Positions 1 through 64,000 of a DNA stretch of 64,000 bases are shown piece after piece (within the stretch, counting starts at the first letter, position 1; each line of letters begins with the position of its first letter). The stretch is from an uncultured Lachnospiraceae bacterium (lineage in GTDB: Bacteria > Bacillota > Clostridia > Lachnospirales > Lachnospiraceae). Below the pieces are notes generated by a model, which saw only the letters and a program-made list of their open reading frames with translations, did no database searches and was not told the origin of the DNA. The translations under genes and the position numbers were made by a program. The DNA is taken from assembly GCA_947629565.1 (NCBI GenBank), contig CANREG010000002.1, positions 20,524-84,523 on the forward strand, given 5' to 3'.

Positions 1-1
1 G

Positions 2-2197
2 ACAGATACCGGTGCTGTATGCAGCGTATCCTTTGACGGAATATGTTACTATGATTATGTTGTACTGTTGTCTGGTGAAACAGCTCCCGCAGATGCAGCC
101 GATATCAAAAAAGCAGCGGCAGCGGAAGGCGGCATTGGTGGCAGCGGTCAGGCGGCAGAGGCCAGGATAGAACTAAAAGAACTAAAACCGAATAAAGATT
201 ATACGTTGTATATGATTTTAAATGACGGCCTTAAAACTTTGTCAGGGACGGACAATCCGAATCGTTCTGGCATAATTTCTGTTCCATTTACAACGGAAAT
301 GTCAAAGGTTAAGGTGACGGATCAAGAGCTTTATATTAAAGCAGAAAGCGACGTAGATAGTTATACATATGATTTGTCCCGGATGGTTTCCGGTTTGGAT
401 ATTTCACAAATGACAACTATTGGGTATGAGATAAAAATAGAAAAAAATGGTCCTATTTTCTCCCAATATCCCAGTGTTAACGGGAATCTGTTGACAATTC
501 CGGTTCGTACCGGATTAGCGGCCGACGTCAGTCAGGAGATTCAAATAACGTTTTCAATTCAGGATTATGTTGTCGTTACGGCTGTTCTTACTGTTAAGAC
601 GGTTTCCAAAACACCAGCAACCCTTTCCGGTGTAACGGTAACGGATACAGTCTACAATGGGGAGCCTCATGGAGTTACCGGTACGCCTCAATGGAAAGCT
701 GGGGATACAGTGGTTACGGGTGGAACAACAGGTATTGTATATACAGGTATAGATAATAATTATTCTGGAATAACCCCACCGATAAATGCAGGTACATACA
801 AAGTTACATATACAATAGAACATTCAGATTATGTAGGAATCTGGTTGGCTACCTATGAAATTAAAAAAGCTGAAGTATCCGGCATGGAGAATGTACAGTG
901 GTATGTGGATAATGACAGTGAACCATATGACTTGCAAACCAGTGAAATATATGCAGATGGAAAAGAGCATACGATTTGTGTTAAGGGGTATCCGTCTAAT
1001 GTGAAGCCTGAATATAGCGGAGTGTATAAAGCAAGTGCCGCAGGAGAATATACGGCCTATGTTGACTTTGTATTATCTGGCGGGGATTCAAAAAATTATA
1101 ATCAGCCGTCAAGAAGGCAGATTTCCTGGAAAATCAAAGAAAAGCCTATGGACGTGACGAAACAAAAACCGGATATGTCAAACGTGCATTGGGAATATGA
1201 GCAGGAGGGAGTTTCAAAGGAAATTAAGGATAATGATAATCTGCCTGCAAATGGGAAACTATACACAGTAAAGCTTGCAGGGGTTCCTGAGGGTGTAGAG
1301 TGTATATATTCCGGGGACTACGTTGAAACGAAAGCAGGAAAGTATCTTGCTATAGTTGAATTTGAGGTTGACTCTGCTATTTATGAGGAGCCAGATCCCG
1401 GTAGAATGGAACTTAATTGGAATATTGTGGAATCCGGCAGTGGTGAAGAGGAAAAGGGTGAAAATCCAGATAATCCGACACCGGACAATCCGACACAGGA
1501 TAATCCAACACAGGATAATCCAACACAGGATAATCCGACATCGGGTAATCCGGGGAATACGGCGCCTTCAGGAAACAACAGTCAGAAATCAGAACCGAAT
1601 ACAGAGGCAGTAGATATTCCGGCAGTGGGCGCTACGGAAGAATATGCCGGACAGAAATATAAGGTTGTTACGGCAACAGCCCAAGGAGGAACGGTAGAGT
1701 ATGACCAAGCGGACGGCAGCCAAACCAAGGTTGTGATTCCTGATCAGATTACTATAGGGGGTCAAAGCTATAAGGTCACAGCTATCGCCAAAAATGCATT
1801 TAAAGCCAACAGTAAAAAGCTTAAGAGCGTGAAACTGGGAAATGAAATAAAGCAGATTCCTTCAAATTGCTTTAGCGGATGCTCCAAATTGACTTCCGTT
1901 ACAATTGGTAAAAATGTGACTAAAATAGGGGCTAAGGCGTTTTATAAATGTACGTCTCTTAAGAAGATTACCATTCCGGATAACGTTAGCGTTATGGAAA
2001 AGCAGTGTTTTTCCGGATGCAAAAAGCTGAAAAATATTACAATTAAGTCAAAGAATCTTAAAAAGGTAGGCTCTAAAGCCATTAAAGGGATTGCGCCTAA
2101 AGCAACTATAAAATGTAAGGATAAGAAGACGGCTGCTAAGTATAAAAAGCTGTTTAAGAGCAGCACAGGATATGTAAAGACCATGCATATTAAATAA
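2..2197 (+). CDS. Cell-surface protein, 5'-truncated by window edge; MBG/YDG-like repeats, DNPTQ linker, C-terminal BspA-like leucine-rich repeats
   Basis: Frame is open from base 2 (TDTGAVCSVSFDGICYYDYVV...) into the listed ORF at 68; C-term 'IPSNCFSGCSKLTSVTIGKNVTKIGAKAFYKCTSLKKITIPDNV' is typical LRR_5/BspA. Confidence 0.85.
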   Translation, partial: TDTGAVCSVSFDGICYYDYVVLLSGETAPADAADIKKAAAAEGGIGGSGQAAEARIELKELKPNKDYTLYMILNDGLKTLSGTDNPNRSGIISVPFTTEMSKVKVTDQELYIKAESDVDSYTYDLSRMVSGLDISQMTTIGYEIKIEKNGPIFSQYPSVNGNLLTIPVRTGLAADVSQEIQITFSIQDYVVVTAVLTVKTVSKTPATLSGVTVTDTVYNGEPHGVTGTPQWKAGDTVVTGGTTGIVYTGIDNNYSGITPPINAGTYKVTYTIEHSDYVGIWLATYEIKKAEVSGMENVQWYVDNDSEPYDLQTSEIYADGKEHTICVKGYPSNVKPEYSGVYKASAAGEYTAYVDFVLSGGDSKNYNQPSRRQISWKIKEKPMDVTKQKPDMSNVHWEYEQEGVSKEIKDNDNLPANGKLYTVKLAGVPEGVECIYSGDYVETKAGKYLAIVEFEVDSAIYEEPDPGRMELNWNIVESGSGEEEKGENPDNPTPDNPTQDNPTQDNPTQDNPTSGNPGNTAPSGNNSQKSEPNTEAVDIPAVGATEEYAGQKYKVVTATAQGGTVEYDQADGSQTKVVIPDQITIGGQSYKVTAIAKNAFKANSKKLKSVKLGNEIKQIPSNCFSGCSKLTSVTIGKNVTKIGAKAFYKCTSLKKITIPDNVSVMEKQCFSGCKKLKNITIKSKNLKKVGSKAIKGIAPKATIKCKDKKTAAKYKKLFKSSTGYVKTMHIK
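1469..1543 (+). repeat. 15-bp tandem repeat, 5 copies (GATAATCCRACACAG), encoding (DNPTQ)n linker
   Basis: Read directly. Confidence 0.9.
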
Positions 2198-2221
2198 TTC
2201 ATAATAAGGAGACAAAGCAAC

Positions 2222-4849
2222 ATGAATCAGGGATTAGATATTATATTAGTCAAGATGAAGGAAAAACGTTTTTATATAGCTGCATTTCTAATTCCCTGGT
2301 TGGTGGTGCTGGTATATGGTTTTGTGACAGGTACATGGCCTTTTCAGGGGAAAAGCCTGTTGGAAGGGGATACCGGCCTGCAGTATGTTGAGCTTTATTA
2401 TGAGCTTTGGCATAAAGTGCGGGCGGGAGAATCCCTGTTTTATAGCTGGAATGCGTTTGGGGGATATGATTTCTTTGTCAATATGCTGTATTATCTGGTA
2501 TCGCCTTTTACTGCGCTCATATTGATTTTGCCAAAGAGTCTGATACCGGCGGGAGTCCAGTTTATCATGGTTTTAAAATGTTCCTGCGTGTCTTTGGCGA
2601 TGACTTATTTTTTTAATCATACAAAGCATAATACATTAAAGGAACAAAAAGAGCTGGTATCGCTGTTTTTGGGCGTTGCCTTTGGTATCAGCAACGGCAT
2701 GCTTTATTTTATGAAATTTTTCAACTGGATGGATGCTATGATTTTATTCCCCTTCCTTTTGTTAAGCATAGAAAAGATGATGGAGGGCAGGGGTTATAGA
2801 CGATTTTGTGTATTGCTGGCGTTGGCGATTCTTACCAATTATTATATTATGTATCATGTCTGTATCTTTCTGGTATTCTGGTTTTTCCTGCAAATGGATC
2901 GTAATACTTCTCATAAGCTGAAGAAATTCCTGCTTTTTGCCGGAAGTTCTGTGTGGGCAGCCCTGATGGCCATGGTGGCCATATTTCCCACTGTTCTTAC
3001 ATTGCATGACAGAGAGTCTGCAGATATGGCGCAGTTGGCGCATGCGTATGTAAGGTATATATTTAATAGATTGACAGATATAGTACAGTCTTTCTTTATT
3101 ATGCAGCCTATTTCTATATACGAATTTGCTCCGAATGTATATTTTTCGGTTGCCGCTGTCTTTTTGGCAGTTTTGTTCTGTTTTATTCGCATGGGAAAGA
3201 AAAAGAAACTGTATATTATTCTCTTTGCACTGTTTATGACAGCCAGCTTTTCCTTTGGATTATTGAATATTTTGTGGCATGGGTTTACAGTGCCTACCGG
3301 AGTGTATAATCGTTTTGTCAATATGTATATTTTTCTGCTGCTGTTTATGGCGATGCAGGTAATGATTCATTTGAGCGATATTCGGTTATGGCAGATTCTT
3401 GCTGCGGGAATAACGGTTTTGTTCTTGGTGGGAATTACCTTTATCAGCATTAAGGAGTATCAGGCTGTTTATGTATACTTGATTACAATTATGCTGGTGG
3501 TTTTTTATCTGTTAATGCTGATTCTGTATAAAAGACAGTCCATTACCCATTCTCAGATACTTTTAGTTTTTGTGCTTGCAGGACTTGGAGAGTTGTGCGT
3601 GAATGCATATAATGGTCTGAACGGCCTTTTGGATCATGATTTTTTTAAGGCAGAGGGAAATGCTCAGATTATGGAATTGTCTGAAAAGGCAGAATTGCAA
3701 AAAGGAGCGCGGATAGCATATCCCCAGTGTTTTTATAACATGGGAATGGTTACGAATCTGCCGGTAGCATCTGGTTTTCTCTCTCTTACGAATGGCAATA
3801 TAAACCGTCTGTACCGCAATCTGGGAATGGAATCAAGTAACGATGTACAGATTGCTTATTGTGGAGGGTCTCCCCTTCTTAATCTGATGTTAAACATTGA
3901 GTATGGGATTGCTGTAGATGAGTTACAATATAGCGATGAGGAATTGGTAACAGAGAAAGATGGCTATTATCTTTACAAAATACAAAGAGGGGCAGGATTG
4001 GGATATATGGTGGATAATAGCGTTCTGGATTGGGATGTGAATGGCGGACAGCCTTTTGATTTACAGAATTCCTTTGTCCGTCAGGCTGTGGACGGGGAGA
4101 ATATTTTTAAGGTAGTGCATCCAGAGGTAAAATGTCAGCTATGGGATATGACATTGGAACCAAATGCGGATATCCTTTCGGAACAGAATATTTATTCCTA
4201 TGTTTATGCGACGGCTTATGGAGATGAACGGGATGCGCTCCAGATGCAGTTTACCGTAGAAGAAGATCAGGATTTATATTTGATTCGCACCAGCTACCTT
4301 GATCTTTATGCACAGGTATATATTGATGGCGTCCTTGCACATGATGAAGTGGGGGTAAGTGTCCGGGGAACCATACCAATCGGGAAAGTAAAAAAAGGAC
4401 AGGTAATTACTGTGGTGTTCTCTCCGGCGGATTCGGCAGATGCAGGGAAAAATGCGTGGATTCAGTGTCAAATGGCGGCATTTGACGAGGCGGCTTATGA
4501 GGCCGCTTATGAGCGGTTGACAGAGAGCGTTTATCATGTAGATACCATGGAAGCAGATTATGTGAAGGGTTCTATATCAGTGAAGAAACCAGGTCTGATG
4601 ATGACTTCTATTCAGGCAGTGGATGGTTTTCAGGTTTTGGTTGATGGAAAAGAGAGTTCCTATGAGGTGGTCGGTGATACTATGATAGCAGTTCCCTTAG
4701 AAACAGGGGAACATGTTGTGGAGTTTATCTATCAGACACCGGGCATATGGCAGGGAATTGTGATTTCAGGAGTAAGCATACTGGCATTCCTTGTGTCGGC
4801 GCTGTTGAAAAAAAGATTCGGAGATAAGGAGAAGGCATGTGAAAGATAA
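2222..4849 (+). CDS. YfhO family multi-pass membrane protein
   Basis: 875 aa, many TM segments, N-term 'LLEGDTGLQYVELYYELWHKVRAGESLFYSWNAFGGYDFF' typical of YfhO. Confidence 0.85.
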   Translation: MNQGLDIILVKMKEKRFYIAAFLIPWLVVLVYGFVTGTWPFQGKSLLEGDTGLQYVELYYELWHKVRAGESLFYSWNAFGGYDFFVNMLYYLVSPFTALILILPKSLIPAGVQFIMVLKCSCVSLAMTYFFNHTKHNTLKEQKELVSLFLGVAFGISNGMLYFMKFFNWMDAMILFPFLLLSIEKMMEGRGYRRFCVLLALAILTNYYIMYHVCIFLVFWFFLQMDRNTSHKLKKFLLFAGSSVWAALMAMVAIFPTVLTLHDRESADMAQLAHAYVRYIFNRLTDIVQSFFIMQPISIYEFAPNVYFSVAAVFLAVLFCFIRMGKKKKLYIILFALFMTASFSFGLLNILWHGFTVPTGVYNRFVNMYIFLLLFMAMQVMIHLSDIRLWQILAAGITVLFLVGITFISIKEYQAVYVYLITIMLVVFYLLMLILYKRQSITHSQILLVFVLAGLGELCVNAYNGLNGLLDHDFFKAEGNAQIMELSEKAELQKGARIAYPQCFYNMGMVTNLPVASGFLSLTNGNINRLYRNLGMESSNDVQIAYCGGSPLLNLMLNIEYGIAVDELQYSDEELVTEKDGYYLYKIQRGAGLGYMVDNSVLDWDVNGGQPFDLQNSFVRQAVDGENIFKVVHPEVKCQLWDMTLEPNADILSEQNIYSYVYATAYGDERDALQMQFTVEEDQDLYLIRTSYLDLYAQVYIDGVLAHDEVGVSVRGTIPIGKVKKGQVITVVFSPADSADAGKNAWIQCQMAAFDEAAYEAAYERLTESVYHVDTMEADYVKGSISVKKPGLMMTSIQAVDGFQVLVDGKESSYEVVGDTMIAVPLETGEHVVEFIYQTPGIWQGIVISGVSILAFLVSALLKKRFGDKEKACER

Positions 4850-4850
4850 A

Positions 4851-4876
4851 AGAAGGCTGTCATCTGACAGCCTTCT
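4851..4876 (-). terminator. Hairpin terminator for the minus-strand HPr-like gene
   Basis: AGAAGGCTGTCA-tc-TGACAGCCTTCT, perfect 12-bp stem; T-rich tail only on minus strand. Confidence 0.75.
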
Positions 4877-4892
4877 GATACCTGCGTTTCAG

Positions 4893-5123
4893 TTAGATAA
4901 GATATGGCTTCAACGCCTCCATTATCTCAGCGTCATCGCCGTCTGTGTGGATATTCAAATCGATGGGCTGGGAAATATCCAGACTGAAGATTCCCATGAT
5001 GGACTTGGCGTCAATGACATATCTTCCGGATACCAGATCAAACTCGGCGTCGAATCTGGCAATATCGTTGACAAAGCTCTTGACCTTGTCGATAGAATTT
5101 AACGAGATCTTAACTGATTTCAT
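4893..5123 (-). CDS. HPr-like protein lacking the phosphorylatable His-15
   Basis: 76 aa; 'DAKSIMGIFSLDI' matches HPr Ser-46 region; IHARP motif replaced by 'IDKVK'. Confidence 0.75.
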   Translation of the reverse strand: MKSVKISLNSIDKVKSFVNDIARFDAEFDLVSGRYVIDAKSIMGIFSLDISQPIDLNIHTDGDDAEIMEALKPYLI

Positions 5124-5212
5124 AACTGTTCCTCCTGAATATACTATTATGCGTTACGCATTACTGCTATTATGATAACTTTTTGGACAGCAAAAGTCAA
5201 TAGGGATAACGA

Positions 5213-6643
5213 ATGGATGAGAAAAAACAATTATTACGGAATAAAAAGGCCCTGCTGATGAATCTGGGCTGTAAAGTGAATAAATATGAGACGGACGCCA
5301 TGGCAGAGCGTTTGCGGGAAGTCGGGATGGAGATTGTGGAGCCGGGCGTCCCGGCGGACGTGTGCATTGTCAATACCTGTTCCGTAACCAATATGGCGGA
5401 GAAGAAATCCCGGCAGATGTTAAGAAGGGTGAGAAGGCAGAACGAAAAGGCAGTGGTAATCGCTGCCGGCTGCTATGTCAATGCAGAGCATGAAAAGCTC
5501 CTTGGGGACGATCTTGTGGATATTGTGGTTGGCAACAACCGGAAAAAAGAGATTGTTGAGGTGTTAGAGGAATATTACTTCGAACATACAGGGAAGCGAG
5601 CGGAAGAACAGGCCGTAGAACATAGCGGGGAACATGTTCACATGGACTGCTATGCGCCTATAGGCGAGCAGAGGGAATATGAGGAGATAGGAAGCCTGCG
5701 GGCAGAGGGGCTTGACCACAGGCGGGCTTACATCAAGATTCAGGACGGCTGCAACCAGTTCTGCTCTTACTGCATCATTCCCTATACCAGAGGCCGGGTG
5801 AGAAGCCGGGATCCGGAGGAGATTATAAGGGAAATTTCTCAGCTTGCTGTCTCCGGCGTGAAGGAATTTGTGCTTACCGGCATCCATATATCCTCGTATG
5901 GAACGGATTTTTCCGACGGGAAGGAACCAAACGACTTAGGAAGCCTTGTTCAGGCCATAGACAGGATTCCGGAGGTTAGGCGGATCCGGTTAGGCTCGTT
6001 GGAACCCCGGATTATCACAGAAGAATTTCTTCATAAGATTAAAGACAGCGAAAAGCTCTGCCCTCATTTCCACTTGTCCCTGCAAAGCGCCTGCAATGCA
6101 ACCCTTAAACGGATGAACCGCAGATATACCATAGAGGAATATATGGATAAATGCAGGCTGTTACGGGAATGTTTTGACCGGCCGGCCATTACCACGGATG
6201 TGATTGTAGGCTTTCCGGGGGAGACAGAGGAGGAGTTTGACGAGACCTTTGCCAATTTAAAAAGGCTTGGCCTTTACGAAATCCATGTGTTCAAATATTC
6301 CCTGCGCTCCAAAACGGCGGCGGAGAAGCTTCCGGACCATGTGCCGGAGGAGATAAAGAATATCCGCAGCAATCTGTTGTTGGAACTGACAGAAAAACAA
6401 AAGGCTGACTTTGAAGGGCAACTTTCCGGCATGATGGAAGAGGTGTTAGTGGAGGAACCTCTTGACTGTAGCGGCGAGAGGGAAAAGTTAGCTGAGGCCG
6501 TGGTTCTTACAAAGTCCGGTTCGCCTGAAAATATACCGGAAGGCGGGCAGTATTTCACCGGACATACAAAAAGATACGTTAAAGTGCGGATAAAGTCGGA
6601 GCAGGACTTGGTGAACCGGCTTCTTGCGGTAAAAATGTCCTGA
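5213..6643 (+). CDS. mtaB: tRNA (N6-threonylcarbamoyladenosine(37)-C2)-methylthiotransferase MtaB
   Basis: 476 aa; 'NLGCKVNKYETDAM', radical SAM 'CNQFCSYCIIPYTRGRVRSR'. Confidence 0.93.
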   Translation: MDEKKQLLRNKKALLMNLGCKVNKYETDAMAERLREVGMEIVEPGVPADVCIVNTCSVTNMAEKKSRQMLRRVRRQNEKAVVIAAGCYVNAEHEKLLGDDLVDIVVGNNRKKEIVEVLEEYYFEHTGKRAEEQAVEHSGEHVHMDCYAPIGEQREYEEIGSLRAEGLDHRRAYIKIQDGCNQFCSYCIIPYTRGRVRSRDPEEIIREISQLAVSGVKEFVLTGIHISSYGTDFSDGKEPNDLGSLVQAIDRIPEVRRIRLGSLEPRIITEEFLHKIKDSEKLCPHFHLSLQSACNATLKRMNRRYTIEEYMDKCRLLRECFDRPAITTDVIVGFPGETEEEFDETFANLKRLGLYEIHVFKYSLRSKTAAEKLPDHVPEEIKNIRSNLLLELTEKQKADFEGQLSGMMEEVLVEEPLDCSGEREKLAEAVVLTKSGSPENIPEGGQYFTGHTKRYVKVRIKSEQDLVNRLLAVKMS

Positions 6644-6754
6644 CTTTGTCGGAAAAATGAGAAAACGCTGGGGATTTTCCGACAGAGAGTAAGATACGAC
6701 TTGCAACTTTTGGAAAATTATATTATCATAGAGATATTGAAGTGAGGACGTGAT

Positions 6755-7024
6755 ATGATGAATAACCAGAATACATTTAACACACAATTTGTGGAAGTAG
6801 TGAAAGACAACGATCTGCCGGTAACGGAGATTCTTGAGGATGTGTATAACGCCCTTTCCGAGAAAGGGTATAATCCGGTAAGCCAGATTGTTGGTTATAT
6901 AATGAGCGGAGACCCAACCTATATAACCAGCTATAAGAATGCAAGAAGTCTGATTATGAAGGCAGAGCGGGATGAGATTATTGAGGTTTTGTTGTCGCAC
7001 TATATCGAGACAAAACTCAAATAA
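6755..7024 (+). CDS. IreB family regulatory phosphoprotein
   Basis: 89 aa, '[42 protein letters not shown]'; upstream of ruvX. Confidence 0.9.
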
Positions 7025-7034
7025 CGGGAGACGG

Positions 7035-7460
7035 ATGATGCGGATTATGGGACTGGACTATGGGAGTAAGACAGTTGGCGTTGCCGTAAGCGATGAGCTT
7101 TTGCTTACCGCCCAGCCTGTGGAGACCATAGAGAGAAAGTCGGAGAATAAGCTTAGGAGAACCTTGGCGAGAATCGAGGAGCTAATCGATTCCTATGGGG
7201 TTTCTTTTATCGTGCTTGGATATCCGAAGAATATGGATAATTCGGAAGGGTTCCGGGCACAGGCAACGGAAGAATTTAAAGAGATGTTAGAGAGAAGGAC
7301 AGGCTTAGATGTGTTCTTGCAGGATGAGCGGCTCTCCACTGTGGAATCTGAACGGGTTTTAATGGAACAGGGAGTGCGTCGTGAGAACCGGAAACGTTAT
7401 GTGGATAAGTTGGCGGCTTCAGTTATCTTACAGGGCTATCTGGATAAGCAGAGACAGTAA
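7035..7460 (+). CDS. ruvX: Holliday junction resolvase RuvX/YqgF
   Basis: [20 protein letters not shown]...; start moved from 6972 to in-frame ATG at 7035. Confidence 0.93.
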
Positions 7461-7474
7461 AGAAAGGAAATGGA

Positions 7475-7768
7475 ATGGAAGAAGAATTAGAGACGATTGT
7501 GATTACCTTTGAGGATGGGGAGGAAGCAGAATTTTATGTGTTGGAAGAGACGCAGTTGATGGGCGTGAATTATTACCTGGTACTGCCGGCGGAGATGGAA
7601 GACGACGGCAGCGAGGAATTAGAATGTTATATTCTTAAGGAGAACGGAGGTTCTGAACAGGACGGAGAGGCAACCTATGAATTTGTAGAGGACGAAGCGG
7701 AGCTGCAAAGTTTAGGTTCGATTTTTGACGAGTTGTTAGAGGACAGTGATATGGAGGTAGAATTTTGA
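7475..7768 (+). CDS. DUF1292 domain protein
   Basis: 97 aa acidic; 'TIVITFEDGEEAEFYVLEE'; between ruvX and RNase J. Confidence 0.85.
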   Translation: MEEELETIVITFEDGEEAEFYVLEETQLMGVNYYLVLPAEMEDDGSEELECYILKENGGSEQDGEATYEFVEDEAELQSLGSIFDELLEDSDMEVEF

Positions 7769-9468
7769 AAATGAATATGAAAAAAGGGGAGCCTTACAGG
7801 AAGGGAAAAGCATCGAAGGCTCCCAGCGTGAAGATTATTCCTTTGGGAGGTCTTGAGCAGATCGGCATGAACATTACAGCCATTGAGTACGAAGATACCA
7901 TCGTTGTAATCGACTGCGGTCTGGCATTTCCGGAAGAGGATATGTTGGGAATTGATCTGGTGATACCGGATGTATCGTATCTGAAAGAGAATATCGAGAA
8001 GGTAAAGGGATTGGTAGTAACCCATGGACATGAGGACCACATCGGCGCAATCCCCTATGTGGAGAAGGAAATGAATATGCCGATTTATGCGACCAAGCTT
8101 ACGATGGGACTGATTGAGAATAAGCTGAAAGAGCATAATCTGATGAACAATGTGAAGCGGAAGGTGGTAAAGCATGGACAGACCATTAATTTAGGCTGTT
8201 TTAGAGTAGAGTTTATCCGTTCTAACCACTCCATTGCAGATTCTTCCGGCCTTGCCATTTATACACCGGCGGGAATTTTAGTACACACGGGCGACTTTAA
8301 GGTGGACTTTACCCCGGTTTTTGGGGAAACCATTGATCTGCAGCGGTATGCGGAGCTTGGAAAGAAGGGAGTGCTCGCCTTGATGGCGGACTCCACCAAT
8401 GTGGAGAGACCGGGCTTTACGCCCAGTGAGAAGAAGGTGGGGCGGACGTTTGATATCCTCTTTTCCGAGAATAAGAACAGCCGTCTGATCATTGCCACCT
8501 TTGCTTCGAATGTGGATAGAGTACAGCAGATTATCAACAGCGCGGACAAGTACGGGCGCAAGGTGATTATTGAGGGAAGAAGTATGGTGAATGTGATCAA
8601 CACGGCTTCTGAACTCGGATTTATCCAGATTCCGGATAATACCTTAATTGATATAGAGCAGATGAAGAACTATCCCGACGAGCAGATTGTACTGATTACC
8701 ACGGGAAGCCAGGGAGAGAATATGGCGGCTTTAAGCCGGATTGCCGCAAATATCCACAGCAAGGTAAGCATCAAGCCGGGGGATACGGTCATCTTAAGCT
8801 CCAGCCCTATTCCCGGTAATGAGAAGGCCATTAACAAGATTATCAATGAGTTAGAGATGAAGGGGGCAAAGGTAATCTTCCAGGATACCCACGTATCCGG
8901 ACATGCCTGTCAGGAGGAGCTTAAGCTAATCTATGCCCTGACGAAGCCCCAGTATGCGATTCCGGTACATGGAGAGTACCGGCACTTAAAGCGGCATGCC
9001 CAGCTGGCAATGGAGATGGGCGTGGAAAAGGATCATGTGCAGATTTTAAGCAACGGCATGATTTTAGAGCTTTCCGCAGATTCTTCCAAGATTACCGGTC
9101 ATGTGACCTCGCAGGGCGTGTTGGTAGACGGCCTGGGCGTGGGGGATGTGGGCAATATCGTCCTTCGCGACCGCCAGCACCTTTCACAGAATGGTTTGAT
9201 TATTGTGGTGGTTGCATTGGAAAAGAACAGCAATCTGTTAGTGGCAGGGCCGGACATCGTATCCAGAGGTTTTGTGTATGTCAGGGAATCAGAGAATCTG
9301 ATGGATGAATGCCATGACGTGGTGGAAGATGCTTTGAACGACTGTCTGGAACGGAATATTACGGACTGGGGCAAGTTAAAGACTTCCATTAAAGATGAAT
9401 TAGGGGATTTCCTCTGGAAACGGACCAAGCGGAACCCCATGATTTTACCGATTATTACGGAAGTGTAG
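7765..9468 (+). CDS. Ribonuclease J family metallo-beta-lactamase exonuclease
   Basis: 567 aa; HGHEDH motif, 'GSQGENMAALSRIA', 'PVHGEYRHLKRHA'. Confidence 0.93.
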   Translation: MKMNMKKGEPYRKGKASKAPSVKIIPLGGLEQIGMNITAIEYEDTIVVIDCGLAFPEEDMLGIDLVIPDVSYLKENIEKVKGLVVTHGHEDHIGAIPYVEKEMNMPIYATKLTMGLIENKLKEHNLMNNVKRKVVKHGQTINLGCFRVEFIRSNHSIADSSGLAIYTPAGILVHTGDFKVDFTPVFGETIDLQRYAELGKKGVLALMADSTNVERPGFTPSEKKVGRTFDILFSENKNSRLIIATFASNVDRVQQIINSADKYGRKVIIEGRSMVNVINTASELGFIQIPDNTLIDIEQMKNYPDEQIVLITTGSQGENMAALSRIAANIHSKVSIKPGDTVILSSSPIPGNEKAINKIINELEMKGAKVIFQDTHVSGHACQEELKLIYALTKPQYAIPVHGEYRHLKRHAQLAMEMGVEKDHVQILSNGMILELSADSSKITGHVTSQGVLVDGLGVGDVGNIVLRDRQHLSQNGLIIVVVALEKNSNLLVAGPDIVSRGFVYVRESENLMDECHDVVEDALNDCLERNITDWGKLKTSIKDELGDFLWKRTKRNPMILPIITEV

Positions 9469-9546
9469 GAAAAGGAAGCGCCGCTGTGATTTGATATGCA
9501 TTTGGCAGGCGGCCGGCATATATATTTTGGGGAAAGGAAAACCGGT

Positions 9547-9882
9547 ATGATAACAAAAGAAGCGGAACGGCTGAATCAGACAATTAAAGAAAGTCCGGAG
9601 TACCGGAATTATCTTACAGCGCTAAACCGGCTTAAGGAGAATCAGGAGCTTTATCAGGCCATGAATGTCTTTCGGAGAAGAAATTATGAGCTGCAAAGCT
9701 ATGACGACGGTATTAACCGTTACCATGAGATTAACAATTTAGGCCTGGAGTTTGAAAAGGTGCTCCGCAATCCTTTGGTCAATGAATTTCTGATCGCAGA
9801 GCAGATTCTTTCCAGGAAGATGACGAGGGTATATGAGATGATTGCAGACGGACTGGAATTAGATTACAGTTATATGGAGTAG
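9547..9882 (+). CDS. YlbF/YmcA family protein
   Basis: Helical, ~111 aa from MITKEAERLNQ; RBS GGGGAAAGG upstream of 9547. Confidence 0.8.
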   Translation: MITKEAERLNQTIKESPEYRNYLTALNRLKENQELYQAMNVFRRRNYELQSYDDGINRYHEINNLGLEFEKVLRNPLVNEFLIAEQILSRKMTRVYEMIADGLELDYSYME

Positions 9883-9890
9883 GTGAGAGG

Positions 9891-10277
9891 ATGGCAGGGG
9901 ACAGGGAAAATATATCGGGTACAATTTTAAGGCTCAGCCTGCGGACGCTGGTCAATATGGTATTGTTGTTTTTTCTGGTAGAGGGCTGCATAGCGGCATA
10001 CAACTTTTCCTACAAAGTGTTTGCTGATTATCCCTATATGGCGGTATCAAAGGATACGAAAACTGTTACCATTTCCAAAGGGCAGACGGCAAAGGATGTG
10101 GCACTTGTTTTGGAGAAGTCAGATATTGTGGAAAGCCGGTATGTGTTTTTGGCAAGGGCGTATCTTGGCAGGTATAACAATCAGATTCAGGCGGGAACTT
10201 ATACGTTAGGTCCGGGCATGACGCCGGAAGAGATTTGTAAGACAATCTGCGGGCAGCAGAGTGAGGGCGATACATGA
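9891..10277 (+). CDS. Short MltG-like membrane protein (N-terminal region only)
   Basis: TM followed by 'VTISKGQTAKDVALVLEKSDIVESRYVFLARAYL...IQAGTYTLGPGMTPEEICKTI'. Confidence 0.7.
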   Translation: MAGDRENISGTILRLSLRTLVNMVLLFFLVEGCIAAYNFSYKVFADYPYMAVSKDTKTVTISKGQTAKDVALVLEKSDIVESRYVFLARAYLGRYNNQIQAGTYTLGPGMTPEEICKTICGQQSEGDT

Positions 10278-10921
10278 TAGTAGAAGAGAGAATTGCCTCC
10301 TTTATCCAGTCTATGATTCCGGATATGGGAGGTATTTTAGGTGAGATTGAAAAAGAGGCGATAGCGGATGAGGTTCCCATTATCCGGAAGGAGACCAGGG
10401 AATGGATGAAAACATTGCTGCTTGCCACACGCCCGGTACGGGTGTTAGAGGTAGGAACGGCAGTGGGATTTTCTGCAATCTTTATGTGCAGCTGCCTTCC
10501 GGCGGAGGGGCACATCACAACCATTGAAAAGTGGAAGCCGAGAATTTGTAAGGCAAAGGAGAATTTCAAACGTGCTGACGTGGAGAACAGAATTACCCTG
10601 CTTGAAGGCGATGCGGCAGAGGTGTTAAAGGAGCTTTCCGGCAGTTTTGATTTCATTTTTATGGATGCGGCTAAGGGTCAGTATATCCATTTTCTGCCGG
10701 AGGTGCTAAGGCTGCTGGCGGAAGGCGGTATTCTGGTGTCTGACAATGTGCTTCAGGATGGTGAAGTGCTTGATTCGAAATATGTGGTGGAAAGACGGAA
10801 CCGGACGATACACAGCCGGATGCGGGAGTATCTATATACGCTGGAAAATCATGCATGCCTGACAACTTCAATCCTCCCCATAGGCGACGGGGTGGCTTTT
10901 TCGGTAAAGCGCAGCGCATAG
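10274..10921 (+). CDS. SAM-dependent O-methyltransferase
   Basis: 215 aa; 'VLEVGTAVGFSAIFM', 'FDFIFMDAAKGQY', 'GGILVSDNVLQDG'. Confidence 0.9.
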   Translation: MIVEERIASFIQSMIPDMGGILGEIEKEAIADEVPIIRKETREWMKTLLLATRPVRVLEVGTAVGFSAIFMCSCLPAEGHITTIEKWKPRICKAKENFKRADVENRITLLEGDAAEVLKELSGSFDFIFMDAAKGQYIHFLPEVLRLLAEGGILVSDNVLQDGEVLDSKYVVERRNRTIHSRMREYLYTLENHACLTTSILPIGDGVAFSVKRSA

Positions 10922-10930
10922 AGATTCAGG

Positions 10931-12199
10931 ATGGAAAGTGGTGGAAGAGGAATGAGAGAGACAGAATTGTTAGTTCCGGCGGGAAGCCTGGAAGTATTGA
11001 AGGTGGCGGTGGATTATGGCGCAGATGCGGTATATATCGGCGGAGAAGCCTTTGGATTACGGGCAAAAGCTCACAATTTTTCAATCAAAGATATGAAAGA
11101 AGCGGTTGCTTACTGCCATGCCAGAAAAGTCCGCTTATATGTGGCGGCCAATATTTTTGCCCATAATCGGGATCTTGCCGGAATCCGCTCTTATTTTGAA
11201 CGGCTGAAGCCTTTGGGGATTGACGGTTTGATTATATCTGATCCGGCAGTTTTTATGCTGGCGAAGGAGATTTTGCCGGAGGTGGAACGCCATGTCAGCA
11301 CCCAGGCGAATAACACCAATTATGGGACTTACCGATTCTGGCATGATTTGGGAGCGAAACGGGTGGTGTCCGCCAGAGAACTTTCTCTTGCCGAGCTTAA
11401 GGAAATCAGGGAGCATATCCCGGAGGATATGGAGATCGAAAGCTTTGTCCACGGCGCCATGTGCATATCCTATTCGGGAAGATGCCTGTTATCCCATTAT
11501 CTCACAGGAAGGGACGCTAACCAGGGCGCCTGCACCCACCCCTGCCGATGGAAATATGCAGTCGTGGAGGAAAAACGTCCCGGAGAATATTTTCCCGTGG
11601 ATGAGGATGAGCGGGGAACGTATATTTTTAATTCCAAGGACCTTTGCATGGTGGAGTACATTCCGGAGCTTATGGAGGCGGGGATTGACAGCTTTAAGAT
11701 TGAAGGGCGGATGAAGACGGCTCTCTATGTGGCGACTGTGGCGAGAACCTACCGGATGGCCATAGATGATTACCGACAATCACCAAAGCTATATAAAAAG
11801 CGGCTGCCATATTACAGGGAGGAGATTGGAAAGTGTACCTATCGGCAGTTTACCACAGGCTTTTACTTTGGAAAGACGGATGAAACCTCCCAGATCTATG
11901 ACAGCAATGAATATGTGAAGGATTATACCTATATCGGCAGGGTGGAGCAGGTGGATAAGGAGGGAAGGGCCTGCTTTATCCAGCGCAATAAGTTTTCCGT
12001 GGGGGAGCAGGTGGAGGCCATGCTTTTTGACGGAACCAATAAGCTGCTTACGGTCAGGGCAATCCGCAACGAAAAGGGGGAGCAGGTGGAAAGCGCCCCC
12101 CATCCGAAGGAGCAGTTGGCGGTAGATTTTGGGGAGGCGTTGGCGCCGGGAATCATCCTACGCCGGGAAACCGTCGAAAGCCCTGCGCAGCTTGTGTAG
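10931..12199 (+). CDS. U32 family peptidase (TrhP-like tRNA hydroxylation family)
   Basis: 422 aa; 'ESFVHGAMCISYSGRCLLSHYLTGRDANQGACTHPCRWKY'. Confidence 0.92.
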   Translation: MESGGRGMRETELLVPAGSLEVLKVAVDYGADAVYIGGEAFGLRAKAHNFSIKDMKEAVAYCHARKVRLYVAANIFAHNRDLAGIRSYFERLKPLGIDGLIISDPAVFMLAKEILPEVERHVSTQANNTNYGTYRFWHDLGAKRVVSARELSLAELKEIREHIPEDMEIESFVHGAMCISYSGRCLLSHYLTGRDANQGACTHPCRWKYAVVEEKRPGEYFPVDEDERGTYIFNSKDLCMVEYIPELMEAGIDSFKIEGRMKTALYVATVARTYRMAIDDYRQSPKLYKKRLPYYREEIGKCTYRQFTTGFYFGKTDETSQIYDSNEYVKDYTYIGRVEQVDKEGRACFIQRNKFSVGEQVEAMLFDGTNKLLTVRAIRNEKGEQVESAPHPKEQLAVDFGEALAPGIILRRETVESPAQLV

Positions 12200-12790
12200 C
12201 GCTTTTTTTTCAATGCGGGATACATAGGAGCGGGATATGTGCAAGGCGTCCGCCACCTCCCGCTGTGTCATGGGATTTTTGTGGAACAGGCCGTAGCGCA
12301 GGGAAAGCACCTTGAATTCACGCGGTTCTAATTGCTGATTCAGTGCCTGGTAAAGCTGTTTTACATTGTCTTCTAAGATAATGTGTTCGCTGATGTCCCT
12401 GCCCTCTGATTCCACAATGTCAAGCAGATTGATTTCGTTCCCCTCTTTATCGGTGCCGATGGGCTCGTAGAGGGAAAATTCCCTGGAGCATTTCCGCTCC
12501 TGCCGGAGCATCATCAGCAGCTCGTTTTCAATGCACCGGGAGGCGTAGGTAACCAGGCGGCTGCCCTTTTCCATGTCATAGGTGTTGATGGCTTTAATCA
12601 GCCCGATGGTTCCGATGGAGATTAAGTCATCCGTATCCCGGTCAAAATTATTGTATTTTTTTACAATATGGGCTACCAGCCGCAGATTGTATTCAACTAA
12701 GATATTACGCGCCTCTAAGTCGCCTTCCCTGCTTCTTTTCAAATAATAAAGCTCAGATTCCTTCGATAGAGGCTGTTTGAATGTCTGCAT
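12158..12790 (-). CDS. sigK: RNA polymerase sporulation sigma factor SigK, intact
   Basis: MQTFKQPLSKESELYYLKRSREGDLEARNILVEYNLRLVAHIVKKY...; start reassigned from 13063 to ATG at 12790 with AAGGTG RBS. Confidence 0.92.
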   Translation of the reverse strand: MQTFKQPLSKESELYYLKRSREGDLEARNILVEYNLRLVAHIVKKYNNFDRDTDDLISIGTIGLIKAINTYDMEKGSRLVTYASRCIENELLMMLRQERKCSREFSLYEPIGTDKEGNEINLLDIVESEGRDISEHIILEDNVKQLYQALNQQLEPREFKVLSLRYGLFHKNPMTQREVADALHISRSYVSRIEKKALHKLRRAFDGFPA

Positions 12791-12959
12791 AGGAGTCACC
12801 TTAAAGGGGTTTTTCCTTATTTTATGATGAAATTTGCCAAAAGTGCTTTTCCACAAAGGTTTTTCCCGGTTTTTGTGCAAATAAACAAAATTATAGAAAA
12901 GGTTTCTTTTTTTTTGGTAATGTGGTACAATATGAATATCTAAAATTATTTGTGAGGTC

Positions 12960-14681
12960 ATGCATATGCGAATCGGAGTAGGAAGAAAGAAAATAAGAAT
13001 CGGTGATCTGTTAGTTGCGGCGGGGGCAATTACAGAGGAACAGTTGCAGGAGGCTCTTACCATTCAGAAGGAGAAGGGGCAGAAGTTAGGCCAGACTCTT
13101 TTGGAGGAGGGCTTTATCAGTAAGGAATTATTTATTGCCGTACTGACCCAGCAGATGGGCGTGGAATATATAGATCTGAAGGGCTGCAAGTTTGATGATG
13201 ATGTATTGTCCACTATTCCTGAAGATATCGTTATGAAATATAATGTGGTTCCTTTAGGATATGATGAGAACAATCCCAATGTGTTGAGGGTTGCCATGTC
13301 GGATCCCATGGATATCATTGCGGTGGATGATATCTCTATTGCTACCGGCACCCAGGTAGAACCGCTCCTTGCCATGGAGGATGAGATAGCCGAGACGATT
13401 GGTAAGTATTACGGCAGCCATCAGGCTATGGAAGCGGCGGAAGCTTACCGGAGAGAGCGGGAAGAGGCCATGCTTTCCGAGGCGGAAGAAGAGGAGATGA
13501 ATGCGGATATTGAGAACTCTCCTATCGTACTTCTTGTAAAGCAGATATTGGAAGGCGGAGTCAGACAGAGGGCTTCCGATATCCATATTGAGCCGTTAGA
13601 GACTTCCGTTCGCGTCCGGTACCGTATCGACGGTGCACTAAAGCAGGTAATGTCCTATGATTATTCCCTGCTTTCCGGTATCTGTGCCAGATTAAAGATT
13701 ATGGGAGGCATGGATATCTCCGAGAAGAGAAAACCTCAGGACGGCCGTATCTCCATTATGGTAGACCGGAAAGAGTTTGATATCCGTGTGTCCATGCTTC
13801 CCACGGTATATGGAGAGAAGACGGTTATGCGTCTTACCTCAAAGGAAGGCTTGACGAGACCGAAATCCGGACTCGGTTTCTCACCGGAGGAGGAGAAGGT
13901 CTTCGACGGCATCTTGAGTAACCCGCATGGAATTATCCTGGTAACGGGGCCTACGGGTTCCGGTAAGTCAACGACTCTGTATACGGCGCTAAGCGAGCTG
14001 AATACAGAGGACGTGAATATCATCACGGTAGAGGACCCGGTGGAGGCGAATATCGAAGGAATCAACCAGTGTCAGGTAAATGAGAAGGCGGAGATGACAT
14101 TTGCGGCAGCCCTTCGTTCTATCTTACGTCAGGACCCGGACATTATCATGATCGGTGAGATTCGTGACGGCGAGACGGCGGATATCGCGGTAAAGGCGGC
14201 GATTACCGGACACTTGGTGGTATCTACCCTGCATACCAACTCTGCGGCTTCTACGGTAACCCGTCTGATTGATATGGGAATTGAGCCCTATACGGCCGGC
14301 GATGCGCTGGTAGGAGTAATTGCCCAGCGTCTGGTAAGAAGGCTGTGTACCTGCAAGCAGCCGAGATATGCAGAGGAGAACGAGAAGCGCCAGTTAGGCG
14401 TGGAAGGGGAAGATGATGTGGTAATCTATGAGCCGGTTGGCTGTCCCCTTTGCAATGATACCGGTTATACCGGACGTATCGGCGTGTATGAGATGATGCC
14501 GGTTTCAAGGGGACTGCAGCAGGTTATCGCTACCAATGCTCCGGCGAATGAGATTGAGAAGCAGGCTTTGGCAGAAGGCATGATGACATTGAAGCTTAGC
14601 TGCGCCAAGCATGTACTGAATGGAATCACATCTATCTCTGAGATGCGTAAGATTGTGTACGAAGCAGGAGATGATTATTGA
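12960..14681 (+). CDS. pilB: Type IV pilus assembly ATPase PilB/GspE
   Basis: 573 aa; 'GPTGSGKSTTLYTAL', 'ILRQDPDIIMIGEIRDGETADIAVKAAITGHLVVSTLHTN', CxxC pair. Confidence 0.92.
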   Translation: MHMRIGVGRKKIRIGDLLVAAGAITEEQLQEALTIQKEKGQKLGQTLLEEGFISKELFIAVLTQQMGVEYIDLKGCKFDDDVLSTIPEDIVMKYNVVPLGYDENNPNVLRVAMSDPMDIIAVDDISIATGTQVEPLLAMEDEIAETIGKYYGSHQAMEAAEAYRREREEAMLSEAEEEEMNADIENSPIVLLVKQILEGGVRQRASDIHIEPLETSVRVRYRIDGALKQVMSYDYSLLSGICARLKIMGGMDISEKRKPQDGRISIMVDRKEFDIRVSMLPTVYGEKTVMRLTSKEGLTRPKSGLGFSPEEEKVFDGILSNPHGIILVTGPTGSGKSTTLYTALSELNTEDVNIITVEDPVEANIEGINQCQVNEKAEMTFAAALRSILRQDPDIIMIGEIRDGETADIAVKAAITGHLVVSTLHTNSAASTVTRLIDMGIEPYTAGDALVGVIAQRLVRRLCTCKQPRYAEENEKRQLGVEGEDDVVIYEPVGCPLCNDTGYTGRIGVYEMMPVSRGLQQVIATNAPANEIEKQALAEGMMTLKLSCAKHVLNGITSISEMRKIVYEAGDDY

Positions 14682-14789
14682 TAGGATTTATAAGTCAGAT
14701 GGCGCTTATACTTGAATGTGGCGGCATTTGGCAAAAATACGGAGCCGTCAGGCGACGAGATATAATGTAACAGGGAAAGGGGAAAAGAC

Positions 14790-15842
14790 ATGATTGACAT
14801 CAAGGAATTATTGGCATTTTCAGTGGAGCAGAAGGCGTCCGACGTGCATATTGCAGTGGGGATTCCGCCGAAGCTTCGTATTAATGGTAAGCTGATTGAG
14901 GTGGAGAGTCCCCCATTAGAGCCGGCGGATGCGGCGGAGATGATTGGGGCTACCATGCATGAGAGACATAAGCAGATCTTGAAGGAACGGGGAGAGGTGG
15001 ACTTTTCTTTTGACTCTGATGAGACCGGCCGTTTCCGTGTGAATGTATTTATGGACCGGGGCAATATGGCAGCCGCTTACCGGCGGGTGGAGACTATAAT
15101 CCCGAGACCGGACCAGTTAGGAATTCCTACCGAGGTTGTGGAATTATATAAGAAGAAAAGAGGACTGGTTTTGGTAACCGGACCTACCGGTTCCGGTAAA
15201 TCCACCACGCTTGCTTCTATTATTAACAAAGCTAATGAGAATCTGACAGATCATATTATTACATTGGAAGACCCGATTGAGTATGTGCATCACCATAAGA
15301 AATCCGTGGTGAACCAGCGGGAGGTCGGAATGGATACCTTAAGCTACGGCAACGCCCTTCGCGCAGCCCTTCGTGAGGACCCGGACATTATTCTTTTGGG
15401 AGAGATGCGTGATTTAGAGACAATTTCCACGGCAATCACGGCGGCTGAGACCGGACACCTGGTATTCTCAACCCTGCATACGATTGGAGCGGCCAATACG
15501 ATTGACCGTATCATTGACGTATTCCCGACTCATCAGCAGCAGCAGACCCGTGTACAGCTGGCCATGATTTTGGAGGGAGTTATTTCGCAGGCGTTAGTGC
15601 CTGCTGAAGATGGCAGAGGCCGTGTGGCAGCCTTTGAGGTTATGTTTGGAAGCGCCGCTATCCGAAGCCTGATTCGTGAGGCCAAGACGCATCAGATTCA
15701 GTCCACTATCCAGACCAGTCGTCAACAGGGGATGATTACATTGGACGATCATTTGTATGAATTGTACAGAGAAGGGGCTATTAGTCGTGAAAATGCACTA
15801 ATTTACGCTCAGGATCAGGTGGCTCTGAAGAAGAAAATGTAG
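14790..15842 (+). CDS. pilT: Type IV pilus retraction ATPase PilT
   Basis: 350 aa; 'ASDVHIAVGIPPKLRINGKL', 'GPTGSGKSTTLASIINKAN', 'ALREDPDIILLGEMRDLETISTAITAAETGHLVFSTLHT'. Confidence 0.93.
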   Translation: MIDIKELLAFSVEQKASDVHIAVGIPPKLRINGKLIEVESPPLEPADAAEMIGATMHERHKQILKERGEVDFSFDSDETGRFRVNVFMDRGNMAAAYRRVETIIPRPDQLGIPTEVVELYKKKRGLVLVTGPTGSGKSTTLASIINKANENLTDHIITLEDPIEYVHHHKKSVVNQREVGMDTLSYGNALRAALREDPDIILLGEMRDLETISTAITAAETGHLVFSTLHTIGAANTIDRIIDVFPTHQQQQTRVQLAMILEGVISQALVPAEDGRGRVAAFEVMFGSAAIRSLIREAKTHQIQSTIQTSRQQGMITLDDHLYELYREGAISRENALIYAQDQVALKKKM

Positions 15843-15896
15843 AATTTTGTACAAAATTGATAAAAAATTAATTTTATGTCAATTTATTATTGCAAT

Positions 15897-15926
15897 TTTG
15901 ACGAAATTGGTTTATTATCATACTTA
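15897..15926 (+). promoter_or_regulatory. Candidate sigma-70 promoter upstream of pilC
   Basis: TTGACG-N17-TACTTA in the ~190-bp AT-rich gap. Confidence 0.35.
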
Positions 15927-16034
15927 GGAAATAGAATGTTAATAATTTGTTCATATTTTGCAGCGGAATGCATATTTAATAGTAAGGGGATTTGCAGGAT
16001 GTGAACATAGGGTGAATGGTGGAGGAGTTGTTAT

Positions 16035-17243
16035 ATGGCACAGTTTAATTATAAGGCGACCGACAAAGCTGGTAAAGCGAGAAAGGGTACAATTGATGCG
16101 GCCGACGAGTCCAAGGCAAGAGAGAAGTTAAAGGCAGAGGGGCTTACAGTCAGTGAGATTAAGGACGCCGGTGATGCAAAGCCGATTCGAATCGGCAAGA
16201 AGAAGGTAAAGAGCCGGGATTTATCCATTGTGTGTAAGCAGATGGTAAGTATTTTGAATGCAGGTGTTACCGTAATTACTGCGTTGGATATGCTTTCTGA
16301 GCAGATGGATAACAAGGTGCTGCGGGCGGCACTGATTGAGGCGAAGGTGTATGTAGAGAAGGGAGGCAATCTCTCAGACGCCATGCGTTTGAATCCCAAT
16401 GTATTCCCACCGATTATGATTAACATGGTGGCGGCAGGTGAGGCTTCCGGTAGTATGGAGACAGCTTTTGATCGTCTGTCAATTCACTTTGAGAAAGATG
16501 ATGCATTGAAAGGAAAGATTAAGGGAGCGCTTACTTATCCGATCATGGTTATGATTGTAGCGGTACTGGTAATCATCGTGGTTATGATTGCAGTTATCCC
16601 TAACTTTGTTGAGATGTTTGCAGATATGGGAACAGAACTTCCTTTAGCAACAAGAATTATGATGGCGGGCAGCGACTTTATTTTGCATAGGTGGTTTATC
16701 CTGGTTCCGGTGTTGATTGGTATCGGATTTGGCATTAAGGTTGCATTGGCAACCCCAGGCGGACAGTTGTTTGCGGCTAAGGTCGGTATTAATGCACCGA
16801 TTTTCAGCGATATGGTTATCAAGTCCAATTCTGCACAGTTTGCAAGAACGTTAAGTACATTGATGGCAGCAGGTATTCCTATGTTGGATGCTATTGAACA
16901 GGTTGCCCGGATGATGAGCAATAAGATTTTCCGGGATGGCTTGATGAATACGAAGGCGCAGGTTGCCAAAGGCTTGCCATTATCCAAGCCACTTAAGGAT
17001 ATGGATGTATTTCCAACCATGCTGGTACAGATGGTTAAGATTGGAGAAGAGACCGGTAATATTGAAGATATGATGGAGAAGGTTGCTGACCTCTATGACA
17101 GAGAGGTGGATTTGGCAACGGAATCTTTGACACAGGCTATGGAGCCGCTTACTATGGTACTGATGGCTGGTATTGTGGGCATGATTGTTGCCGCAGTATA
17201 CGGACCAATCCTCAGCATGTACGAAGGTATCGACAATATGTAA
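16035..17243 (+). CDS. pilC: Type IV pilus platform protein PilC/GspF
   Basis: 402 aa; 'MAQFNYKATDKAGKARKGTIDAADESKAREKLKAEGLTV', T2SSF repeats. Confidence 0.92.
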   Translation: MAQFNYKATDKAGKARKGTIDAADESKAREKLKAEGLTVSEIKDAGDAKPIRIGKKKVKSRDLSIVCKQMVSILNAGVTVITALDMLSEQMDNKVLRAALIEAKVYVEKGGNLSDAMRLNPNVFPPIMINMVAAGEASGSMETAFDRLSIHFEKDDALKGKIKGALTYPIMVMIVAVLVIIVVMIAVIPNFVEMFADMGTELPLATRIMMAGSDFILHRWFILVPVLIGIGFGIKVALATPGGQLFAAKVGINAPIFSDMVIKSNSAQFARTLSTLMAAGIPMLDAIEQVARMMSNKIFRDGLMNTKAQVAKGLPLSKPLKDMDVFPTMLVQMVKIGEETGNIEDMMEKVADLYDREVDLATESLTQAMEPLTMVLMAGIVGMIVAAVYGPILSMYEGIDNM

Positions 17244-17250
17244 TCCTTAC

Positions 17251-17429
17251 GAGCCTTGCACGAATATCTGGGAAACAATCTGCGCAAGCTTGCTTGCAGC
17301 CAGATTGTTTCGCGGATATTCGTATACGGCGACAAGCCGCAGCGAACTGCGAAGCAGTGAGCTGGCAAGGCTCGGTAGAGCAAAGCGACAAGCCGCAGCG
17401 AACTGCGAAGCAGTGAGCTGGCAAGGCTC
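17251..17429 (+). repeat. Nested inverted repeat plus two 45-bp direct repeats between pilC and the pilin gene
   Basis: GAGCCTTGC (17251-17259) is the inverse complement of GCAAGGCTC at 17365-17373 and 17421-17429; ~22-bp hairpin CGAATATCTGGGAAACAATCTG/CAGATTGTTTCGCGGATATTCG; direct repeats 17329-17373 and 17385-17429. Confidence 0.9.
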
Positions 17430-17507
17430 CTATTTTACAATGGTTAAATCTGCTACTGACCATAGCAGTTTTGATAAAAATATTATATAAGTAAAGGAGA
17501 GATGATT

Positions 17508-18023
17508 ATGAAAACAAACAAAGGTTTCTCAATGGTCGAGTTGATTATCGTTATTGCCATCATGGCAATCTTAGCAGGTGCGTTGGCTCCGGCGTTGATT
17601 AAGTACATCAACAAGTCTAGAATCTCAACAGATATCCAGACAGGTAACACAATTGCAACTGCAATTCAGACAGCACTTTCAGTTGAAGCTGCTTATGATG
17701 ATGCTTCTGGCACAACCTACAATCAGAAATGGACGACATTGACTGGTGGTAACGCATGGGGCCATTCCGATTCATTTATGGATGCAATCAAGGATACCGT
17801 GGGCGGCAGTAACATGCCTAAGGTTAAGTCAAAGAAGTGTGTTGGTAGTGGTGGTACCAATTATACAGGTGCTAATTTTATGTTCTATGTTGATCCAGCT
17901 GCTAACAAGGTTTTTGTTGCTATCTCTAACGGAACAACTAGCCACCTTATATTCCCGACAGCAAGTATTTGCTTGGACACTGACACAACAGTTCATGCAG
18001 CATATAACGGTATGGTTAACTAA
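17508..18023 (+). CDS. Type IV pilin (probable major pilin)
   Basis: MKTNKGFSMVELIIVIAIMAILAGALAPALIKYINKSR: class III prepilin signal with Glu+5. Confidence 0.92.
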   Translation: MKTNKGFSMVELIIVIAIMAILAGALAPALIKYINKSRISTDIQTGNTIATAIQTALSVEAAYDDASGTTYNQKWTTLTGGNAWGHSDSFMDAIKDTVGGSNMPKVKSKKCVGSGGTNYTGANFMFYVDPAANKVFVAISNGTTSHLIFPTASICLDTDTTVHAAYNGMVN

Positions 18024-18034
18024 TGTTTAATCTT

Positions 18035-18068
18035 ATTAGGCACATTTCTTTTCGGAAATGTGCCTAAT
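18035..18068 (+). terminator. Perfect 14-bp stem-loop downstream of pilin gene; no clear U-tract
   Basis: ATTAGGCACATTTC-ttttcg-GAAATGTGCCTAAT. Confidence 0.7.
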
Positions 18069-18085
18069 GGTGACAGGAGAGTGTC

Positions 18086-18913
18086 ATGGAAAAGGTTTTG
18101 ACAGGAGGGGTGGGTGTGCTGCTTGCCTGGTTCGCTGAATTTGCACTCCCGTTATCCGTATTTATTCGTGCAATTGAAGAAGAAACCTTGTGCCGGAAGT
18201 GCACTCAACTGACAGATTGTTTTGCCAGGCGGAAGACAAAGCAGGGAGATTTCCTTTATGTTGAAAAGTGGATGTTGATTTCTTTTTTTCAGGTTAGAAA
18301 GAAATGTCCCTACATACGCAGGAATACTTTGCGCAACATAATTATAAGTTTTATGGGATGCCTTGGTGTTTATCTCTTTCCTCTTTGGTCAGGAGAAATG
18401 GGGATAAGAGGCTTTTTATACGGAATTGCCGCCGCTATGTTATTTTTTCTATCTATAGTGGATTGGCAGACCCAGTATATTCCTTTGGAGTGTAATGTTA
18501 TAATTTTTTTATGCGGACTGATTCATTTATTTGCAGATTTTTCTAATTGGGTAGATTATTTAATTGGTCTTTTTGCGGTCAGCGGTTTTTTATTATTTGT
18601 AGATAGGATTTTCACGCCGGTTCTTCGGGAGAAATATCAGGGTGAAGCGGAGATCGAACATGTAATAGGGGACGGCGACATCAAATTAATGGCAGCAACT
18701 GGCTTATTATTAGGCTGGCAACTTAATTTTTTAGCATTGGGAATCGGGTGTGTAGCAGGGTCAGTTATACATTTGATTTTAATGAAAATCAGGAAGGCGG
18801 ACAGACAATTTGCCTTCGGCCCGTATTTATCTTTGGGCGTTTATATAACAATGATATGCGGTGAACAGCTGATAAGCTGGTATCTGAACATGTTGGGTAT
18901 TAAGCCCACTTAA
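18086..18913 (+). CDS. Prepilin peptidase, A24 family
   Basis: 275 aa polytopic; 'SIVDWQTQYIP' and 'GDGDIKLMAATGLLLGW' carry the two catalytic Asp positions. Confidence 0.88.
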   Translation: MEKVLTGGVGVLLAWFAEFALPLSVFIRAIEEETLCRKCTQLTDCFARRKTKQGDFLYVEKWMLISFFQVRKKCPYIRRNTLRNIIISFMGCLGVYLFPLWSGEMGIRGFLYGIAAAMLFFLSIVDWQTQYIPLECNVIIFLCGLIHLFADFSNWVDYLIGLFAVSGFLLFVDRIFTPVLREKYQGEAEIEHVIGDGDIKLMAATGLLLGWQLNFLALGIGCVAGSVIHLILMKIRKADRQFAFGPYLSLGVYITMICGEQLISWYLNMLGIKPT

Positions 18914-18941
18914 ACAAAACTTCTGATTAGCAAGGGAGGCT

Positions 18942-20585
18942 ATGGAGATGGCGAAAAGTAATAAAGTCTTAACGGTAGAGATAACAAATGAAAGTATTAC
19001 AATCATTGAGGTTACGCCCTCAATTAAAAAACAAACCAATGTACATAATGCATTGATTTTTGAGACACCTGAGGATGCATATGAGGATGGCACCCTTAGA
19101 GATGTAGAGAAGGTTGCTTCGGCAATCAGGGAGCAGTTAGACTCTAACGGAATAACGAACAAGAATGTTATATTCATTCTTTCTTCCTCTAAGGTAGTAA
19201 ACAGAGAGGTTCTTATTCCGGAAGTGAAAGAGACGAAAATAAAGGGAATAGTCAGTGCAAATGCGTCTGAATACTTCCCTGTTAACATAGAGGATTATGT
19301 GATATCTCATTCTGTCCTCGAGCATTTGACAGATGAGTCCAAAACAAAACAGATTAAGTTAATGGTTGTAGCAGCGCCGATTGCTATGGTAAAGGGATAT
19401 TATGAATTAGGAAGCATGCTGGGATTGAATGTACAGTCTATTGATTATGTCGGAAATGCAATGCTTCAGTTGATTAAGACCCAGACAAGCGCAACTATGA
19501 CAACAATGGTAATACAGTTAGGCAGCGAATCTACTATTTTGAATATTGTTAAGGGTGATACCTTATTGCTGCAAAGAACAGTGCCTTATGGTACGAATGC
19601 CGTGGTAACGGAGATTATGGATGAAAAGGGCGTGGACGCCACCACAGCTATGACTCTTTTACAGAATGAACGTATGATTACGGTTGATTTTGATGACAAT
19701 GCGGCTACGGGCGCCTTTCGTTATCTGATTAATAACATCGGACGTGTGATTGATTATTATTCCACTAAGAATCCGGATAAGCCGATTGATGACGTATTTT
19801 TGGTTGGTGACGGAGCTTTGATTCGCGGTATTGACGGTCTGTTCAAGATTCAATTGAATATTCAGACAAGAATTATGGACAGTCTGTATAACGTCAAATT
19901 TGATCCTAAGATTGATTTAAAAATATATAATCCCGTATATCTGGTGGCTCCTATCGGTGCGGCTTTTGCGCCAATGGGCTTTTTACCTGTGGAGGCTAAG
20001 GCTTCACGGAGCGGTAATACGGAATACTTTAAGTATTGCGCTGCCATAGCCGGTGTGGTAATTCTTGCAGCGGCCGTTGCGAGCGGAGTGACTATTGTCT
20101 TGAAGAATAACGAGCAGCAGCGCCGAGACAGCATTAATGCCCAGATTATGGCAATTCAGGATATTGATCAGATTATTACTCAATACGATGCAGCAAAGGC
20201 CAAATATGACGATATTATGCTGATGTATGACACGACCCGCACCTTGAATGAAAACGTGAGTATGTTTATTGCAGCTTTAGAGGATTGTATTCCTAAGGAG
20301 GTTACGGTTCAGACATACAGCTCTAGTGAAAGCGATGTGTCTATTGCAGCGACTTCAGCCAGTTATGATGCAATTGCCAAATTTGTAATCGAGTTAAAGA
20401 AGATTGAATGTATATCTGATGCATTTGTAACTGATATTTCTACTTCTATTGATGCAGAAGATGGCACAGAACTGCATACCTTTAATGTGACTTGTCAGTT
20501 TGTATCTATGGTACAGGAAGATCAGATTGGCGTGGATGAAGGTGAAACAGAGTCTGATGCTTTGTTAGACACAACTGTAGAATAA
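18942..20585 (+). CDS. PilM-PilN fusion
   Basis: 547 aa; N-term actin-like PilM, TM ~aa 365-390, then PilN-like coiled-coil/ferredoxin-like domain. Confidence 0.8.
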   Translation: MEMAKSNKVLTVEITNESITIIEVTPSIKKQTNVHNALIFETPEDAYEDGTLRDVEKVASAIREQLDSNGITNKNVIFILSSSKVVNREVLIPEVKETKIKGIVSANASEYFPVNIEDYVISHSVLEHLTDESKTKQIKLMVVAAPIAMVKGYYELGSMLGLNVQSIDYVGNAMLQLIKTQTSATMTTMVIQLGSESTILNIVKGDTLLLQRTVPYGTNAVVTEIMDEKGVDATTAMTLLQNERMITVDFDDNAATGAFRYLINNIGRVIDYYSTKNPDKPIDDVFLVGDGALIRGIDGLFKIQLNIQTRIMDSLYNVKFDPKIDLKIYNPVYLVAPIGAAFAPMGFLPVEAKASRSGNTEYFKYCAAIAGVVILAAAVASGVTIVLKNNEQQRRDSINAQIMAIQDIDQIITQYDAAKAKYDDIMLMYDTTRTLNENVSMFIAALEDCIPKEVTVQTYSSSESDVSIAATSASYDAIAKFVIELKKIECISDAFVTDISTSIDAEDGTELHTFNVTCQFVSMVQEDQIGVDEGETESDALLDTTVE

Positions 20586-20598
20586 TAGTAGGGAGGGA

Positions 20599-21858
20599 AT
20601 GACTATGAAGTTAAATGATTCACAGAAAAGTATTATTGTGATTTTAATTGCAGCCGTTATTGCAGCAGTTTGCGGTATCTATATAATTAAGCCGAATATT
20701 GACGAGACTCAGGCATTGAAAGCAGAGTGTGCCCAGTTGCAGGACAGACTGAATCTTCTTCAGCAAAAAGAAGCGCGGAGAGATGAGTATTTAGCAGGAA
20801 TTGAGGAATATGAGAATGCATTTCAGGAGCAGATGGCTAATTTTGCCCCTGATTTGAATCAGGAAGTTACCATTATGTTCTTAGAGGGAATTAAGGATAA
20901 TAATGACTTTGATATCTCAGCTTTGACTTTAGGTGAGCCTGAGCAGTTCTATACATTAGGCCTTGGCGGCGGAGACGCTGCTTTGACAGGTACAACAGAT
21001 GCTGCGGCAACAGATGCTGCGGCAACAGAAGCAGCATCTACGGAGGCAGCTTCTACAGAAGCTGCATCAACAGAAGCAGCGCCTGCAGAGGGATTGGCAG
21101 AAGGCGAGGCTCCAGTGGATGATAATGGATATTATTGCTATAGAGCAGATTTCCCGATATCTTATTCAGGTTCCTATGAATCATTAAAGGATGTTATTGA
21201 TTATGTCAACAATTTTGAAAACAGAATGACAATTAATTCTATTGATATTACTTATGCGGCAGACACAGAAACTTATTCCGGCAACCTTGATTTGAAATGT
21301 TATGCGATTACAGGTCCGGACAGACCGGAGACCAGCATGGATCTTAACGAGGTTGAAACAGGTACAGACAATATCTTCCATGGCCAGGGTGGCGATGCAT
21401 CCGGTTCAGCAACGGAAGGCATGAATAAGTATGATGAGAATGATGGAGCTGCAATTGAGAGCAACTATGATTTCTATGCAATGTTGAGTCCTGCCACCAG
21501 TGATGTTTCCGCTAAGGTAGTAGGACAGAATGGTTCCGGAAAAGAAGCCAGTGTTATTTCTAATAGCGATAACAATGTATCTACTTTGAGCTATGAGTTT
21601 TATGAAAAGGATGGAAAGAATTATTGCAAATATACTTTAGCAAATTCTTTATCATATGAAGCTGAGGTTACTTCAGCAGAGGACATCAAGTTATTGATTC
21701 AGTCATCTGCCAGAAAGAATGATGAGGATGATGTCGGATTACGGGTAACTATTAAGAATACTACTTCTTTACCGGTTTATGTTAAGGTTAGCGGAGAAGA
21801 TAGTGTTTCACCGAGAGTTGACATTGTTAGCAAATCTGGTTCTGTGAAGGTTTATTAA
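20599..21858 (+). CDS. PilO-like pilus assembly protein
   Basis: 419 aa; single N-terminal TM then coiled coil 'NIDETQALKAECAQLQDRLNLLQQKEARRDEY'; next to PilMN. Confidence 0.7.
   Translation: MTMKLNDSQKSIIVILIAAVIAAVCGIYIIKPNIDETQALKAECAQLQDRLNLLQQKEARRDEYLAGIEEYENAFQEQMANFAPDLNQEVTIMFLEGIKDNNDFDISALTLGEPEQFYTLGLGGGDAALTGTTDAAATDAAATEAASTEAASTEAASTEAAPAEGLAEGEAPVDDNGYYCYRADFPISYSGSYESLKDVIDYVNNFENRMTINSIDITYAADTETYSGNLDLKCYAITGPDRPETSMDLNEVETGTDNIFHGQGGDASGSATEGMNKYDENDGAAIESNYDFYAMLSPATSDVSAKVVGQNGSGKEASVISNSDNNVSTLSYEFYEKDGKNYCKYTLANSLSYEAEVTSAEDIKLLIQSSARKNDEDDVGLRVTIKNTTSLPVYVKVSGEDSVSPRVDIVSKSGSVKVY
20995..21084 (+). repeat. 15-bp tandem repeat, 6 copies (ACAGAWGCWGCRKCW), encoding (T[DE]AA[AS])n
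   Basis: Read directly. Confidence 0.88.
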
Positions 21859-21878
21859 GAGAATGGAGTGATTGAACC

Positions 21879-23417
21879 ATGCCAAAAATGAAGAACAAGG
21901 GTGTAAGTATGGTTGAGATTTTGATTTCCATTACAATCTTTGCCATATTGATGATACCAATTGTATCGGGTATTATTAGTTCGATGAATAATACTACCAA
22001 TGCAAAGACCCTTCAGTATCGAAATGAATATATAGAGAATATAATTGAATATGTAAAAGAAGAATCTCTTGAAAATATACTAGCGGGTAAATATTTTTCG
22101 GATAATGGTTCTTTCACAGATACCTCTGATCCTGTGAATGTTTCAGTTGACTTTTATAAGAAAACAGACGCTGCTACGTATGATTTAAATCTGAAACCGT
22201 TGGCCGATTTAGCTACGGATAAGGGCTGGACATTGAATGTGAAAGATTCTGATGTTATGGATGGCGTGGGTATCGGTGCAAAGTCCGTTCCTTACGAAGT
22301 ATATACTGTGTCAGGTAAGGTGAAGCTGGGCACAAAGCATAAAACCTATGCCTATAAGATGGAGATAAGCAACAAATATTATGCGCAGAAAGAAATTGAC
22401 TCTTCTTATGTGAATCCTAACAATTTGGCCTTGGGTGTTGTGGAAGATATCGATCATACAAAGGTTGCATTAATCAACGGAACGATTGCTAATTATGACA
22501 CAGCAGTATCAAATGCATTTATGACTAAGAAGTTAGAGGTATTAAAAGAGAAGAATCCGGATTGGTATGATATTTATATTAATCAGGCCGAGGCAACGAA
22601 TTTGTTTCCAAATGATACGGCTACCCGGAAAATTATTCTCAAGGTTTCCGGCAGTGAAACAAAGGGTTATACGGTAACCTGCGGATTGGTATATCATGAT
22701 AATTCAACGAACAGTACTGTCCAGAGCGCTCTTGCAAATTATAACATTGAGTATATGCCTTTTGAGTATAATTATCCGATAGATCCTACAACAAAGAAAG
22801 CAGTACTTCCCAATATATACCTTATGTATAATGTGTGTCTGTATAACGGGCGGTTCTCCAGTGATGATTATATCGTGTTTGACACGACAGAAATGGAAGA
22901 CGATACGCCAATTAACTGTTTTGTTGTTCAGACGGCGGAGAAGTATTCCACTAATTTGGCGGAAGCAAATCCGGATTTGGATGCTTCAAAGACATTGTAT
23001 AACAATCAACTGACCACGGATGCTGTTGTAAGAAATGATATCAATATCCATATGGTTGCTGTTAAAGGGTCGAAGTTATCTAATTTATATGTTTATCATA
23101 ATTTTGACAATGGCTCACCCAATATGGACGCCAATAAAAAGAATGAAAAACTATTGTATCGGAATACAGATGCTGGTCTGTTTGACAGCACATTGCCGAC
23201 AACGGAATATGTTCCATTGGTTTCATATCAGCCGGGAACCGGTTCGCCAGATCCCAGCAGCAGTGCTGCGGCTGTTGGTTCCTTAGATAGCGCAACGGCG
23301 GAGAATCGAGGGCTATATCAGGTTAAATTGTGGATGGCAGAAAGTGATAACATAGATGATGTAGATACATCAGCAAATCCAGTGATGACGGCAACGAAAG
23401 GAGGAGATGAGTCTTGA
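21879..23417 (+). CDS. Type IV prepilin-like protein (minor pilin)
   Basis: MPKMKNKGVSMVEILISITIFAILMIPIVSGIISSMN. Confidence 0.82.
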   Translation: MPKMKNKGVSMVEILISITIFAILMIPIVSGIISSMNNTTNAKTLQYRNEYIENIIEYVKEESLENILAGKYFSDNGSFTDTSDPVNVSVDFYKKTDAATYDLNLKPLADLATDKGWTLNVKDSDVMDGVGIGAKSVPYEVYTVSGKVKLGTKHKTYAYKMEISNKYYAQKEIDSSYVNPNNLALGVVEDIDHTKVALINGTIANYDTAVSNAFMTKKLEVLKEKNPDWYDIYINQAEATNLFPNDTATRKIILKVSGSETKGYTVTCGLVYHDNSTNSTVQSALANYNIEYMPFEYNYPIDPTTKKAVLPNIYLMYNVCLYNGRFSSDDYIVFDTTEMEDDTPINCFVVQTAEKYSTNLAEANPDLDASKTLYNNQLTTDAVVRNDINIHMVAVKGSKLSNLYVYHNFDNGSPNMDANKKNEKLLYRNTDAGLFDSTLPTTEYVPLVSYQPGTGSPDPSSSAAAVGSLDSATAENRGLYQVKLWMAESDNIDDVDTSANPVMTATKGGDES

Positions 23418-26401
23418 TGATGAGAAAAAAGCATGGTAAACGGAAACAGAATCAAGGTAACAGTTACATAATGGTTGTGGCTACAATATCTTTTCTTGCT
23501 GTTTTGGTAGCTGCAATTTTAGTGGCGGTAGCGTTATGTTATCGGTTGAAAGCCTTTGACATTAATGCCAGGGATAATTTCTATTATCTTGAACAGGCGA
23601 TGGACGAAATCTATGCGGGAGTTGGTGCAGATGCAATGCAGCATTTGAACGAGGCATATGATGATACCATTGAAGTATTGGTATATTATGATGTTACCAC
23701 GCAGGCTTATGTAACTATGGATGATGAGGAGGCTAATCGGATACTTAAAAATACCTATATTAATCTGGTAAAGAACGATCCCAGCTATGGCAGTAGTAAT
23801 TTGGATGATTTGAAAGAACATTTGAATGGTTTTTTGAGTAATAAATATGCCGATGACAATAAAGAAGGGATACAGTTATCTATTGAGAATCGTGTTACAG
23901 ATGACGATTCCCTGACGATTGTTAATCTGCTGTTAAAAAGAGAGGCTGTATATAGTACGGTCAATTCCAGAAAATCAGTAGATGACGAGGGCAATGTTAC
24001 TGTAGCAGCCGGAGATACTTTTGTACAGACAATTACTACAGATTTGGTGATTGGCAAGCCGGAGTTTAATGTTAATTTCAATACAATCTCCTCTGATTTG
24101 AACGACTTGTATACGTATTCCTTTGTTGCAGATAAGGGTATTGAAATTGGAAATGCTACTACGAAGGTAAATATTACTGGTAATATCTATGCGGCTTCGG
24201 ATTTTTATAATAAGGATTACAATATAACCGATACATCCGATCCGAATTATATTTCCAAAAATGATACTGACGGCTCAGCTGTAAAATATGCGGCGGTCAG
24301 CAATTATAAAGACTCTGAAGACCGATATAAAAATTGTGATGGCAAACAGGAAAAGAGTATGTATTCCGGTATCTACATTGATGGTGCGGATGTAATTATA
24401 TCTGCCAATCGTGTAATCGTTCCCGGAACTATTTCTGCGTTTAACAGTGCAAGCCTTACGCTTTCCGGCGCCAGCCAAAGTACCGCTAATGCATCAGAAG
24501 TATGGGCAGATGGAATTGCATTGGGCGGTTATTCCTTACTGAAGAGTGCAGAGAGCAAGGATGTGCAGGGTTCCGTAGTGAATATGCGTGCGAAGGCTTA
24601 TATTGCGGACGATTTGGAGTTAAATGCGAATTCTTCATATTTCAATATGGTCGGAGAATATTATGGTTATAATTATGCTTCTTTAGACAACAGAACATAT
24701 ACGGATGCCTGTATCACGGCTAACGGAGGAAGGACCTTTGTTTCTAACGTAAAGGATACAATTAAAGACGGCGCTACTCTGGAAGGTCAGGCACACTATA
24801 ACAGTAGTGCTGTTATTGTGAATGGTGAGAATTCATCTTTGGATTTGTCGGGTGTTACTAATATGTATATTGCCGGCCAGGCATACATTGAGACGTCTAA
24901 GGATTATGGTGATGATGAGGATAAGGAAGTAACGGTTACTAATAAAAATGGCGAAGAAGAAACAGTAACAACGGATACTTATGATTATCCGGGACAGTCA
25001 ACGCGTAAAGAGACAGTTGTCACAAAGACAACAGAAAAGGATGGAACGGAAGTAGAAAAGACGGAAGAAGTGGATGTTCCGGATAACTATACGACCAATT
25101 CGAAGGACTTTAAGGATGAAGACAAGAATACGAACATTCAGGATTATCGTACCGGTGAAGCAATTTCTATAAAGAGCAACCAGTTAGCGTATATTCCAAA
25201 CTGGGCGGTTACGGATACGGAAGATGGCTTGTATTTATCCCTTCCGGCCGGACTTAGAAATTATGACATTTTCAAGGATAATTGGGACGATTTATCCCAC
25301 ATTCCTATTATTAAAACAGTTGTTTCAGGTAAAAGGTATTATTTCTTTGACTTTTCTACCGAGGAGACAACAAAAGCCGGCAAGACACAGGATGTAATGA
25401 ATAAATTTATTGAGGCTTATGCGGATATGTTTACCTTAGAGCCGGAGCAGACTGTTTCAGAAGGCGAGACGGCGCAGCTTACCAATATTACAGATTATGA
25501 TTATTTTAAGATTCAGATGTTGAAGGTAAATACAACCTATGATGATTCAACGAAAGCGCCGGATACAGATGCATCGGGTAATTATGAGAACATATATTCC
25601 AATTCGGCAATTTCAGTGAAGAATGGCGCAAGCTTTACGATTAAGGCAAAGAGCAGCAGTATTAATCCGTTAATTAAGGCTGCCGGCAATATTAACAGCA
25701 GTATTAATGAACAGAATAAATATATTGCCGAAGATGCTGCAAAGAGAACGGATTTGGTATCTGAAAATGAAGAGCAGGATGCTTCTGCATTGGCTAATAC
25801 GGTTACAACCAGACTGCAAAGTGAATATAAGGAAGCTAAGTGGATGCTGACGACAACAAGCCGGAACCAGGCCGGCGTATCTGATGCGCATACCATGAAG
25901 GAAAGTGATATTACGCCGATTAATTATTTCTTCTATTTCAATAAGTTAGGAGATAGCTGGAATGATATTATCGTTAAATTAAATTCCGGATATAAAGTTT
26001 GGGTTTGTAAGGGAGATGTAGAAGTAACTGCGGAAGATTTCCCAAGCGGCAATGTTCAGGGAATGATTATTTGTAAGGGTGATGTTACATTTGCATCTGA
26101 TGTTAAGTCCTTTGAAGGTCTGATTGTATCCGGAAGCAAAGTAAAAATCAACCAGACCATGAACTTTATGGCGAATGAGGAGATTATTAAAACGATTCTT
26201 CGGGAATGTGATGAATCTCAATTGTCTGCGGATGCTTCTAAGAATTACTTTGAGGTATGTAATTTGTTCCAGCAGTATCAGTCTATATATAAGGTTGATG
26301 AAGATTCCGGAACGATACAAACAGAATCTACAAAGAATATTAGCGCAGTGCAATTTGAAGATGTACTTAGCTTTAAGAATTGGAAGAAGAATGTAGATTA
26401 G
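23414..26401 (+). CDS. Large PilX-like pilus-associated protein
   Basis: 995 aa; 'NQGNSYIMVVATISFLAVLVAAILVAVALCYRLKAFDINARDNFYYLEQAMDEIYAG'; located among prepilin genes. Confidence 0.6.
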   Translation: MMMRKKHGKRKQNQGNSYIMVVATISFLAVLVAAILVAVALCYRLKAFDINARDNFYYLEQAMDEIYAGVGADAMQHLNEAYDDTIEVLVYYDVTTQAYVTMDDEEANRILKNTYINLVKNDPSYGSSNLDDLKEHLNGFLSNKYADDNKEGIQLSIENRVTDDDSLTIVNLLLKREAVYSTVNSRKSVDDEGNVTVAAGDTFVQTITTDLVIGKPEFNVNFNTISSDLNDLYTYSFVADKGIEIGNATTKVNITGNIYAASDFYNKDYNITDTSDPNYISKNDTDGSAVKYAAVSNYKDSEDRYKNCDGKQEKSMYSGIYIDGADVIISANRVIVPGTISAFNSASLTLSGASQSTANASEVWADGIALGGYSLLKSAESKDVQGSVVNMRAKAYIADDLELNANSSYFNMVGEYYGYNYASLDNRTYTDACITANGGRTFVSNVKDTIKDGATLEGQAHYNSSAVIVNGENSSLDLSGVTNMYIAGQAYIETSKDYGDDEDKEVTVTNKNGEEETVTTDTYDYPGQSTRKETVVTKTTEKDGTEVEKTEEVDVPDNYTTNSKDFKDEDKNTNIQDYRTGEAISIKSNQLAYIPNWAVTDTEDGLYLSLPAGLRNYDIFKDNWDDLSHIPIIKTVVSGKRYYFFDFSTEETTKAGKTQDVMNKFIEAYADMFTLEPEQTVSEGETAQLTNITDYDYFKIQMLKVNTTYDDSTKAPDTDASGNYENIYSNSAISVKNGASFTIKAKSSSINPLIKAAGNINSSINEQNKYIAEDAAKRTDLVSENEEQDASALANTVTTRLQSEYKEAKWMLTTTSRNQAGVSDAHTMKESDITPINYFFYFNKLGDSWNDIIVKLNSGYKVWVCKGDVEVTAEDFPSGNVQGMIICKGDVTFASDVKSFEGLIVSGSKVKINQTMNFMANEEIIKTILRECDESQLSADASKNYFEVCNLFQQYQSIYKVDEDSGTIQTESTKNISAVQFEDVLSFKNWKKNVD

Positions 26402-26412
26402 GCGGTGATGGC

Positions 26413-27003
26413 ATGAAGAAGAACAAAGGTTATACACTAATTGAAATGATTATTGTCATTGCTATTATGGCAATATTGACAGCCGTTGCATTTGTTACTT
26501 TGGGCGTTATTCATCAGGCAAAATGTAATGCGGCTGTTAATTCCCTGGATAATCAGATTGGAAGCTTGTGGATTAAAACAAAGGCAATATCTCAGGGCAA
26601 AACCCAAACCAGTCCCACATCTTCTGAACCGGGCGCAGCATATCCTTTATGTATGCAGTTATGCAAGAATGTCGATAGTACAGATGATATAAGGGATGGA
26701 TCCTACGAGATTATTTTGGGATATGAAGATGGAACTAACTTTATACAAAAGGAAAAAGTTGAGGCATTGACGGATATTGTTTCAATAAAATATACCGAAA
26801 CTTCAGGTCATGCGGAACAAAGACATAGTACGCTTACATCTTCTCCAAATGCAGATGGAACAACAGATAACATATTAATTGAGTTTAATAAATCAGATGG
26901 CTCTGTTAAATATGGTGCAGGTACGTACGAGGTTATATATAATAACAGTACAGTGGCGTCGATTTATTTGGATAGTATAACCGGAAATCATTATATCAAG
27001 TAA
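26413..27003 (+). CDS. Type IV prepilin-like protein (minor pilin)
   Basis: MKKNKGYTLIEMIIVIAIMAILTAVAFVTLG; start moved to ATG 26413. Confidence 0.88.
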   Translation: MKKNKGYTLIEMIIVIAIMAILTAVAFVTLGVIHQAKCNAAVNSLDNQIGSLWIKTKAISQGKTQTSPTSSEPGAAYPLCMQLCKNVDSTDDIRDGSYEIILGYEDGTNFIQKEKVEALTDIVSIKYTETSGHAEQRHSTLTSSPNADGTTDNILIEFNKSDGSVKYGAGTYEVIYNNSTVASIYLDSITGNHYIK

Positions 27004-27010
27004 GGAGGGA

Positions 27011-28042
27011 ATGCAGTTGGGGAATGCGAAAAAAGCCAATCAGGGTTTTTCATTAATTGAATTGTTGATTGCAATGACAATCCTTTCGATTATAATGATT
27101 ATGATTGTTCAATTTATGAGTACATCCTCGGGAGCCTATCGCAAGACAAAGAAAAATCTGAATATCCAGACGGAATCCATGCAGGTTATGGAGCAGATGG
27201 CGGATACGTTGATGCAGGCGAGTTATGTCAGAGTCAGCACAAAGGATGATGGAATGTATACCATTACGAAGGCTGACAAAGACACAAAAAATCAGAGGGT
27301 GGTAGCTGAGGCAGCTTCTTATGATGCTGTAAAATTTGATTTTGTACCGGATAATTACGGTAACTATGCGTTGAATGATACCTTGAAAACTACAAGTCGT
27401 GATGTTATAGTCGATTTTACAACCTTTGAGGTATTAGATGGCAGCAGCGGTAAACCATATCCATTGGATACAGACAGTGATTTTATATCGCCTGATGAAC
27501 CGGTGCGTTCATTCCGATATTTGAAGTCTACTGGAGAGTATCAGTATATCAAACCGGAGTTTATTTACGCAGAATATGCAAGACAGGCTGATGATGGCAC
27601 TGCCATTACGGTTCACGTGATATATTATATTACGGATATAACAGATACGCGGGATGGAACCTGTTCCATATATGTTAACCGGTATGAGACACAGACGGAT
27701 GCAGATGCTAAAGCCAAGAATTATGAATGGGCGCGCCAACAGATATTAAGTAAGTTAGGAGCCAGTGTTTCGACAGCAGCGAGTAAGAAGTCAGCTGTTA
27801 CGGATAAGTTTACTTCGGCTAATACAACTATATCCGGTGACATCGAAGGATTGTTGACAGATCGAGTTTCAGATTTTTATCTGTCGGCAGATTCAGAGGG
27901 CAATGCATTCTTAGCGAATATTCTTTTTGCGGATGAAGGATATGAATATAATGTTGCGGAGACGATTAGTTTCAGAAATTCTAACGTCCTGACGGTCCGG
28001 CCGCAGCAGTTATATAAGAAAAAAGGAACTGGAACACCATGA
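27011..28042 (+). CDS. PilW-like prepilin (minor pilin)
   Basis: 'NQGFSLIELLIAMTILSIIMIMIVQFMSTSSGAYR'; start may be TTG 27017. Confidence 0.85.
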   Translation: MQLGNAKKANQGFSLIELLIAMTILSIIMIMIVQFMSTSSGAYRKTKKNLNIQTESMQVMEQMADTLMQASYVRVSTKDDGMYTITKADKDTKNQRVVAEAASYDAVKFDFVPDNYGNYALNDTLKTTSRDVIVDFTTFEVLDGSSGKPYPLDTDSDFISPDEPVRSFRYLKSTGEYQYIKPEFIYAEYARQADDGTAITVHVIYYITDITDTRDGTCSIYVNRYETQTDADAKAKNYEWARQQILSKLGASVSTAASKKSAVTDKFTSANTTISGDIEGLLTDRVSDFYLSADSEGNAFLANILFADEGYEYNVAETISFRNSNVLTVRPQQLYKKKGTGTP

Positions 28043-28079
28043 TTAAGCATGAGTAGAAGAAAGGAAAAGGGAGAAAGAT

Positions 28080-31000
28080 ATGTCAAAGAAAAAAGTAATC
28101 AATATAATTTCAATTGCCGTCTTGATTGCTCTGTTTGCAGTGGTTTCTGTAGCTTCTTACTCTATTGCAACCAAAGGTCATGGAGAATCAAAAAATAGTA
28201 TTAAGCTGGCAGAAAATGATATGACAAACAGAGGCGATAATTTGTCAGATATGACCTATATGACAAATATTGACTTGATAATTGACAATGCAATAAATGC
28301 AAATGAAAAATTTAACGTAGTTGAAATTATACCAAACGGCGCCACCCAATCTGATTTGGGTGCGTACATTGCCAATGAAGGTTTTAGCAAGTATGTTATA
28401 TCTGCCAATAAGGATAGTGTGGCCTCAGATATGCCGGCGGGTATGGTTAATTTTACTTTGCTTACCATACATGCCGGAACAGCTTTAAGCGACGTTGTCT
28501 CTGGCGAGGAAACGGTTCAGTCGATATTAGATGCAGCAGATTTAATCTATGTAAACAGTCCTGCCTATAATTCCTATGATGGAACCAATAATATGAATGA
28601 CGATTTGTTTAATTATCTTCATGTGTATGCTTTAGGTCAGGATAAACCGATTATTATGGATTATGTTACGAAGGGAACTACGGCGGCAGCGAATAAGACT
28701 TATTATGATTTGGTCAATGCAATCAGCAGGAACCATATTAAATTCCGTACCTATTCATGGGCGGAAGGCTTAACTGCCGAGAATTTCTTCAAGGCAAACG
28801 GATCTTATTATCTGAAAAACAACGTGAATAGCAGAACAGACAGAGCGCCCGGTACAGTGCTTGTTGTAACGAATAATGATTCAGCAGCCGATACCATGTA
28901 CCAAAGAATGTCAGGATATAGTGATGTTATCAAAGATGCATATTATGGTATGAGTGATAAATTGCCGGAAGCAATGAATTATACGGTTGTTTCGCCGAGT
29001 GCGCTTACAGTGGCCGAATTGGAGAATGGGTATGATTATATCCTTTTGGAAAATGATATTAAGACTGAGACAGTACCGGAGGATGTCTATAAGAAACTGA
29101 AAGCGTTATCAGAGTCTAGTAAGTATATTTTATATGATGGACGGATTATTGGAAATACTTCTGGCGAGGTAGTGGATTCTGGTGCGAATAACTACCTGAA
29201 ATTAATGGATATGCTGATTAGTAATAAGGGTGTAGCAAGGTATCCTCATGTTCTGGCTATTACCAGCGGTTTCTTTACTTCCCTGAATGAGCAGCAGGCA
29301 GAAGGAATAGCCGGCGCTAAGACGGTTGCCGATATTTTAAACGGAGGGGATTATCGCGGTAGCGGCTCAAGAGGTTCTAACGGTAAGAAATTCCGTGTCC
29401 TGGAGTTACAGCCCTGTTATCCCATTGATCTGGAACTGGCACAGACAAAACCGGCAATGACCAGCAGCAAGGTGCAAAGTGTATATGAGATGGGTGGTAA
29501 CTATTATGAGCAGCCTTCCGAAGTGCTTAGCGGCGTTACGAAGGATGAGGTAGAAGAAGGTACGGAGTACTACGCATTCGAGTTGTCGAAGGCAAAGATT
29601 GCGTATGCAACAGGTCTTAAAATGACGCAGATTCAGATTGACCAGATGTCTACAGATGAGCTGATTACCAGAAAGGATAAGCTGATAGAGACATATGATT
29701 TAATCTATGTAGGCGGTAATTCCTCTGCTCTGACACCGCATATCTTTGCGGATTTCTTTAGAAATCAAACTAAAGCGAGCTTAAAGGATGCATTAAAGGT
29801 ATGTACTTATTTTGATATGTATACCCATACGGGAATTTCTGTTCCTTTGCGTGTGGCAGCAAGTAATAACAAGCAGGTAGTAACGAACAGTATTCCTTAT
29901 GGTAATGTAGATAATGAATCAATGAGTACCTTTGTGGAATTAAATGGTAATGACATTACGAAGCGCAAGTTAGATGAGTTTATTGCCTATATGAATGCAG
30001 GAATGCCGATTATTTTTGAAAGCCGGGTAACGGAGGCTTTTGAGAAGGTAAAGAATGAGACTAACCGTCTAAAGCAGCTTGAAATGAATGATATTGACCC
30101 GGATTCCTTTATGTATGATCTGTTAGATGCAGCTTATGCGGATCAGGATAAGAAAGCTAGTATTCTCTGGGATTTTAAGGCAACAGATGGGCTGGATGAT
30201 GAGGGGAAGCCATACACTGCTGTTACGCAGATAGATAACTCAGATAAGACTTATGGCAATACACTCGGAGACGTTACTGTTTTCAAAGAGGAGGTTGGCG
30301 TTGAGATAAAAGATGTAGTGAACGCCTCTCAGACCAGACCGGTTTTAACTCTGACAAAGGCGCCGAAGGATTATATTGAGGGCAATGCGAATTCGTATAA
30401 TGAGGCCGGAGAGAAGTTAAGCGTAACCGGTTATGCGACTCTTCCGGGTTCCGATTTGGCGGATATCACAATGAAATTATATGTGGATTATGACGGAGAC
30501 GGAGTCTTCAGTGATGATGCGGATGAATTGGTAAGCTCCGGAATTTATCATTATAATTCAGCAGAGACCACGCCGACGGAAATGACCTTAACCTATGATG
30601 AGATGGATGAAGATTTTTATGGTCTTGTCAGCTGGAAGGTAGTTGCTCTGGCTCAGAGCGGCGCTTGCGCTGTGACAGAAGGCTATGCATACTATCCGAA
30701 GAAAGAGGATTTGGAAAAGAAGACAGTCCGTATTTTAGAGATTATGCCGGTTGCAGATACCAACGCATCAGGAGAAGGCGAAGATGAGAATGACGGCCAT
30801 TCCCTGTATCTGTGCCCGGAATGTCAGATGGCAGAGTACCGCGCTAAGTATAATATATGGTGTAACGGTCTTGATGCACTTGCGGAGAATACATCCGGTG
30901 ATGATGAGACAATAAATGGCGTGAATTTAGGACTGCATCAGCACAAGTTTGGCATTGTTAAATTTGATTCTACCATTATGGATGAGGATTGGGATTCCAA

Positions 31001-33185
31001 TATAGCTGATATTTTGTTAGAGGACTATGATTTTGAACTGGATATTGTGACAGTTAACGAATTTGAACAAGTTGTCAACGCAGTTGCAGGACAGACAGAC
31101 GAACAGATTGAAGCGAATAGACTTGCGGCGCAAGAGCATTATGCCAAGTATCTGCAGTTGCAGAAAGAAGTTGACGAAAGTATAGAGCTTGCCAACCTAA
31201 AGGAAGAGATGGGAAAATTGGTAGGCAATTCTGCGTATACGAAGTCAGATCGTCTGGAACAATATATTGAGAATAACGAGTTTTATAAGTTCTGGCTGTA
31301 TAATATAAATGCACAGCAGGGCGCTTTAGGGGGCAATGGCAATTTGGTGCAGCTAAAGAATTATTATAATGCTTATATTGCAAAGAAGGATGAAGCAATT
31401 AAGGAATATAATGAATACATTAACTATACTCGTTTATCCGGTAATGCAGAAAATTGGATGTTGAATAACTTTGATATGGTTGTATTGGGATTTGCAGAGG
31501 ACTTTGGAGGCAGAGATTTATCTTTGAGCGCTTGTGAACAGCTTAAGAGTTACATTGATAATGGCGGCGCTATGTTGAATACCCATGACTCTACAACCAG
31601 ATACAAGGGCGCCGGTGCAACCAATCTTACGAATGAACTTCGTTCCAGATTTGGTATGGATCGTTTCCATGTAACAGGACCGGATGATAGTATAGCTGCT
31701 TCTGCACAGTCATTGTCATTTGTTTTTGGTAATCAGCCAGGTTGGGGAGCACAGAATGAATTTACTGTTAAGGATACAGATATTAATCTGTCTCTTACAA
31801 GAAATAATCCATATAATAGTAATATAGACCAAATATCAGCAACAGAGGTACAGGATTCTGTTCATTCGTCTCTTGATGAGAAACTTACAATAAATATAGA
31901 AATTAAATATCCAGATGGGGGTGCAGTAGCGAATCAAGATGTATGTATATACCGTACCGATAATCGAGATGTTTATGTGCTAGGGAAAACAGACTCAGAT
32001 GGAAAAGTGACGTTGCAGTGGGATCAATATGTACGGACAGGAGGTAAATACCAGAAATATCTGACTGAAGACAAGAGCTTGTATTTCTGGACTGAACGTG
32101 CAAGGAATGGCGACAGTACAAGTTTAGATTCTCCATTAAATTGGATGATTTATGGATATCGTTCCATAGTGGGCGTGACAGACCCGATGGCTATGTATTC
32201 AACTGTTGAAAATCATACGTCACCGTATTTGTATGTACAGTATGAATTCCAAAATGCGGTATTCTGGAATCAGGGTTACAATGTAGTAAAAGGAAAAGGA
32301 ACGGATGGAGCTTCACAGGTAAATGACGGTATTGTAACCACCTATCCATTTACAATCAGTTCAGAGCTTCGGATATCCGGCACCCATTCACAGACCCTTG
32401 CATTGGATATGGAGGATGAAAACGTAGCCGTATGGTATACCTTGTCCGCAGGATCGTCCGCCAGCTCAAAAGACGGCGCATCTGTATTTGCAGCATCGCC
32501 GCATGATGGCATGGATAATTACTTCCTGTACAGTAAAGGCAATATCTTCTACTGCGGCGCCGGTCATACAGTGGTAACCGGTCCGGCACGTGACAATAAT
32601 GACGAGCGTAGATTATTTATTAACATCATTGTAAACAGTGTTCGTAATAAAGGCTCTAAGCCAAAGATTACAGTTCATGAACCGGATACAGATGGTGAAG
32701 TAATTGACAAGACAAAAGATGAGGGCAATATCTTTTTAGATGAAGATGGGAACTATTATTATAATGTTGAAGATGCAGAAAGCGTTCCTGAATTTGACTT
32801 TAAGGTAAAAGTGGATTCCACTACAGAGCTCAAGCAGGTATATGTATACTATGATTTGAACTATAATATTCCCGGTGGTGATCTGTTAGATGATTACAGT
32901 GCAGATTCAAATCACGTTATGATTGCAGAGTATAATACTCTGACAACGAATAAAGATTTGTTAGGTGGTTTGGATGGCACATTGAAGAAAGGACAGTTAG
33001 CTGAGCTGCGCTACGATCCGGAAAAGAAGGAAGGCTTTAAGAATCTGAAACTGAAATCCCAATATTTTGAACCATATGGAGGACAGTATACTTACATTGT
33101 AATAAAGGCCGTTGATGGAAAAGGCAATATAGCATACAAGAGGATTAAGATTAAATTAATTCCAAGGCTCTTTGATTTGACTTAA
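28080..33185 (+). CDS. Giant secreted/anchored pilus-locus protein, DUF5057-like
   Basis: 1701 aa; N-terminal TM 'VINIISIAVLIALFAVVSVASYSIA'; three internal 'VxEIxP'-type blocks; DUF5057 from recollection only. Confidence 0.6.
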   Translation: MSKKKVINIISIAVLIALFAVVSVASYSIATKGHGESKNSIKLAENDMTNRGDNLSDMTYMTNIDLIIDNAINANEKFNVVEIIPNGATQSDLGAYIANEGFSKYVISANKDSVASDMPAGMVNFTLLTIHAGTALSDVVSGEETVQSILDAADLIYVNSPAYNSYDGTNNMNDDLFNYLHVYALGQDKPIIMDYVTKGTTAAANKTYYDLVNAISRNHIKFRTYSWAEGLTAENFFKANGSYYLKNNVNSRTDRAPGTVLVVTNNDSAADTMYQRMSGYSDVIKDAYYGMSDKLPEAMNYTVVSPSALTVAELENGYDYILLENDIKTETVPEDVYKKLKALSESSKYILYDGRIIGNTSGEVVDSGANNYLKLMDMLISNKGVARYPHVLAITSGFFTSLNEQQAEGIAGAKTVADILNGGDYRGSGSRGSNGKKFRVLELQPCYPIDLELAQTKPAMTSSKVQSVYEMGGNYYEQPSEVLSGVTKDEVEEGTEYYAFELSKAKIAYATGLKMTQIQIDQMSTDELITRKDKLIETYDLIYVGGNSSALTPHIFADFFRNQTKASLKDALKVCTYFDMYTHTGISVPLRVAASNNKQVVTNSIPYGNVDNESMSTFVELNGNDITKRKLDEFIAYMNAGMPIIFESRVTEAFEKVKNETNRLKQLEMNDIDPDSFMYDLLDAAYADQDKKASILWDFKATDGLDDEGKPYTAVTQIDNSDKTYGNTLGDVTVFKEEVGVEIKDVVNASQTRPVLTLTKAPKDYIEGNANSYNEAGEKLSVTGYATLPGSDLADITMKLYVDYDGDGVFSDDADELVSSGIYHYNSAETTPTEMTLTYDEMDEDFYGLVSWKVVALAQSGACAVTEGYAYYPKKEDLEKKTVRILEIMPVADTNASGEGEDENDGHSLYLCPECQMAEYRAKYNIWCNGLDALAENTSGDDETINGVNLGLHQHKFGIVKFDSTIMDEDWDSNIADILLEDYDFELDIVTVNEFEQVVNAVAGQTDEQIEANRLAAQEHYAKYLQLQKEVDESIELANLKEEMGKLVGNSAYTKSDRLEQYIENNEFYKFWLYNINAQQGALGGNGNLVQLKNYYNAYIAKKDEAIKEYNEYINYTRLSGNAENWMLNNFDMVVLGFAEDFGGRDLSLSACEQLKSYIDNGGAMLNTHDSTTRYKGAGATNLTNELRSRFGMDRFHVTGPDDSIAASAQSLSFVFGNQPGWGAQNEFTVKDTDINLSLTRNNPYNSNIDQISATEVQDSVHSSLDEKLTINIEIKYPDGGAVANQDVCIYRTDNRDVYVLGKTDSDGKVTLQWDQYVRTGGKYQKYLTEDKSLYFWTERARNGDSTSLDSPLNWMIYGYRSIVGVTDPMAMYSTVENHTSPYLYVQYEFQNAVFWNQGYNVVKGKGTDGASQVNDGIVTTYPFTISSELRISGTHSQTLALDMEDENVAVWYTLSAGSSASSKDGASVFAASPHDGMDNYFLYSKGNIFYCGAGHTVVTGPARDNNDERRLFINIIVNSVRNKGSKPKITVHEPDTDGEVIDKTKDEGNIFLDEDGNYYYNVEDAESVPEFDFKVKVDSTTELKQVYVYYDLNYNIPGGDLLDDYSADSNHVMIAEYNTLTTNKDLLGGLDGTLKKGQLAELRYDPEKKEGFKNLKLKSQYFEPYGGQYTYIVIKAVDGKGNIAYKRIKIKLIPRLFDLT

Positions 33186-33250
33186 ATATGACCAATGATG
33201 AGTATGCTATGGTATTATGATTCAGTAATTGTATATCCGTAGGGTTAATG

Positions 33251-33307
33251 AGAAAGCACCGCCATTTGCCAGTTCTGAAAGGGATGGGCAGTGGTAAGGT
33301 GCTTTCT
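33251..33307 (+). terminator. Putative terminator hairpin at end of pilus locus
   Basis: AGAAAGCACC...GGTGCTTTCT, 10-bp stem with inner CCAtttGCC/GGCagTGG pairing. Confidence 0.55.
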
Positions 33308-33339
33308 ATGGTTATAATGCTTTTAAAGAGGTACGTTAT

Positions 33340-34293
33340 ATGAAGAAAAAAATTTCTTTGATTATTCCAAGTTATAATGAACAGGAAAGCCTGCCTATTT
33401 TGTATGATAGTCTTTGTGGTGTGGCAGAAAAAATGCCGGATTACGAATTTGAATTTTTGTTCGTGGATGACGGTTCAACGGATGGAACCAAGGCCGTACT
33501 TAGGAAATTAGCAGCGGAAGATAAACGTACAATCTATTTTTCATTTTCAAGGAATTTTGGAAAGGAATCGGCAATGTATTGTGGTTTCTGTAATGCAAAG
33601 GGCGACTATGTAGCTGTGATGGACGCCGATATGCAGGATCCTCCATCTCTGTTACCGGAAATGGTAAAAGATTTGGAAACAGGGGAGTACGACAGCGTGG
33701 CAACGAGGCGGGTTTCCCGCCAGGGCGAACCTCCTATTCGGTCTTTTTTTGCAAGGATATTTTATAGAATTATTAATAAAATTTCGGATGCAGATATTGT
33801 AGATGGGGCCAGAGATTTCCGGCTAATGACCAGGGAAATGGTCAATGCAATTATCCGGATGTGTGAGTATAACCGGTTTTCCAAGGGAATTTTTGGGTGG
33901 ATTGGCTTTCGGACAAAATGGATTCCCTTTGAAAATATTGAAAGAGTCGCAGGCCAGACAAAATGGAATTTTTGGGGATTGTTTAAATATTCTCTCGATG
34001 GGATTATTAATTTTTCTCAGGTACCGTTAGTTCTTTCTTCCTGGATGGGTATCTTTTTTACGATTCTGGCTTTTGTCATGATTTTATTTGTAATAGTAAG
34101 GAGATTAATTTTTGGTGATCCTGTACAGGGGTGGGCTTCTCTGGTGTGTATTATTACGCTTATAGGCGGTATCCAATTATTTTGTATTGGTATTTTGGGA
34201 CAATATATATCAAAGATGTATCTGGAAGTTAAAAATAGACCACATTATATTATAGGCGAAACAAATGAGAAAAATGTTAATAGGATAAAATAG
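33340..34293 (+). CDS. Glycosyltransferase family 2, GtrB/DPM-like, with C-terminal TMs
   Basis: 'ISLIIPSYNEQESLPILYDSL...FVDDGSTDGT...YVAVMDADMQDPP'. Confidence 0.9.
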   Translation: MKKKISLIIPSYNEQESLPILYDSLCGVAEKMPDYEFEFLFVDDGSTDGTKAVLRKLAAEDKRTIYFSFSRNFGKESAMYCGFCNAKGDYVAVMDADMQDPPSLLPEMVKDLETGEYDSVATRRVSRQGEPPIRSFFARIFYRIINKISDADIVDGARDFRLMTREMVNAIIRMCEYNRFSKGIFGWIGFRTKWIPFENIERVAGQTKWNFWGLFKYSLDGIINFSQVPLVLSSWMGIFFTILAFVMILFVIVRRLIFGDPVQGWASLVCIITLIGGIQLFCIGILGQYISKMYLEVKNRPHYIIGETNEKNVNRIK

Positions 34294-34304
34294 GAGATTC
34301 ATGT

Positions 34305-34811
34305 ATGCATAAGCTTTATCCAAGATGCGCATATAACAAAAAAGAGGATATACCCATTGAAAAATACTATCAACAGGGATTTCGGGGAATATTGCTTGAT
34401 ATCGATAATACATTAGTTCCCCATGACCAGCCGGTAGATGAAAAGGCGGAAATTTTCATTCAGAGATTGAAGGCGGCAGGATTTGGGATTTGCCTGATTT
34501 CCAATAATGATGAAGAACGGGTGCGTACCTTTGCAGATCCATTGGGAGTAAAATATGTGTATAAAGCATGGAAACCTTCCAAAAAAGGCTATGAAAGAGG
34601 TATGGAGCGGTTGGGAACTAATCTGGAAAACACACTGTTTGTTGGGGATCAGATATTTACGGATATTTGGGGGGCCAATCGTGCCGGTATGTATAGTATT
34701 TTATTAGATCCGATTGATCCTAAGGAGGAATTTCAAATTGTTCTGAAACGAATTCCCGAAAAGATAATTAAATGGTTTTATCTAAGAAAAGTTTCCAGGG
34801 GAGGAAAATAA
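34305..34811 (+). CDS. YqeG family HAD IIIA-type phosphatase
   Basis: 'GILLDIDNTLVPHDQPVDEKAEIFIQRLKAAGFGICLISNN...FVGDQIFTDIWGANRAGM'. Confidence 0.9.
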   Translation: MHKLYPRCAYNKKEDIPIEKYYQQGFRGILLDIDNTLVPHDQPVDEKAEIFIQRLKAAGFGICLISNNDEERVRTFADPLGVKYVYKAWKPSKKGYERGMERLGTNLENTLFVGDQIFTDIWGANRAGMYSILLDPIDPKEEFQIVLKRIPEKIIKWFYLRKVSRGGK

Positions 34812-34813
34812 TA

Positions 34814-36196
34814 ATGAATATTAGCGGAAAGACCAGTGTGATTGGTTTGATTGGCAATCCGGTGGAGCATACATTGTCACCGGTGATTCATAACGGATTG
34901 GGAGAGCGGCTTAACATTCCTTCCGTATATGTGCCTTTTTTAGTGGAAAAGGAGGGGCTTAGCGCGGCAGTGAAGGGCGCTTACGCCTTGCATATAAAGG
35001 GGCTTAACGTGACCGTACCCCACAAAAATGACGTAATGGATTCTCTGGTGGAGATAGATGAGGCGGCGGCGGCAATCGGAGCAGTCAATACGCTGGTCCG
35101 CTGCGAGGAGAAGGGCGGCTATAAAGGGTACAATACGGATATGTCGGGGCTTCGGCGGCAGATGAAAGAGGATGGGATTTCTCTTAAGGGGGAAACCGTG
35201 GTTATCTTAGGCGCAGGCGGGGCGGCAAAGGCGGTTGCCTATATGTGTCTCATAGAAGGGGTGGCAAAGATTTACCTTTTAAACCGCACTGTGGAAAAGG
35301 CGGGGGAGATTGCTGGGAAGCTTGACCCAGAGGGAAAAGTGATTGTCCCTATGGCGCTGGCGGATTATGGGAAGCTTCTTGAAGGATTGGAGAAATGGAT
35401 TGTCTTTCAGGCAACGTCAATCGGATTGGCGCCTCATATAGATCAGGTTGTAATTGAGGACGGTTCCTTTTATGACAGGGTAAAAATCGGCGTGGACCTT
35501 ATCTATAATCCGGCGGAGACCAAGTTCATGAAGCTGGTAGCAGCGCATGGAGGAAAAGCATTTAATGCCCTCAAAATGCTGCTTTATCAGGGAATTATCG
35601 CTTATGAGCTATGGCATGATATGACGGTGCCGGAGGACGTGGCGGCGGAGATTTACACTGAGCTAAGGCGCCAGGTGTACCCGAAGGATAACATTGTCCT
35701 TATCGGCTATATGGGAAGCGGCAAGACTACCTTTGGAAAAGCTTTGGCGAAGCATTTTGACATGGATTTTCTGGATACGGACGGGTATATTGAGCGGCAG
35801 GCGGGAAAGAAGATTTCAGAGATTTTTGCGGAAGAAGGGGAGGAAGCCTTCCGAAAGCTTGAGACGGAAGCATTGACCGGGCTGCGGGATTCCCTGCAGC
35901 ATACGGTGGTCGCCACCGGCGGCGGTATGCCTCTGCGTCCGGAAAATGCAAGGCTTCTAAGGGAGATTGGCCGGGTTTGCTACCTGACGGCGGCCCCTCA
36001 GGTCATTTATGAGCGGGTAAAGGAAGACGGAAACCGACCTCTCTTAAAGGGGGAAGACCCTTACGGCACCATATGCCGGATGATGAAGCAAAGAGAGCCT
36101 ATGTACAGGCGGGCGGCTGATGTGGCTGTGGACGCAAACTGCGACAGCATTGAGGAAATGTTGGAGAGATTAATTCCGGCTGTGGGCGTAGAATGA
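34814..36196 (+). CDS. Shikimate dehydrogenase-shikimate kinase fusion (AroE-AroK)
   Basis: AroE 'IGLIGNPVEHTLSPVIHNGLGE...VLGAGGAAKAV'; AroK 'NIVLIGYMGSGKTTFGKALAKHFDMDFLDTD...VVATGGGMPL'; start moved to 34814. Confidence 0.92.
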   Translation: MNISGKTSVIGLIGNPVEHTLSPVIHNGLGERLNIPSVYVPFLVEKEGLSAAVKGAYALHIKGLNVTVPHKNDVMDSLVEIDEAAAAIGAVNTLVRCEEKGGYKGYNTDMSGLRRQMKEDGISLKGETVVILGAGGAAKAVAYMCLIEGVAKIYLLNRTVEKAGEIAGKLDPEGKVIVPMALADYGKLLEGLEKWIVFQATSIGLAPHIDQVVIEDGSFYDRVKIGVDLIYNPAETKFMKLVAAHGGKAFNALKMLLYQGIIAYELWHDMTVPEDVAAEIYTELRRQVYPKDNIVLIGYMGSGKTTFGKALAKHFDMDFLDTDGYIERQAGKKISEIFAEEGEEAFRKLETEALTGLRDSLQHTVVATGGGMPLRPENARLLREIGRVCYLTAAPQVIYERVKEDGNRPLLKGEDPYGTICRMMKQREPMYRRAADVAVDANCDSIEEMLERLIPAVGVE

Positions 36197-36247
36197 GAGA
36201 GCATTGAGGAGATGCCGGAGAGATTGATTCTGGCTGCGGGCGATGAG
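36146..36247 (+). repeat. Tandem duplication, 54-bp period, of the 3' end of the aroE-aroK gene past its stop codon
   Basis: AGCATTGAGGAAATGTTGGAGAGATTAATTCCGGCTGTGGGCG and AGCATTGAGGAGATGCCGGAGAGATTGATTCTGGCTGCGGGCG. Confidence 0.88.
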
Positions 36248-36303
36248 TACCCGAAGTGCAGCCGGGGAAATAAGAAATTGCAGGAACAGGGAAAGGGCAG
36301 AGT

Positions 36304-37494
36304 TTGGAAATGTGGCAGGCAAGAAGGGATTTTTTAAGAGAAAAACTGAAAAGGCAGGGAATGGCGGCTGTGCTGATTGACAGTCCGGCGAACCTTTATT
36401 ATTATACAGGATTTACCGGCGGAGAGGCGGTATTTTTGATGCGCGCAGAAGACGGACGGGGGGTTCTTATAACGGATTCCCGCTATTATGAACAGGTGGA
36501 GAAGGAGTGCCCGGATATTCCCTTAGCGCCGTTAGAGAAGGAACCTTATCATATTGTAGTTAGTAAACTGCTTGGGGAGCTTGTGGGAGAAGGCGTATCA
36601 GACAGTGCAGGAGTTGGCGCGAATGTTAAGGCGCATGAGGAACGTGAGGTATCAGGAGGAGCCGCTGCAGGAGGTAGTGTATCCGGTAATGTTAAGGCGG
36701 TTGTGGGAATTGAGGCGACGATGCCGCTTTCCCGGTATCTGCGGTTTCGCGAGACCTGTGGAGAATATGAGTTCATTTTAGCACAGGATGCGATTCAGGA
36801 AAGCCGTCAGGTGAAAGACGAAAAAGAGCTTTCGCTTATTGCCAGGGCAGAGGCTATCGGCGACGCAGCATTTTCTCATATATTGGAACTGATCCGGCCG
36901 GGGGTGACGGAGGCGGAAATCGCCTTAGAGCTGGAATTTTTCATGAAGAGACAGGGCGCCGCCAAGTTAAGCTTTGACACCATTGTGGCAAGCGGCCCTA
37001 ATTCTTCCATGCCGCATGCGCAGGTGACCGACAGGAAGCTGCAGCCGGGAGATTTCATCACGATGGATTTTGGCTGTGTGTATCAGGGGTATTGTTCCGA
37101 TATGACAAGAACCGTTGCGTTGGGAAAGCCCTCCGAGGAAATGCGGCGCATATATGAGATTGTGTCCGAGGCAAACTGTCGGGCGATGGAGGCGGTTCGC
37201 ACAGGCGTGAAGTGCAGTTTCGTTGACGCGGCGGCAAGGGATTATATTGCCGACATGGGCTATGGGGAGTATTTCGGCCATGGTCTGGGGCACAGCGTGG
37301 GCCTGGAAATCCATGAGGAACCCCGTTTTTCCCCTAAGTGTGACGTCGTAACTAAAGAGAATATGGTGATTACGGATGAACCGGGAATTTATCTGCCGGG
37401 GAAGTTTGGCGTCCGCATTGAGGATTTGCTGGTGGTAAAGGAGGATGGGTGCGAGTGCCTTTCCCATTCCCCGAAGGAGTTGATTATTTTGTAG
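36304..37494 (+). CDS. Aminopeptidase P family protein (Xaa-Pro peptidase)
   Basis: 'FITMDFGCVYQGYCSDMTRTVALG', 'YFGHGLGHSVGLEIHEEPRFSPK', 'ITDEPGIYLPGKFGVRIED'. Confidence 0.93.
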   Translation: MEMWQARRDFLREKLKRQGMAAVLIDSPANLYYYTGFTGGEAVFLMRAEDGRGVLITDSRYYEQVEKECPDIPLAPLEKEPYHIVVSKLLGELVGEGVSDSAGVGANVKAHEEREVSGGAAAGGSVSGNVKAVVGIEATMPLSRYLRFRETCGEYEFILAQDAIQESRQVKDEKELSLIARAEAIGDAAFSHILELIRPGVTEAEIALELEFFMKRQGAAKLSFDTIVASGPNSSMPHAQVTDRKLQPGDFITMDFGCVYQGYCSDMTRTVALGKPSEEMRRIYEIVSEANCRAMEAVRTGVKCSFVDAAARDYIADMGYGEYFGHGLGHSVGLEIHEEPRFSPKCDVVTKENMVITDEPGIYLPGKFGVRIEDLLVVKEDGCECLSHSPKELIIL

Positions 37495-37539
37495 GGCTCA
37501 CGGTTTTCTTTCCCGATGGAACGGATTATTTTGTAAGAC

Positions 37540-38547
37540 TCAGTGTGTAATGTCAAGAAAACGCTTTGCTGTGGTGCCGATGGCGTGTTCGTTATACACA
37601 AAACCAACGGTGCGTTCCGGGATTTCATAGTCCATGGGAATTTCTATGACCTGGCCGCTTTCAATGTAGGAATCCACAAATTCCCGCACCACACAGGCGA
37701 CGCCCATGCCAATGGCGGCAAAATCAATCAGCAGATCCATATTGTTAATCTCTAAAATCTGTCCCGGCTGGATGCGGTGCTTTTCTATATAGGCGTCGAT
37801 GTATTGCCGGGATATATTTCCTTTGTCTAACAGCATGAGATTGGATTTTTCCAGAATCTCTTTTTCTGTAAAGGGGATATCGGAACTCTTTTTCTTATCT
37901 TCTTCCGCAAATAGCAATAGACCGGTCATAGGTGGAAGCGGAGAAGCCCCGGCTCCTGTTTCACTGTCGGAACGGGAGCTTCCTTGATCGGCGTCGTATT
38001 CCCGCAAAATCAGGTTATCCAGATAAAGCCTTGTGGTGACAAAGGTGTCGTGGATTTTTCGCAGAGGCGCAAAATGAAAGTCTCTGTCTAATTTCGTCTC
38101 ACAGATTAATCCAATATCAATTTTATCTGCCTTAAGAAGCTGGATGGTCTCAAAGGTGGGATTACATTCAATGGAAACCTTGACATGGGGATTTTCCCGG
38201 ATAAAATCCTGCAGGTACGACAGCAGCACATATTTGCAAAGCGAGGTGGAAACGCCGATGCGGAGCTGTCCCATGCCCAGATTTTTAATGCGTTTTAAGG
38301 TGTTTTCCGCCATGTCGATGGAGGCAAAGGCAGTTTCTAAGTGTTGGTAGAGGGTCTTACCTTCCTCCGTCAGCTTTACGCCTTTTTTGCTTCGGATAAA
38401 AAGCGTCTGCCCAAGGGAATGTTCTAATCCGGTGATGGATTTGGAAACAGCGGGCTGGCTGATATAAAGATTCTCTGCCGCCCGGCTGATATTGCCGGTT
38501 TTTGCGGCTTCATAAAAAATGCGGTAATGGTTTAAATTCTGTTCCAT
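37540..38547 (-). CDS. LysR family transcriptional regulator
   Basis: 'MEQNLNHYRIFYEAAKTGNISRAAENLYISQPAVSKSITGLEHSLGQTLFIRSKKGVKLTEEG'. Confidence 0.93.
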   Translation of the reverse strand: MEQNLNHYRIFYEAAKTGNISRAAENLYISQPAVSKSITGLEHSLGQTLFIRSKKGVKLTEEGKTLYQHLETAFASIDMAENTLKRIKNLGMGQLRIGVSTSLCKYVLLSYLQDFIRENPHVKVSIECNPTFETIQLLKADKIDIGLICETKLDRDFHFAPLRKIHDTFVTTRLYLDNLILREYDADQGSSRSDSETGAGASPLPPMTGLLLFAEEDKKKSSDIPFTEKEILEKSNLMLLDKGNISRQYIDAYIEKHRIQPGQILEINNMDLLIDFAAIGMGVACVVREFVDSYIESGQVIEIPMDYEIPERTVGFVYNEHAIGTTAKRFLDITH

Positions 38548-38599
38548 GGGGTTTTCCTTTCTTCTATGAGTCTAATTGTTTTGCTTTTCTATAATCCGA

Positions 38600-38704
38600 T
38601 ATGATTTTGTGGTTCTTGTAATCTCTTATGATTTCTGTAGTTATTTTGTGATATTTATAATCTCTTATGATTTCTGTAGTTGTTTTGTGATTCTTATAAT
38701 CTTT
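38600..38704. repeat. ~2.7 copies of a 39-bp tandem repeat
   Basis: TATGATTTCTGTAGTTATTTTGTGATATTTATAATCTCT at 38627-38665 and variant 38666-38704; shortened variant from 38600. Confidence 0.88.
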
Positions 38705-39033
38705 TATGGCTTCGCAGGCATCTGTCTTTTTGTAATTTGGAGTTGCATTATAAAAACAGATAACATAAATGATAGTTATTATAAATTTAAATATCTATAC
38801 AATAAAATTATATTATATCAATACAATTATTTTTTCAAGTCCGGTTAATGGGACACTTATTTTGATACAATGAATTTATCAAGAAGTTAGATTGAAAAAT
38901 TAAACCTGTACTTTGACAACTGACGATGGCTAAATAAGTCTAATTTACTTTTGCATAAGAATGTTTTTCATTCAAGGATAATTTTAGGTTGCCTAAGTGT
39001 TGACGGAAGATTATAATACAAGGAGGAATGGCT

Positions 39034-39996
39034 ATGGGGAAACAGGAGAATATTGTAGTTCATTTTTTGTCGAGGGATGACCGGTTCGCAGATTTGTTTA
39101 ATGCGGTTTGTTTTAATGGGGAGCAGGTGATTGATGAGAAGGCGCTCAGGCCATGGAACGAGACTTACCGGACAGTGGTTAAGGATCGTACAGGGATGGA
39201 TGTGATTCGCAGGGAACGGGATATTTCCAGAGTGGTAACGTTTGGAGACACAAAGCTTTTGCTGATGGTTTGCTGTGTGGAGCATCAGGAACATATTAAT
39301 TACTGTATGCCCTTTCGGAGCATGATGTACGATTGTCTGGAATATTCGGATCAGGTGAGCCGGGTACAGTACCAACATACACAGAGGAAGGACCTGTCAG
39401 GGGATGCGTATCTGGGACGTTTTGCCAAGGAGGATAAGCTGATTCCCGTGATAACGCTGATTTTCTATACGGGAGACGACAAGTGGGACGCCGGCAGGTG
39501 TCTGTGGGATATGCTGGATATCGGGTTTCCGGATTTGGTGCGCCCCTATATTGGGAACTGGCCCCTTAATCTGGTAGAGTTTCAGAATATGGGAGATACA
39601 GAAGGGTATCGTTCGGACCTGAAACTGGTGTTAGATATTCTAAAGCACCGGGATAGCAAAGATGATCTGTGGAATTTTATTAATCAGAATGTACAATATC
39701 GTAATCTGGAAGCGGATACCTATATGATGATATCTAAGTTTATGAAGATGGATTTGATTGTAGATTCAGAGAATTATGAGAACGAGGAAGGTGGGATTGA
39801 TATGTGTAAGGCAGTACAGGAGATTTTTGAGGAAGGTCAGATGAATGGAAGGATAGCGGGAAGAGAAGAAGGAAGAGAAGAAGGAATACGCCTGGCAAAG
39901 AGGATATTTGAGAGAAGGTCAGCCGGAGAGGATATTGAGGAGATAGCGAAAGAGGAAGGTTTGGATATAGAATATGTCAGATCCATTCTGCTATAG
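39034..39996 (+). CDS. Rpn family recombination-promoting nuclease/putative transposase
   Basis: 'NIVVHFLSRDDRFADLFNAVCFNGEQVI...', 'PVITLIFYTGDDKWDAGRCLWDML'; charged C-term 'REEGREEGIRLAKRI'. Confidence 0.82.
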   Translation: MGKQENIVVHFLSRDDRFADLFNAVCFNGEQVIDEKALRPWNETYRTVVKDRTGMDVIRRERDISRVVTFGDTKLLLMVCCVEHQEHINYCMPFRSMMYDCLEYSDQVSRVQYQHTQRKDLSGDAYLGRFAKEDKLIPVITLIFYTGDDKWDAGRCLWDMLDIGFPDLVRPYIGNWPLNLVEFQNMGDTEGYRSDLKLVLDILKHRDSKDDLWNFINQNVQYRNLEADTYMMISKFMKMDLIVDSENYENEEGGIDMCKAVQEIFEEGQMNGRIAGREEGREEGIRLAKRIFERRSAGEDIEEIAKEEGLDIEYVRSILL

Positions 39997-40136
39997 AGGA
40001 TTGGGTGCAATCAAGGGATTGAATACTATGTATGAATTTATGTTATAATATGTATTCTATATATATATTTTAATTATAAATAGGATTATGCTATACTGTG
40101 TATGAATTTAATCAATAAGTAAAGGAGAGAATGGTT

Positions 40137-41402
40137 ATGGGAATGACTATGACACAGAAGATTCTTGCTGCCCATGCAGGACTTCCCTCGGTAGAAGCAG
40201 GCCAGTTGATTGAGGCAGATTTGGATTTAGTATTAGGAAATGATGTGACAACGCCGGTAGCCATCCATGAGATGGAGAAATTTAAGACAGATAAGGTGTT
40301 TGACAAGGATAAAATCGCTATGGTGCTTGATCATTTTACGCCGAATAAGGATATTAAGAGCGCAGAGCATTGTAAGTGTGTCAGGGAGTATGCGGATGCC
40401 CAGGAGATTACCAATTTCTTTGATGTGGGAGAGATGGGGATTGAACATGCGCTGCTTCCGGAGAAAGGCTTGATTGTTGCCGGAGAGACCTGCATTGGCG
40501 CAGATTCCCACACCTGTACCTATGGCGCATTGGGAGCATTTTCCACCGGAGTGGGTTCTACGGATATGGCGGCCGGAATGGCAACCGGGAAGGCGTGGTT
40601 CAAGGTACCCTCTGCGATTCAGTTTGTATTGACTGGGAAACCAAAGAAATGGGTCAGCGGCAAGGATGTTATTTTACATATTATCGGCTTGATTGGTGTA
40701 GACGGCGCCCTTTATAAGTCGATGGAATTTGTAGGAGACGGTATTGCCAATCTTTCGATGGACGACCGTTTTACCATGGCGAATATGGCCATTGAAGCAG
40801 GGGCCAAGAATGGAATTTTCCCTGTGGACGATAAGACGATTGCTTATATGAAGGAACATTCCAAGAAAGAGTATAAGGTCTATGAAGCCGATGAGGATGC
40901 GGTATATGATGAGGTGTATACCATTGATTTAAGCGCTTTAGAGCCTACTGTGGCGTTTCCGCATTTGCCGGAGAATACCAAGCCAATCAGTCAGGTTCCG
41001 GATATTGCCATTGATCAGGTGGTGATTGGTTCATGTACCAATGGACGGATTGAAGATTTGCGGATTGCCGCAGAGGTATTGAAAGGAAGACATTGTGCAA
41101 AGGGCCTCCGCGTAATTGTCATTCCGGCTACCCAGGCAATCTATTTACAGGCAATGGAGGAAGGCTTGCTCAAGATTTTTGTGGAAGCAGGGGCAGTTGT
41201 CTCTACTCCAACCTGCGGTCCATGTCTTGGCGGACATATGGGAATCCTTGCGGCAGGGGAAAAAGCAGTGGCCACAACTAACCGGAACTTTGTAGGGCGC
41301 ATGGGACATGTGGATTCTGAGATTTATCTGGCTTCCCCGGCGGTGGCAGCAGCTTCAGCGGTAACCGGTAAGATTTCCTGTCCATGCCAGTTAGAGAATT
41401 AA
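40137..41402 (+). CDS. leuC: 3-isopropylmalate dehydratase large subunit
   Basis: '[43 protein letters not shown]', '[14 protein letters not shown]', '[13 protein letters not shown]'. Confidence 0.94.
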
Positions 41403-41528
41403 GATAGAAAGGAACGCCTGGACAACGGGCATTTATTTAAGGCTGTATATCAGACAGCCGACAGGACAGCATCAGACAGATATGGAGTGTTTGATAAGAA
41501 GAATGAGCAAACAGGAGGTTTAAGAATA

Positions 41529-42014
41529 ATGAAAGCACATGGAACAGTACATAAGTATGGAGATAATGTGGATACCGATGTTATTATTCCGGCAAGATAT
41601 CTCAATTCATCTGATCCGGCGGAGCTGGCAAAGAATTGCATGGAGGATATTGACAAGGATTTTGTAAAGCGGGTAAAGCCGGGCGATATTATGGTAGCCA
41701 ATAAGAATTTCGGCTGTGGTTCCTCAAGGGAACATGCCCCGATAGCGATTAAAGCCAGCGGCATTAGCTGTGTGATTGCGGAGACCTTTGCAAGAATTTT
41801 TTACCGCAACGCCATTAATATCGGACTTCCGATTATCGAATGTCCGGAGGCGGCAAAGGGAATTGATGCCGGTGACGAGGTGGAGATTGATTTTGACAGC
41901 GGTATGATTTATAACCGGACCAAGGGAACAGAGTTTAAAGGGCAGGCATTTCCGCCGTTTATGCAGGAGATTATCAAGGCGGAAGGTCTGGTAAATTATA
42001 TTAATAATAAGTAA
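41529..42014 (+). CDS. leuD: 3-isopropylmalate dehydratase small subunit
   Basis: '[19 protein letters not shown]', '[19 protein letters not shown]'; start moved to 41529. Confidence 0.93.
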
Positions 42015-42030
42015 TTCGGGAGGAAGGAAG

Positions 42031-43113
42031 ATGAATTTTAATTTAGCGGTCATCAAGGGAGATGGCATTGGACCGGAGGTTGTCACAGAGGCAATGAAGG
42101 TCTTAGATAAGATTGGGGAAAAGTATGGACATACCTTTCAGTATGACCAGCTTTTGATGGGGGGCTGCTCCATTGATGCTTACGGCGAACCCTTGACAGA
42201 CGAGACAGTGGAACGGGCGAAGAAGGCAGATGCAGTGCTGTTAGGCTCCATTGGCGGCAATACCAGCACTTCCCCCTGGTATAAGTTAGAGCCTCATTTA
42301 AGGCCGGAGGCAGGACTTTTAAAAATCCGCAAGGAATTGAATCTGTTTGCCAACTTAAGACCGGCATTATTATATCCCGAATTAAGAGGCGCATGTCCTC
42401 TGAAGGAGGAAATCTCTGAAAAGGGCTTTGACATGATGATTATGCGGGAACTGACCGGAGGACTGTATTTTGGTGAAAGGAAGACAGTTGAGGAGAACGG
42501 TAAGAAAAAGGCTATTGATACGTTGACCTACACGGAGGACGAGATTAGAAGAATTGCAATCCGGGGATTTGACATTGCGATGAAACGCAGAAAGAAAGTC
42601 ACCTCGGTGGATAAAGCGAATGTATTAGATTCATCAAGACTTTGGCGGGCTGTAGTCAACGAAGTGGCAAAGGATTATCCGGAGGTTCAGTTAGAGCATA
42701 TGCTGGTGGATAACTGTGCCATGCAGTTAGTGAAGGATCCGGCGCAGTTTGATGTAATCCTGACAGAGAATATGTTTGGGGATATCCTATCTGACGAGGC
42801 GTCTATGGTGACCGGCTCCATCGGAATGTTAGCCTCCGCTTCCCTCAATGAGACGAAGTTTGGCATGTATGAGCCAAGCGGCGGTTCCGCACCGGATATT
42901 GCGGGACAGAACAAGGCAAATCCCATTGCCACAATCCTGTCTGCGGCTATGCTGCTCCGGTTTTCCTTGGATCTGGACAAGGAGGCCGATGCGGTTGAGG
43001 CGGCAGTGAAGAAGGTTCTTGAAGATGGGTACCGCACCTGTGATATCGTATCGGAAGGAACGCAGTTAGTTAGCTGTACGCAAATGGGAGACCTGATTGC
43101 TGAAAGGCTCTAA
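42031..43113 (+). CDS. leuB: 3-isopropylmalate dehydrogenase
   Basis: '[25 protein letters not shown]', '[22 protein letters not shown]'. Confidence 0.95.
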
Positions 43114-43138
43114 TAAAAGAATATAAAGGAGACAGATT

Positions 43139-44803
43139 ATGAAGAGTGATAATGTTAAAGTTGGTATGCAGCAGGCGCCGCACAGATCTTTATTTAATGC
43201 GCTGGGCATGACCGAAGAAGAGATGAAGAAACCTTTAGTCGGCATTGTATGTTCCTATAATGAGATTGTTCCGGGACATATGAATCTGGATAAGATTGCC
43301 CAGGCCGTTAAGATGGGGGTTGCCATGGCAGGCGGTACGCCGGTTATGTTCCCGGCTATTGCTGTCTGTGACGGAATTGCCATGGGGCATATCGGTATGA
43401 AGTATTCTTTAGTGACGAGAGATCTGATTGCAGATTCCACAGAATGTATGGCCATTGCCCATCAGTTTGACGCTTTAGTCATGATCCCCAACTGTGATAA
43501 GAATGTGCCGGGACTTTTAATGGCGGCGGCAAGAGTGAATGTGCCGACGGTATTTGTATCAGGCGGGCCTATGCTTGCTGGTCATGTAAAGGGACATAAG
43601 ACTTCCCTTTCCTCTATGTTTGAGGCCGTGGGTTCATATGCGGCAGGCACGATGTCAGAAGAGGATGTGAATGAGTTTGAATGTAAGGCGTGTCCGACCT
43701 GCGGTTCCTGCTCCGGTATGTATACGGCCAATTCCATGAACTGTCTGACAGAGGCGTTAGGTATGGGACTTCCGGGCAACGGAACCATTCCGGCAGTATA
43801 TTCTGAGCGCTTGAAGCTTGCCAAGCATGCAGGCATGGCCGTTATGGATATGTATCATAAGAATATCCGTCCAAGAGACATTATTACAAAGGAAGCGATT
43901 TTGAATGCGTTGACCGTAGATATGGCATTGGGATGCTCCACCAACTCCATGCTGCATATACCGGCCATTGCCCATGAGATTGGTTTTGACTTTGATATTT
44001 CCCTGGCAAATGAACTTAGCGCCAAGACTCCTAACCTTTGTCATCTGGCACCGGCAGGTCCGACCTATATGGAAGATCTGAATGAGGCGGGAGGCGTCTA
44101 TGCGGTAATGAACCAGTTAAAGAGCGCCGGATTGTTAAATGAGGACTGCATGACGGTAACCGGAAAGACCATTGGAGAGGCTGTAGAAGGACATGTGAAT
44201 AAGAATCCGGAGGTGATCCGGCCAATGGATAACCCATACAGCAAGACGGGAGGACTGGCTGTATTAAAGGGCAATCTTGCGCCGGACGGTTCCGTGGTAA
44301 AACGTTCCGCAGTAGTTCCTGAGATGATGAAGCACGAAGGTCCGGCCAGAGTCTTTGACTGTGAGGAGGATGCCATCGAAGCAATCAAGGGAGGTAAGAT
44401 TGTGGAAGGAGATGTAGTGGTCATCCGTTACGAGGGACCAAAGGGAGGTCCGGGTATGAGAGAGATGTTAAATCCTACCTCTGCCATAGCCGGAATGGGA
44501 CTTGGTTCTTCCGTAGCTCTGATTACGGACGGACGGTTCTCCGGTGCAAGCCGAGGAGCTTCTATCGGACATATTTCTCCTGAGGCGGCGGTAGGCGGAC
44601 CGATTGCTTTTGTGGAAGAGGGAGATATCATTAAGATTGATATTGACAATCATTCCTTAGAGCTTGCGATTTCCGATGAGGAGATGGCAAGGCGTAAAGC
44701 TGCCTGGACGCCGAGAGAGCCTAAGGTGACAACCGGCTATCTGGCAAGATATGCTAAGATGGTAACATCCGGAAACAGAGGCGCAGTATTAGAGCTTGAC
44801 TGA
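43139..44803 (+). CDS. ilvD: Dihydroxy-acid dehydratase
   Basis: '[31 protein letters not shown]', '[32 protein letters not shown]'. Confidence 0.95.
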
Positions 44804-44877
44804 TTCCACCTAAATACAGTACAATAATTGAGTTGTTAAGATGATATATAGATTACAAGAATTAAGGAGACATGTAA

Positions 44878-46566
44878 ATGAAACAGTTGACAGGTTCAGA
44901 GATTATTATTGAATGTTTGAAAGAGCAGGGCGTGGATACCGTATTTGGTTATCCCGGAGGCACTATTCTGAATGTCTATGACGCCCTTTATCAGCATCAG
45001 GATGAGATTACTCATGTACTGACATCCCATGAGCAGGGGGCGTCCCATGCGGCTGACGGTTATGCCAGGGCTACCGGTAAGGTAGGCGTGTGCATGGCAA
45101 CTTCCGGCCCCGGAGCAACGAATCTGGTAACGGGAATTGCGACAGCGTATATGGATTCCATTCCTTTAGTTGCAATTACAGCCAATGTAGGTGTTTCCCT
45201 GTTAGGAAAGGACTCCTTTCAGGAGGTAGATATTGCGGGAGTGGTTATGCCGGTAACCAAGCACAGCTTTATTGTCAAGAATGTACATGAGCTTGCTTCT
45301 ACGATCAGACGCGCCTTTAAGATTGCCCAAACGGGAAGACCGGGGCCTGTCCTTGTGGATATTACCAAGGATGTGACGGCGAATCTGGCAGACTATGAAT
45401 ATAAGAAACCGGAACCGATTTCTCCGGCAACCGCCACCATTAAGGAAGCGGATATTGCCGAAGCGGCGAAGCTGATTAAGAAATCCAAGAAGCCCTTTAT
45501 CATGGCGGGCGGCGGCGTAGTCGCTTCCGGCGCTTATAAGGAATTTCGGGAGTTTGCAAAGCTGATGGATGCGCCGGTCTGTGATACTTTGATGGGAAAA
45601 GGCGTTATGGATGGCCATGATCCGCATTATACCGGTATGATTGGAATGCATGGAACAAAGACTTCCAATTTCGGCGTGACTGCCTGCGATTTGCTTGTGG
45701 TGGTTGGCGGACGGTTTTCAGACCGGGTAATTGGCAATGCCAAGAAGTTTGCCAACGACGCCAAGATTATCCAGATTGATGTAGATGCGGCTGAGATTAA
45801 CAAGAATGTGGTTGTAGACGCATGTATTGTAGGTGATGCAAAAGAAGTCTTAACCAGATTAAATCAGGTAATTGAGCAGAAAGATAATAAGGAATGGTTA
45901 GAGGAGATTAAAGCGTTAGATCAGAAATATCCGGATACTTATCCGAAGGATATCCTCACCGGTCCGACAATCATTTCCAAGATCTATGAACTGACAAAAG
46001 GGGATGCAATTATCACTACAGATGTAGGACAGCACCAGATGTGGGCGGCACAGATGTACCGTTATAAAGAGCCGAGACAGCTGCTTACTTCCGGCGGGCT
46101 TGGAACCATGGGCTATGGTTTGGGAGCCAGTATTGGCGCCAAGGTTGGAAGAAGGGATAAAGTAGTAGTGAATATTGCCGGCGACGGCTGCTTCCGTATG
46201 AATATGAATGAGATTGCTACGGCAGTGCGCTACAACATTCCCATTATTCAGGTTGTGATTAACAATCATGTTCTCGGCATGGTACGCCAGTGGCAGACTT
46301 TATTCTATGACAAACGCTACTCTAACACTGTCTTAAATGATGCTGTGGACTTTGTCAAGGTGTCAGAGGGTATGGGAGCTTTGGCGTATAAGGCTGCTAC
46401 ACTTGAGGAATTTGAGGACGCCTTTAAAAAGGCGTTAGGGGCAGGACGGCCATGTGTAATTGACGCTCAGATTGACCAGGATGATAAGGTATGGCCTATG
46501 GTGGCGGCAGGACAGCCGATTTCGACCTGCTTTTCAGAAGAAGATTTGAAGAATGGCGCAGTGTAA
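44878..46566 (+). CDS. ilvB: Acetolactate synthase large subunit
   Basis: 'VFGYPGGTILNVYDALY', 'GDGCFRMNMNEIATAVRYNIPIIQVVINNHVLGMVRQWQ'. Confidence 0.94.
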   Translation: MKQLTGSEIIIECLKEQGVDTVFGYPGGTILNVYDALYQHQDEITHVLTSHEQGASHAADGYARATGKVGVCMATSGPGATNLVTGIATAYMDSIPLVAITANVGVSLLGKDSFQEVDIAGVVMPVTKHSFIVKNVHELASTIRRAFKIAQTGRPGPVLVDITKDVTANLADYEYKKPEPISPATATIKEADIAEAAKLIKKSKKPFIMAGGGVVASGAYKEFREFAKLMDAPVCDTLMGKGVMDGHDPHYTGMIGMHGTKTSNFGVTACDLLVVVGGRFSDRVIGNAKKFANDAKIIQIDVDAAEINKNVVVDACIVGDAKEVLTRLNQVIEQKDNKEWLEEIKALDQKYPDTYPKDILTGPTIISKIYELTKGDAIITTDVGQHQMWAAQMYRYKEPRQLLTSGGLGTMGYGLGASIGAKVGRRDKVVVNIAGDGCFRMNMNEIATAVRYNIPIIQVVINNHVLGMVRQWQTLFYDKRYSNTVLNDAVDFVKVSEGMGALAYKAATLEEFEDAFKKALGAGRPCVIDAQIDQDDKVWPMVAAGQPISTCFSEEDLKNGAV

Positions 46567-46618
46567 TGATTGCCAGCCGACAGAATATAATAGATAAGGA
46601 CTTTTAGGAGGATAAAAA

Positions 46619-47707
46619 ATGGAACGAGTTTACAATTTTTCAGCAGGGCCTTCCGTGTTGCCGGAGGTGGTGTTGAAGCAGGCAGCAGACGAGATGATGA
46701 ATTATAATGGCACCGGTATGAGTGTTATGGAGATGAGTCACCGCTCAAAGGCTTTTGAGGAGATTATTCAGACAGCAGAGCAGGATTTAAGGGATTTGTT
46801 AAAGATTCCTGACAATTACAAGGTGCTTTTTTTACAGGGAGGGGCGTCCCAGCAGTTTGCGGCTATTCCCATGAACCTGATGAAAAACGGCGTCGCAGAT
46901 TATATCATTACCGGACAGTGGGCAAAGAAAGCCTTTGAGGAGGCAAAGCAGTATGGCAAGGTGAAAGCTGTGGCTTCTTCAGCAGATAAGACCTTTTCCT
47001 ATATACCGGACTGCAGTGATTTGGATATTGACGAGGATGCAGATTATGTATATATCTGCCATAACAACACCATTTACGGAACCGCTTATAAGGAGCTTCC
47101 CAACACAAAGGGCAAGATCTTAGTGGCAGATATGTCTTCTGATATTCTGTCCCAGCCGGTAAATGTAGAGGATTATGGACTGATTTACTTTGGCGTGCAG
47201 AAGAATGTGGGGCCTGCCGGTGTGGTAGTGGTAATTATCAGAGAGGATTTAATCAGGGATGATGTGCTTCCGGGAACGCCGACCATGTTAAAGTATAAGA
47301 CACAGGCAGATGCAGATTCCCTTTACAATACGCCCCCTGCTTATGGCATCTATATTTGCGGAAAGGTGTTCAAATGGGTTAAGGAGATGGGCGGCTTAGA
47401 GGCCATGAAGATACACAATGAAAAGAAGGCGGCAATCCTTTATGACTTCTTAGATTCTTCTAAGCTCTTTAAGGGAACTGTTGAGAAGAAAGACCGTTCT
47501 TTGATGAATGTGCCTTTCGTTACGGGAAATGAGGAATTAGACGCCAAGTTTGTAAAGGAGGCGACGGCAGCAGGGTTTGTGAACCTGAAAGGGCACAGAA
47601 CGGTAGGCGGCATGCGCGCTTCCATCTACAATGCCATGCCAATCGAAGGCGTGGAGAAGCTGGTAGAATTTATGAAACGCTTTGAGGAAGAAAATCTGCC
47701 AAAATAA
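46619..47707 (+). CDS. serC: Phosphoserine aminotransferase
   Basis: 'RVYNFSAGPSVLPEVVLKQAADEMMNYNGTGMSVMEMSHRSK', 'ADMSSDILSQPVNVEDYGLIYFGVQKNVGPAG'. Confidence 0.95.
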   Translation: MERVYNFSAGPSVLPEVVLKQAADEMMNYNGTGMSVMEMSHRSKAFEEIIQTAEQDLRDLLKIPDNYKVLFLQGGASQQFAAIPMNLMKNGVADYIITGQWAKKAFEEAKQYGKVKAVASSADKTFSYIPDCSDLDIDEDADYVYICHNNTIYGTAYKELPNTKGKILVADMSSDILSQPVNVEDYGLIYFGVQKNVGPAGVVVVIIREDLIRDDVLPGTPTMLKYKTQADADSLYNTPPAYGIYICGKVFKWVKEMGGLEAMKIHNEKKAAILYDFLDSSKLFKGTVEKKDRSLMNVPFVTGNEELDAKFVKEATAAGFVNLKGHRTVGGMRASIYNAMPIEGVEKLVEFMKRFEEENLPK

Positions 47708-47746
47708 TGAATAATCAGAGAAAAGATATTTAGGAAAGGAGCTATT

Positions 47747-48913
47747 ATGGCTAAGATTCATTGTTTAAATCCAATCGCCGCCTGCGGTCTGGATTTATTC
47801 TCAGATAACTATGAAATTACAGATAATATGGGTGAGGCGGATGCGGTGTTGGTTCGTTCCGCTTCCATGCACGAGTTAGAGCTTCCGGAAGGATTAACCG
47901 CCATTGCCAGAGCGGGCGCCGGCGTCAATAATATTCCTTTGGAGGATTGCGCCAAAAAGGGAATTGTTGTATTCAATACGCCGGGAGCCAATGCCAACGG
48001 CGTGAAAGAATTGGTGGTAGCAGGCCTACTGATGGCTTCCAGGGATTTAGTGGGCGGCTGCAACTGGGTAAAGGCCAATGCGGAGGATGCAGATATTGCC
48101 AAGAGAGTGGAGAAGGAAAAGAAGAATTTTGCCGGTAATGAGATTTTAGGCAAGAAGTTAGGCGTGATTGGTTTGGGCGCCATTGGGGCCAAGGTTGCCA
48201 ACATAGCGTTTCGTCTTGGTATGAACGTATACGGATATGACCCTTATGTTTCTGTAGATGCGGCGTGGTCCTTATCCCGCCATATCAAGCATATCACGGA
48301 TGTGGAGGATATCTATAAAGAATGTGATTACATAACCATTCATGTCCCGGCTTTGGACAGCACGAAGGGTATGTTGAACAAGGCGGCCTTTGATTTGATG
48401 AAGGATGGGGTACGCATCCTGAATTTCTCAAGGGATACTCTGGTAAATGATGAAGATATGAAGGCTGCGCTTGCCTCCGGCAAGGTTGCTAAGTATGTGA
48501 CGGATTTCCCGAATCCTGCAATGGCAGGTCTTGACAATGTGATTGCCCTGCCGCATTTAGGCGCATCTACGGAGGAATCCGAGGATAACTGTGCGATTAT
48601 GGCAGTAAAGCAGATTGCAGACTTTTTGGAGAATGGAAATATTGTCAATTCTGTAAATTATCCTGCCTGTGATGCCGGCGTCTGCACGACCACAGCAAGA
48701 GTGGCAATTTGTCATAAGAACATACCGGATATGTTAACGAGATTTACCGGCGTATTTTCCAAGCAGGGGATTAATATCTCCAATATGGTCAGTAAATCCA
48801 AAGGCGATTGGGCCTATACAATTCTGGATGTGGAAAATGCGGTAGATGCGAGCAGCGAGGCGGAATTAGCGGCGGTAGACGGCGTGGTTAAGGTCCGGGT
48901 AATTGCCGGATAA
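47747..48913 (+). CDS. serA: D-3-phosphoglycerate dehydrogenase, short form with C-terminal ACT domain
   Basis: 'LGVIGLGAIGAKVANIAFRLGMNVYGYDPY', 'LPHLGASTEESEDNCA'. Confidence 0.92.
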   Translation: MAKIHCLNPIAACGLDLFSDNYEITDNMGEADAVLVRSASMHELELPEGLTAIARAGAGVNNIPLEDCAKKGIVVFNTPGANANGVKELVVAGLLMASRDLVGGCNWVKANAEDADIAKRVEKEKKNFAGNEILGKKLGVIGLGAIGAKVANIAFRLGMNVYGYDPYVSVDAAWSLSRHIKHITDVEDIYKECDYITIHVPALDSTKGMLNKAAFDLMKDGVRILNFSRDTLVNDEDMKAALASGKVAKYVTDFPNPAMAGLDNVIALPHLGASTEESEDNCAIMAVKQIADFLENGNIVNSVNYPACDAGVCTTTARVAICHKNIPDMLTRFTGVFSKQGINISNMVSKSKGDWAYTILDVENAVDASSEAELAAVDGVVKVRVIAG

Positions 48914-48985
48914 ATTCGTTATAGCCTGTATTTCTGACGTCTTAGTTTCATATAGGACGCAAGATATACCTGACATTGGATTGAT

Positions 48986-49025
48986 AAAAATGACTGCCAT
49001 ACAGATTTGTGTGACAGTCATTTTC
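48986..49025 (+). terminator. Rho-independent terminator after serA
   Basis: AAAAATGACTG...CAGTCATTTTCC. Confidence 0.7.
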
Positions 49026-49116
49026 CATTTACTTTTCATATAAAAACTTTAGTATAAATCTGTATATGTGATTTCATAATATGGTTAAAGTATGAATATA
49101 TGGGAGGAAACGAGAC

Positions 49117-49791
49117 ATGGCAATTAGTTTGTTAATCGCAGATGATGACGAGTTGCTGCGCAATTTGGTTCGGGAGATATTTGAGGAAAATTCATTTACT
49201 GTCTATGAGGCGGAAGATGGGGAGGAGGCTTTAGAACTGTTCTGGGAGCACCCGGATCTTTCTATGGTGATACTGGATATTATGATGCCCAAAATGGACG
49301 GTTTGGCAGTATTAGATGAAATCAGGGAAAAGTCGGAGGTCCCGGTACTGATGCTGACGGCGCTTGGGGATTCTGCCAGCGAGTTAGACTGTCTGCGGCA
49401 TGGCGCCAGTGATTTTGTCAGCAAGCCGTTCCACTATGAGATTCTTTTAGAGCGGGTGAAGAATCTGATGCGCATGACCAAGGCTCAGGATTTTGATAAA
49501 ATCACTGTGGGTATATTGGAGATGAACCGGCAGTCCCATAAGGTATATGTGGACGGGAAAAATGTTGTGCTGAACAATAAGGAATATCGTCTGCTGGAGT
49601 TTCTGATTACGAATCAGAATATTGTTCTGACCAGGGACAGGATATTAGACCGGATTTGGGGCTATGATTATGAGGGAGATATCCGCACCATTGATACCCA
49701 TATCAAGATGCTGCGGGCAAGCCTTGGAAAAGCGGGGAAATATATTAAGACAATCCGGGGGACCGGATATGCCTTTGAGGAGACATTATGA
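49117..49791 (+). CDS. OmpR-family response regulator
   Basis: Receiver 'LLIADDDELLRNLVREIFEENSF...VILDIMMPKMDG' plus winged helix. Confidence 0.93.
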   Translation: MAISLLIADDDELLRNLVREIFEENSFTVYEAEDGEEALELFWEHPDLSMVILDIMMPKMDGLAVLDEIREKSEVPVLMLTALGDSASELDCLRHGASDFVSKPFHYEILLERVKNLMRMTKAQDFDKITVGILEMNRQSHKVYVDGKNVVLNNKEYRLLEFLITNQNIVLTRDRILDRIWGYDYEGDIRTIDTHIKMLRASLGKAGKYIKTIRGTGYAFEETL

Positions 49792-51212
49792 AGAAATCAC
49801 TTTGGAAGAAAATCTGCATAACCGGGATTGTGTTAAGCAGTGTCTTCATTTTACTAAATCTGCTTTTAACCTATCTGTTTATGGCGCCTTTTTCCACGAT
49901 TGCCTATAGAGGGCAGGTAGAGGAGATTGCGGAAGGGCTCAAAAACCGGATCACGGATAATGAACTGGCGGTTAAGGATTATATGGAGGAATTAGATGAG
50001 AACCATAATATCAAGGTTACAATCCTTGACGGGGATAAGAATGTAATCTATACGACACGGATCGTTGATATCCGGCAAAGCAAGAGCTGGTCGGATATTG
50101 TTGCACAAATGGATGCAAAAAATAGTAAGCTGTCCCATGGAGAAAGCGTATTCCTTGCAAGAAAAACCACAAGGCGAGAGCATCAGGTGGTAAATCTGGT
50201 GTTGCTGCAGAAGATAGCGGATGACCGTTTTGTGGTAATTTCCCGTTCCTACCAGAGCCTGATTAACGCCACTTATACGGCGATGGTATTTGAACTGGTT
50301 ATCGGTGTTCCCATGCTTTTGGTGGTTGTTGTTATCATTTATTATTTAAGTCGCCGTATGGTCAGGCCGATTAAGGAAATGACGGAAACGGCAGCGCAGA
50401 TTTCCAGACTTGATTTTGACAAAAAGGTGACGGTCACCACAGAAGATGAAGTGGGACAGTTAGGCAATGCAATTAATAAAATGTCGGAGCATTTGGAAAA
50501 TGATGTGGCCATGATGCAGAAGGAGATTGAGGAACGAAAGAAGCTGGTGCGGAATCTTTCCCATGAGATTAAATCTCCGGTTGCGGTAATTATGGGATAT
50601 GCAGACCGGTTAAAGACAATTCTGTCGAAGAATCCAAAGAAGGCAGTGGAATATTGTGAAATTATTTCCAATGAGAGTACTAGAGTCGATGTTTTAGTCA
50701 GGGAAATGTTAGAGTTATCCAGATTAGAACAGGGCGCGGACGAGGTGGTTCGGGAAAGCTTTCCGGCAAAGCGGTTATTTGATGCTATCAGGAAGCGTTT
50801 TCACGAAGAGAATATGGAAAGGCAGTTCGTCTATACGGACCATTTTGAGGAAGAAGATTCCATATATGCAGATTATATATTATTAGAGCGGGCCGTCTAC
50901 AATCTGATTAACAATGCGCTGCAGCATGGAACCGGCGATGATATGAAGATTCATGTTACAGGCTGCGCCAAAGAGGAGTATTATGAGATCCGGGTATATA
51001 ATTCCGGCAGCAGGATTGCGGAAAACGAGCTGGCGGATGTCTGGAATGTGTTCAGCAAGGTAGATAAGGCGAGAAGCCGGGGAAGGGGGTACGGCATTGG
51101 CCTTGCCATAGTACGGGAGATTGTGGAGGTTCACGAAGGCTATTATTCTGTGGAGAACAAAGAGGATGGCGTGGAATTTTGTATTGCCATTCATAATAAA
51201 AAAACTTGCTAA
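49788..51212 (+). CDS. HAMP sensor histidine kinase
   Basis: Two TMs, HAMP, 'LVRNLSHEIKSPVAVIMGYADRLK', 'SRGRGYGIGLAIVREIVEVH'. Confidence 0.93.
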   Translation: MKKSLWKKICITGIVLSSVFILLNLLLTYLFMAPFSTIAYRGQVEEIAEGLKNRITDNELAVKDYMEELDENHNIKVTILDGDKNVIYTTRIVDIRQSKSWSDIVAQMDAKNSKLSHGESVFLARKTTRREHQVVNLVLLQKIADDRFVVISRSYQSLINATYTAMVFELVIGVPMLLVVVVIIYYLSRRMVRPIKEMTETAAQISRLDFDKKVTVTTEDEVGQLGNAINKMSEHLENDVAMMQKEIEERKKLVRNLSHEIKSPVAVIMGYADRLKTILSKNPKKAVEYCEIISNESTRVDVLVREMLELSRLEQGADEVVRESFPAKRLFDAIRKRFHEENMERQFVYTDHFEEEDSIYADYILLERAVYNLINNALQHGTGDDMKIHVTGCAKEEYYEIRVYNSGSRIAENELADVWNVFSKVDKARSRGRGYGIGLAIVREIVEVHEGYYSVENKEDGVEFCIAIHNKKTC

Positions 51213-51267
51213 ATTCATAAGATTAGAGTATGATTATGTAGATTTATAGCGCAGGAGGAATTTAGCG

Positions 51268-52359
51268 ATGAGCGAGAAATTAAAAGTAGGTATCCTTGGG
51301 GGTACCGGTATGGTAGGACAGAGATTTATTGCTTTATTGGAAAACCACCCATGGTTTGAGGTGACAACCATTGCGGCAAGTCCCCGAAGTGCAGGAAAGA
51401 CATATGCCGAGGCAGTAGGAGACAGGTGGAAGATGGATACCCCTATGCCGGAGGCAGTGAAGAATATTGTTGTGCATAATGTGAATGAAGTGGAAAAGGT
51501 GGCGTCTACCGTTGATTTTGTCTTCAGTGCGGTGGATATGACAAAGGACGAGATTAAGGCCATTGAGGAAGCCTATGCGAAGACGGAAACTCCGGTTGTG
51601 TCGAATAATTCCGCCCACAGATGGACGCCGGATGTGCCGATGGTGGTACCGGAGATTAATCCGGAGCATATGAAGATTATTGATTTTCAGAAGAAGCGTT
51701 TGGGAACTGCCAGGGGGTTTGTGGCAGTAAAGCCGAACTGTTCCATACAAAGTTATGCGCCGGTTCTGACTGCATGGAAGGAATTTGAGCCCTATGAAGT
51801 GGTTGCCACTACTTATCAGGCAATTTCCGGAGCGGGCAAGACCTTTAAGGACTGGCCGGAGATGATGGGCAACATCATTCCCTATATCGGTGGGGAGGAA
51901 GAGAAGTCGGAAAAGGAGCCGCTTCGTATCTGGGGACATATCGACGAGGCAAAGGGCGAGATTGTTCCGGCACAAAGTCCTTTGATTACCTGCCAGTGTA
52001 TCCGGGTGCCTGTGTTAAACGGCCACACTGCGGCGGTATTTGTGAAGTTTAAGCAAAAGCCGACCAAGGAACAGTTAATCCAGAAGTTAGTGGAATTTAA
52101 GGGCGTACCACAGGAGCTTGAACTGCCCAGTGCGCCAAAGCAGTTTATCCGGTATATGGAGGAGGATAACCGCCCTCAGGTTACTTTGGATGTGGACTAC
52201 GAAAAGGGAATGGGCGTGTCTGTAGGCCGCCTTCGGGAGGACAGCATTTACGATTGGAAATTTATCGGTCTTTCCCATAACACCGTCCGGGGAGCAGCAG
52301 GCGGAGCAGTGCTTTGCGCTGAGCTTTTGAAGGCCCAGGGCTACATAACCGCAAAATAA
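51268..52359 (+). CDS. asd: Aspartate-semialdehyde dehydrogenase
   Basis: 'LKVGILGGTGMVGQRFIALLENHPWFEV', 'VKPNCSIQSYAPVLTA', 'TYQAISGAGKTF'. Confidence 0.94.
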   Translation: MSEKLKVGILGGTGMVGQRFIALLENHPWFEVTTIAASPRSAGKTYAEAVGDRWKMDTPMPEAVKNIVVHNVNEVEKVASTVDFVFSAVDMTKDEIKAIEEAYAKTETPVVSNNSAHRWTPDVPMVVPEINPEHMKIIDFQKKRLGTARGFVAVKPNCSIQSYAPVLTAWKEFEPYEVVATTYQAISGAGKTFKDWPEMMGNIIPYIGGEEEKSEKEPLRIWGHIDEAKGEIVPAQSPLITCQCIRVPVLNGHTAAVFVKFKQKPTKEQLIQKLVEFKGVPQELELPSAPKQFIRYMEEDNRPQVTLDVDYEKGMGVSVGRLREDSIYDWKFIGLSHNTVRGAAGGAVLCAELLKAQGYITAK

Positions 52360-52419
52360 TATAAGGATAGAAGTCCATGGATTCTGATGCAATGAGCAAT
52401 CAGGCCATACAACAGATAA

Positions 52420-52457
52420 AAAGAGTCTGGGAGCAAATTTCCCAGACTCTTTTTCTT
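52420..52457 (+). terminator. Rho-independent terminator after asd
   Basis: AGAGTCTGGGagcaaatttCCCAGACTCTTTTTCTTTT. Confidence 0.85.
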
Positions 52458-52502
52458 TTGCGAAAAAAGGTGTATAATAAAAATATTAATGGAGGTGGTC
52501 GC

Positions 52503-53117
52503 ATGAGCAAAAAGGAGAATAAGCATGAACTGGCAATTCCGAGAACCGGATTTGTGATTAAGGGAGAATTGTCAGTAAAAGGGGAATTGGCCGTAAAGGG
52601 AGAATTAGCGGCCATTAACGAATTAGCGACAAGAGGAGAATTGTCTGTTAAGGGAGAACTGGATAAAAATGCAGACAGTGAGAGGATTATCATTGTAGAG
52701 AGTATAGAGGCAGCAGTGGAGTATTTAAAGGATACTAAGGGCAATGTCTTAACGGCTACCGGCGCTTCCGGGATTTATGAATATACGAAGCTTGAGGACT
52801 ATAAAAACCGCATTTATTGCCGGGTGCCGGCAGACAGCGAGGTTATCCGCTCCTGTGAGAAAATGGAGATTACCGGCAGGCATGTTATCGGCATGAAAAG
52901 TCCTTTTTCCAAATTGATGAACTATGCCACCTTAAAGGAGTATGATATCCGGTACTTTGTCACAAAGGATTCCGGTATATCCAGCGGGTTTATCGAGAAG
53001 ATGGAGGCGGCTTTGGAGCTTGGGGTAACTTTGATTGTGGTGGCAGTCGGCTACCATGAGGACGGTGAAAACGAGGAGACGGTGAAGCGGATAAAAGGCA
53101 GCGCACCGAAGGCGTAG
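52503..53117 (+). CDS. CobK/CbiJ (precorrin-6A reductase) C-terminal-like protein with N-terminal KGEL hexapeptide repeats
   Basis: 'GASGIYEYTKLEDYKNRIYCRVPADSEVIRSCEKMEITGRHVIGMKSPFSKLMNYATLKEYDIRYFVTKDSGISSGFIEKMEAALELGVTLIVVA' resembles CbiJ; start moved to ATG 52503 (RBS GGAGGTGG). Confidence 0.7.
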   Translation: MSKKENKHELAIPRTGFVIKGELSVKGELAVKGELAAINELATRGELSVKGELDKNADSERIIIVESIEAAVEYLKDTKGNVLTATGASGIYEYTKLEDYKNRIYCRVPADSEVIRSCEKMEITGRHVIGMKSPFSKLMNYATLKEYDIRYFVTKDSGISSGFIEKMEAALELGVTLIVVAVGYHEDGENEETVKRIKGSAPKA

Positions 53118-53229
53118 CAGCATCGGACAAAGTATAAGAGGCCACTATCAGATAAAGGACGGGAAGTGTTCGGCAGATGACTGCTGGGGAAGGAAACGAG
53201 TATCAGTTTAGCAGACGGAGGGAAAAGGA

Positions 53230-55026
53230 TTGGATATTGAAAATGTAATCGCAGGGTTAGACCAGCTTTTTGAGACGAATCAGGGTGAAAAGGTGGAGGA
53301 CTATTTATCCGGATATTTAGAGCAGGCGTTAAAAGAAGGCGATGCGGGCAGCGCCATAACCCTGATTAATGAATTGATTGGATTTTACAGAGATACCTCC
53401 CAGTATGGCAAGGCTATGGCATACTGTGAGAAATTGCCCTCCTTTATGGAGCGGGCCGGTCTTTCCGGAACGGTGCATTATGGAACAAGCTGCTTAAATA
53501 TTGCCAATGCTTACCGGGCAGCCGGAAGGCTTGAGGATTCCATGAAATATTATCATATTGTGTTTGATATTTATGAACAGGTGTTAGAGCCGGGGGATTT
53601 TCGCTATGCCAGCCTGCATAATAATCTGTCCCTGCTCTATCAGGAAATGGGAGAGTTTGATAAGGCGTGCGGGGAATTGGAGCAGGCGCTTTCCATTGTC
53701 CTGCATTATCCGGAGGCAATCATTGAGCAGGGCGTGACTTATACGAATCTGGCGTCTTCCTATAACCGGGCAGGAGAGAAAGACAAGGCAAAGGAAATGG
53801 TGGAAAAGGGGCTTGCCATATTTGAGGACGGCCACCAGGATGATTTTCATTACAGCGCCGCCCTTTCGGTAGCCGGGGATGTCTGGTTTGCATACGGAGA
53901 GTATGAAAAGGCAGCAGACCGGTACGAACAGGCAATGCTTGTATTAAGGCGGCATGTGGGAGTAACTCACGCTTATTTCCGCATTGTCTCCAATCTGCAG
54001 ACCTGCTACGAGGCATTGGGAAAGCCGGAGGCCTTAAAGGGACTTGTGCTTTGCCGGGCATATTATGAGCAGTTTGGGAAAAAGGTGTTTGAAAAATTGC
54101 AAGAAGAACTTAAAGGGGAAGAGACGGGAAATGACGCGGCCTTTACGATTGCCAAGGTAGGCGAGGGCTCCGACTGCTTCGGGCTGGACGACATTTTATC
54201 GAAGGACCATGATTTTGGACCGGGCTTTGCCCTTTTTGTCACCAGGCAGCAGTACGGACAGTACGGTGAACGGCTGCAGGAGGCTTATGACGGCCTGCCC
54301 CCGGCATTCCGGGGCTTTGACAAACCGGTGGAGCGGACGGATATGCCTCGAAATGGGGTAATCATCATAGAGGATTTCTTCGGGCGGATTTTGAATCTGG
54401 AGGAGGAAGAGGTGGCGTATCTGTTAGAAAATGCCGCGCTTACAGAAAACGCATGGTTGAAGGTAAGGGACTGGCAGTTAAAGACAGTGACCAACGGGGA
54501 GATTTTTGCCGGAGCAAACGGCGTCTTTGGCCGCATTTATGCGGCGCTAAAAAAGGGATATCCCCAAAAGCTGTGGCGGCGGAAGGTAGCCCAGTGTCTG
54601 GGCGAAATCTGTCAGGACGGACAGTATAATTACAAGCGGCTGATGCAAAGGGGAGACTCTCCCGGAGCGGCGGTACTTCTTCATTCCTTTGAGGAGCATG
54701 TGCTGGAATTTCTCTATCTCATCAACCGGGAATATGCTCCCCACAAGAAATGGATGTTAAAAGGGGCGGAGATGCTTTCAGAAGGACAGGACATTTTAGG
54801 AAAATTAAAGGAACTGCTCTGTAAGTCTCCGGATCCGGCTGTCTATCAGCAGCGCGACTGCATTGAATGGGTGGGGACGGTGAACCGGGAAGACCAGGTG
54901 CTTGCTGCCATTGAGGAGATTGCAGCCCTAATCAGCGGACTGCTTTTGGAAAAAGGGCTTACAAAAAGCAGGGAGACCTATCTGGAGGCTCATATTCCGT
55001 ATCTGCTGGTGGAGACTCTCGATTAA
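53230..55026 (+). CDS. TPR-repeat protein with C-terminal DUF4037-like domain
   Basis: 598 aa; N-terminal TPRs; 'DDILSKDHDFGPGFALFVTRQQYGQYGERLQEAYDGLP'. Confidence 0.75.
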   Translation: MDIENVIAGLDQLFETNQGEKVEDYLSGYLEQALKEGDAGSAITLINELIGFYRDTSQYGKAMAYCEKLPSFMERAGLSGTVHYGTSCLNIANAYRAAGRLEDSMKYYHIVFDIYEQVLEPGDFRYASLHNNLSLLYQEMGEFDKACGELEQALSIVLHYPEAIIEQGVTYTNLASSYNRAGEKDKAKEMVEKGLAIFEDGHQDDFHYSAALSVAGDVWFAYGEYEKAADRYEQAMLVLRRHVGVTHAYFRIVSNLQTCYEALGKPEALKGLVLCRAYYEQFGKKVFEKLQEELKGEETGNDAAFTIAKVGEGSDCFGLDDILSKDHDFGPGFALFVTRQQYGQYGERLQEAYDGLPPAFRGFDKPVERTDMPRNGVIIIEDFFGRILNLEEEEVAYLLENAALTENAWLKVRDWQLKTVTNGEIFAGANGVFGRIYAALKKGYPQKLWRRKVAQCLGEICQDGQYNYKRLMQRGDSPGAAVLLHSFEEHVLEFLYLINREYAPHKKWMLKGAEMLSEGQDILGKLKELLCKSPDPAVYQQRDCIEWVGTVNREDQVLAAIEEIAALISGLLLEKGLTKSRETYLEAHIPYLLVETLD

Positions 55027-55054
55027 GCGTATCGTTCGATGTTCCCTGGCGAAA

Positions 55055-55148
55055 GTTACCGGATCATTTTAGCAGATGATTAAGCATGGATAATTAGATT
55101 TTCCATTGTGTAAGTGTTACCGGATTATTTTAGAACATGATTAAGCAT
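55055..55148 (+). repeat. Two 33-bp direct repeats (30/33 identical), 61-bp period, upstream of DUF4125-like gene
   Basis: GTTACCGGATCATTTTAGCAGATGATTAAGCAT (55055-55087); GTTACCGGATTATTTTAGAACATGATTAAGCAT (55116-55148). Confidence 0.92.
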
Positions 55149-55203
55149 TCATATCATTACATATAGTATATACAATCAAGGTATAGGAAAGAAGGAGAAT
55201 CAT

Positions 55204-55827
55204 ATGGAAAAAGAAGAATTGGTGGAAGCCATTGTAAAGTTAGAATGGAATGCTTTTGATAAAGTGGAGAATAAAGGAGGCAGGGCGGAGTGCCAGGATG
55301 ACTGGAATACCTTTTCTCTTATGCGGAAAAGCCAGTATTTGGCATGGCCAAAGGAACTTCTTGAGAGCTTTTACGAGGATTTTGTCGAGGCCAACCGGAA
55401 GGGCTGGAACCTGATTACAGAAAAATATGGACGCATGATGGAATCCACCGTCCCGGAGGAATACGAGGCAATCAAAGCACAGCTTCCCCCCTGTCCTTCA
55501 CAGAAACGGGCAATCGTCAATCAGATTGCGGAGATTCAGGTGCAGTGGATGGAAGATTTTGCAAAGGAATATCCTCATATGGCCATGAATGCCCGGAGTA
55601 TTCATTCCTCTGAAGATACACCCTACAACACCTCCTATGAGACCTACCTAAAGGGCGAACTGATGACCTACTCTGACCGCACCTTAAACCTTTATGGCCG
55701 GTGGATTGTCGACTTAAACCAAAAGGACGAAAACCTTGCCCGCATAATCATGACAAACACAGCGCTCCTTTACGGCTACGCCTCCTTACAGGCCGCCGAA
55801 GAAGCCCTTGGCAGCCAACCCCAATAA
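55204..55827 (+). CDS. DUF4125 family protein
   Basis: 207 aa; 'EAIVKLEWNAFDKVENKGGRAECQDDWNTFSLMRKSQYLAWP'. Confidence 0.75.
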   Translation: MEKEELVEAIVKLEWNAFDKVENKGGRAECQDDWNTFSLMRKSQYLAWPKELLESFYEDFVEANRKGWNLITEKYGRMMESTVPEEYEAIKAQLPPCPSQKRAIVNQIAEIQVQWMEDFAKEYPHMAMNARSIHSSEDTPYNTSYETYLKGELMTYSDRTLNLYGRWIVDLNQKDENLARIIMTNTALLYGYASLQAAEEALGSQPQ

Positions 55828-56350
55828 CCCTTCCTTTTTCCCATATCCTTATTGGCGTTTCCCGGCGGCTCCCTTTCTCTTATCCGCATTTTTTACAAAA
55901 CCGCCTCGGGATAATCCTTTCCCATTTTCCCGCACTGCCATCGGTTTTAAGAAATCCTGCTGCCGGGCTCTCCTGCATATTAGATTGCACGCGCTTACGA
56001 AGAACTCGCACCGGGAAGGGGTGACTGGGAAACATTTGCAGCCCCTTTGAAAACGCCGGTACTTGCGAAGGCCCTTTCTTAATCTGTTATTCAGCAGATA
56101 ATGAACAGGGCCTTCGCTTATGTACCGCTGCGTTTTCGACAGAGCGCAAGCGTGGCTGCATAATGTTTGCCCAGCACCCCAAACCCGGTGCTCAAACACT
56201 TCTTCGCGCGTGCAATATGCAGGAGAGCCCGACAGTGGATTTCTAAAAAACCGCGTGTCGGGAAAAATGGGAGAAGGATTACTCCGGGGCGGTAATTTAC
56301 TAATCATATGGCGGATAAGAAAAAGGGAGCCGCCGGGAAACGGAAAAAGT
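55826..56350. repeat. ~500-bp imperfect palindrome with ~190-bp arms and a central GC-rich hairpin
   Basis: Left arm ~55856-56042 vs reverse complement of ~56155-56341, e.g. CGTTTCCCGGCGGCTCCCTTTCTCTTATCCGC vs CGTTTCCCGGCGGCTCCCTTTTTCTTATCCGC; centre GCGAAGGCCCT...AGGGCCTTCGC. Confidence 0.93.
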
Positions 56351-56473
56351 AAATTTTTGTGTTGAAAAAGAATGGATTATACAGTATAATGCTGATATGT
56401 GAGTGCTTATGGCATGGAAGATTGTGGTTATAAGTACAGAGGATATGTGACTTATGGTAAGGAGGATTTTATA

Positions 56474-57037
56474 ATGGCAACAATTTCAGCAGGTGATTTT
56501 AGAAATGGCGTAACCATTGAATTTGAAGGGAATATTTATCAGATTGTAGAATTTCAGCATGTTAAGCCGGGTAAAGGCGCAGCCTTTGTCCGTACTAAGT
56601 TAAAGAATATTGTGAACGGCGGCGTGGTGGAAAAGACGTTCCGTCCTACAGAGAAGTGTGAGACGGCTCACATTGACCGGAAGAATATGCAGTATCTTTA
56701 TCAGGATGGAGATTTGTACTACTTTATGGACAATGATACCTATGACCAGATTGCTTTAGGTAAGGATGTGGTTGGCGATTCCCTTAAGTTTGTTAAGGAG
56801 AATGAGAATGTGAAAGTGGTTTCCCATGCAGGCAATGTATTTGCCATTGAGCCGGAGATTACCGTTGTCTTAGAGGTAACGGAGTGCGAACCGGGCGTTA
56901 AGGGCAATACGGCAACCGGAGCAACCAAGCCATGTACTGTAGAGACCGGAGCAACCCTTAATGTACCGCTGTTTGTCAATCAGGGAGATAAGATTTCCAT
57001 TGATACAAGAACAGGGGAGTATCTTTCAAGAGCATAA
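56474..57037 (+). CDS. efp: Elongation factor P
   Basis: '[45 protein letters not shown]'; start moved to 56474. Confidence 0.95.
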
Positions 57038-57086
57038 AATAAGTTAAAAATGGTGTATGCAGAATAATATTATGTATAATGACCTA

Positions 57087-57124
57087 AAAAGTCGGTAGAT
57101 AAACCAATTATCTACCGACTTTTA
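57087..57124. terminator. Strong terminator after efp, possibly bidirectional
   Basis: AAAGTCGGTAGATAA-accaa-TTATCTACCGACTTTT. Confidence 0.88.
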
Positions 57125-57181
57125 AATTTTATTATTGAAATATGTTGTCTGTTAAGTAAATGTATTCATATGCGATAAAGA

Positions 57182-58156
57182 TTATGGAAGAGATACAAAA
57201 ATTTGACACCAATACTTCTTGCCGTTTATTTCACAATATCCAATTCCGGTAATTGTGGTATCTTCTGTTAAAATTGCTGCTTTGTGGGCGCTTGAACGAA
57301 ACCATTCATCGACAACGGAATATGCATCTTCTTGTCCATTCGCAATATTTTCGTATGCAAAATCATATATCATTTTATATTCACCGGTGTCCAAAATACT
57401 ATAAAAATCTGTGCCATCGGGGCGGGTATGACTATACTTTTGGGCGCATTCCAATGCGCGGGCATTAGCGGCGTTTGTTAAATTACGATCCAGTACTAAA
57501 GCCGGAAGATTATATTGTGCCCGTAAGTTATTTACATATTGGAGTACACCTAACACATTTGCATCAGTAGTAATGGATTCAGGAGCTTCATCGACAGTAT
57601 GCCGGTAGTAGCCATCTGTTACTTGAACAGTACAGGAATAAGTCTTTTTCCCAAGCTTAGCCCGGATTGTAGTTGTTCCTGCATTACAGCCGGTTACAGT
57701 ACCATCGTAAGCAACAACAGCAACTTTGCTATTATCAGATGACCAATAGGGTGTGCGTATTGTGTTTTTCATAGATAACTTATATGAACTTTTCTCTTCT
57801 ATTTGAATACTTTTTTCACTGATAGAAGGTTTTTCTACATAAACCGTACATTTATATTTTTTCTTTCCGGCAGTTGCGGTAATCTTTGCTTTACCATAGG
57901 ATTTTGCTTTTACAAGACCTGTTTTGCTTACAGACGCAACTTTAGGTTTGGAAGATTTCCATTTGACCGTTCCGGAGTAATTTGTAAGCTGCAATTGCTG
58001 GGTGCGTTTCTTGTCAAGACCTACTTTGGTATAGTTTAAAGAAACTTTCTTTTTGGATGCAGCTAAGGATTGATTAGATACTGGTACAAAATTCAATGAC
58101 ATGCATATTATTAATAACAATAATATTTTTAGAAATGTTGGTATGTTTTTTTTCAT
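57182..58156 (-). CDS. Secreted CAP/SCP-domain protein with Ig-like (Big_2-type) repeats
   Basis: Signal peptide from MKKNIPTFLKILLLLII; 'VKWKSSKPKVASVSKTGLVKAKSYGKAKITA'; CAP 'LVLDRNLTNAANARALECAQKYSHTRPDG'. Confidence 0.88.
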   Translation of the reverse strand: MKKNIPTFLKILLLLIICMSLNFVPVSNQSLAASKKKVSLNYTKVGLDKKRTQQLQLTNYSGTVKWKSSKPKVASVSKTGLVKAKSYGKAKITATAGKKKYKCTVYVEKPSISEKSIQIEEKSSYKLSMKNTIRTPYWSSDNSKVAVVAYDGTVTGCNAGTTTIRAKLGKKTYSCTVQVTDGYYRHTVDEAPESITTDANVLGVLQYVNNLRAQYNLPALVLDRNLTNAANARALECAQKYSHTRPDGTDFYSILDTGEYKMIYDFAYENIANGQEDAYSVVDEWFRSSAHKAAILTEDTTITGIGYCEINGKKYWCQIFVSLP

Positions 58157-58229
58157 TGCTCTAGTCCTTTCTATTGTTGTTAATGATTTTATCATAGCAC
58201 AAAATTGATAATGATACAAGAATTGGGCA

Positions 58230-58260
58230 GTAATATTTTTAACCGGTGGACATATACTAA
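58230..58260 (+). promoter_or_regulatory. Candidate sigma-E-like promoter upstream of spoIIIAA
   Basis: GTAATATT ... CATATACT with ~14-nt spacing, ~70 bp before ATG. Confidence 0.35.
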
Positions 58261-58331
58261 ATGTAGGGAGATAATGTTTGTCCCATATTTGTACAGACAA
58301 AAAATTCACAGGAAATCAGGAAGGTTAAATA

Positions 58332-59309
58332 ATGCATGAGAAGAAAAAGGAAATAATGAAAATATTATCTGCAAAGCTCAGAAAAATATTAGAAAACTCT
58401 GATATAGATTTTGAGCGGCTGCAGGAGCTGCGGCTTAGAATGAATGAACCTTTTATTATCCGGTATGACGGGAAGGAATATTTTGTGGCAGAAAATGGCA
58501 GTTTAACGAAGGAGTATGAAGACGCTTATGAAATTAATGCGGCGGATATCAAGGAAACCCTGGAATATATCAGTAGTTTTTCTCTATATGCCTATGAAGA
58601 TGAAATCAGGCAGGGGTTTATTACGGTACAGGGAGGGCACCGCATTGGTTTAGCGGGGAAGGTAGTATTAGAACAGGGAAGGGTGAAAAGCGTGAAGCAT
58701 ATATCTTTTATCAATATCAGAATGTCTCATGAGAAAAAGGGATGCGGTACAGAGATTATGCCATATATATATGAGGGAAACCAAATTTGTCATACACTGA
58801 TTATATCACCGCCGGGCTGTGGAAAAACGACGCTGCTTCGGGATATCGTGAGAATGATATCAGACGGATTTAAAAATCATCCCGGCGTCAGCGTGGGAGT
58901 GGTGGATGAGCGTTCGGAGATAGGTGCCTGTTACCGGGGAATTCCGCAGAATGATGTGGGAATCCGGACAGATATTTTAGACTGCTGTCCCAAGGCGGAG
59001 GGAATGCTTATGCTTATACGGAGTATGTCCCCGGCTGTGATTGCAGTAGATGAAATTGGAAAGCGTGAAGACATTGACGCCCTTGCCTATGTGATGAACT
59101 GCGGCTGCCAGATGTTGGCTACTGTTCATGGAGCCTCCGTTGATGATGTAAAAAATAAACCGATACTGCGGAAACTGGTGGAGGAAAAGCTATTTAAGCG
59201 GTTTATTGTATTGTCCGGCCGGGAAATTCCGGGAACCATAGAAAGTATATTTGACGAGCGGGGAAGTGTCCTTTATGACGGAAAAATTGCTTTGGCAGGC
59301 GGTGCTTAA
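58332..59309 (+). CDS. spoIIIAA: Stage III sporulation protein AA
   Basis: 'LIISPPGCGKTTLLRDIVRMIS', 'VGVVDERSEIGACYRGIPQNDVGIRTDILDCCPKAEGM'. Confidence 0.93.
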   Translation: MHEKKKEIMKILSAKLRKILENSDIDFERLQELRLRMNEPFIIRYDGKEYFVAENGSLTKEYEDAYEINAADIKETLEYISSFSLYAYEDEIRQGFITVQGGHRIGLAGKVVLEQGRVKSVKHISFINIRMSHEKKGCGTEIMPYIYEGNQICHTLIISPPGCGKTTLLRDIVRMISDGFKNHPGVSVGVVDERSEIGACYRGIPQNDVGIRTDILDCCPKAEGMLMLIRSMSPAVIAVDEIGKREDIDALAYVMNCGCQMLATVHGASVDDVKNKPILRKLVEEKLFKRFIVLSGREIPGTIESIFDERGSVLYDGKIALAGGA

Positions 59310-59327
59310 AAACCGGATTTCAGGCAC

Positions 59328-59432
59328 GATTGTAACGGGGAAGATGTAACAGAGTAAATTACAGCAGGGAGAATTATAACAGGGAGAATTACAACAGGGA
59401 GGATTACATACAGGAAGGATTGTAACAGGGAG
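59328..59432 (+). repeat. Degenerate ~15-bp tandem repeat (AATTACAACAGGGAG-like, ~7 copies) between spoIIIAA and spoIIIAB
   Basis: 59357-59371, 59372-59386 and 59387-59401 nearly identical; flanking units diverged. Confidence 0.88.
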
Positions 59433-59442
59433 GAGGAGCAGC

Positions 59443-59970
59443 ATGGTTTTAATCTGTAAGCTGGCAGGAATCATTTTTGTTATGGGCGCAGCCGGATACC
59501 TTTCCCTGTCCATGGGGCAGAACCTTGACCGGCGCAAATGCGAGCTGAGAGGCCTTTACAGTATTTTTATACAATTAAAAAGCCAGATACAGTATATGGG
59601 AGATACCCTGCCGGAATGTTTTGAAATCCTTTCTAAAGGAAGCAAAGGAGCCTTGTCGGATTGGCTTATGGGGTTGACAGAGCGGCTTAATACAAAGCAG
59701 GATATGGGATTTTCAAAAATCTGGCAGGAGGAGCTTGACCGTTTATATCAGATTTCCGCGCTGGCGCCGGAGGATGTGGAGCCTTTAAGGGAATTAGGGG
59801 ACAAGCTGGGAGCAGCGGATATAGCGGCGCAGCTCAAAGCGATTGACTATGCGCTGCTGCATATGGAAAGAAACCGCCAGGCATTAGAGGAGACAATGGA
59901 ACAGAAAAAGAAGGTAATTGTTACCCTAAGTCTGTTTGGCGGCTTTATGACTTTGCTCATTTTATTTTAA
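59443..59970 (+). CDS. spoIIIAB: Stage III sporulation protein AB
   Basis: 175 aa; position and N- and C-terminal hydrophobic segments. Confidence 0.9.
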   Translation: MVLICKLAGIIFVMGAAGYLSLSMGQNLDRRKCELRGLYSIFIQLKSQIQYMGDTLPECFEILSKGSKGALSDWLMGLTERLNTKQDMGFSKIWQEELDRLYQISALAPEDVEPLRELGDKLGAADIAAQLKAIDYALLHMERNRQALEETMEQKKKVIVTLSLFGGFMTLLILF

Positions 59971-60000
59971 TCATTAACAGGAATACATAAGGGGTTTGTT

Positions 60001-60195
60001 ATGCCAAATGAAATGATTATTAAAATTGCGGCTTTGGGAATAGTGATTGCATTGCTGAACCAAGTGCTAAAGCATGCCGGTCGGGATGACCAGGCATTTT
60101 TTGTGACGCTGGCGGGAATTATTATTGTGCTCACATGGCTGCTGCCGTATTTTATAGAACTATTTTCTGCCATGGAGGGCTTGTTCGGGGTATAA
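60001..60195 (+). CDS. spoIIIAC: Stage III sporulation protein AC
   Basis: 64 aa; 'IIKIAALGIVIALLNQVLKHAGRDDQAFFVTLAGIIIVL'. Confidence 0.93.
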   Translation: MPNEMIIKIAALGIVIALLNQVLKHAGRDDQAFFVTLAGIIIVLTWLLPYFIELFSAMEGLFGV

Positions 60196-60202
60196 GGAGG
60201 GT

Positions 60203-60589
60203 ATGATGGGCTTTTTTAAAATTCTGTGCGGAGTTATCGTCGGCGTGCTGATTGCCATTAAATTAAAAAGCTTAAACAGTCCCCTTTGGATTTATCTGTC
60301 TTTGGCCTTAAGCCTTTATGTGGTTTTTTATATTACGGAGCGGCTGACATTTGTCTTTGATTTTTTGGACAACGTTATGGGGCAGATTGGACTTGAGTCC
60401 GGTTATTTTGAAATATTAATTAAGATAATCGGCATTTCCTATCTCTGTGAATTTGCTTCTAATATCTGTCGGGAGTCCGGGTTTGCGGCGGTGGCGGGGC
60501 AGATTGAAATAGGAGGAAAGCTCGCTATGATGGTTATGAGTATGCCGATTCTGATGGCTATCGTAGATACCATAACCTCCGTATTGTAA
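60203..60589 (+). CDS. spoIIIAD: Stage III sporulation protein AD
   Basis: 128 aa; 'IKIIGISYLCEFASNICRESGFAAVAGQIEIGGKLAMMVMSMPI'. Confidence 0.93.
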   Translation: MMGFFKILCGVIVGVLIAIKLKSLNSPLWIYLSLALSLYVVFYITERLTFVFDFLDNVMGQIGLESGYFEILIKIIGISYLCEFASNICRESGFAAVAGQIEIGGKLAMMVMSMPILMAIVDTITSVL

Positions 60590-60600
60590 GCGCTGTCTGT

Positions 60601-60730
60601 CGGCTTGGAAGTAAGCGGCTTGGAAATAACCGGCTTGGAAGCAATCGGCTTGGAAACAACCGGATTGGAAACAGGCGGCTTGAAAACAGCCGGATTAGAA
60701 ACAAGCGGCTTGAAAACAACCGGCTTGGAA
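60601..60730 (+). repeat. 15-bp tandem repeat (CGGCTTGGAAACAAC-like), ~8.7 copies, between spoIIIAD and spoIIIAE
   Basis: Units start at 60601, 60616, 60631, 60646, 60661, 60676, 60691, 60706, 60721. Confidence 0.93.
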
Positions 60731-60766
60731 TATTTGGGAAAGAAATGGGAGAAGGCGGGAGACAAA

Positions 60767-61936
60767 ATGAAAATGAAAAAGGCAGGCTGGGCGCTGATAT
60801 GGGGATTTGTAATATGGTGGAATGTGGGCATACAGGCAAAGGCCCAGGAGTATGTGGATTCCTATTATGAGGAGTTCTATGACAGTCTGGATATGGACAG
60901 CTTAGAGGAAGAAATGGATAGTATCCGGAGGGAGTACGGAGAAAAAGGGGAACTCTCTTTTTCGGAAATTTTTGAGTTACTGATGGAGGGGAAAGTAGAG
61001 GAGGCGGTATCAAGCGCAGCGGAAGGTTTTTATAAAGGGATTACCGGGGAGATTGAGGAAAATCGGGAACTGATTATCCGGCTGACGGTATTGGTTTTAA
61101 TTGCAGCAATCTTTAACAATTATTCCTCTATTTTGAAGGCCAGTTACATAGGAGATCAGGGCTTTTATATCACCTATATGATGATAGCGGCTTTACTGAT
61201 CCGATCCTTTACTTTGGTCTACGGCATGGCAGAGGAGACAATCTATTATATCGGAGAAATTATGAAATGCATGCTGCCGGCATTGTATATGTCCGTTATT
61301 CTGTGCAGCGGGCTTACCACCTCCCATATGGTAAATACCATGTTTTTATGGATGCTGTCCTTGGTGGAAAAGCTGCTGATTCAGGTCATCCTGCCGGGGA
61401 TTCGGATTTATTTTCTCATTACACTGTTAAATCAGATTAATATTAAGGACAGATTTTCCAAGCTGGCCGGTTTTCTAAAGCAGGGATTATTGTTTCTTTT
61501 GAAAGGCACGGTAACGGGAATTATCGGCCTTAATATAATGAAAAGCCTGCTGGTTCCCGTCTATGATAACGCCAGATATAATGTGCTGCAAAAAGGGCTT
61601 TCCATGCTGCCGGGGGGCGCTTCCCTTTCCGGGCTTAGCACTATTTTGCTTGGAGCAGGCGTGTTAATCAAGAACAGCATCGGGTTGTCGGCTGTGATAA
61701 TTTTGCTGGTGCTTGGAAGCGTACCACTGATTAAAATGTTCTGTTTTTATATTGTATACCGGCTCATATTAGCGCTTGTACAGCCGATTAGCGATAACCG
61801 GATTCTGGCGGGGATTCAGGGGGCGGCGGACGGCGCGGGGATTCTGCTTCGGGCCACAGCTACTTCTATTGCGCTCTTTGTGCTGTCTATCGCCATTGTG
61901 ATTCTGACTACCAATGTCAAACTGTATACAGGGTAA
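60767..61936 (+). CDS. spoIIIAE: Stage III sporulation protein AE
   Basis: Start reassigned from TTG 60605 to ATG 60767 behind AAGGCGGGAG RBS; signal-like N-term and multi-TM C-term. Confidence 0.9.
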   Translation: MKMKKAGWALIWGFVIWWNVGIQAKAQEYVDSYYEEFYDSLDMDSLEEEMDSIRREYGEKGELSFSEIFELLMEGKVEEAVSSAAEGFYKGITGEIEENRELIIRLTVLVLIAAIFNNYSSILKASYIGDQGFYITYMMIAALLIRSFTLVYGMAEETIYYIGEIMKCMLPALYMSVILCSGLTTSHMVNTMFLWMLSLVEKLLIQVILPGIRIYFLITLLNQINIKDRFSKLAGFLKQGLLFLLKGTVTGIIGLNIMKSLLVPVYDNARYNVLQKGLSMLPGGASLSGLSTILLGAGVLIKNSIGLSAVIILLVLGSVPLIKMFCFYIVYRLILALVQPISDNRILAGIQGAADGAGILLRATATSIALFVLSIAIVILTTNVKLYTG

Positions 61937-61948
61937 AGGAGTGTTTGT

Positions 61949-62413
61949 ATGGAATGGATTTTTTCATGGGTGAAAAGCGGTCTGCTTTTTGGGATTTTTG
62001 CCTCTGTCATTTTAATGCTTTGTCCGAATAAAGCGTACCAGAAACATATTGGACTGGTGGTAGGGATGCTGTTTATTTTAGTGATGCTTCATCCCCTGAT
62101 GGAACTCTTTCAGGTGGACGGCAGTACCTATGTATCCTATATCCGGAATTTTTTAATGTTGGAAACGGGGGAAGGCAGGATTACGGATTCGGATTTAGAA
62201 CTCTACGAGGAATCCATAGATATCCAGATTATGGCAAATCTAAAGGAGGCGGGATATCCTGTGAAAAGGGTAGAGTCCAGGGCGGAAACGAATGGAGATA
62301 TCGACGAGGTTATTATTGTTTTTGACGGGGAAACAGGCGCTTTGGAGGCGTTGGAAAACTATCTTAAAAATCTGTTTGGAGAGGAGGTGGTAATCAGCTA
62401 TGCATATCGGTAA
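61949..62413 (+). CDS. spoIIIAF: Stage III sporulation protein AF
   Basis: 154 aa, two N-terminal TMs, operon position. Confidence 0.88.
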   Translation: MEWIFSWVKSGLLFGIFASVILMLCPNKAYQKHIGLVVGMLFILVMLHPLMELFQVDGSTYVSYIRNFLMLETGEGRITDSDLELYEESIDIQIMANLKEAGYPVKRVESRAETNGDIDEVIIVFDGETGALEALENYLKNLFGEEVVISYAYR

Positions 62414-62981
62414 TCTTTTTAAGCTGCCGGCGGAAAAAAAGGAAAAGGCGGTCATTTTATTTTTGCTGGGTGTGTTTTTTCTGTTAATTGCCACTCCTGT
62501 ATCAACTTTTTCCGGAAAGGAGAAAAAAAAGACGGAAAAGGCAGATGAATCTTCTGCTGCAAAAACCACGGAAATTGATAAAAAAGATGCATATATTGAC
62601 TATTTGGAGAATAAGTTAGAACAAACTATCGGAGGTATGGAGGGCGCTGGAAAGGTTTTGGTCATGATCACATTAAAGGATAATGGGCAGAAGATTTTAG
62701 ACAAGAATCAGCCTTATGAGAATAAATCGGTAAAGACTCATGAGGAGGAAAAGGAATCCGAGGAAACCATTGTCCAGAGTGACCCGGAAACTGTCTTGAT
62801 AGAAGAAGGAGGGGATACGGCGCCTATCATCATTCAAGAGCTTTATCCGGACATTGAAGGAGTTTTGGTGGTGTGTGAAGGCGGCGATAATTCTGAGCTT
62901 GCCCTTCATATTAAAGAGGCAGTGGTGGCATTATTTTCAATCGATGCCCATAAAATAGTAGTGTGCAAATTGCAGCAGTAA
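62400..62981 (+). CDS. spoIIIAG: Stage III sporulation protein AG
   Basis: 193 aa; 'YLENKLEQTIGGMEGAGKVLVMITLKDNG...IEGVLVVCEGGDNSELALHIKEAVVALFSIDAHKIVV'. Confidence 0.92.
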   Translation: MHIGNLFKLPAEKKEKAVILFLLGVFFLLIATPVSTFSGKEKKKTEKADESSAAKTTEIDKKDAYIDYLENKLEQTIGGMEGAGKVLVMITLKDNGQKILDKNQPYENKSVKTHEEEKESEETIVQSDPETVLIEEGGDTAPIIIQELYPDIEGVLVVCEGGDNSELALHIKEAVVALFSIDAHKIVVCKLQQ

Positions 62982-62996
62982 TGCAAATAGCAGAAA

Positions 62997-63779
62997 GTGA
63001 GGATTTTTATGAAAAAGATATTCAAAAAAAATCAGGTGATTATTACAGCGTTGGCAATTATGATTGCCGTGGCCGGGTATCTGAATTTTACCAGTGATAA
63101 GCAGGTGTTAAATACTTCCGTGGAGGACATGGAAAGTGAAGGAGCCAGCGGCAATTCAGATGACGCAACCGTTAGCGCAGCTGTGGAGGATACCATAGAA
63201 GGACAGGAATTAGCCCTTGAAGATACGCAGTCGGAGGAAGGCGTAGTTGGAGAGGAAGCGGTAATTGACGGACAGGAGGCAGACGGAACCGATATGGCTG
63301 CAAGCGCAGACGCCGCAGCATTGGAGGGAACAGAAGGGGAAGGAAACAGTGACTTAGCATCTGCCAGCTTAGATGAAAACGGAGATCCCATTGATTCAGA
63401 TAAGGTAGGGGAAACTGTGCTTACCAATGCTTCCATTTCCTTGTCCCAGGCAAAGCTGAACCGGGAACAGACACGTTCCAAGGCAAAAGAAATGCTCCTA
63501 GAAATCATCAACAATGAAAATCTTTCAGAGGATTCCAAAAAAGACGCCATCAACGAAATGCTCTCCATGACAGAGCGGATGGAAAAGGAAACAGCCGCAG
63601 AAACCCAGCTTACGGCCAAGGGCTTTCCGGATTCTATTGTCAGCATATCCGATGACAGCGTAGATGTGACCTTAAGCCTTTCCGAACTGACAGACACGCA
63701 GCGCACCCAAATCGAAGACATCATCACCCGAAAAACCGGCTGCGACCTAAGCCAAATTGTAATCACCACCACCAACTAA
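62997..63779 (+). CDS. spoIIIAH: Stage III sporulation protein AH
   Basis: 260 aa; N-term TM, acidic linker, 'LNREQTRSKAKEMLLEIINNENLSEDSKKDAINEMLSMTERMEKETAAETQLTAKGF'. Confidence 0.93.
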   Translation: MRIFMKKIFKKNQVIITALAIMIAVAGYLNFTSDKQVLNTSVEDMESEGASGNSDDATVSAAVEDTIEGQELALEDTQSEEGVVGEEAVIDGQEADGTDMAASADAAALEGTEGEGNSDLASASLDENGDPIDSDKVGETVLTNASISLSQAKLNREQTRSKAKEMLLEIINNENLSEDSKKDAINEMLSMTERMEKETAAETQLTAKGFPDSIVSISDDSVDVTLSLSELTDTQRTQIEDIITRKTGCDLSQIVITTTN

Positions 63780-63780
63780 A

Positions 63781-64000
63781 CATAACCCTTCCCCTTAAAC
63801 ATATACTTAGCCGATTTTAACGGATACTTCTCTATTATCCGCAAAAATATTATTGAATTACCGCCGCAAGGTAATCCTTTTCCCGATTTTCCCGACACGC
63901 GGTTTTTTAGAAATCCGCTGCCGGGCCCTCCTGTATATTGCACGCGCGAAGAAGTGTTTGAGCGCCGGGTTTGGGGTGCTGGGCAAACATTTTGCAGCCA
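63781..64000 (+). repeat. Second copy of the palindromic-element arm, cut by window edge
   Basis: 63888-64000 matches reverse complement of 56153-56265 with ~6 mismatches in 113 nt by eye; 63781 onward resembles the left arm start (ATAACCCTTCC...TATCCGC). Confidence 0.92.

Follow-up and report, generated by a model that had tools for sequence, protein, structure and literature searches.

Imperfect palindrome between a DUF4125-type gene and efp

The element described here lies in the window, i.e. the whole stretch of 64,000 nucleotides that was analysed, between a putative DUF4125-type gene (ending at 55827; its name comes from an earlier note on this DNA) and efp, whose start codon is at 56474. 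It is about 490 bp in size, and the open reading frames listed within it are short and overlap each other on both strands. The near-continuous inverted repeat that the earlier note had recognized there proved real: in a self-comparison 55856-56342 and its reverse complement align at 72%, and the repeat is predicted to fold as single-stranded DNA at -187 kcal/mol, as against -74.9 +/- 4.8 kcal/mol for 100 dinucleotide shuffles, none of which equals it (z = -23.4). Arms and inner stem also lie where they had been placed, with 97% complementarity between the outermost blocks (55856-55887/56311-56342) and 78% between the inner blocks (55942-55981/56214-56253). The outer ends are not sharply bounded, as the pairing tapers at about 55848-55856 and 56342-56350. 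Neither a target duplication nor an intact terminal repeat could be recognized at this copy, its ends being degenerate, and the ends of the long form (about GTAACC...) fit neither of the two intact end types described below. The parts of the element, and a second copy in the window, are as follows:

55856..56042, no strand: left arm; its outer part varies among copies yet is complementary within each copy
56155..56342, no strand: right arm, partner of the left arm 55856..56042
56030..56174, plus strand: conserved core that also occurs in the short MITEs found in other genera (65.1 bits and E = 3e-17 with covariance model R1; the E-value is not fully independent, the model having been trained partly on L186, a short copy of the window's genome near the long form)
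56057..56062, plus strand: 5' strand of the invariant core helix, CGGTAC (alignment, pair counts, sequence)
56122..56127, plus strand: 3' strand of the invariant core helix, GTACCG, followed by a CT bulge and GCG (alignment, pair counts, sequence)
56065..56117, plus strand: variable apical hairpin, bigger in the long form, GCGAAGGCCCT ... AGGGCCTTCGC (self-comparison, copies, folding)
56144..56151, plus strand: GC-GCAA-GC mini-hairpin (GNRA loop), in a single arm only, marking the orientation of the core
55856..55887, plus strand: outermost well-paired block of the left arm, homologous to GGCGGATATCTTTCTATTATCCGCC in other copies
56311..56342, minus strand: outermost well-paired block of the right arm
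63835..64000, minus strand: second copy of the element, ended by the contig end and matching element positions 328-493 at 89%

The assembly breaks within the repeat at 63835-64000, as it does at several other contig ends of the same genome. The scan against Rfam proposed in the earlier note recovered no known family: its covariance models gave no match to the window element up to E = 1, and a second scan gave none up to E = 5.

Copies in the genome and in a sister species

The genome-wide self-search that had also been proposed established the element as multicopy, with 67 matching places in its own genome, including about 35 long copies, several of them at contig ends. The covariance model detects 52 core matches in this genome and 54 in that of a sister species (G021), where a search recovered a similar set of copies. 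Using the flanks of the copies, whose best matches between the two species are mostly 89-99% identical, we found that nearly all comparable copies occupy the same positions in both; hence the insertions are older than the species split, in agreement with the earlier view that this is not a fresh insertion. No copy is clearly new to either sister species, the seemingly unmatched loci being present in the other species or absent from an assembly, and the comparison of these two close species yielded no presence/absence polymorphism with a clean empty site. In other species (L047, L052-L056) the DUF4125-efp gene order recurs with a short spacer and no element, at a distance too great for a base-exact empty site. 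In a few cases the left and the right flank of a copy correspond to separate loci in the sister species (L003, L004, L005 and L007 versus L126, L127, L129, L130 and L134), and such exchanged flanks are consistent with chromosomal rearrangements by recombination between copies. One contig of the window's genome (L016, G000:C90:1-684) starts with a long near-perfect inverted repeat that runs past the element into the flank; the palindrome probably gave rise to it during assembly, as an artefact. Two short core-bearing elements of this genome, L190 (G000:C5:35682) and L188 (G000:C26), are situated immediately upstream of purF-like and cbiM-like genes.

The comparison of the two species further revealed that the arms change in concert. 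Nine sister pairs whose orientation is unchanged, with a mean divergence of about 4%, yielded 19 two-sided changes that keep the pair, while about 2.4 two-sided changes of any kind are expected under independence, and species-specific changes, including small insertions, occur in both arms (e.g. L149 versus L022). The one-sided changes in these nine pairs are divided equally between G.U (24) and A.C (24), and the same balance holds in the outermost arms of all long copies (105 each), with part of these counts coming from related copies that are not independent. Given that selection on an RNA strand should favor G.U, this equality implies that the concert of the arms operates at the level of DNA. 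Thus, the compensatory-looking indels pointed out in the earlier note do exist, but as arm-to-arm co-changes without strand bias they are not evidence for an RNA. The possibility that the outer arms were copied from host flanks at insertion was considered and dropped, since they are homologous between copies and merely diverged.

The core, moreover, is inverted relative to unchanged flanks at 8 of the 22 loci that could be scored between the sister species (6 of 15 with two flanks and 2 of 7 with one), the efp locus itself (L001/L123) being among them. Template switching between imperfect inverted repeats is documented to cause both homogenization of the arms and inversion of the spacer (PMC8604942), and hairpins are reported to be maintained by template switching (PMC8794818). 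The present loci resemble such quasipalindromic sites in showing both arm homogenization and spacer inversion between imperfect inverted repeats; they differ in that the repeats described in PMC8604942 are short, whereas here arms of about 190 bp are involved at dozens of loci.

A conserved core between two kinds of transposon ends

Three weak matches of the query in the same genome led to short hairpins with a common inner motif, GTACCGYTGCG-N(4-24)-GCGNRAGCGTG. This motif is present in 22 of 299 Lachnospiraceae genomes, with up to 52 occurrences per genome and none for a reversed control; in a sample of the phylum it was found in 2 of 399 genomes, both Lachnospiraceae. Of 120 Lachnospiraceae genera, 52 proved positive with the covariance model, which gave four positives, again all Lachnospiraceae, in a sample of 147 genomes of the class; it detected the element in no other family sampled. 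Searches of plasmid and phage collections returned no match. Three matches on viral contigs were judged to be due to chance: they look like one sequence, and the rest of the core is missing around it. A literature search, which left out most subscription papers and IS databases, found no earlier description.

An alignment of 50 sequences showed that the core comprises: 1) a P1 stem; 2) an internal loop; 3) a GCAGG/CCTGC stem; 4) a CGC-CGGTAC/GTACCG-CT-GCG helix; and 5) a variable apical hairpin; in addition, a GNRA mini-hairpin of two base pairs occurs in a single arm only. On this structure 86.9% of the cells are paired as against 73.8% in shuffles. The covariance analysis suggested in the earlier note yielded a clear excess of two-sided changes, with 177 cells altered on both sides versus 60 +/- 6 in shuffles and 34-70 in register-slid controls. 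The loops of the core are of the GNRA type almost without exception, and the change of the mini-hairpin stem from GC to GU/AC is compensatory. Sequences of the form GC-GNRA-GC are known to make very stable DNA mini-hairpins.

Elsewhere in the window's genus, young members of the family are about 210 bp long, carry TAGGYRATTGCGAAAC as their terminal repeat and are bordered by target duplications 10-13 bp in length. Of the 27 genomes of the genus, 25 contain the end pattern TAGGNNATTGCGAAACNC, at up to 119 sites and with controls near zero; many of these sites form pairs about 206 bp apart, and target duplications at such ends include TATAAGAATAACT, TTAGAGATTGTA, GACATAATAAAG, ACTTAATGCAA and GTCTTAAATT (TAGG type). 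The core is present in nearly all scanned elements with TAGGYRATTGCGAAAC-type ends, the exception (L324) being rearranged. Two further pairs of the same ends, 1.75 kb apart (L331, L332), flank a single ORF of 491 aa that contains a DUF772 transposase domain. This partner thus shares its ends with the MITEs, but it lacks the core, and its transposase is only a distant relative of the IS1182 family (a score of 77.5 with the NCBI model, below the cut-off of 270). A more distant second relative of this IS1182-like transposase (45% identity; L412, G008:C62:157-1557) is encoded in the same genome. Neither the window's genome nor G021 yielded a relative of the transposase of the 1.75-kb element, and no locus compared is clearly new to one species, so the family looks dormant in both.

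In another genus, a genome designated G101 carries dozens of core-bearing elements, mostly 250-300 bp in size, with different ends, GTTACTGTTCATGGGGTGGGGAAA, and 8-bp target duplications (TCTCGCAT, TTGCTGTC, CCCTCTTA, GCTTTCTC and GTATACTG). Ends of this type also bound a 2.3-kb element (L390) with an IS66-family transposase, whose DDE_Tnp_IS66 domain scores 64.4 against a cut-off of 23.1. The core-bearing MITEs share both their ends and their 8-bp target duplications with this IS66-family partner, whereas the 2.3-kb element and small derivatives consisting of terminal repeats lack the core. All ten full-size G101 elements examined contain the core, while small palindromes (52-177 bp) bounded by these ends are devoid of it save for one partial match. 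The latter (L391-L398) are hardly more than two IS66-type terminal repeats and are apparently mobile, so that the ends alone appear to be enough for movement. A covariance-model scan of the three autonomous elements detected the core in none of them. The statement in the earlier note that no IS ends were seen is therefore correct for the worn window copy, but not for its family; of the features that it proposed to look for, target duplications are present in the young relatives but were not recognized at the window copy, and sites lacking the element exist as the element-free DUF4125-efp spacers of other species.

Nature of the element and of its core

Taken together, these observations make it very likely that the window element is a long-established, long-form non-autonomous fold-back transposon (MITE) of Lachnospiraceae, which was inserted in trans and whose arms evolve in concert while its interior inverts in place. 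The MITE-like mobile element was among the options of the earlier note, and it is borne out by the dispersed copies, by close relatives that possess terminal repeats and target duplications alongside autonomous partners, and by the element-free state of the locus elsewhere. The insertion between the DUF4125-type gene and efp would have occurred in the common ancestor of the two sister species, presumably through a transposase that acted in trans on terminal repeats, since decayed. At the DNA hairpin, the arms would then have been homogenized and the spacer flipped by template switching or by recombination of one arm with the other, homologous recombination between them being a possible alternative route. 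The conservation of the core exceeds what such an arm-correcting process would produce, in that conserved mismatches, a mini-hairpin in one arm and an invariant helix have all been kept; hence the core is probably under selection. Most likely, its benefit is to the element, by way of hairpin extrusion, transposition or host tolerance.

The most surprising result is the presence of one conserved core between two unrelated end types. The core can have been captured twice, or a core-bearing MITE can have swapped its ends. We tentatively raise the possibility, which falls short of being probable, that the core represents a hairpin module in its own right, under selection and functioning as single-stranded DNA or RNA, which two or more unrelated transposon systems (IS1182-like and IS66) have captured and which has been kept across much of the Lachnospiraceae as a passenger improving the spread or tolerance of the MITEs.

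The strong covariation, the conserved internal loops, the near-exclusive GNRA loops and the compensatory change in the mini-hairpin stem would also suit a genome-wide family of structured non-coding RNAs, either trans-acting or cis-regulatory, for which DNA mobility is incidental, as would the inner 35 nt of the short forms, where G.U exceeds A.C (about 57 to 22, summed over copies that are not independent). We nevertheless consider such a family unlikely, given that G.U and A.C are nearly balanced in the informative helices of the aligned core (P1 10:10 and P2 5:3, 15 to 13 in sum) and exactly so in the long form's outer arms, that the core inverts in place and that Rfam holds no match. Relative to co-directional neighbor genes the element has no preferred orientation (38 versus 42), which argues against a cis-regulatory RNA. 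For the arms, the mismatch balance, the unbiased orientation and the flipping of the core speak against the large structured RNA envisaged in the earlier note, whereas the short core may still have a role as RNA. Another reading, in which a mobile terminator or insulator halts transcription from both sides with its long hairpin and thereby renders insertions harmless, accords with the very stable fold and with the intergenic position of the copies, which lie near the ends of genes (at a median distance of about 10-110 bp). It is improbable, however, as the alignments reveal no consistent T-tract at the element ends and convergent sites are not favored (9 convergent versus 22 divergent and 80 co-directional sites), many copies lying upstream of genes; with flanks whose orientation displays no preference for gene ends, the composite terminator of the earlier note also loses its footing. 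We further dropped the idea, derived from L002, that the element sits in the loops of native terminators, such a hairpin being absent from most loci and, at the efp locus, from related species. Finally, the inversion of the core at the efp locus itself between the sister species could be taken to indicate a phase-variable switch for efp or DUF4125, but we give this little credence: the same flipping takes place at many unrelated loci, no promoter has been shown inside the element, no dedicated recombinase has been identified, and the arms of a palindrome can by themselves account for inversion (PMC8604942).

In kind, then, the long-established fold-back transposon is a bacterial MITE. The family resembles those reviewed in PMC10969869 (e.g. 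Chunjie, MITEAba12 and QMITE) in being non-coding, dispersed, intergenic and hairpin-forming, in having terminal repeats and target duplications, and in sharing its ends with autonomous partners; it also falls within the usual size definition of non-coding elements under about 500-600 bp with many dispersed copies. What sets it apart is a core, about 110 nt long, that is conserved with compensatory change throughout a bacterial family and is flanked by the terminal repeats of two unrelated transposon families; the window copy, in addition, is larger and worn. This family-wide core on two transposon types is what is new. The ERIC, REP-BIME, RUP and Correia elements share with it the general features of imperfect palindromes with many intergenic copies and a conserved core, but the partners found here are of the DDE type (IS1182-like and IS66) and not RAYTs. 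MITEs are usually thought to need their ends alone; a core kept folded by two-sided change over a whole bacterial family, and lying between the ends of two transposase families, suggests that the interior is of importance too.

The pair of sister species amounts to a natural experiment on the survival of long palindromes, in which the two arms change jointly and roughly one third of the loci have a flipped interior. It also cautions that covariation in palindromic repeats is not proof of RNA function, and it leads to the prediction that assembly breaks and inversions will be met at such sites in gut Lachnospiraceae genomes. In one other genome, G317, a second repeat of several hundred bp lies 150-650 bp to the left of the core, beside a subset of the core-bearing elements (L234, L237, L243 and L244).

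What the first reader, a model, noticed from the sequence alone, without database searches (positions are those of the whole stretch)
63781..64000. Second copy of the palindromic element directly after spoIIIAH
About 107/113 nt identical to the reverse complement of 56153-56265, and like copy 1 it begins within a few bases of a stop codon (TAAacATAACCCTTCC vs caaTAACCCTTCC). A shared 'right after the stop codon' position suggests terminator-associated insertion or a 3'-UTR role. The right arm should lie just outside the window.
Basis: seen in the sequence. Interest (0 to 1): 0.72.

Follow-up and report, generated by a model that had tools for sequence, protein, structure and literature searches.

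The report
Family of mobile palindromic hairpin repeats
The repeat after spoIIIAH is one copy of an apparently unnamed family of mobile, hairpin-forming DNA repeats, found in over 40% of sampled genera of a major gut-bacterial family, whose central hairpin stays conserved while its long arms change yet keep matching each other.

Summary
In detail: window 63888-64000 matches the reverse complement of 56153-56265 at 107/113 bases, and both copies begin at a stop codon. The contig ends at base 64000. The predicted right arm lies at the end of another contig of the same MAG (C54), next to the gene that follows spoIIIAH in a sister species.

This is one of about 52 copies in the genome of a palindrome family I call R1. 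Its centre is a conserved three-way-junction hairpin with a GNRA-type loop (strong compensatory change, no Rfam match). It occurs in 108/250 sampled genera of the family (Lachnospiraceae by named records) and in some Selenomonadaceae.

R1 elements are transposable. In one genome a 189-bp form makes exact 10-bp target duplications and shares ends with an IS4-family insertion sequence. In the window's own genus a ~205-bp form with different ends makes ~12-bp duplications. The interior inverts between sister species while flanks stay collinear.

So this is a MITE-like family whose conserved part is the hairpin tip, not the ends. "After the stop codon" mostly reflects short intergenic spaces and sparing of start regions. 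What the tip does, and what moves the window's own copies, is unproven.

The parts
63777..64000 (+). Copy 2: left arm of the R1 palindrome (orientation A), cut by the contig end; begins at the spoIIIAH stop codon
   Evidence: 107/113 to the reverse complement of 56153-56265; complementary to the end of contig C54 (186 of 200 aligned)
55825..56352 (+). Copy 1: complete R1 palindrome (GNRA strand on +) between a 207-aa ORF and the elongation factor P gene; outer limits approximate
   Evidence: inverted arms 55856-55887 / 56311-56342 and 55942-55981 / 56214-56253
56033..56162 (+). Conserved tip (three-way junction) of copy 1
   Evidence: covariance model R1, 73.8 bits, E 1.4e-18
56142..56153 (+). 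GNRA mini-hairpin GAGC-GCAA-GCGT of the tip
   Evidence: sequence; loop GNRA in 43 of 43 loci not selected for it
62997..63779 (+).
   Evidence: ORF; upstream ORF matches TIGR02830 with E 3.5e-31, below its cut-off; no NCBIfam match for this ORF itself

Best explanation
Copy 2 is a member of a widespread family of non-autonomous, palindromic transposable elements (R1), resembling MITEs. SHOWN: the family has a conserved central hairpin (three-way junction with a GNRA mini-hairpin) at the end of long, fast-changing but self-complementary arms. It is dispersed in tens of copies between genes. In two genomes it carries terminal inverted repeats and target-site duplications (10 bp and ~12 bp), so it moved by DNA transposition. 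In one of these genomes an IS4-family insertion sequence has the same ends. INFERRED: transposases act in trans on the ends. Recombination or template switching between the inverted arms flips the interior and helps keep the arms complementary. The tip is kept because it is read as a folded single strand (RNA, or single-stranded DNA) by some cell or element factor. The window copies are older members without visible target duplications and are placed in the family by their sequence.
For: Tip covariation 328 double-change cells against 105+-12 in shuffles; GNRA loop and mini-stem covariation; exact 10-bp duplications in G693, 8.2/10 against 3.5 shuffled; ~12-bp duplications in 20 of 22 G009 sites; IS4-family IS with the same ends as the G693 form; single R1 copy of G107 inside such an IS; interior inversions and arm swaps between sister species; 108 of 250 genera; copy 1 hits the tip model.
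Against: No target duplication or transposase found for the window's own long form; no close homologue of the IS4 transposase in G000, G020 or G009; no autonomous IS with the G009 ends; the IS4 clade does not clearly co-occur with R1. All sites compared between G000 and G020 are shared, so no recent movement is seen in this lineage.
Confidence: 0.72

Rival explanations
1. R1 is primarily a functional non-coding RNA (the GNRA-bearing strand) that binds a protein; its copies are spread by transposition but kept because the RNA is useful to the cell.
For: GNRA loop kept with a covarying stem, third loop base always a purine; conserved unpaired parts across genera; G-U exceeds A-C in the arms, 113 to 74; core 94% identical between G135 copies whose outer arms are 62% identical.
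Against: G-U does not exceed A-C in the tip, 43 to 54; no consistent orientation or neighbour; many genera lack it; interiors flip. No expression data.
Confidence: 0.3
2. One reading: a terminator-associated insertion or 3'-UTR element acting on the gene in front of it.
For: Both window copies start at a stop codon; in G000 the nearest gene end is a stop in 16 of 22 sites.
Against: No such preference in G009 (9 stop, 10 start); little orientation bias; interiors inverted between sister species. Sparing of promoters explains the rest.
Confidence: 0.1
3. DNA-only palindromes: arm complementarity is produced by template switching and arm recombination alone, and the tip has no function.
For: Arm swaps and inversions are seen directly. 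G-U pairs are rare in the tip. In G135 the outer arms differ between copies (0.62 identity) but match within a copy (0.80).
Against: Conserved unpaired and asymmetric parts (CU bulge, UUA loops, GNRA hairpin) persist across genera, whereas template switching would erase them.
Confidence: 0.15

Closest known systems
bcr1-bcr18 repeats of the Bacillus cereus group (as described in PMC6542083, PMC3446304)
   Same: Dispersed intergenic repeats of 100-400 bp; bcr1-3 described as MITE-like with mobile features, bcr10 and bcr18 with conserved RNA structure; bcr1 averages 39 copies per strain.
   Different: bcr mobility is tied to a TTTAT motif and the repeats are restricted to the B. cereus group; R1 has 10-12-bp duplications, another host range and a conserved tip with changing ends.
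MITEs and MIC231-type cassettes of IS4/IS231-family insertion sequences (MIC231 cited in PMC6542083; details from memory)
   Same: Non-autonomous, with the ends of an IS4-family IS in the same genome (G693) and a duplication length close to that family's.
   Different: Known MITEs keep their ends and vary inside; R1 keeps its centre and varies at the ends, across at least two end systems. Never shown to move here.
REP/BIME/REPIN elements (PMC3116915, PMC3733652)
   Same: Dispersed intergenic palindromes persisting within genomes.
   Different: REPs are 20-40 bp with GTAG or CGTC tags (PMC3733652); R1 elements are 160-530 bp and make target duplications.

Membership tests
MITE (non-autonomous miniature inverted-repeat transposable element) | terminal inverted repeats | tested here: met
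   CAATGTCATTWAGTTAAG in G693; AGGTAATTGCGAAAC in G009
MITE (non-autonomous miniature inverted-repeat transposable element) | target-site duplication of constant length | tested here: met
   10 bp in G693, ~12 bp in G009; not visible at the two window copies
MITE (non-autonomous miniature inverted-repeat transposable element) | no transposase gene of its own | tested here: met
   no transposase ORF in the copies; only one R1 locus carries a transposase beside the tip, inside an IS
MITE (non-autonomous miniature inverted-repeat transposable element) | an autonomous element with the same ends in the genome | tested here: inconclusive
   met in G693; none found in G009; no homologue in G000
bcr1-type repeats | TTTAT-linked mobility, restricted to the B. 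cereus group | tested here: not met
   10-12-bp duplications instead; Lachnospiraceae and Selenomonadaceae
REP/REPIN | 20-40-bp units with a GTAG or CGTC tag | tested here: not met
   elements are about 160-530 bp with other ends
REP/REPIN | associated RAYT (TnpA-REP) gene | not tested
   no Y1 transposase search was run
Rfam RNA families | match to a curated covariance model | tested here: not met
   no meaningful hit in the window region or in 11 loci
intrinsic terminator | G+C-rich hairpin followed by a U-run, terminating transcription | not tested
   no terminator scan or transcript data used

The most novel reading that the evidence does not exclude
The R1 tip is a conserved functional RNA module that has been carried by several different transposon end systems, with different ends and duplication lengths, and is dispersed and kept homogeneous while its dsRNA-like arms diversify: a mobile structured RNA used by the element or the host across much of the Lachnospiraceae.
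Probability: 0.3. Interest if true: 0.85.

Novelty: new variant of a known kind. Interest (0 to 1): 0.62.

Why it matters
R1 appears to be one of the commonest undescribed repeats in a dominant family of gut bacteria: 43% of sampled genera, up to about 50 copies by model R1 and over 100 element ends in one 6.1-Mb genome. It breaks assemblies (several contig ends of this MAG lie in copies), and chromosome rearrangements between the two sister species have breakpoints in copies. It is unusual that the centre, not the ends, is conserved, which makes it testable whether a structured nucleic acid is maintained by transposition, by the host, or both.

Tried and rejected
Rfam search of the region and of 11 loci: nothing. 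Viral contigs: no exact match to the tip pattern. Partner gene by neighbourhood in genomes with one or two copies: unrelated housekeeping genes. Fixed function at the spoIIIAH site: G009 also carries two copies there, but it is the only shared site found and about 0.6 are expected by chance (my estimate). Empty sites between sister species: none; the apparently empty spoIIIAH site in G020 holds a deletion remnant. Autonomous IS with the G009 ends: not found. Co-occurrence of the IS4 clade with R1: no clear link. Literature searches for such repeats in this family found no description.

Full report
OBSERVATION. Window 63888-64000 equals the reverse complement of 56153-56265 at 107 of 113 positions; the best other placement in the window is 52. 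Both copies start at a stop codon. The window ends where contig C2 of the MAG ends, so the predicted right arm cannot be read on this contig. Contig C54 ends in the missing right arm (200 aligned positions, 186 complementary to the left arm), followed by a 133-aa gene. In sister genome G020 the same gene follows spoIIIAH directly on one contig, with a short deletion remnant of the element between them. Contigs C2 and C54 are therefore very likely the two halves of one copy; its tip is unassembled.

FAMILY. A DNA search finds 37 matches in the MAG. A covariance model of the conserved tip (R1, 71 sequences) finds 52 in the own genome and 47 in congener G009. In the window it hits only copy 1, at 56033-56162 (73.8 bits), because copy 2 is cut before its tip. 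R1 is present in 108 of 250 sampled genera of the family and in 5 of 399 genomes drawn across the phylum, four of them of this family. Named records of a pattern scan are mostly Lachnospiraceae, some Selenomonadaceae. There was no viral contig match and no Rfam match. The tip pattern and model R1 were first built from loci selected with a GNRA-type loop, so counts that rest on them may miss divergent members.

ANATOMY. The tip is a three-way junction: P2 (AGAC/GUCU), a stem ending in CGGUAC/GUACCG with a CU bulge and a UUA internal loop, a variable hairpin, and a mini-hairpin AGC-GNRA-GCG. Compensating changes are far above shuffles (328 double-change cells against 105+-12; slid alignments 48-103). 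In loci not found through the loop pattern the loop is GNRA in 43 of 43, and the mini-stem itself covaries (AGTGCAAACGT, AATGCGAATGT). Outside the tip, arms of tens to about 200 nt differ between copies but stay about 91% complementary. In G135 the core is 94% identical between copies and the outer arms 62%, while the arms of one copy match each other at 80% (62% across copies).

MOVEMENT. In G693 (6.1 Mb; TIR pattern 126 forward and 136 reverse hits) a 189-bp form is flanked by direct repeats of exactly 10 bp: mean 8.2/10 matches against 3.5 shuffled, no signal at other lengths. A 1.71-kb IS in that genome has the same ends and a 436-aa IS4-family transposase; relatives elsewhere have such ends and 9-10-bp duplications. 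In G107, with a single R1 copy, that copy lies inside such an IS between the transposase gene and the right end. In G009, of the window's own genus, a ~205-bp form with unrelated ends (AGGTAATTGCGAAAC) has ~12-bp duplications in 20 of 22 sites. The same tip thus rides on at least two end systems.

FATE OF SITES. Between G000 and G020 all comparable sites are occupied, but at four loci the interior is inverted between collinear flanks; at L008 the two outer arms are swapped, and at L006 two outer positions changed in compensating pairs. Flanks of several copies are exchanged between the two species, so copies lie at rearrangement breakpoints; misassembly at repeats is a possible alternative there. 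At genus distance only the spoIIIAH site is shared among the sites sampled, about chance level.

GENE CONTEXT. Orientation of flanking genes relative to the GNRA strand shows little bias: 46 both minus, 32 both plus, 16 convergent, 14 divergent (ORFs called by length only). Distances: G000 long form, median 28 nt to a stop and 122 to a start; G009, 43 and 33. The stop-codon position is real here but is not a rule of the family.

STRAND TEST. If pairing were kept mainly at the RNA level, G-U should far exceed A-C mismatches. In the arms it is 113 to 74 (p = 0.005, loci not fully independent); in the tip 43 to 54. The GNRA loop points to one strand being read folded; the weak G-U bias says that much of the arm pairing is kept at the DNA level. 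I hold both as likely contributors.

LIMITS. Nothing here shows transcription, binding or movement in the laboratory. The window copies lack visible duplications.

Noticed in passing
L284-L286 (G159:C21:11500-14000; C59:124500-126500; C59:50000-51800): R1 hairpin units stand in short head-to-tail tandem arrays (spacing 137, 164 or 187 bp), local amplification of whole units.
   Followed up: partly
L398 1263-1366 and 2905-2944 (G065); L452 2798-2890 (G710); L457 1584-1701 (G728): IS4-family ISs appear inserted in or at the end of R1 tips (in G065 with a 10-bp duplication GAACGGAGCG inside the GNRA mini-hairpin); many ISs of this clade lie in palindromic targets.
   Followed up: partly
L015 (G000:C90): The palindrome runs on for tens of bases into locus sequence, giving mirrored promoter-like sequences on both sides.
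   Followed up: no
window 60601-60735: Eight copies of a 15-nt repeat (CGGCTTGGAARYAAN) at the start of a 443-aa ORF of the spoIIIA region; similar 15-nt repeats at 1469-1558.
   Followed up: no
window 17329-17429 and 38604-38720: Two identical 45-nt repeats 56 nt apart, and three 39-nt tandem repeats.
   Followed up: no
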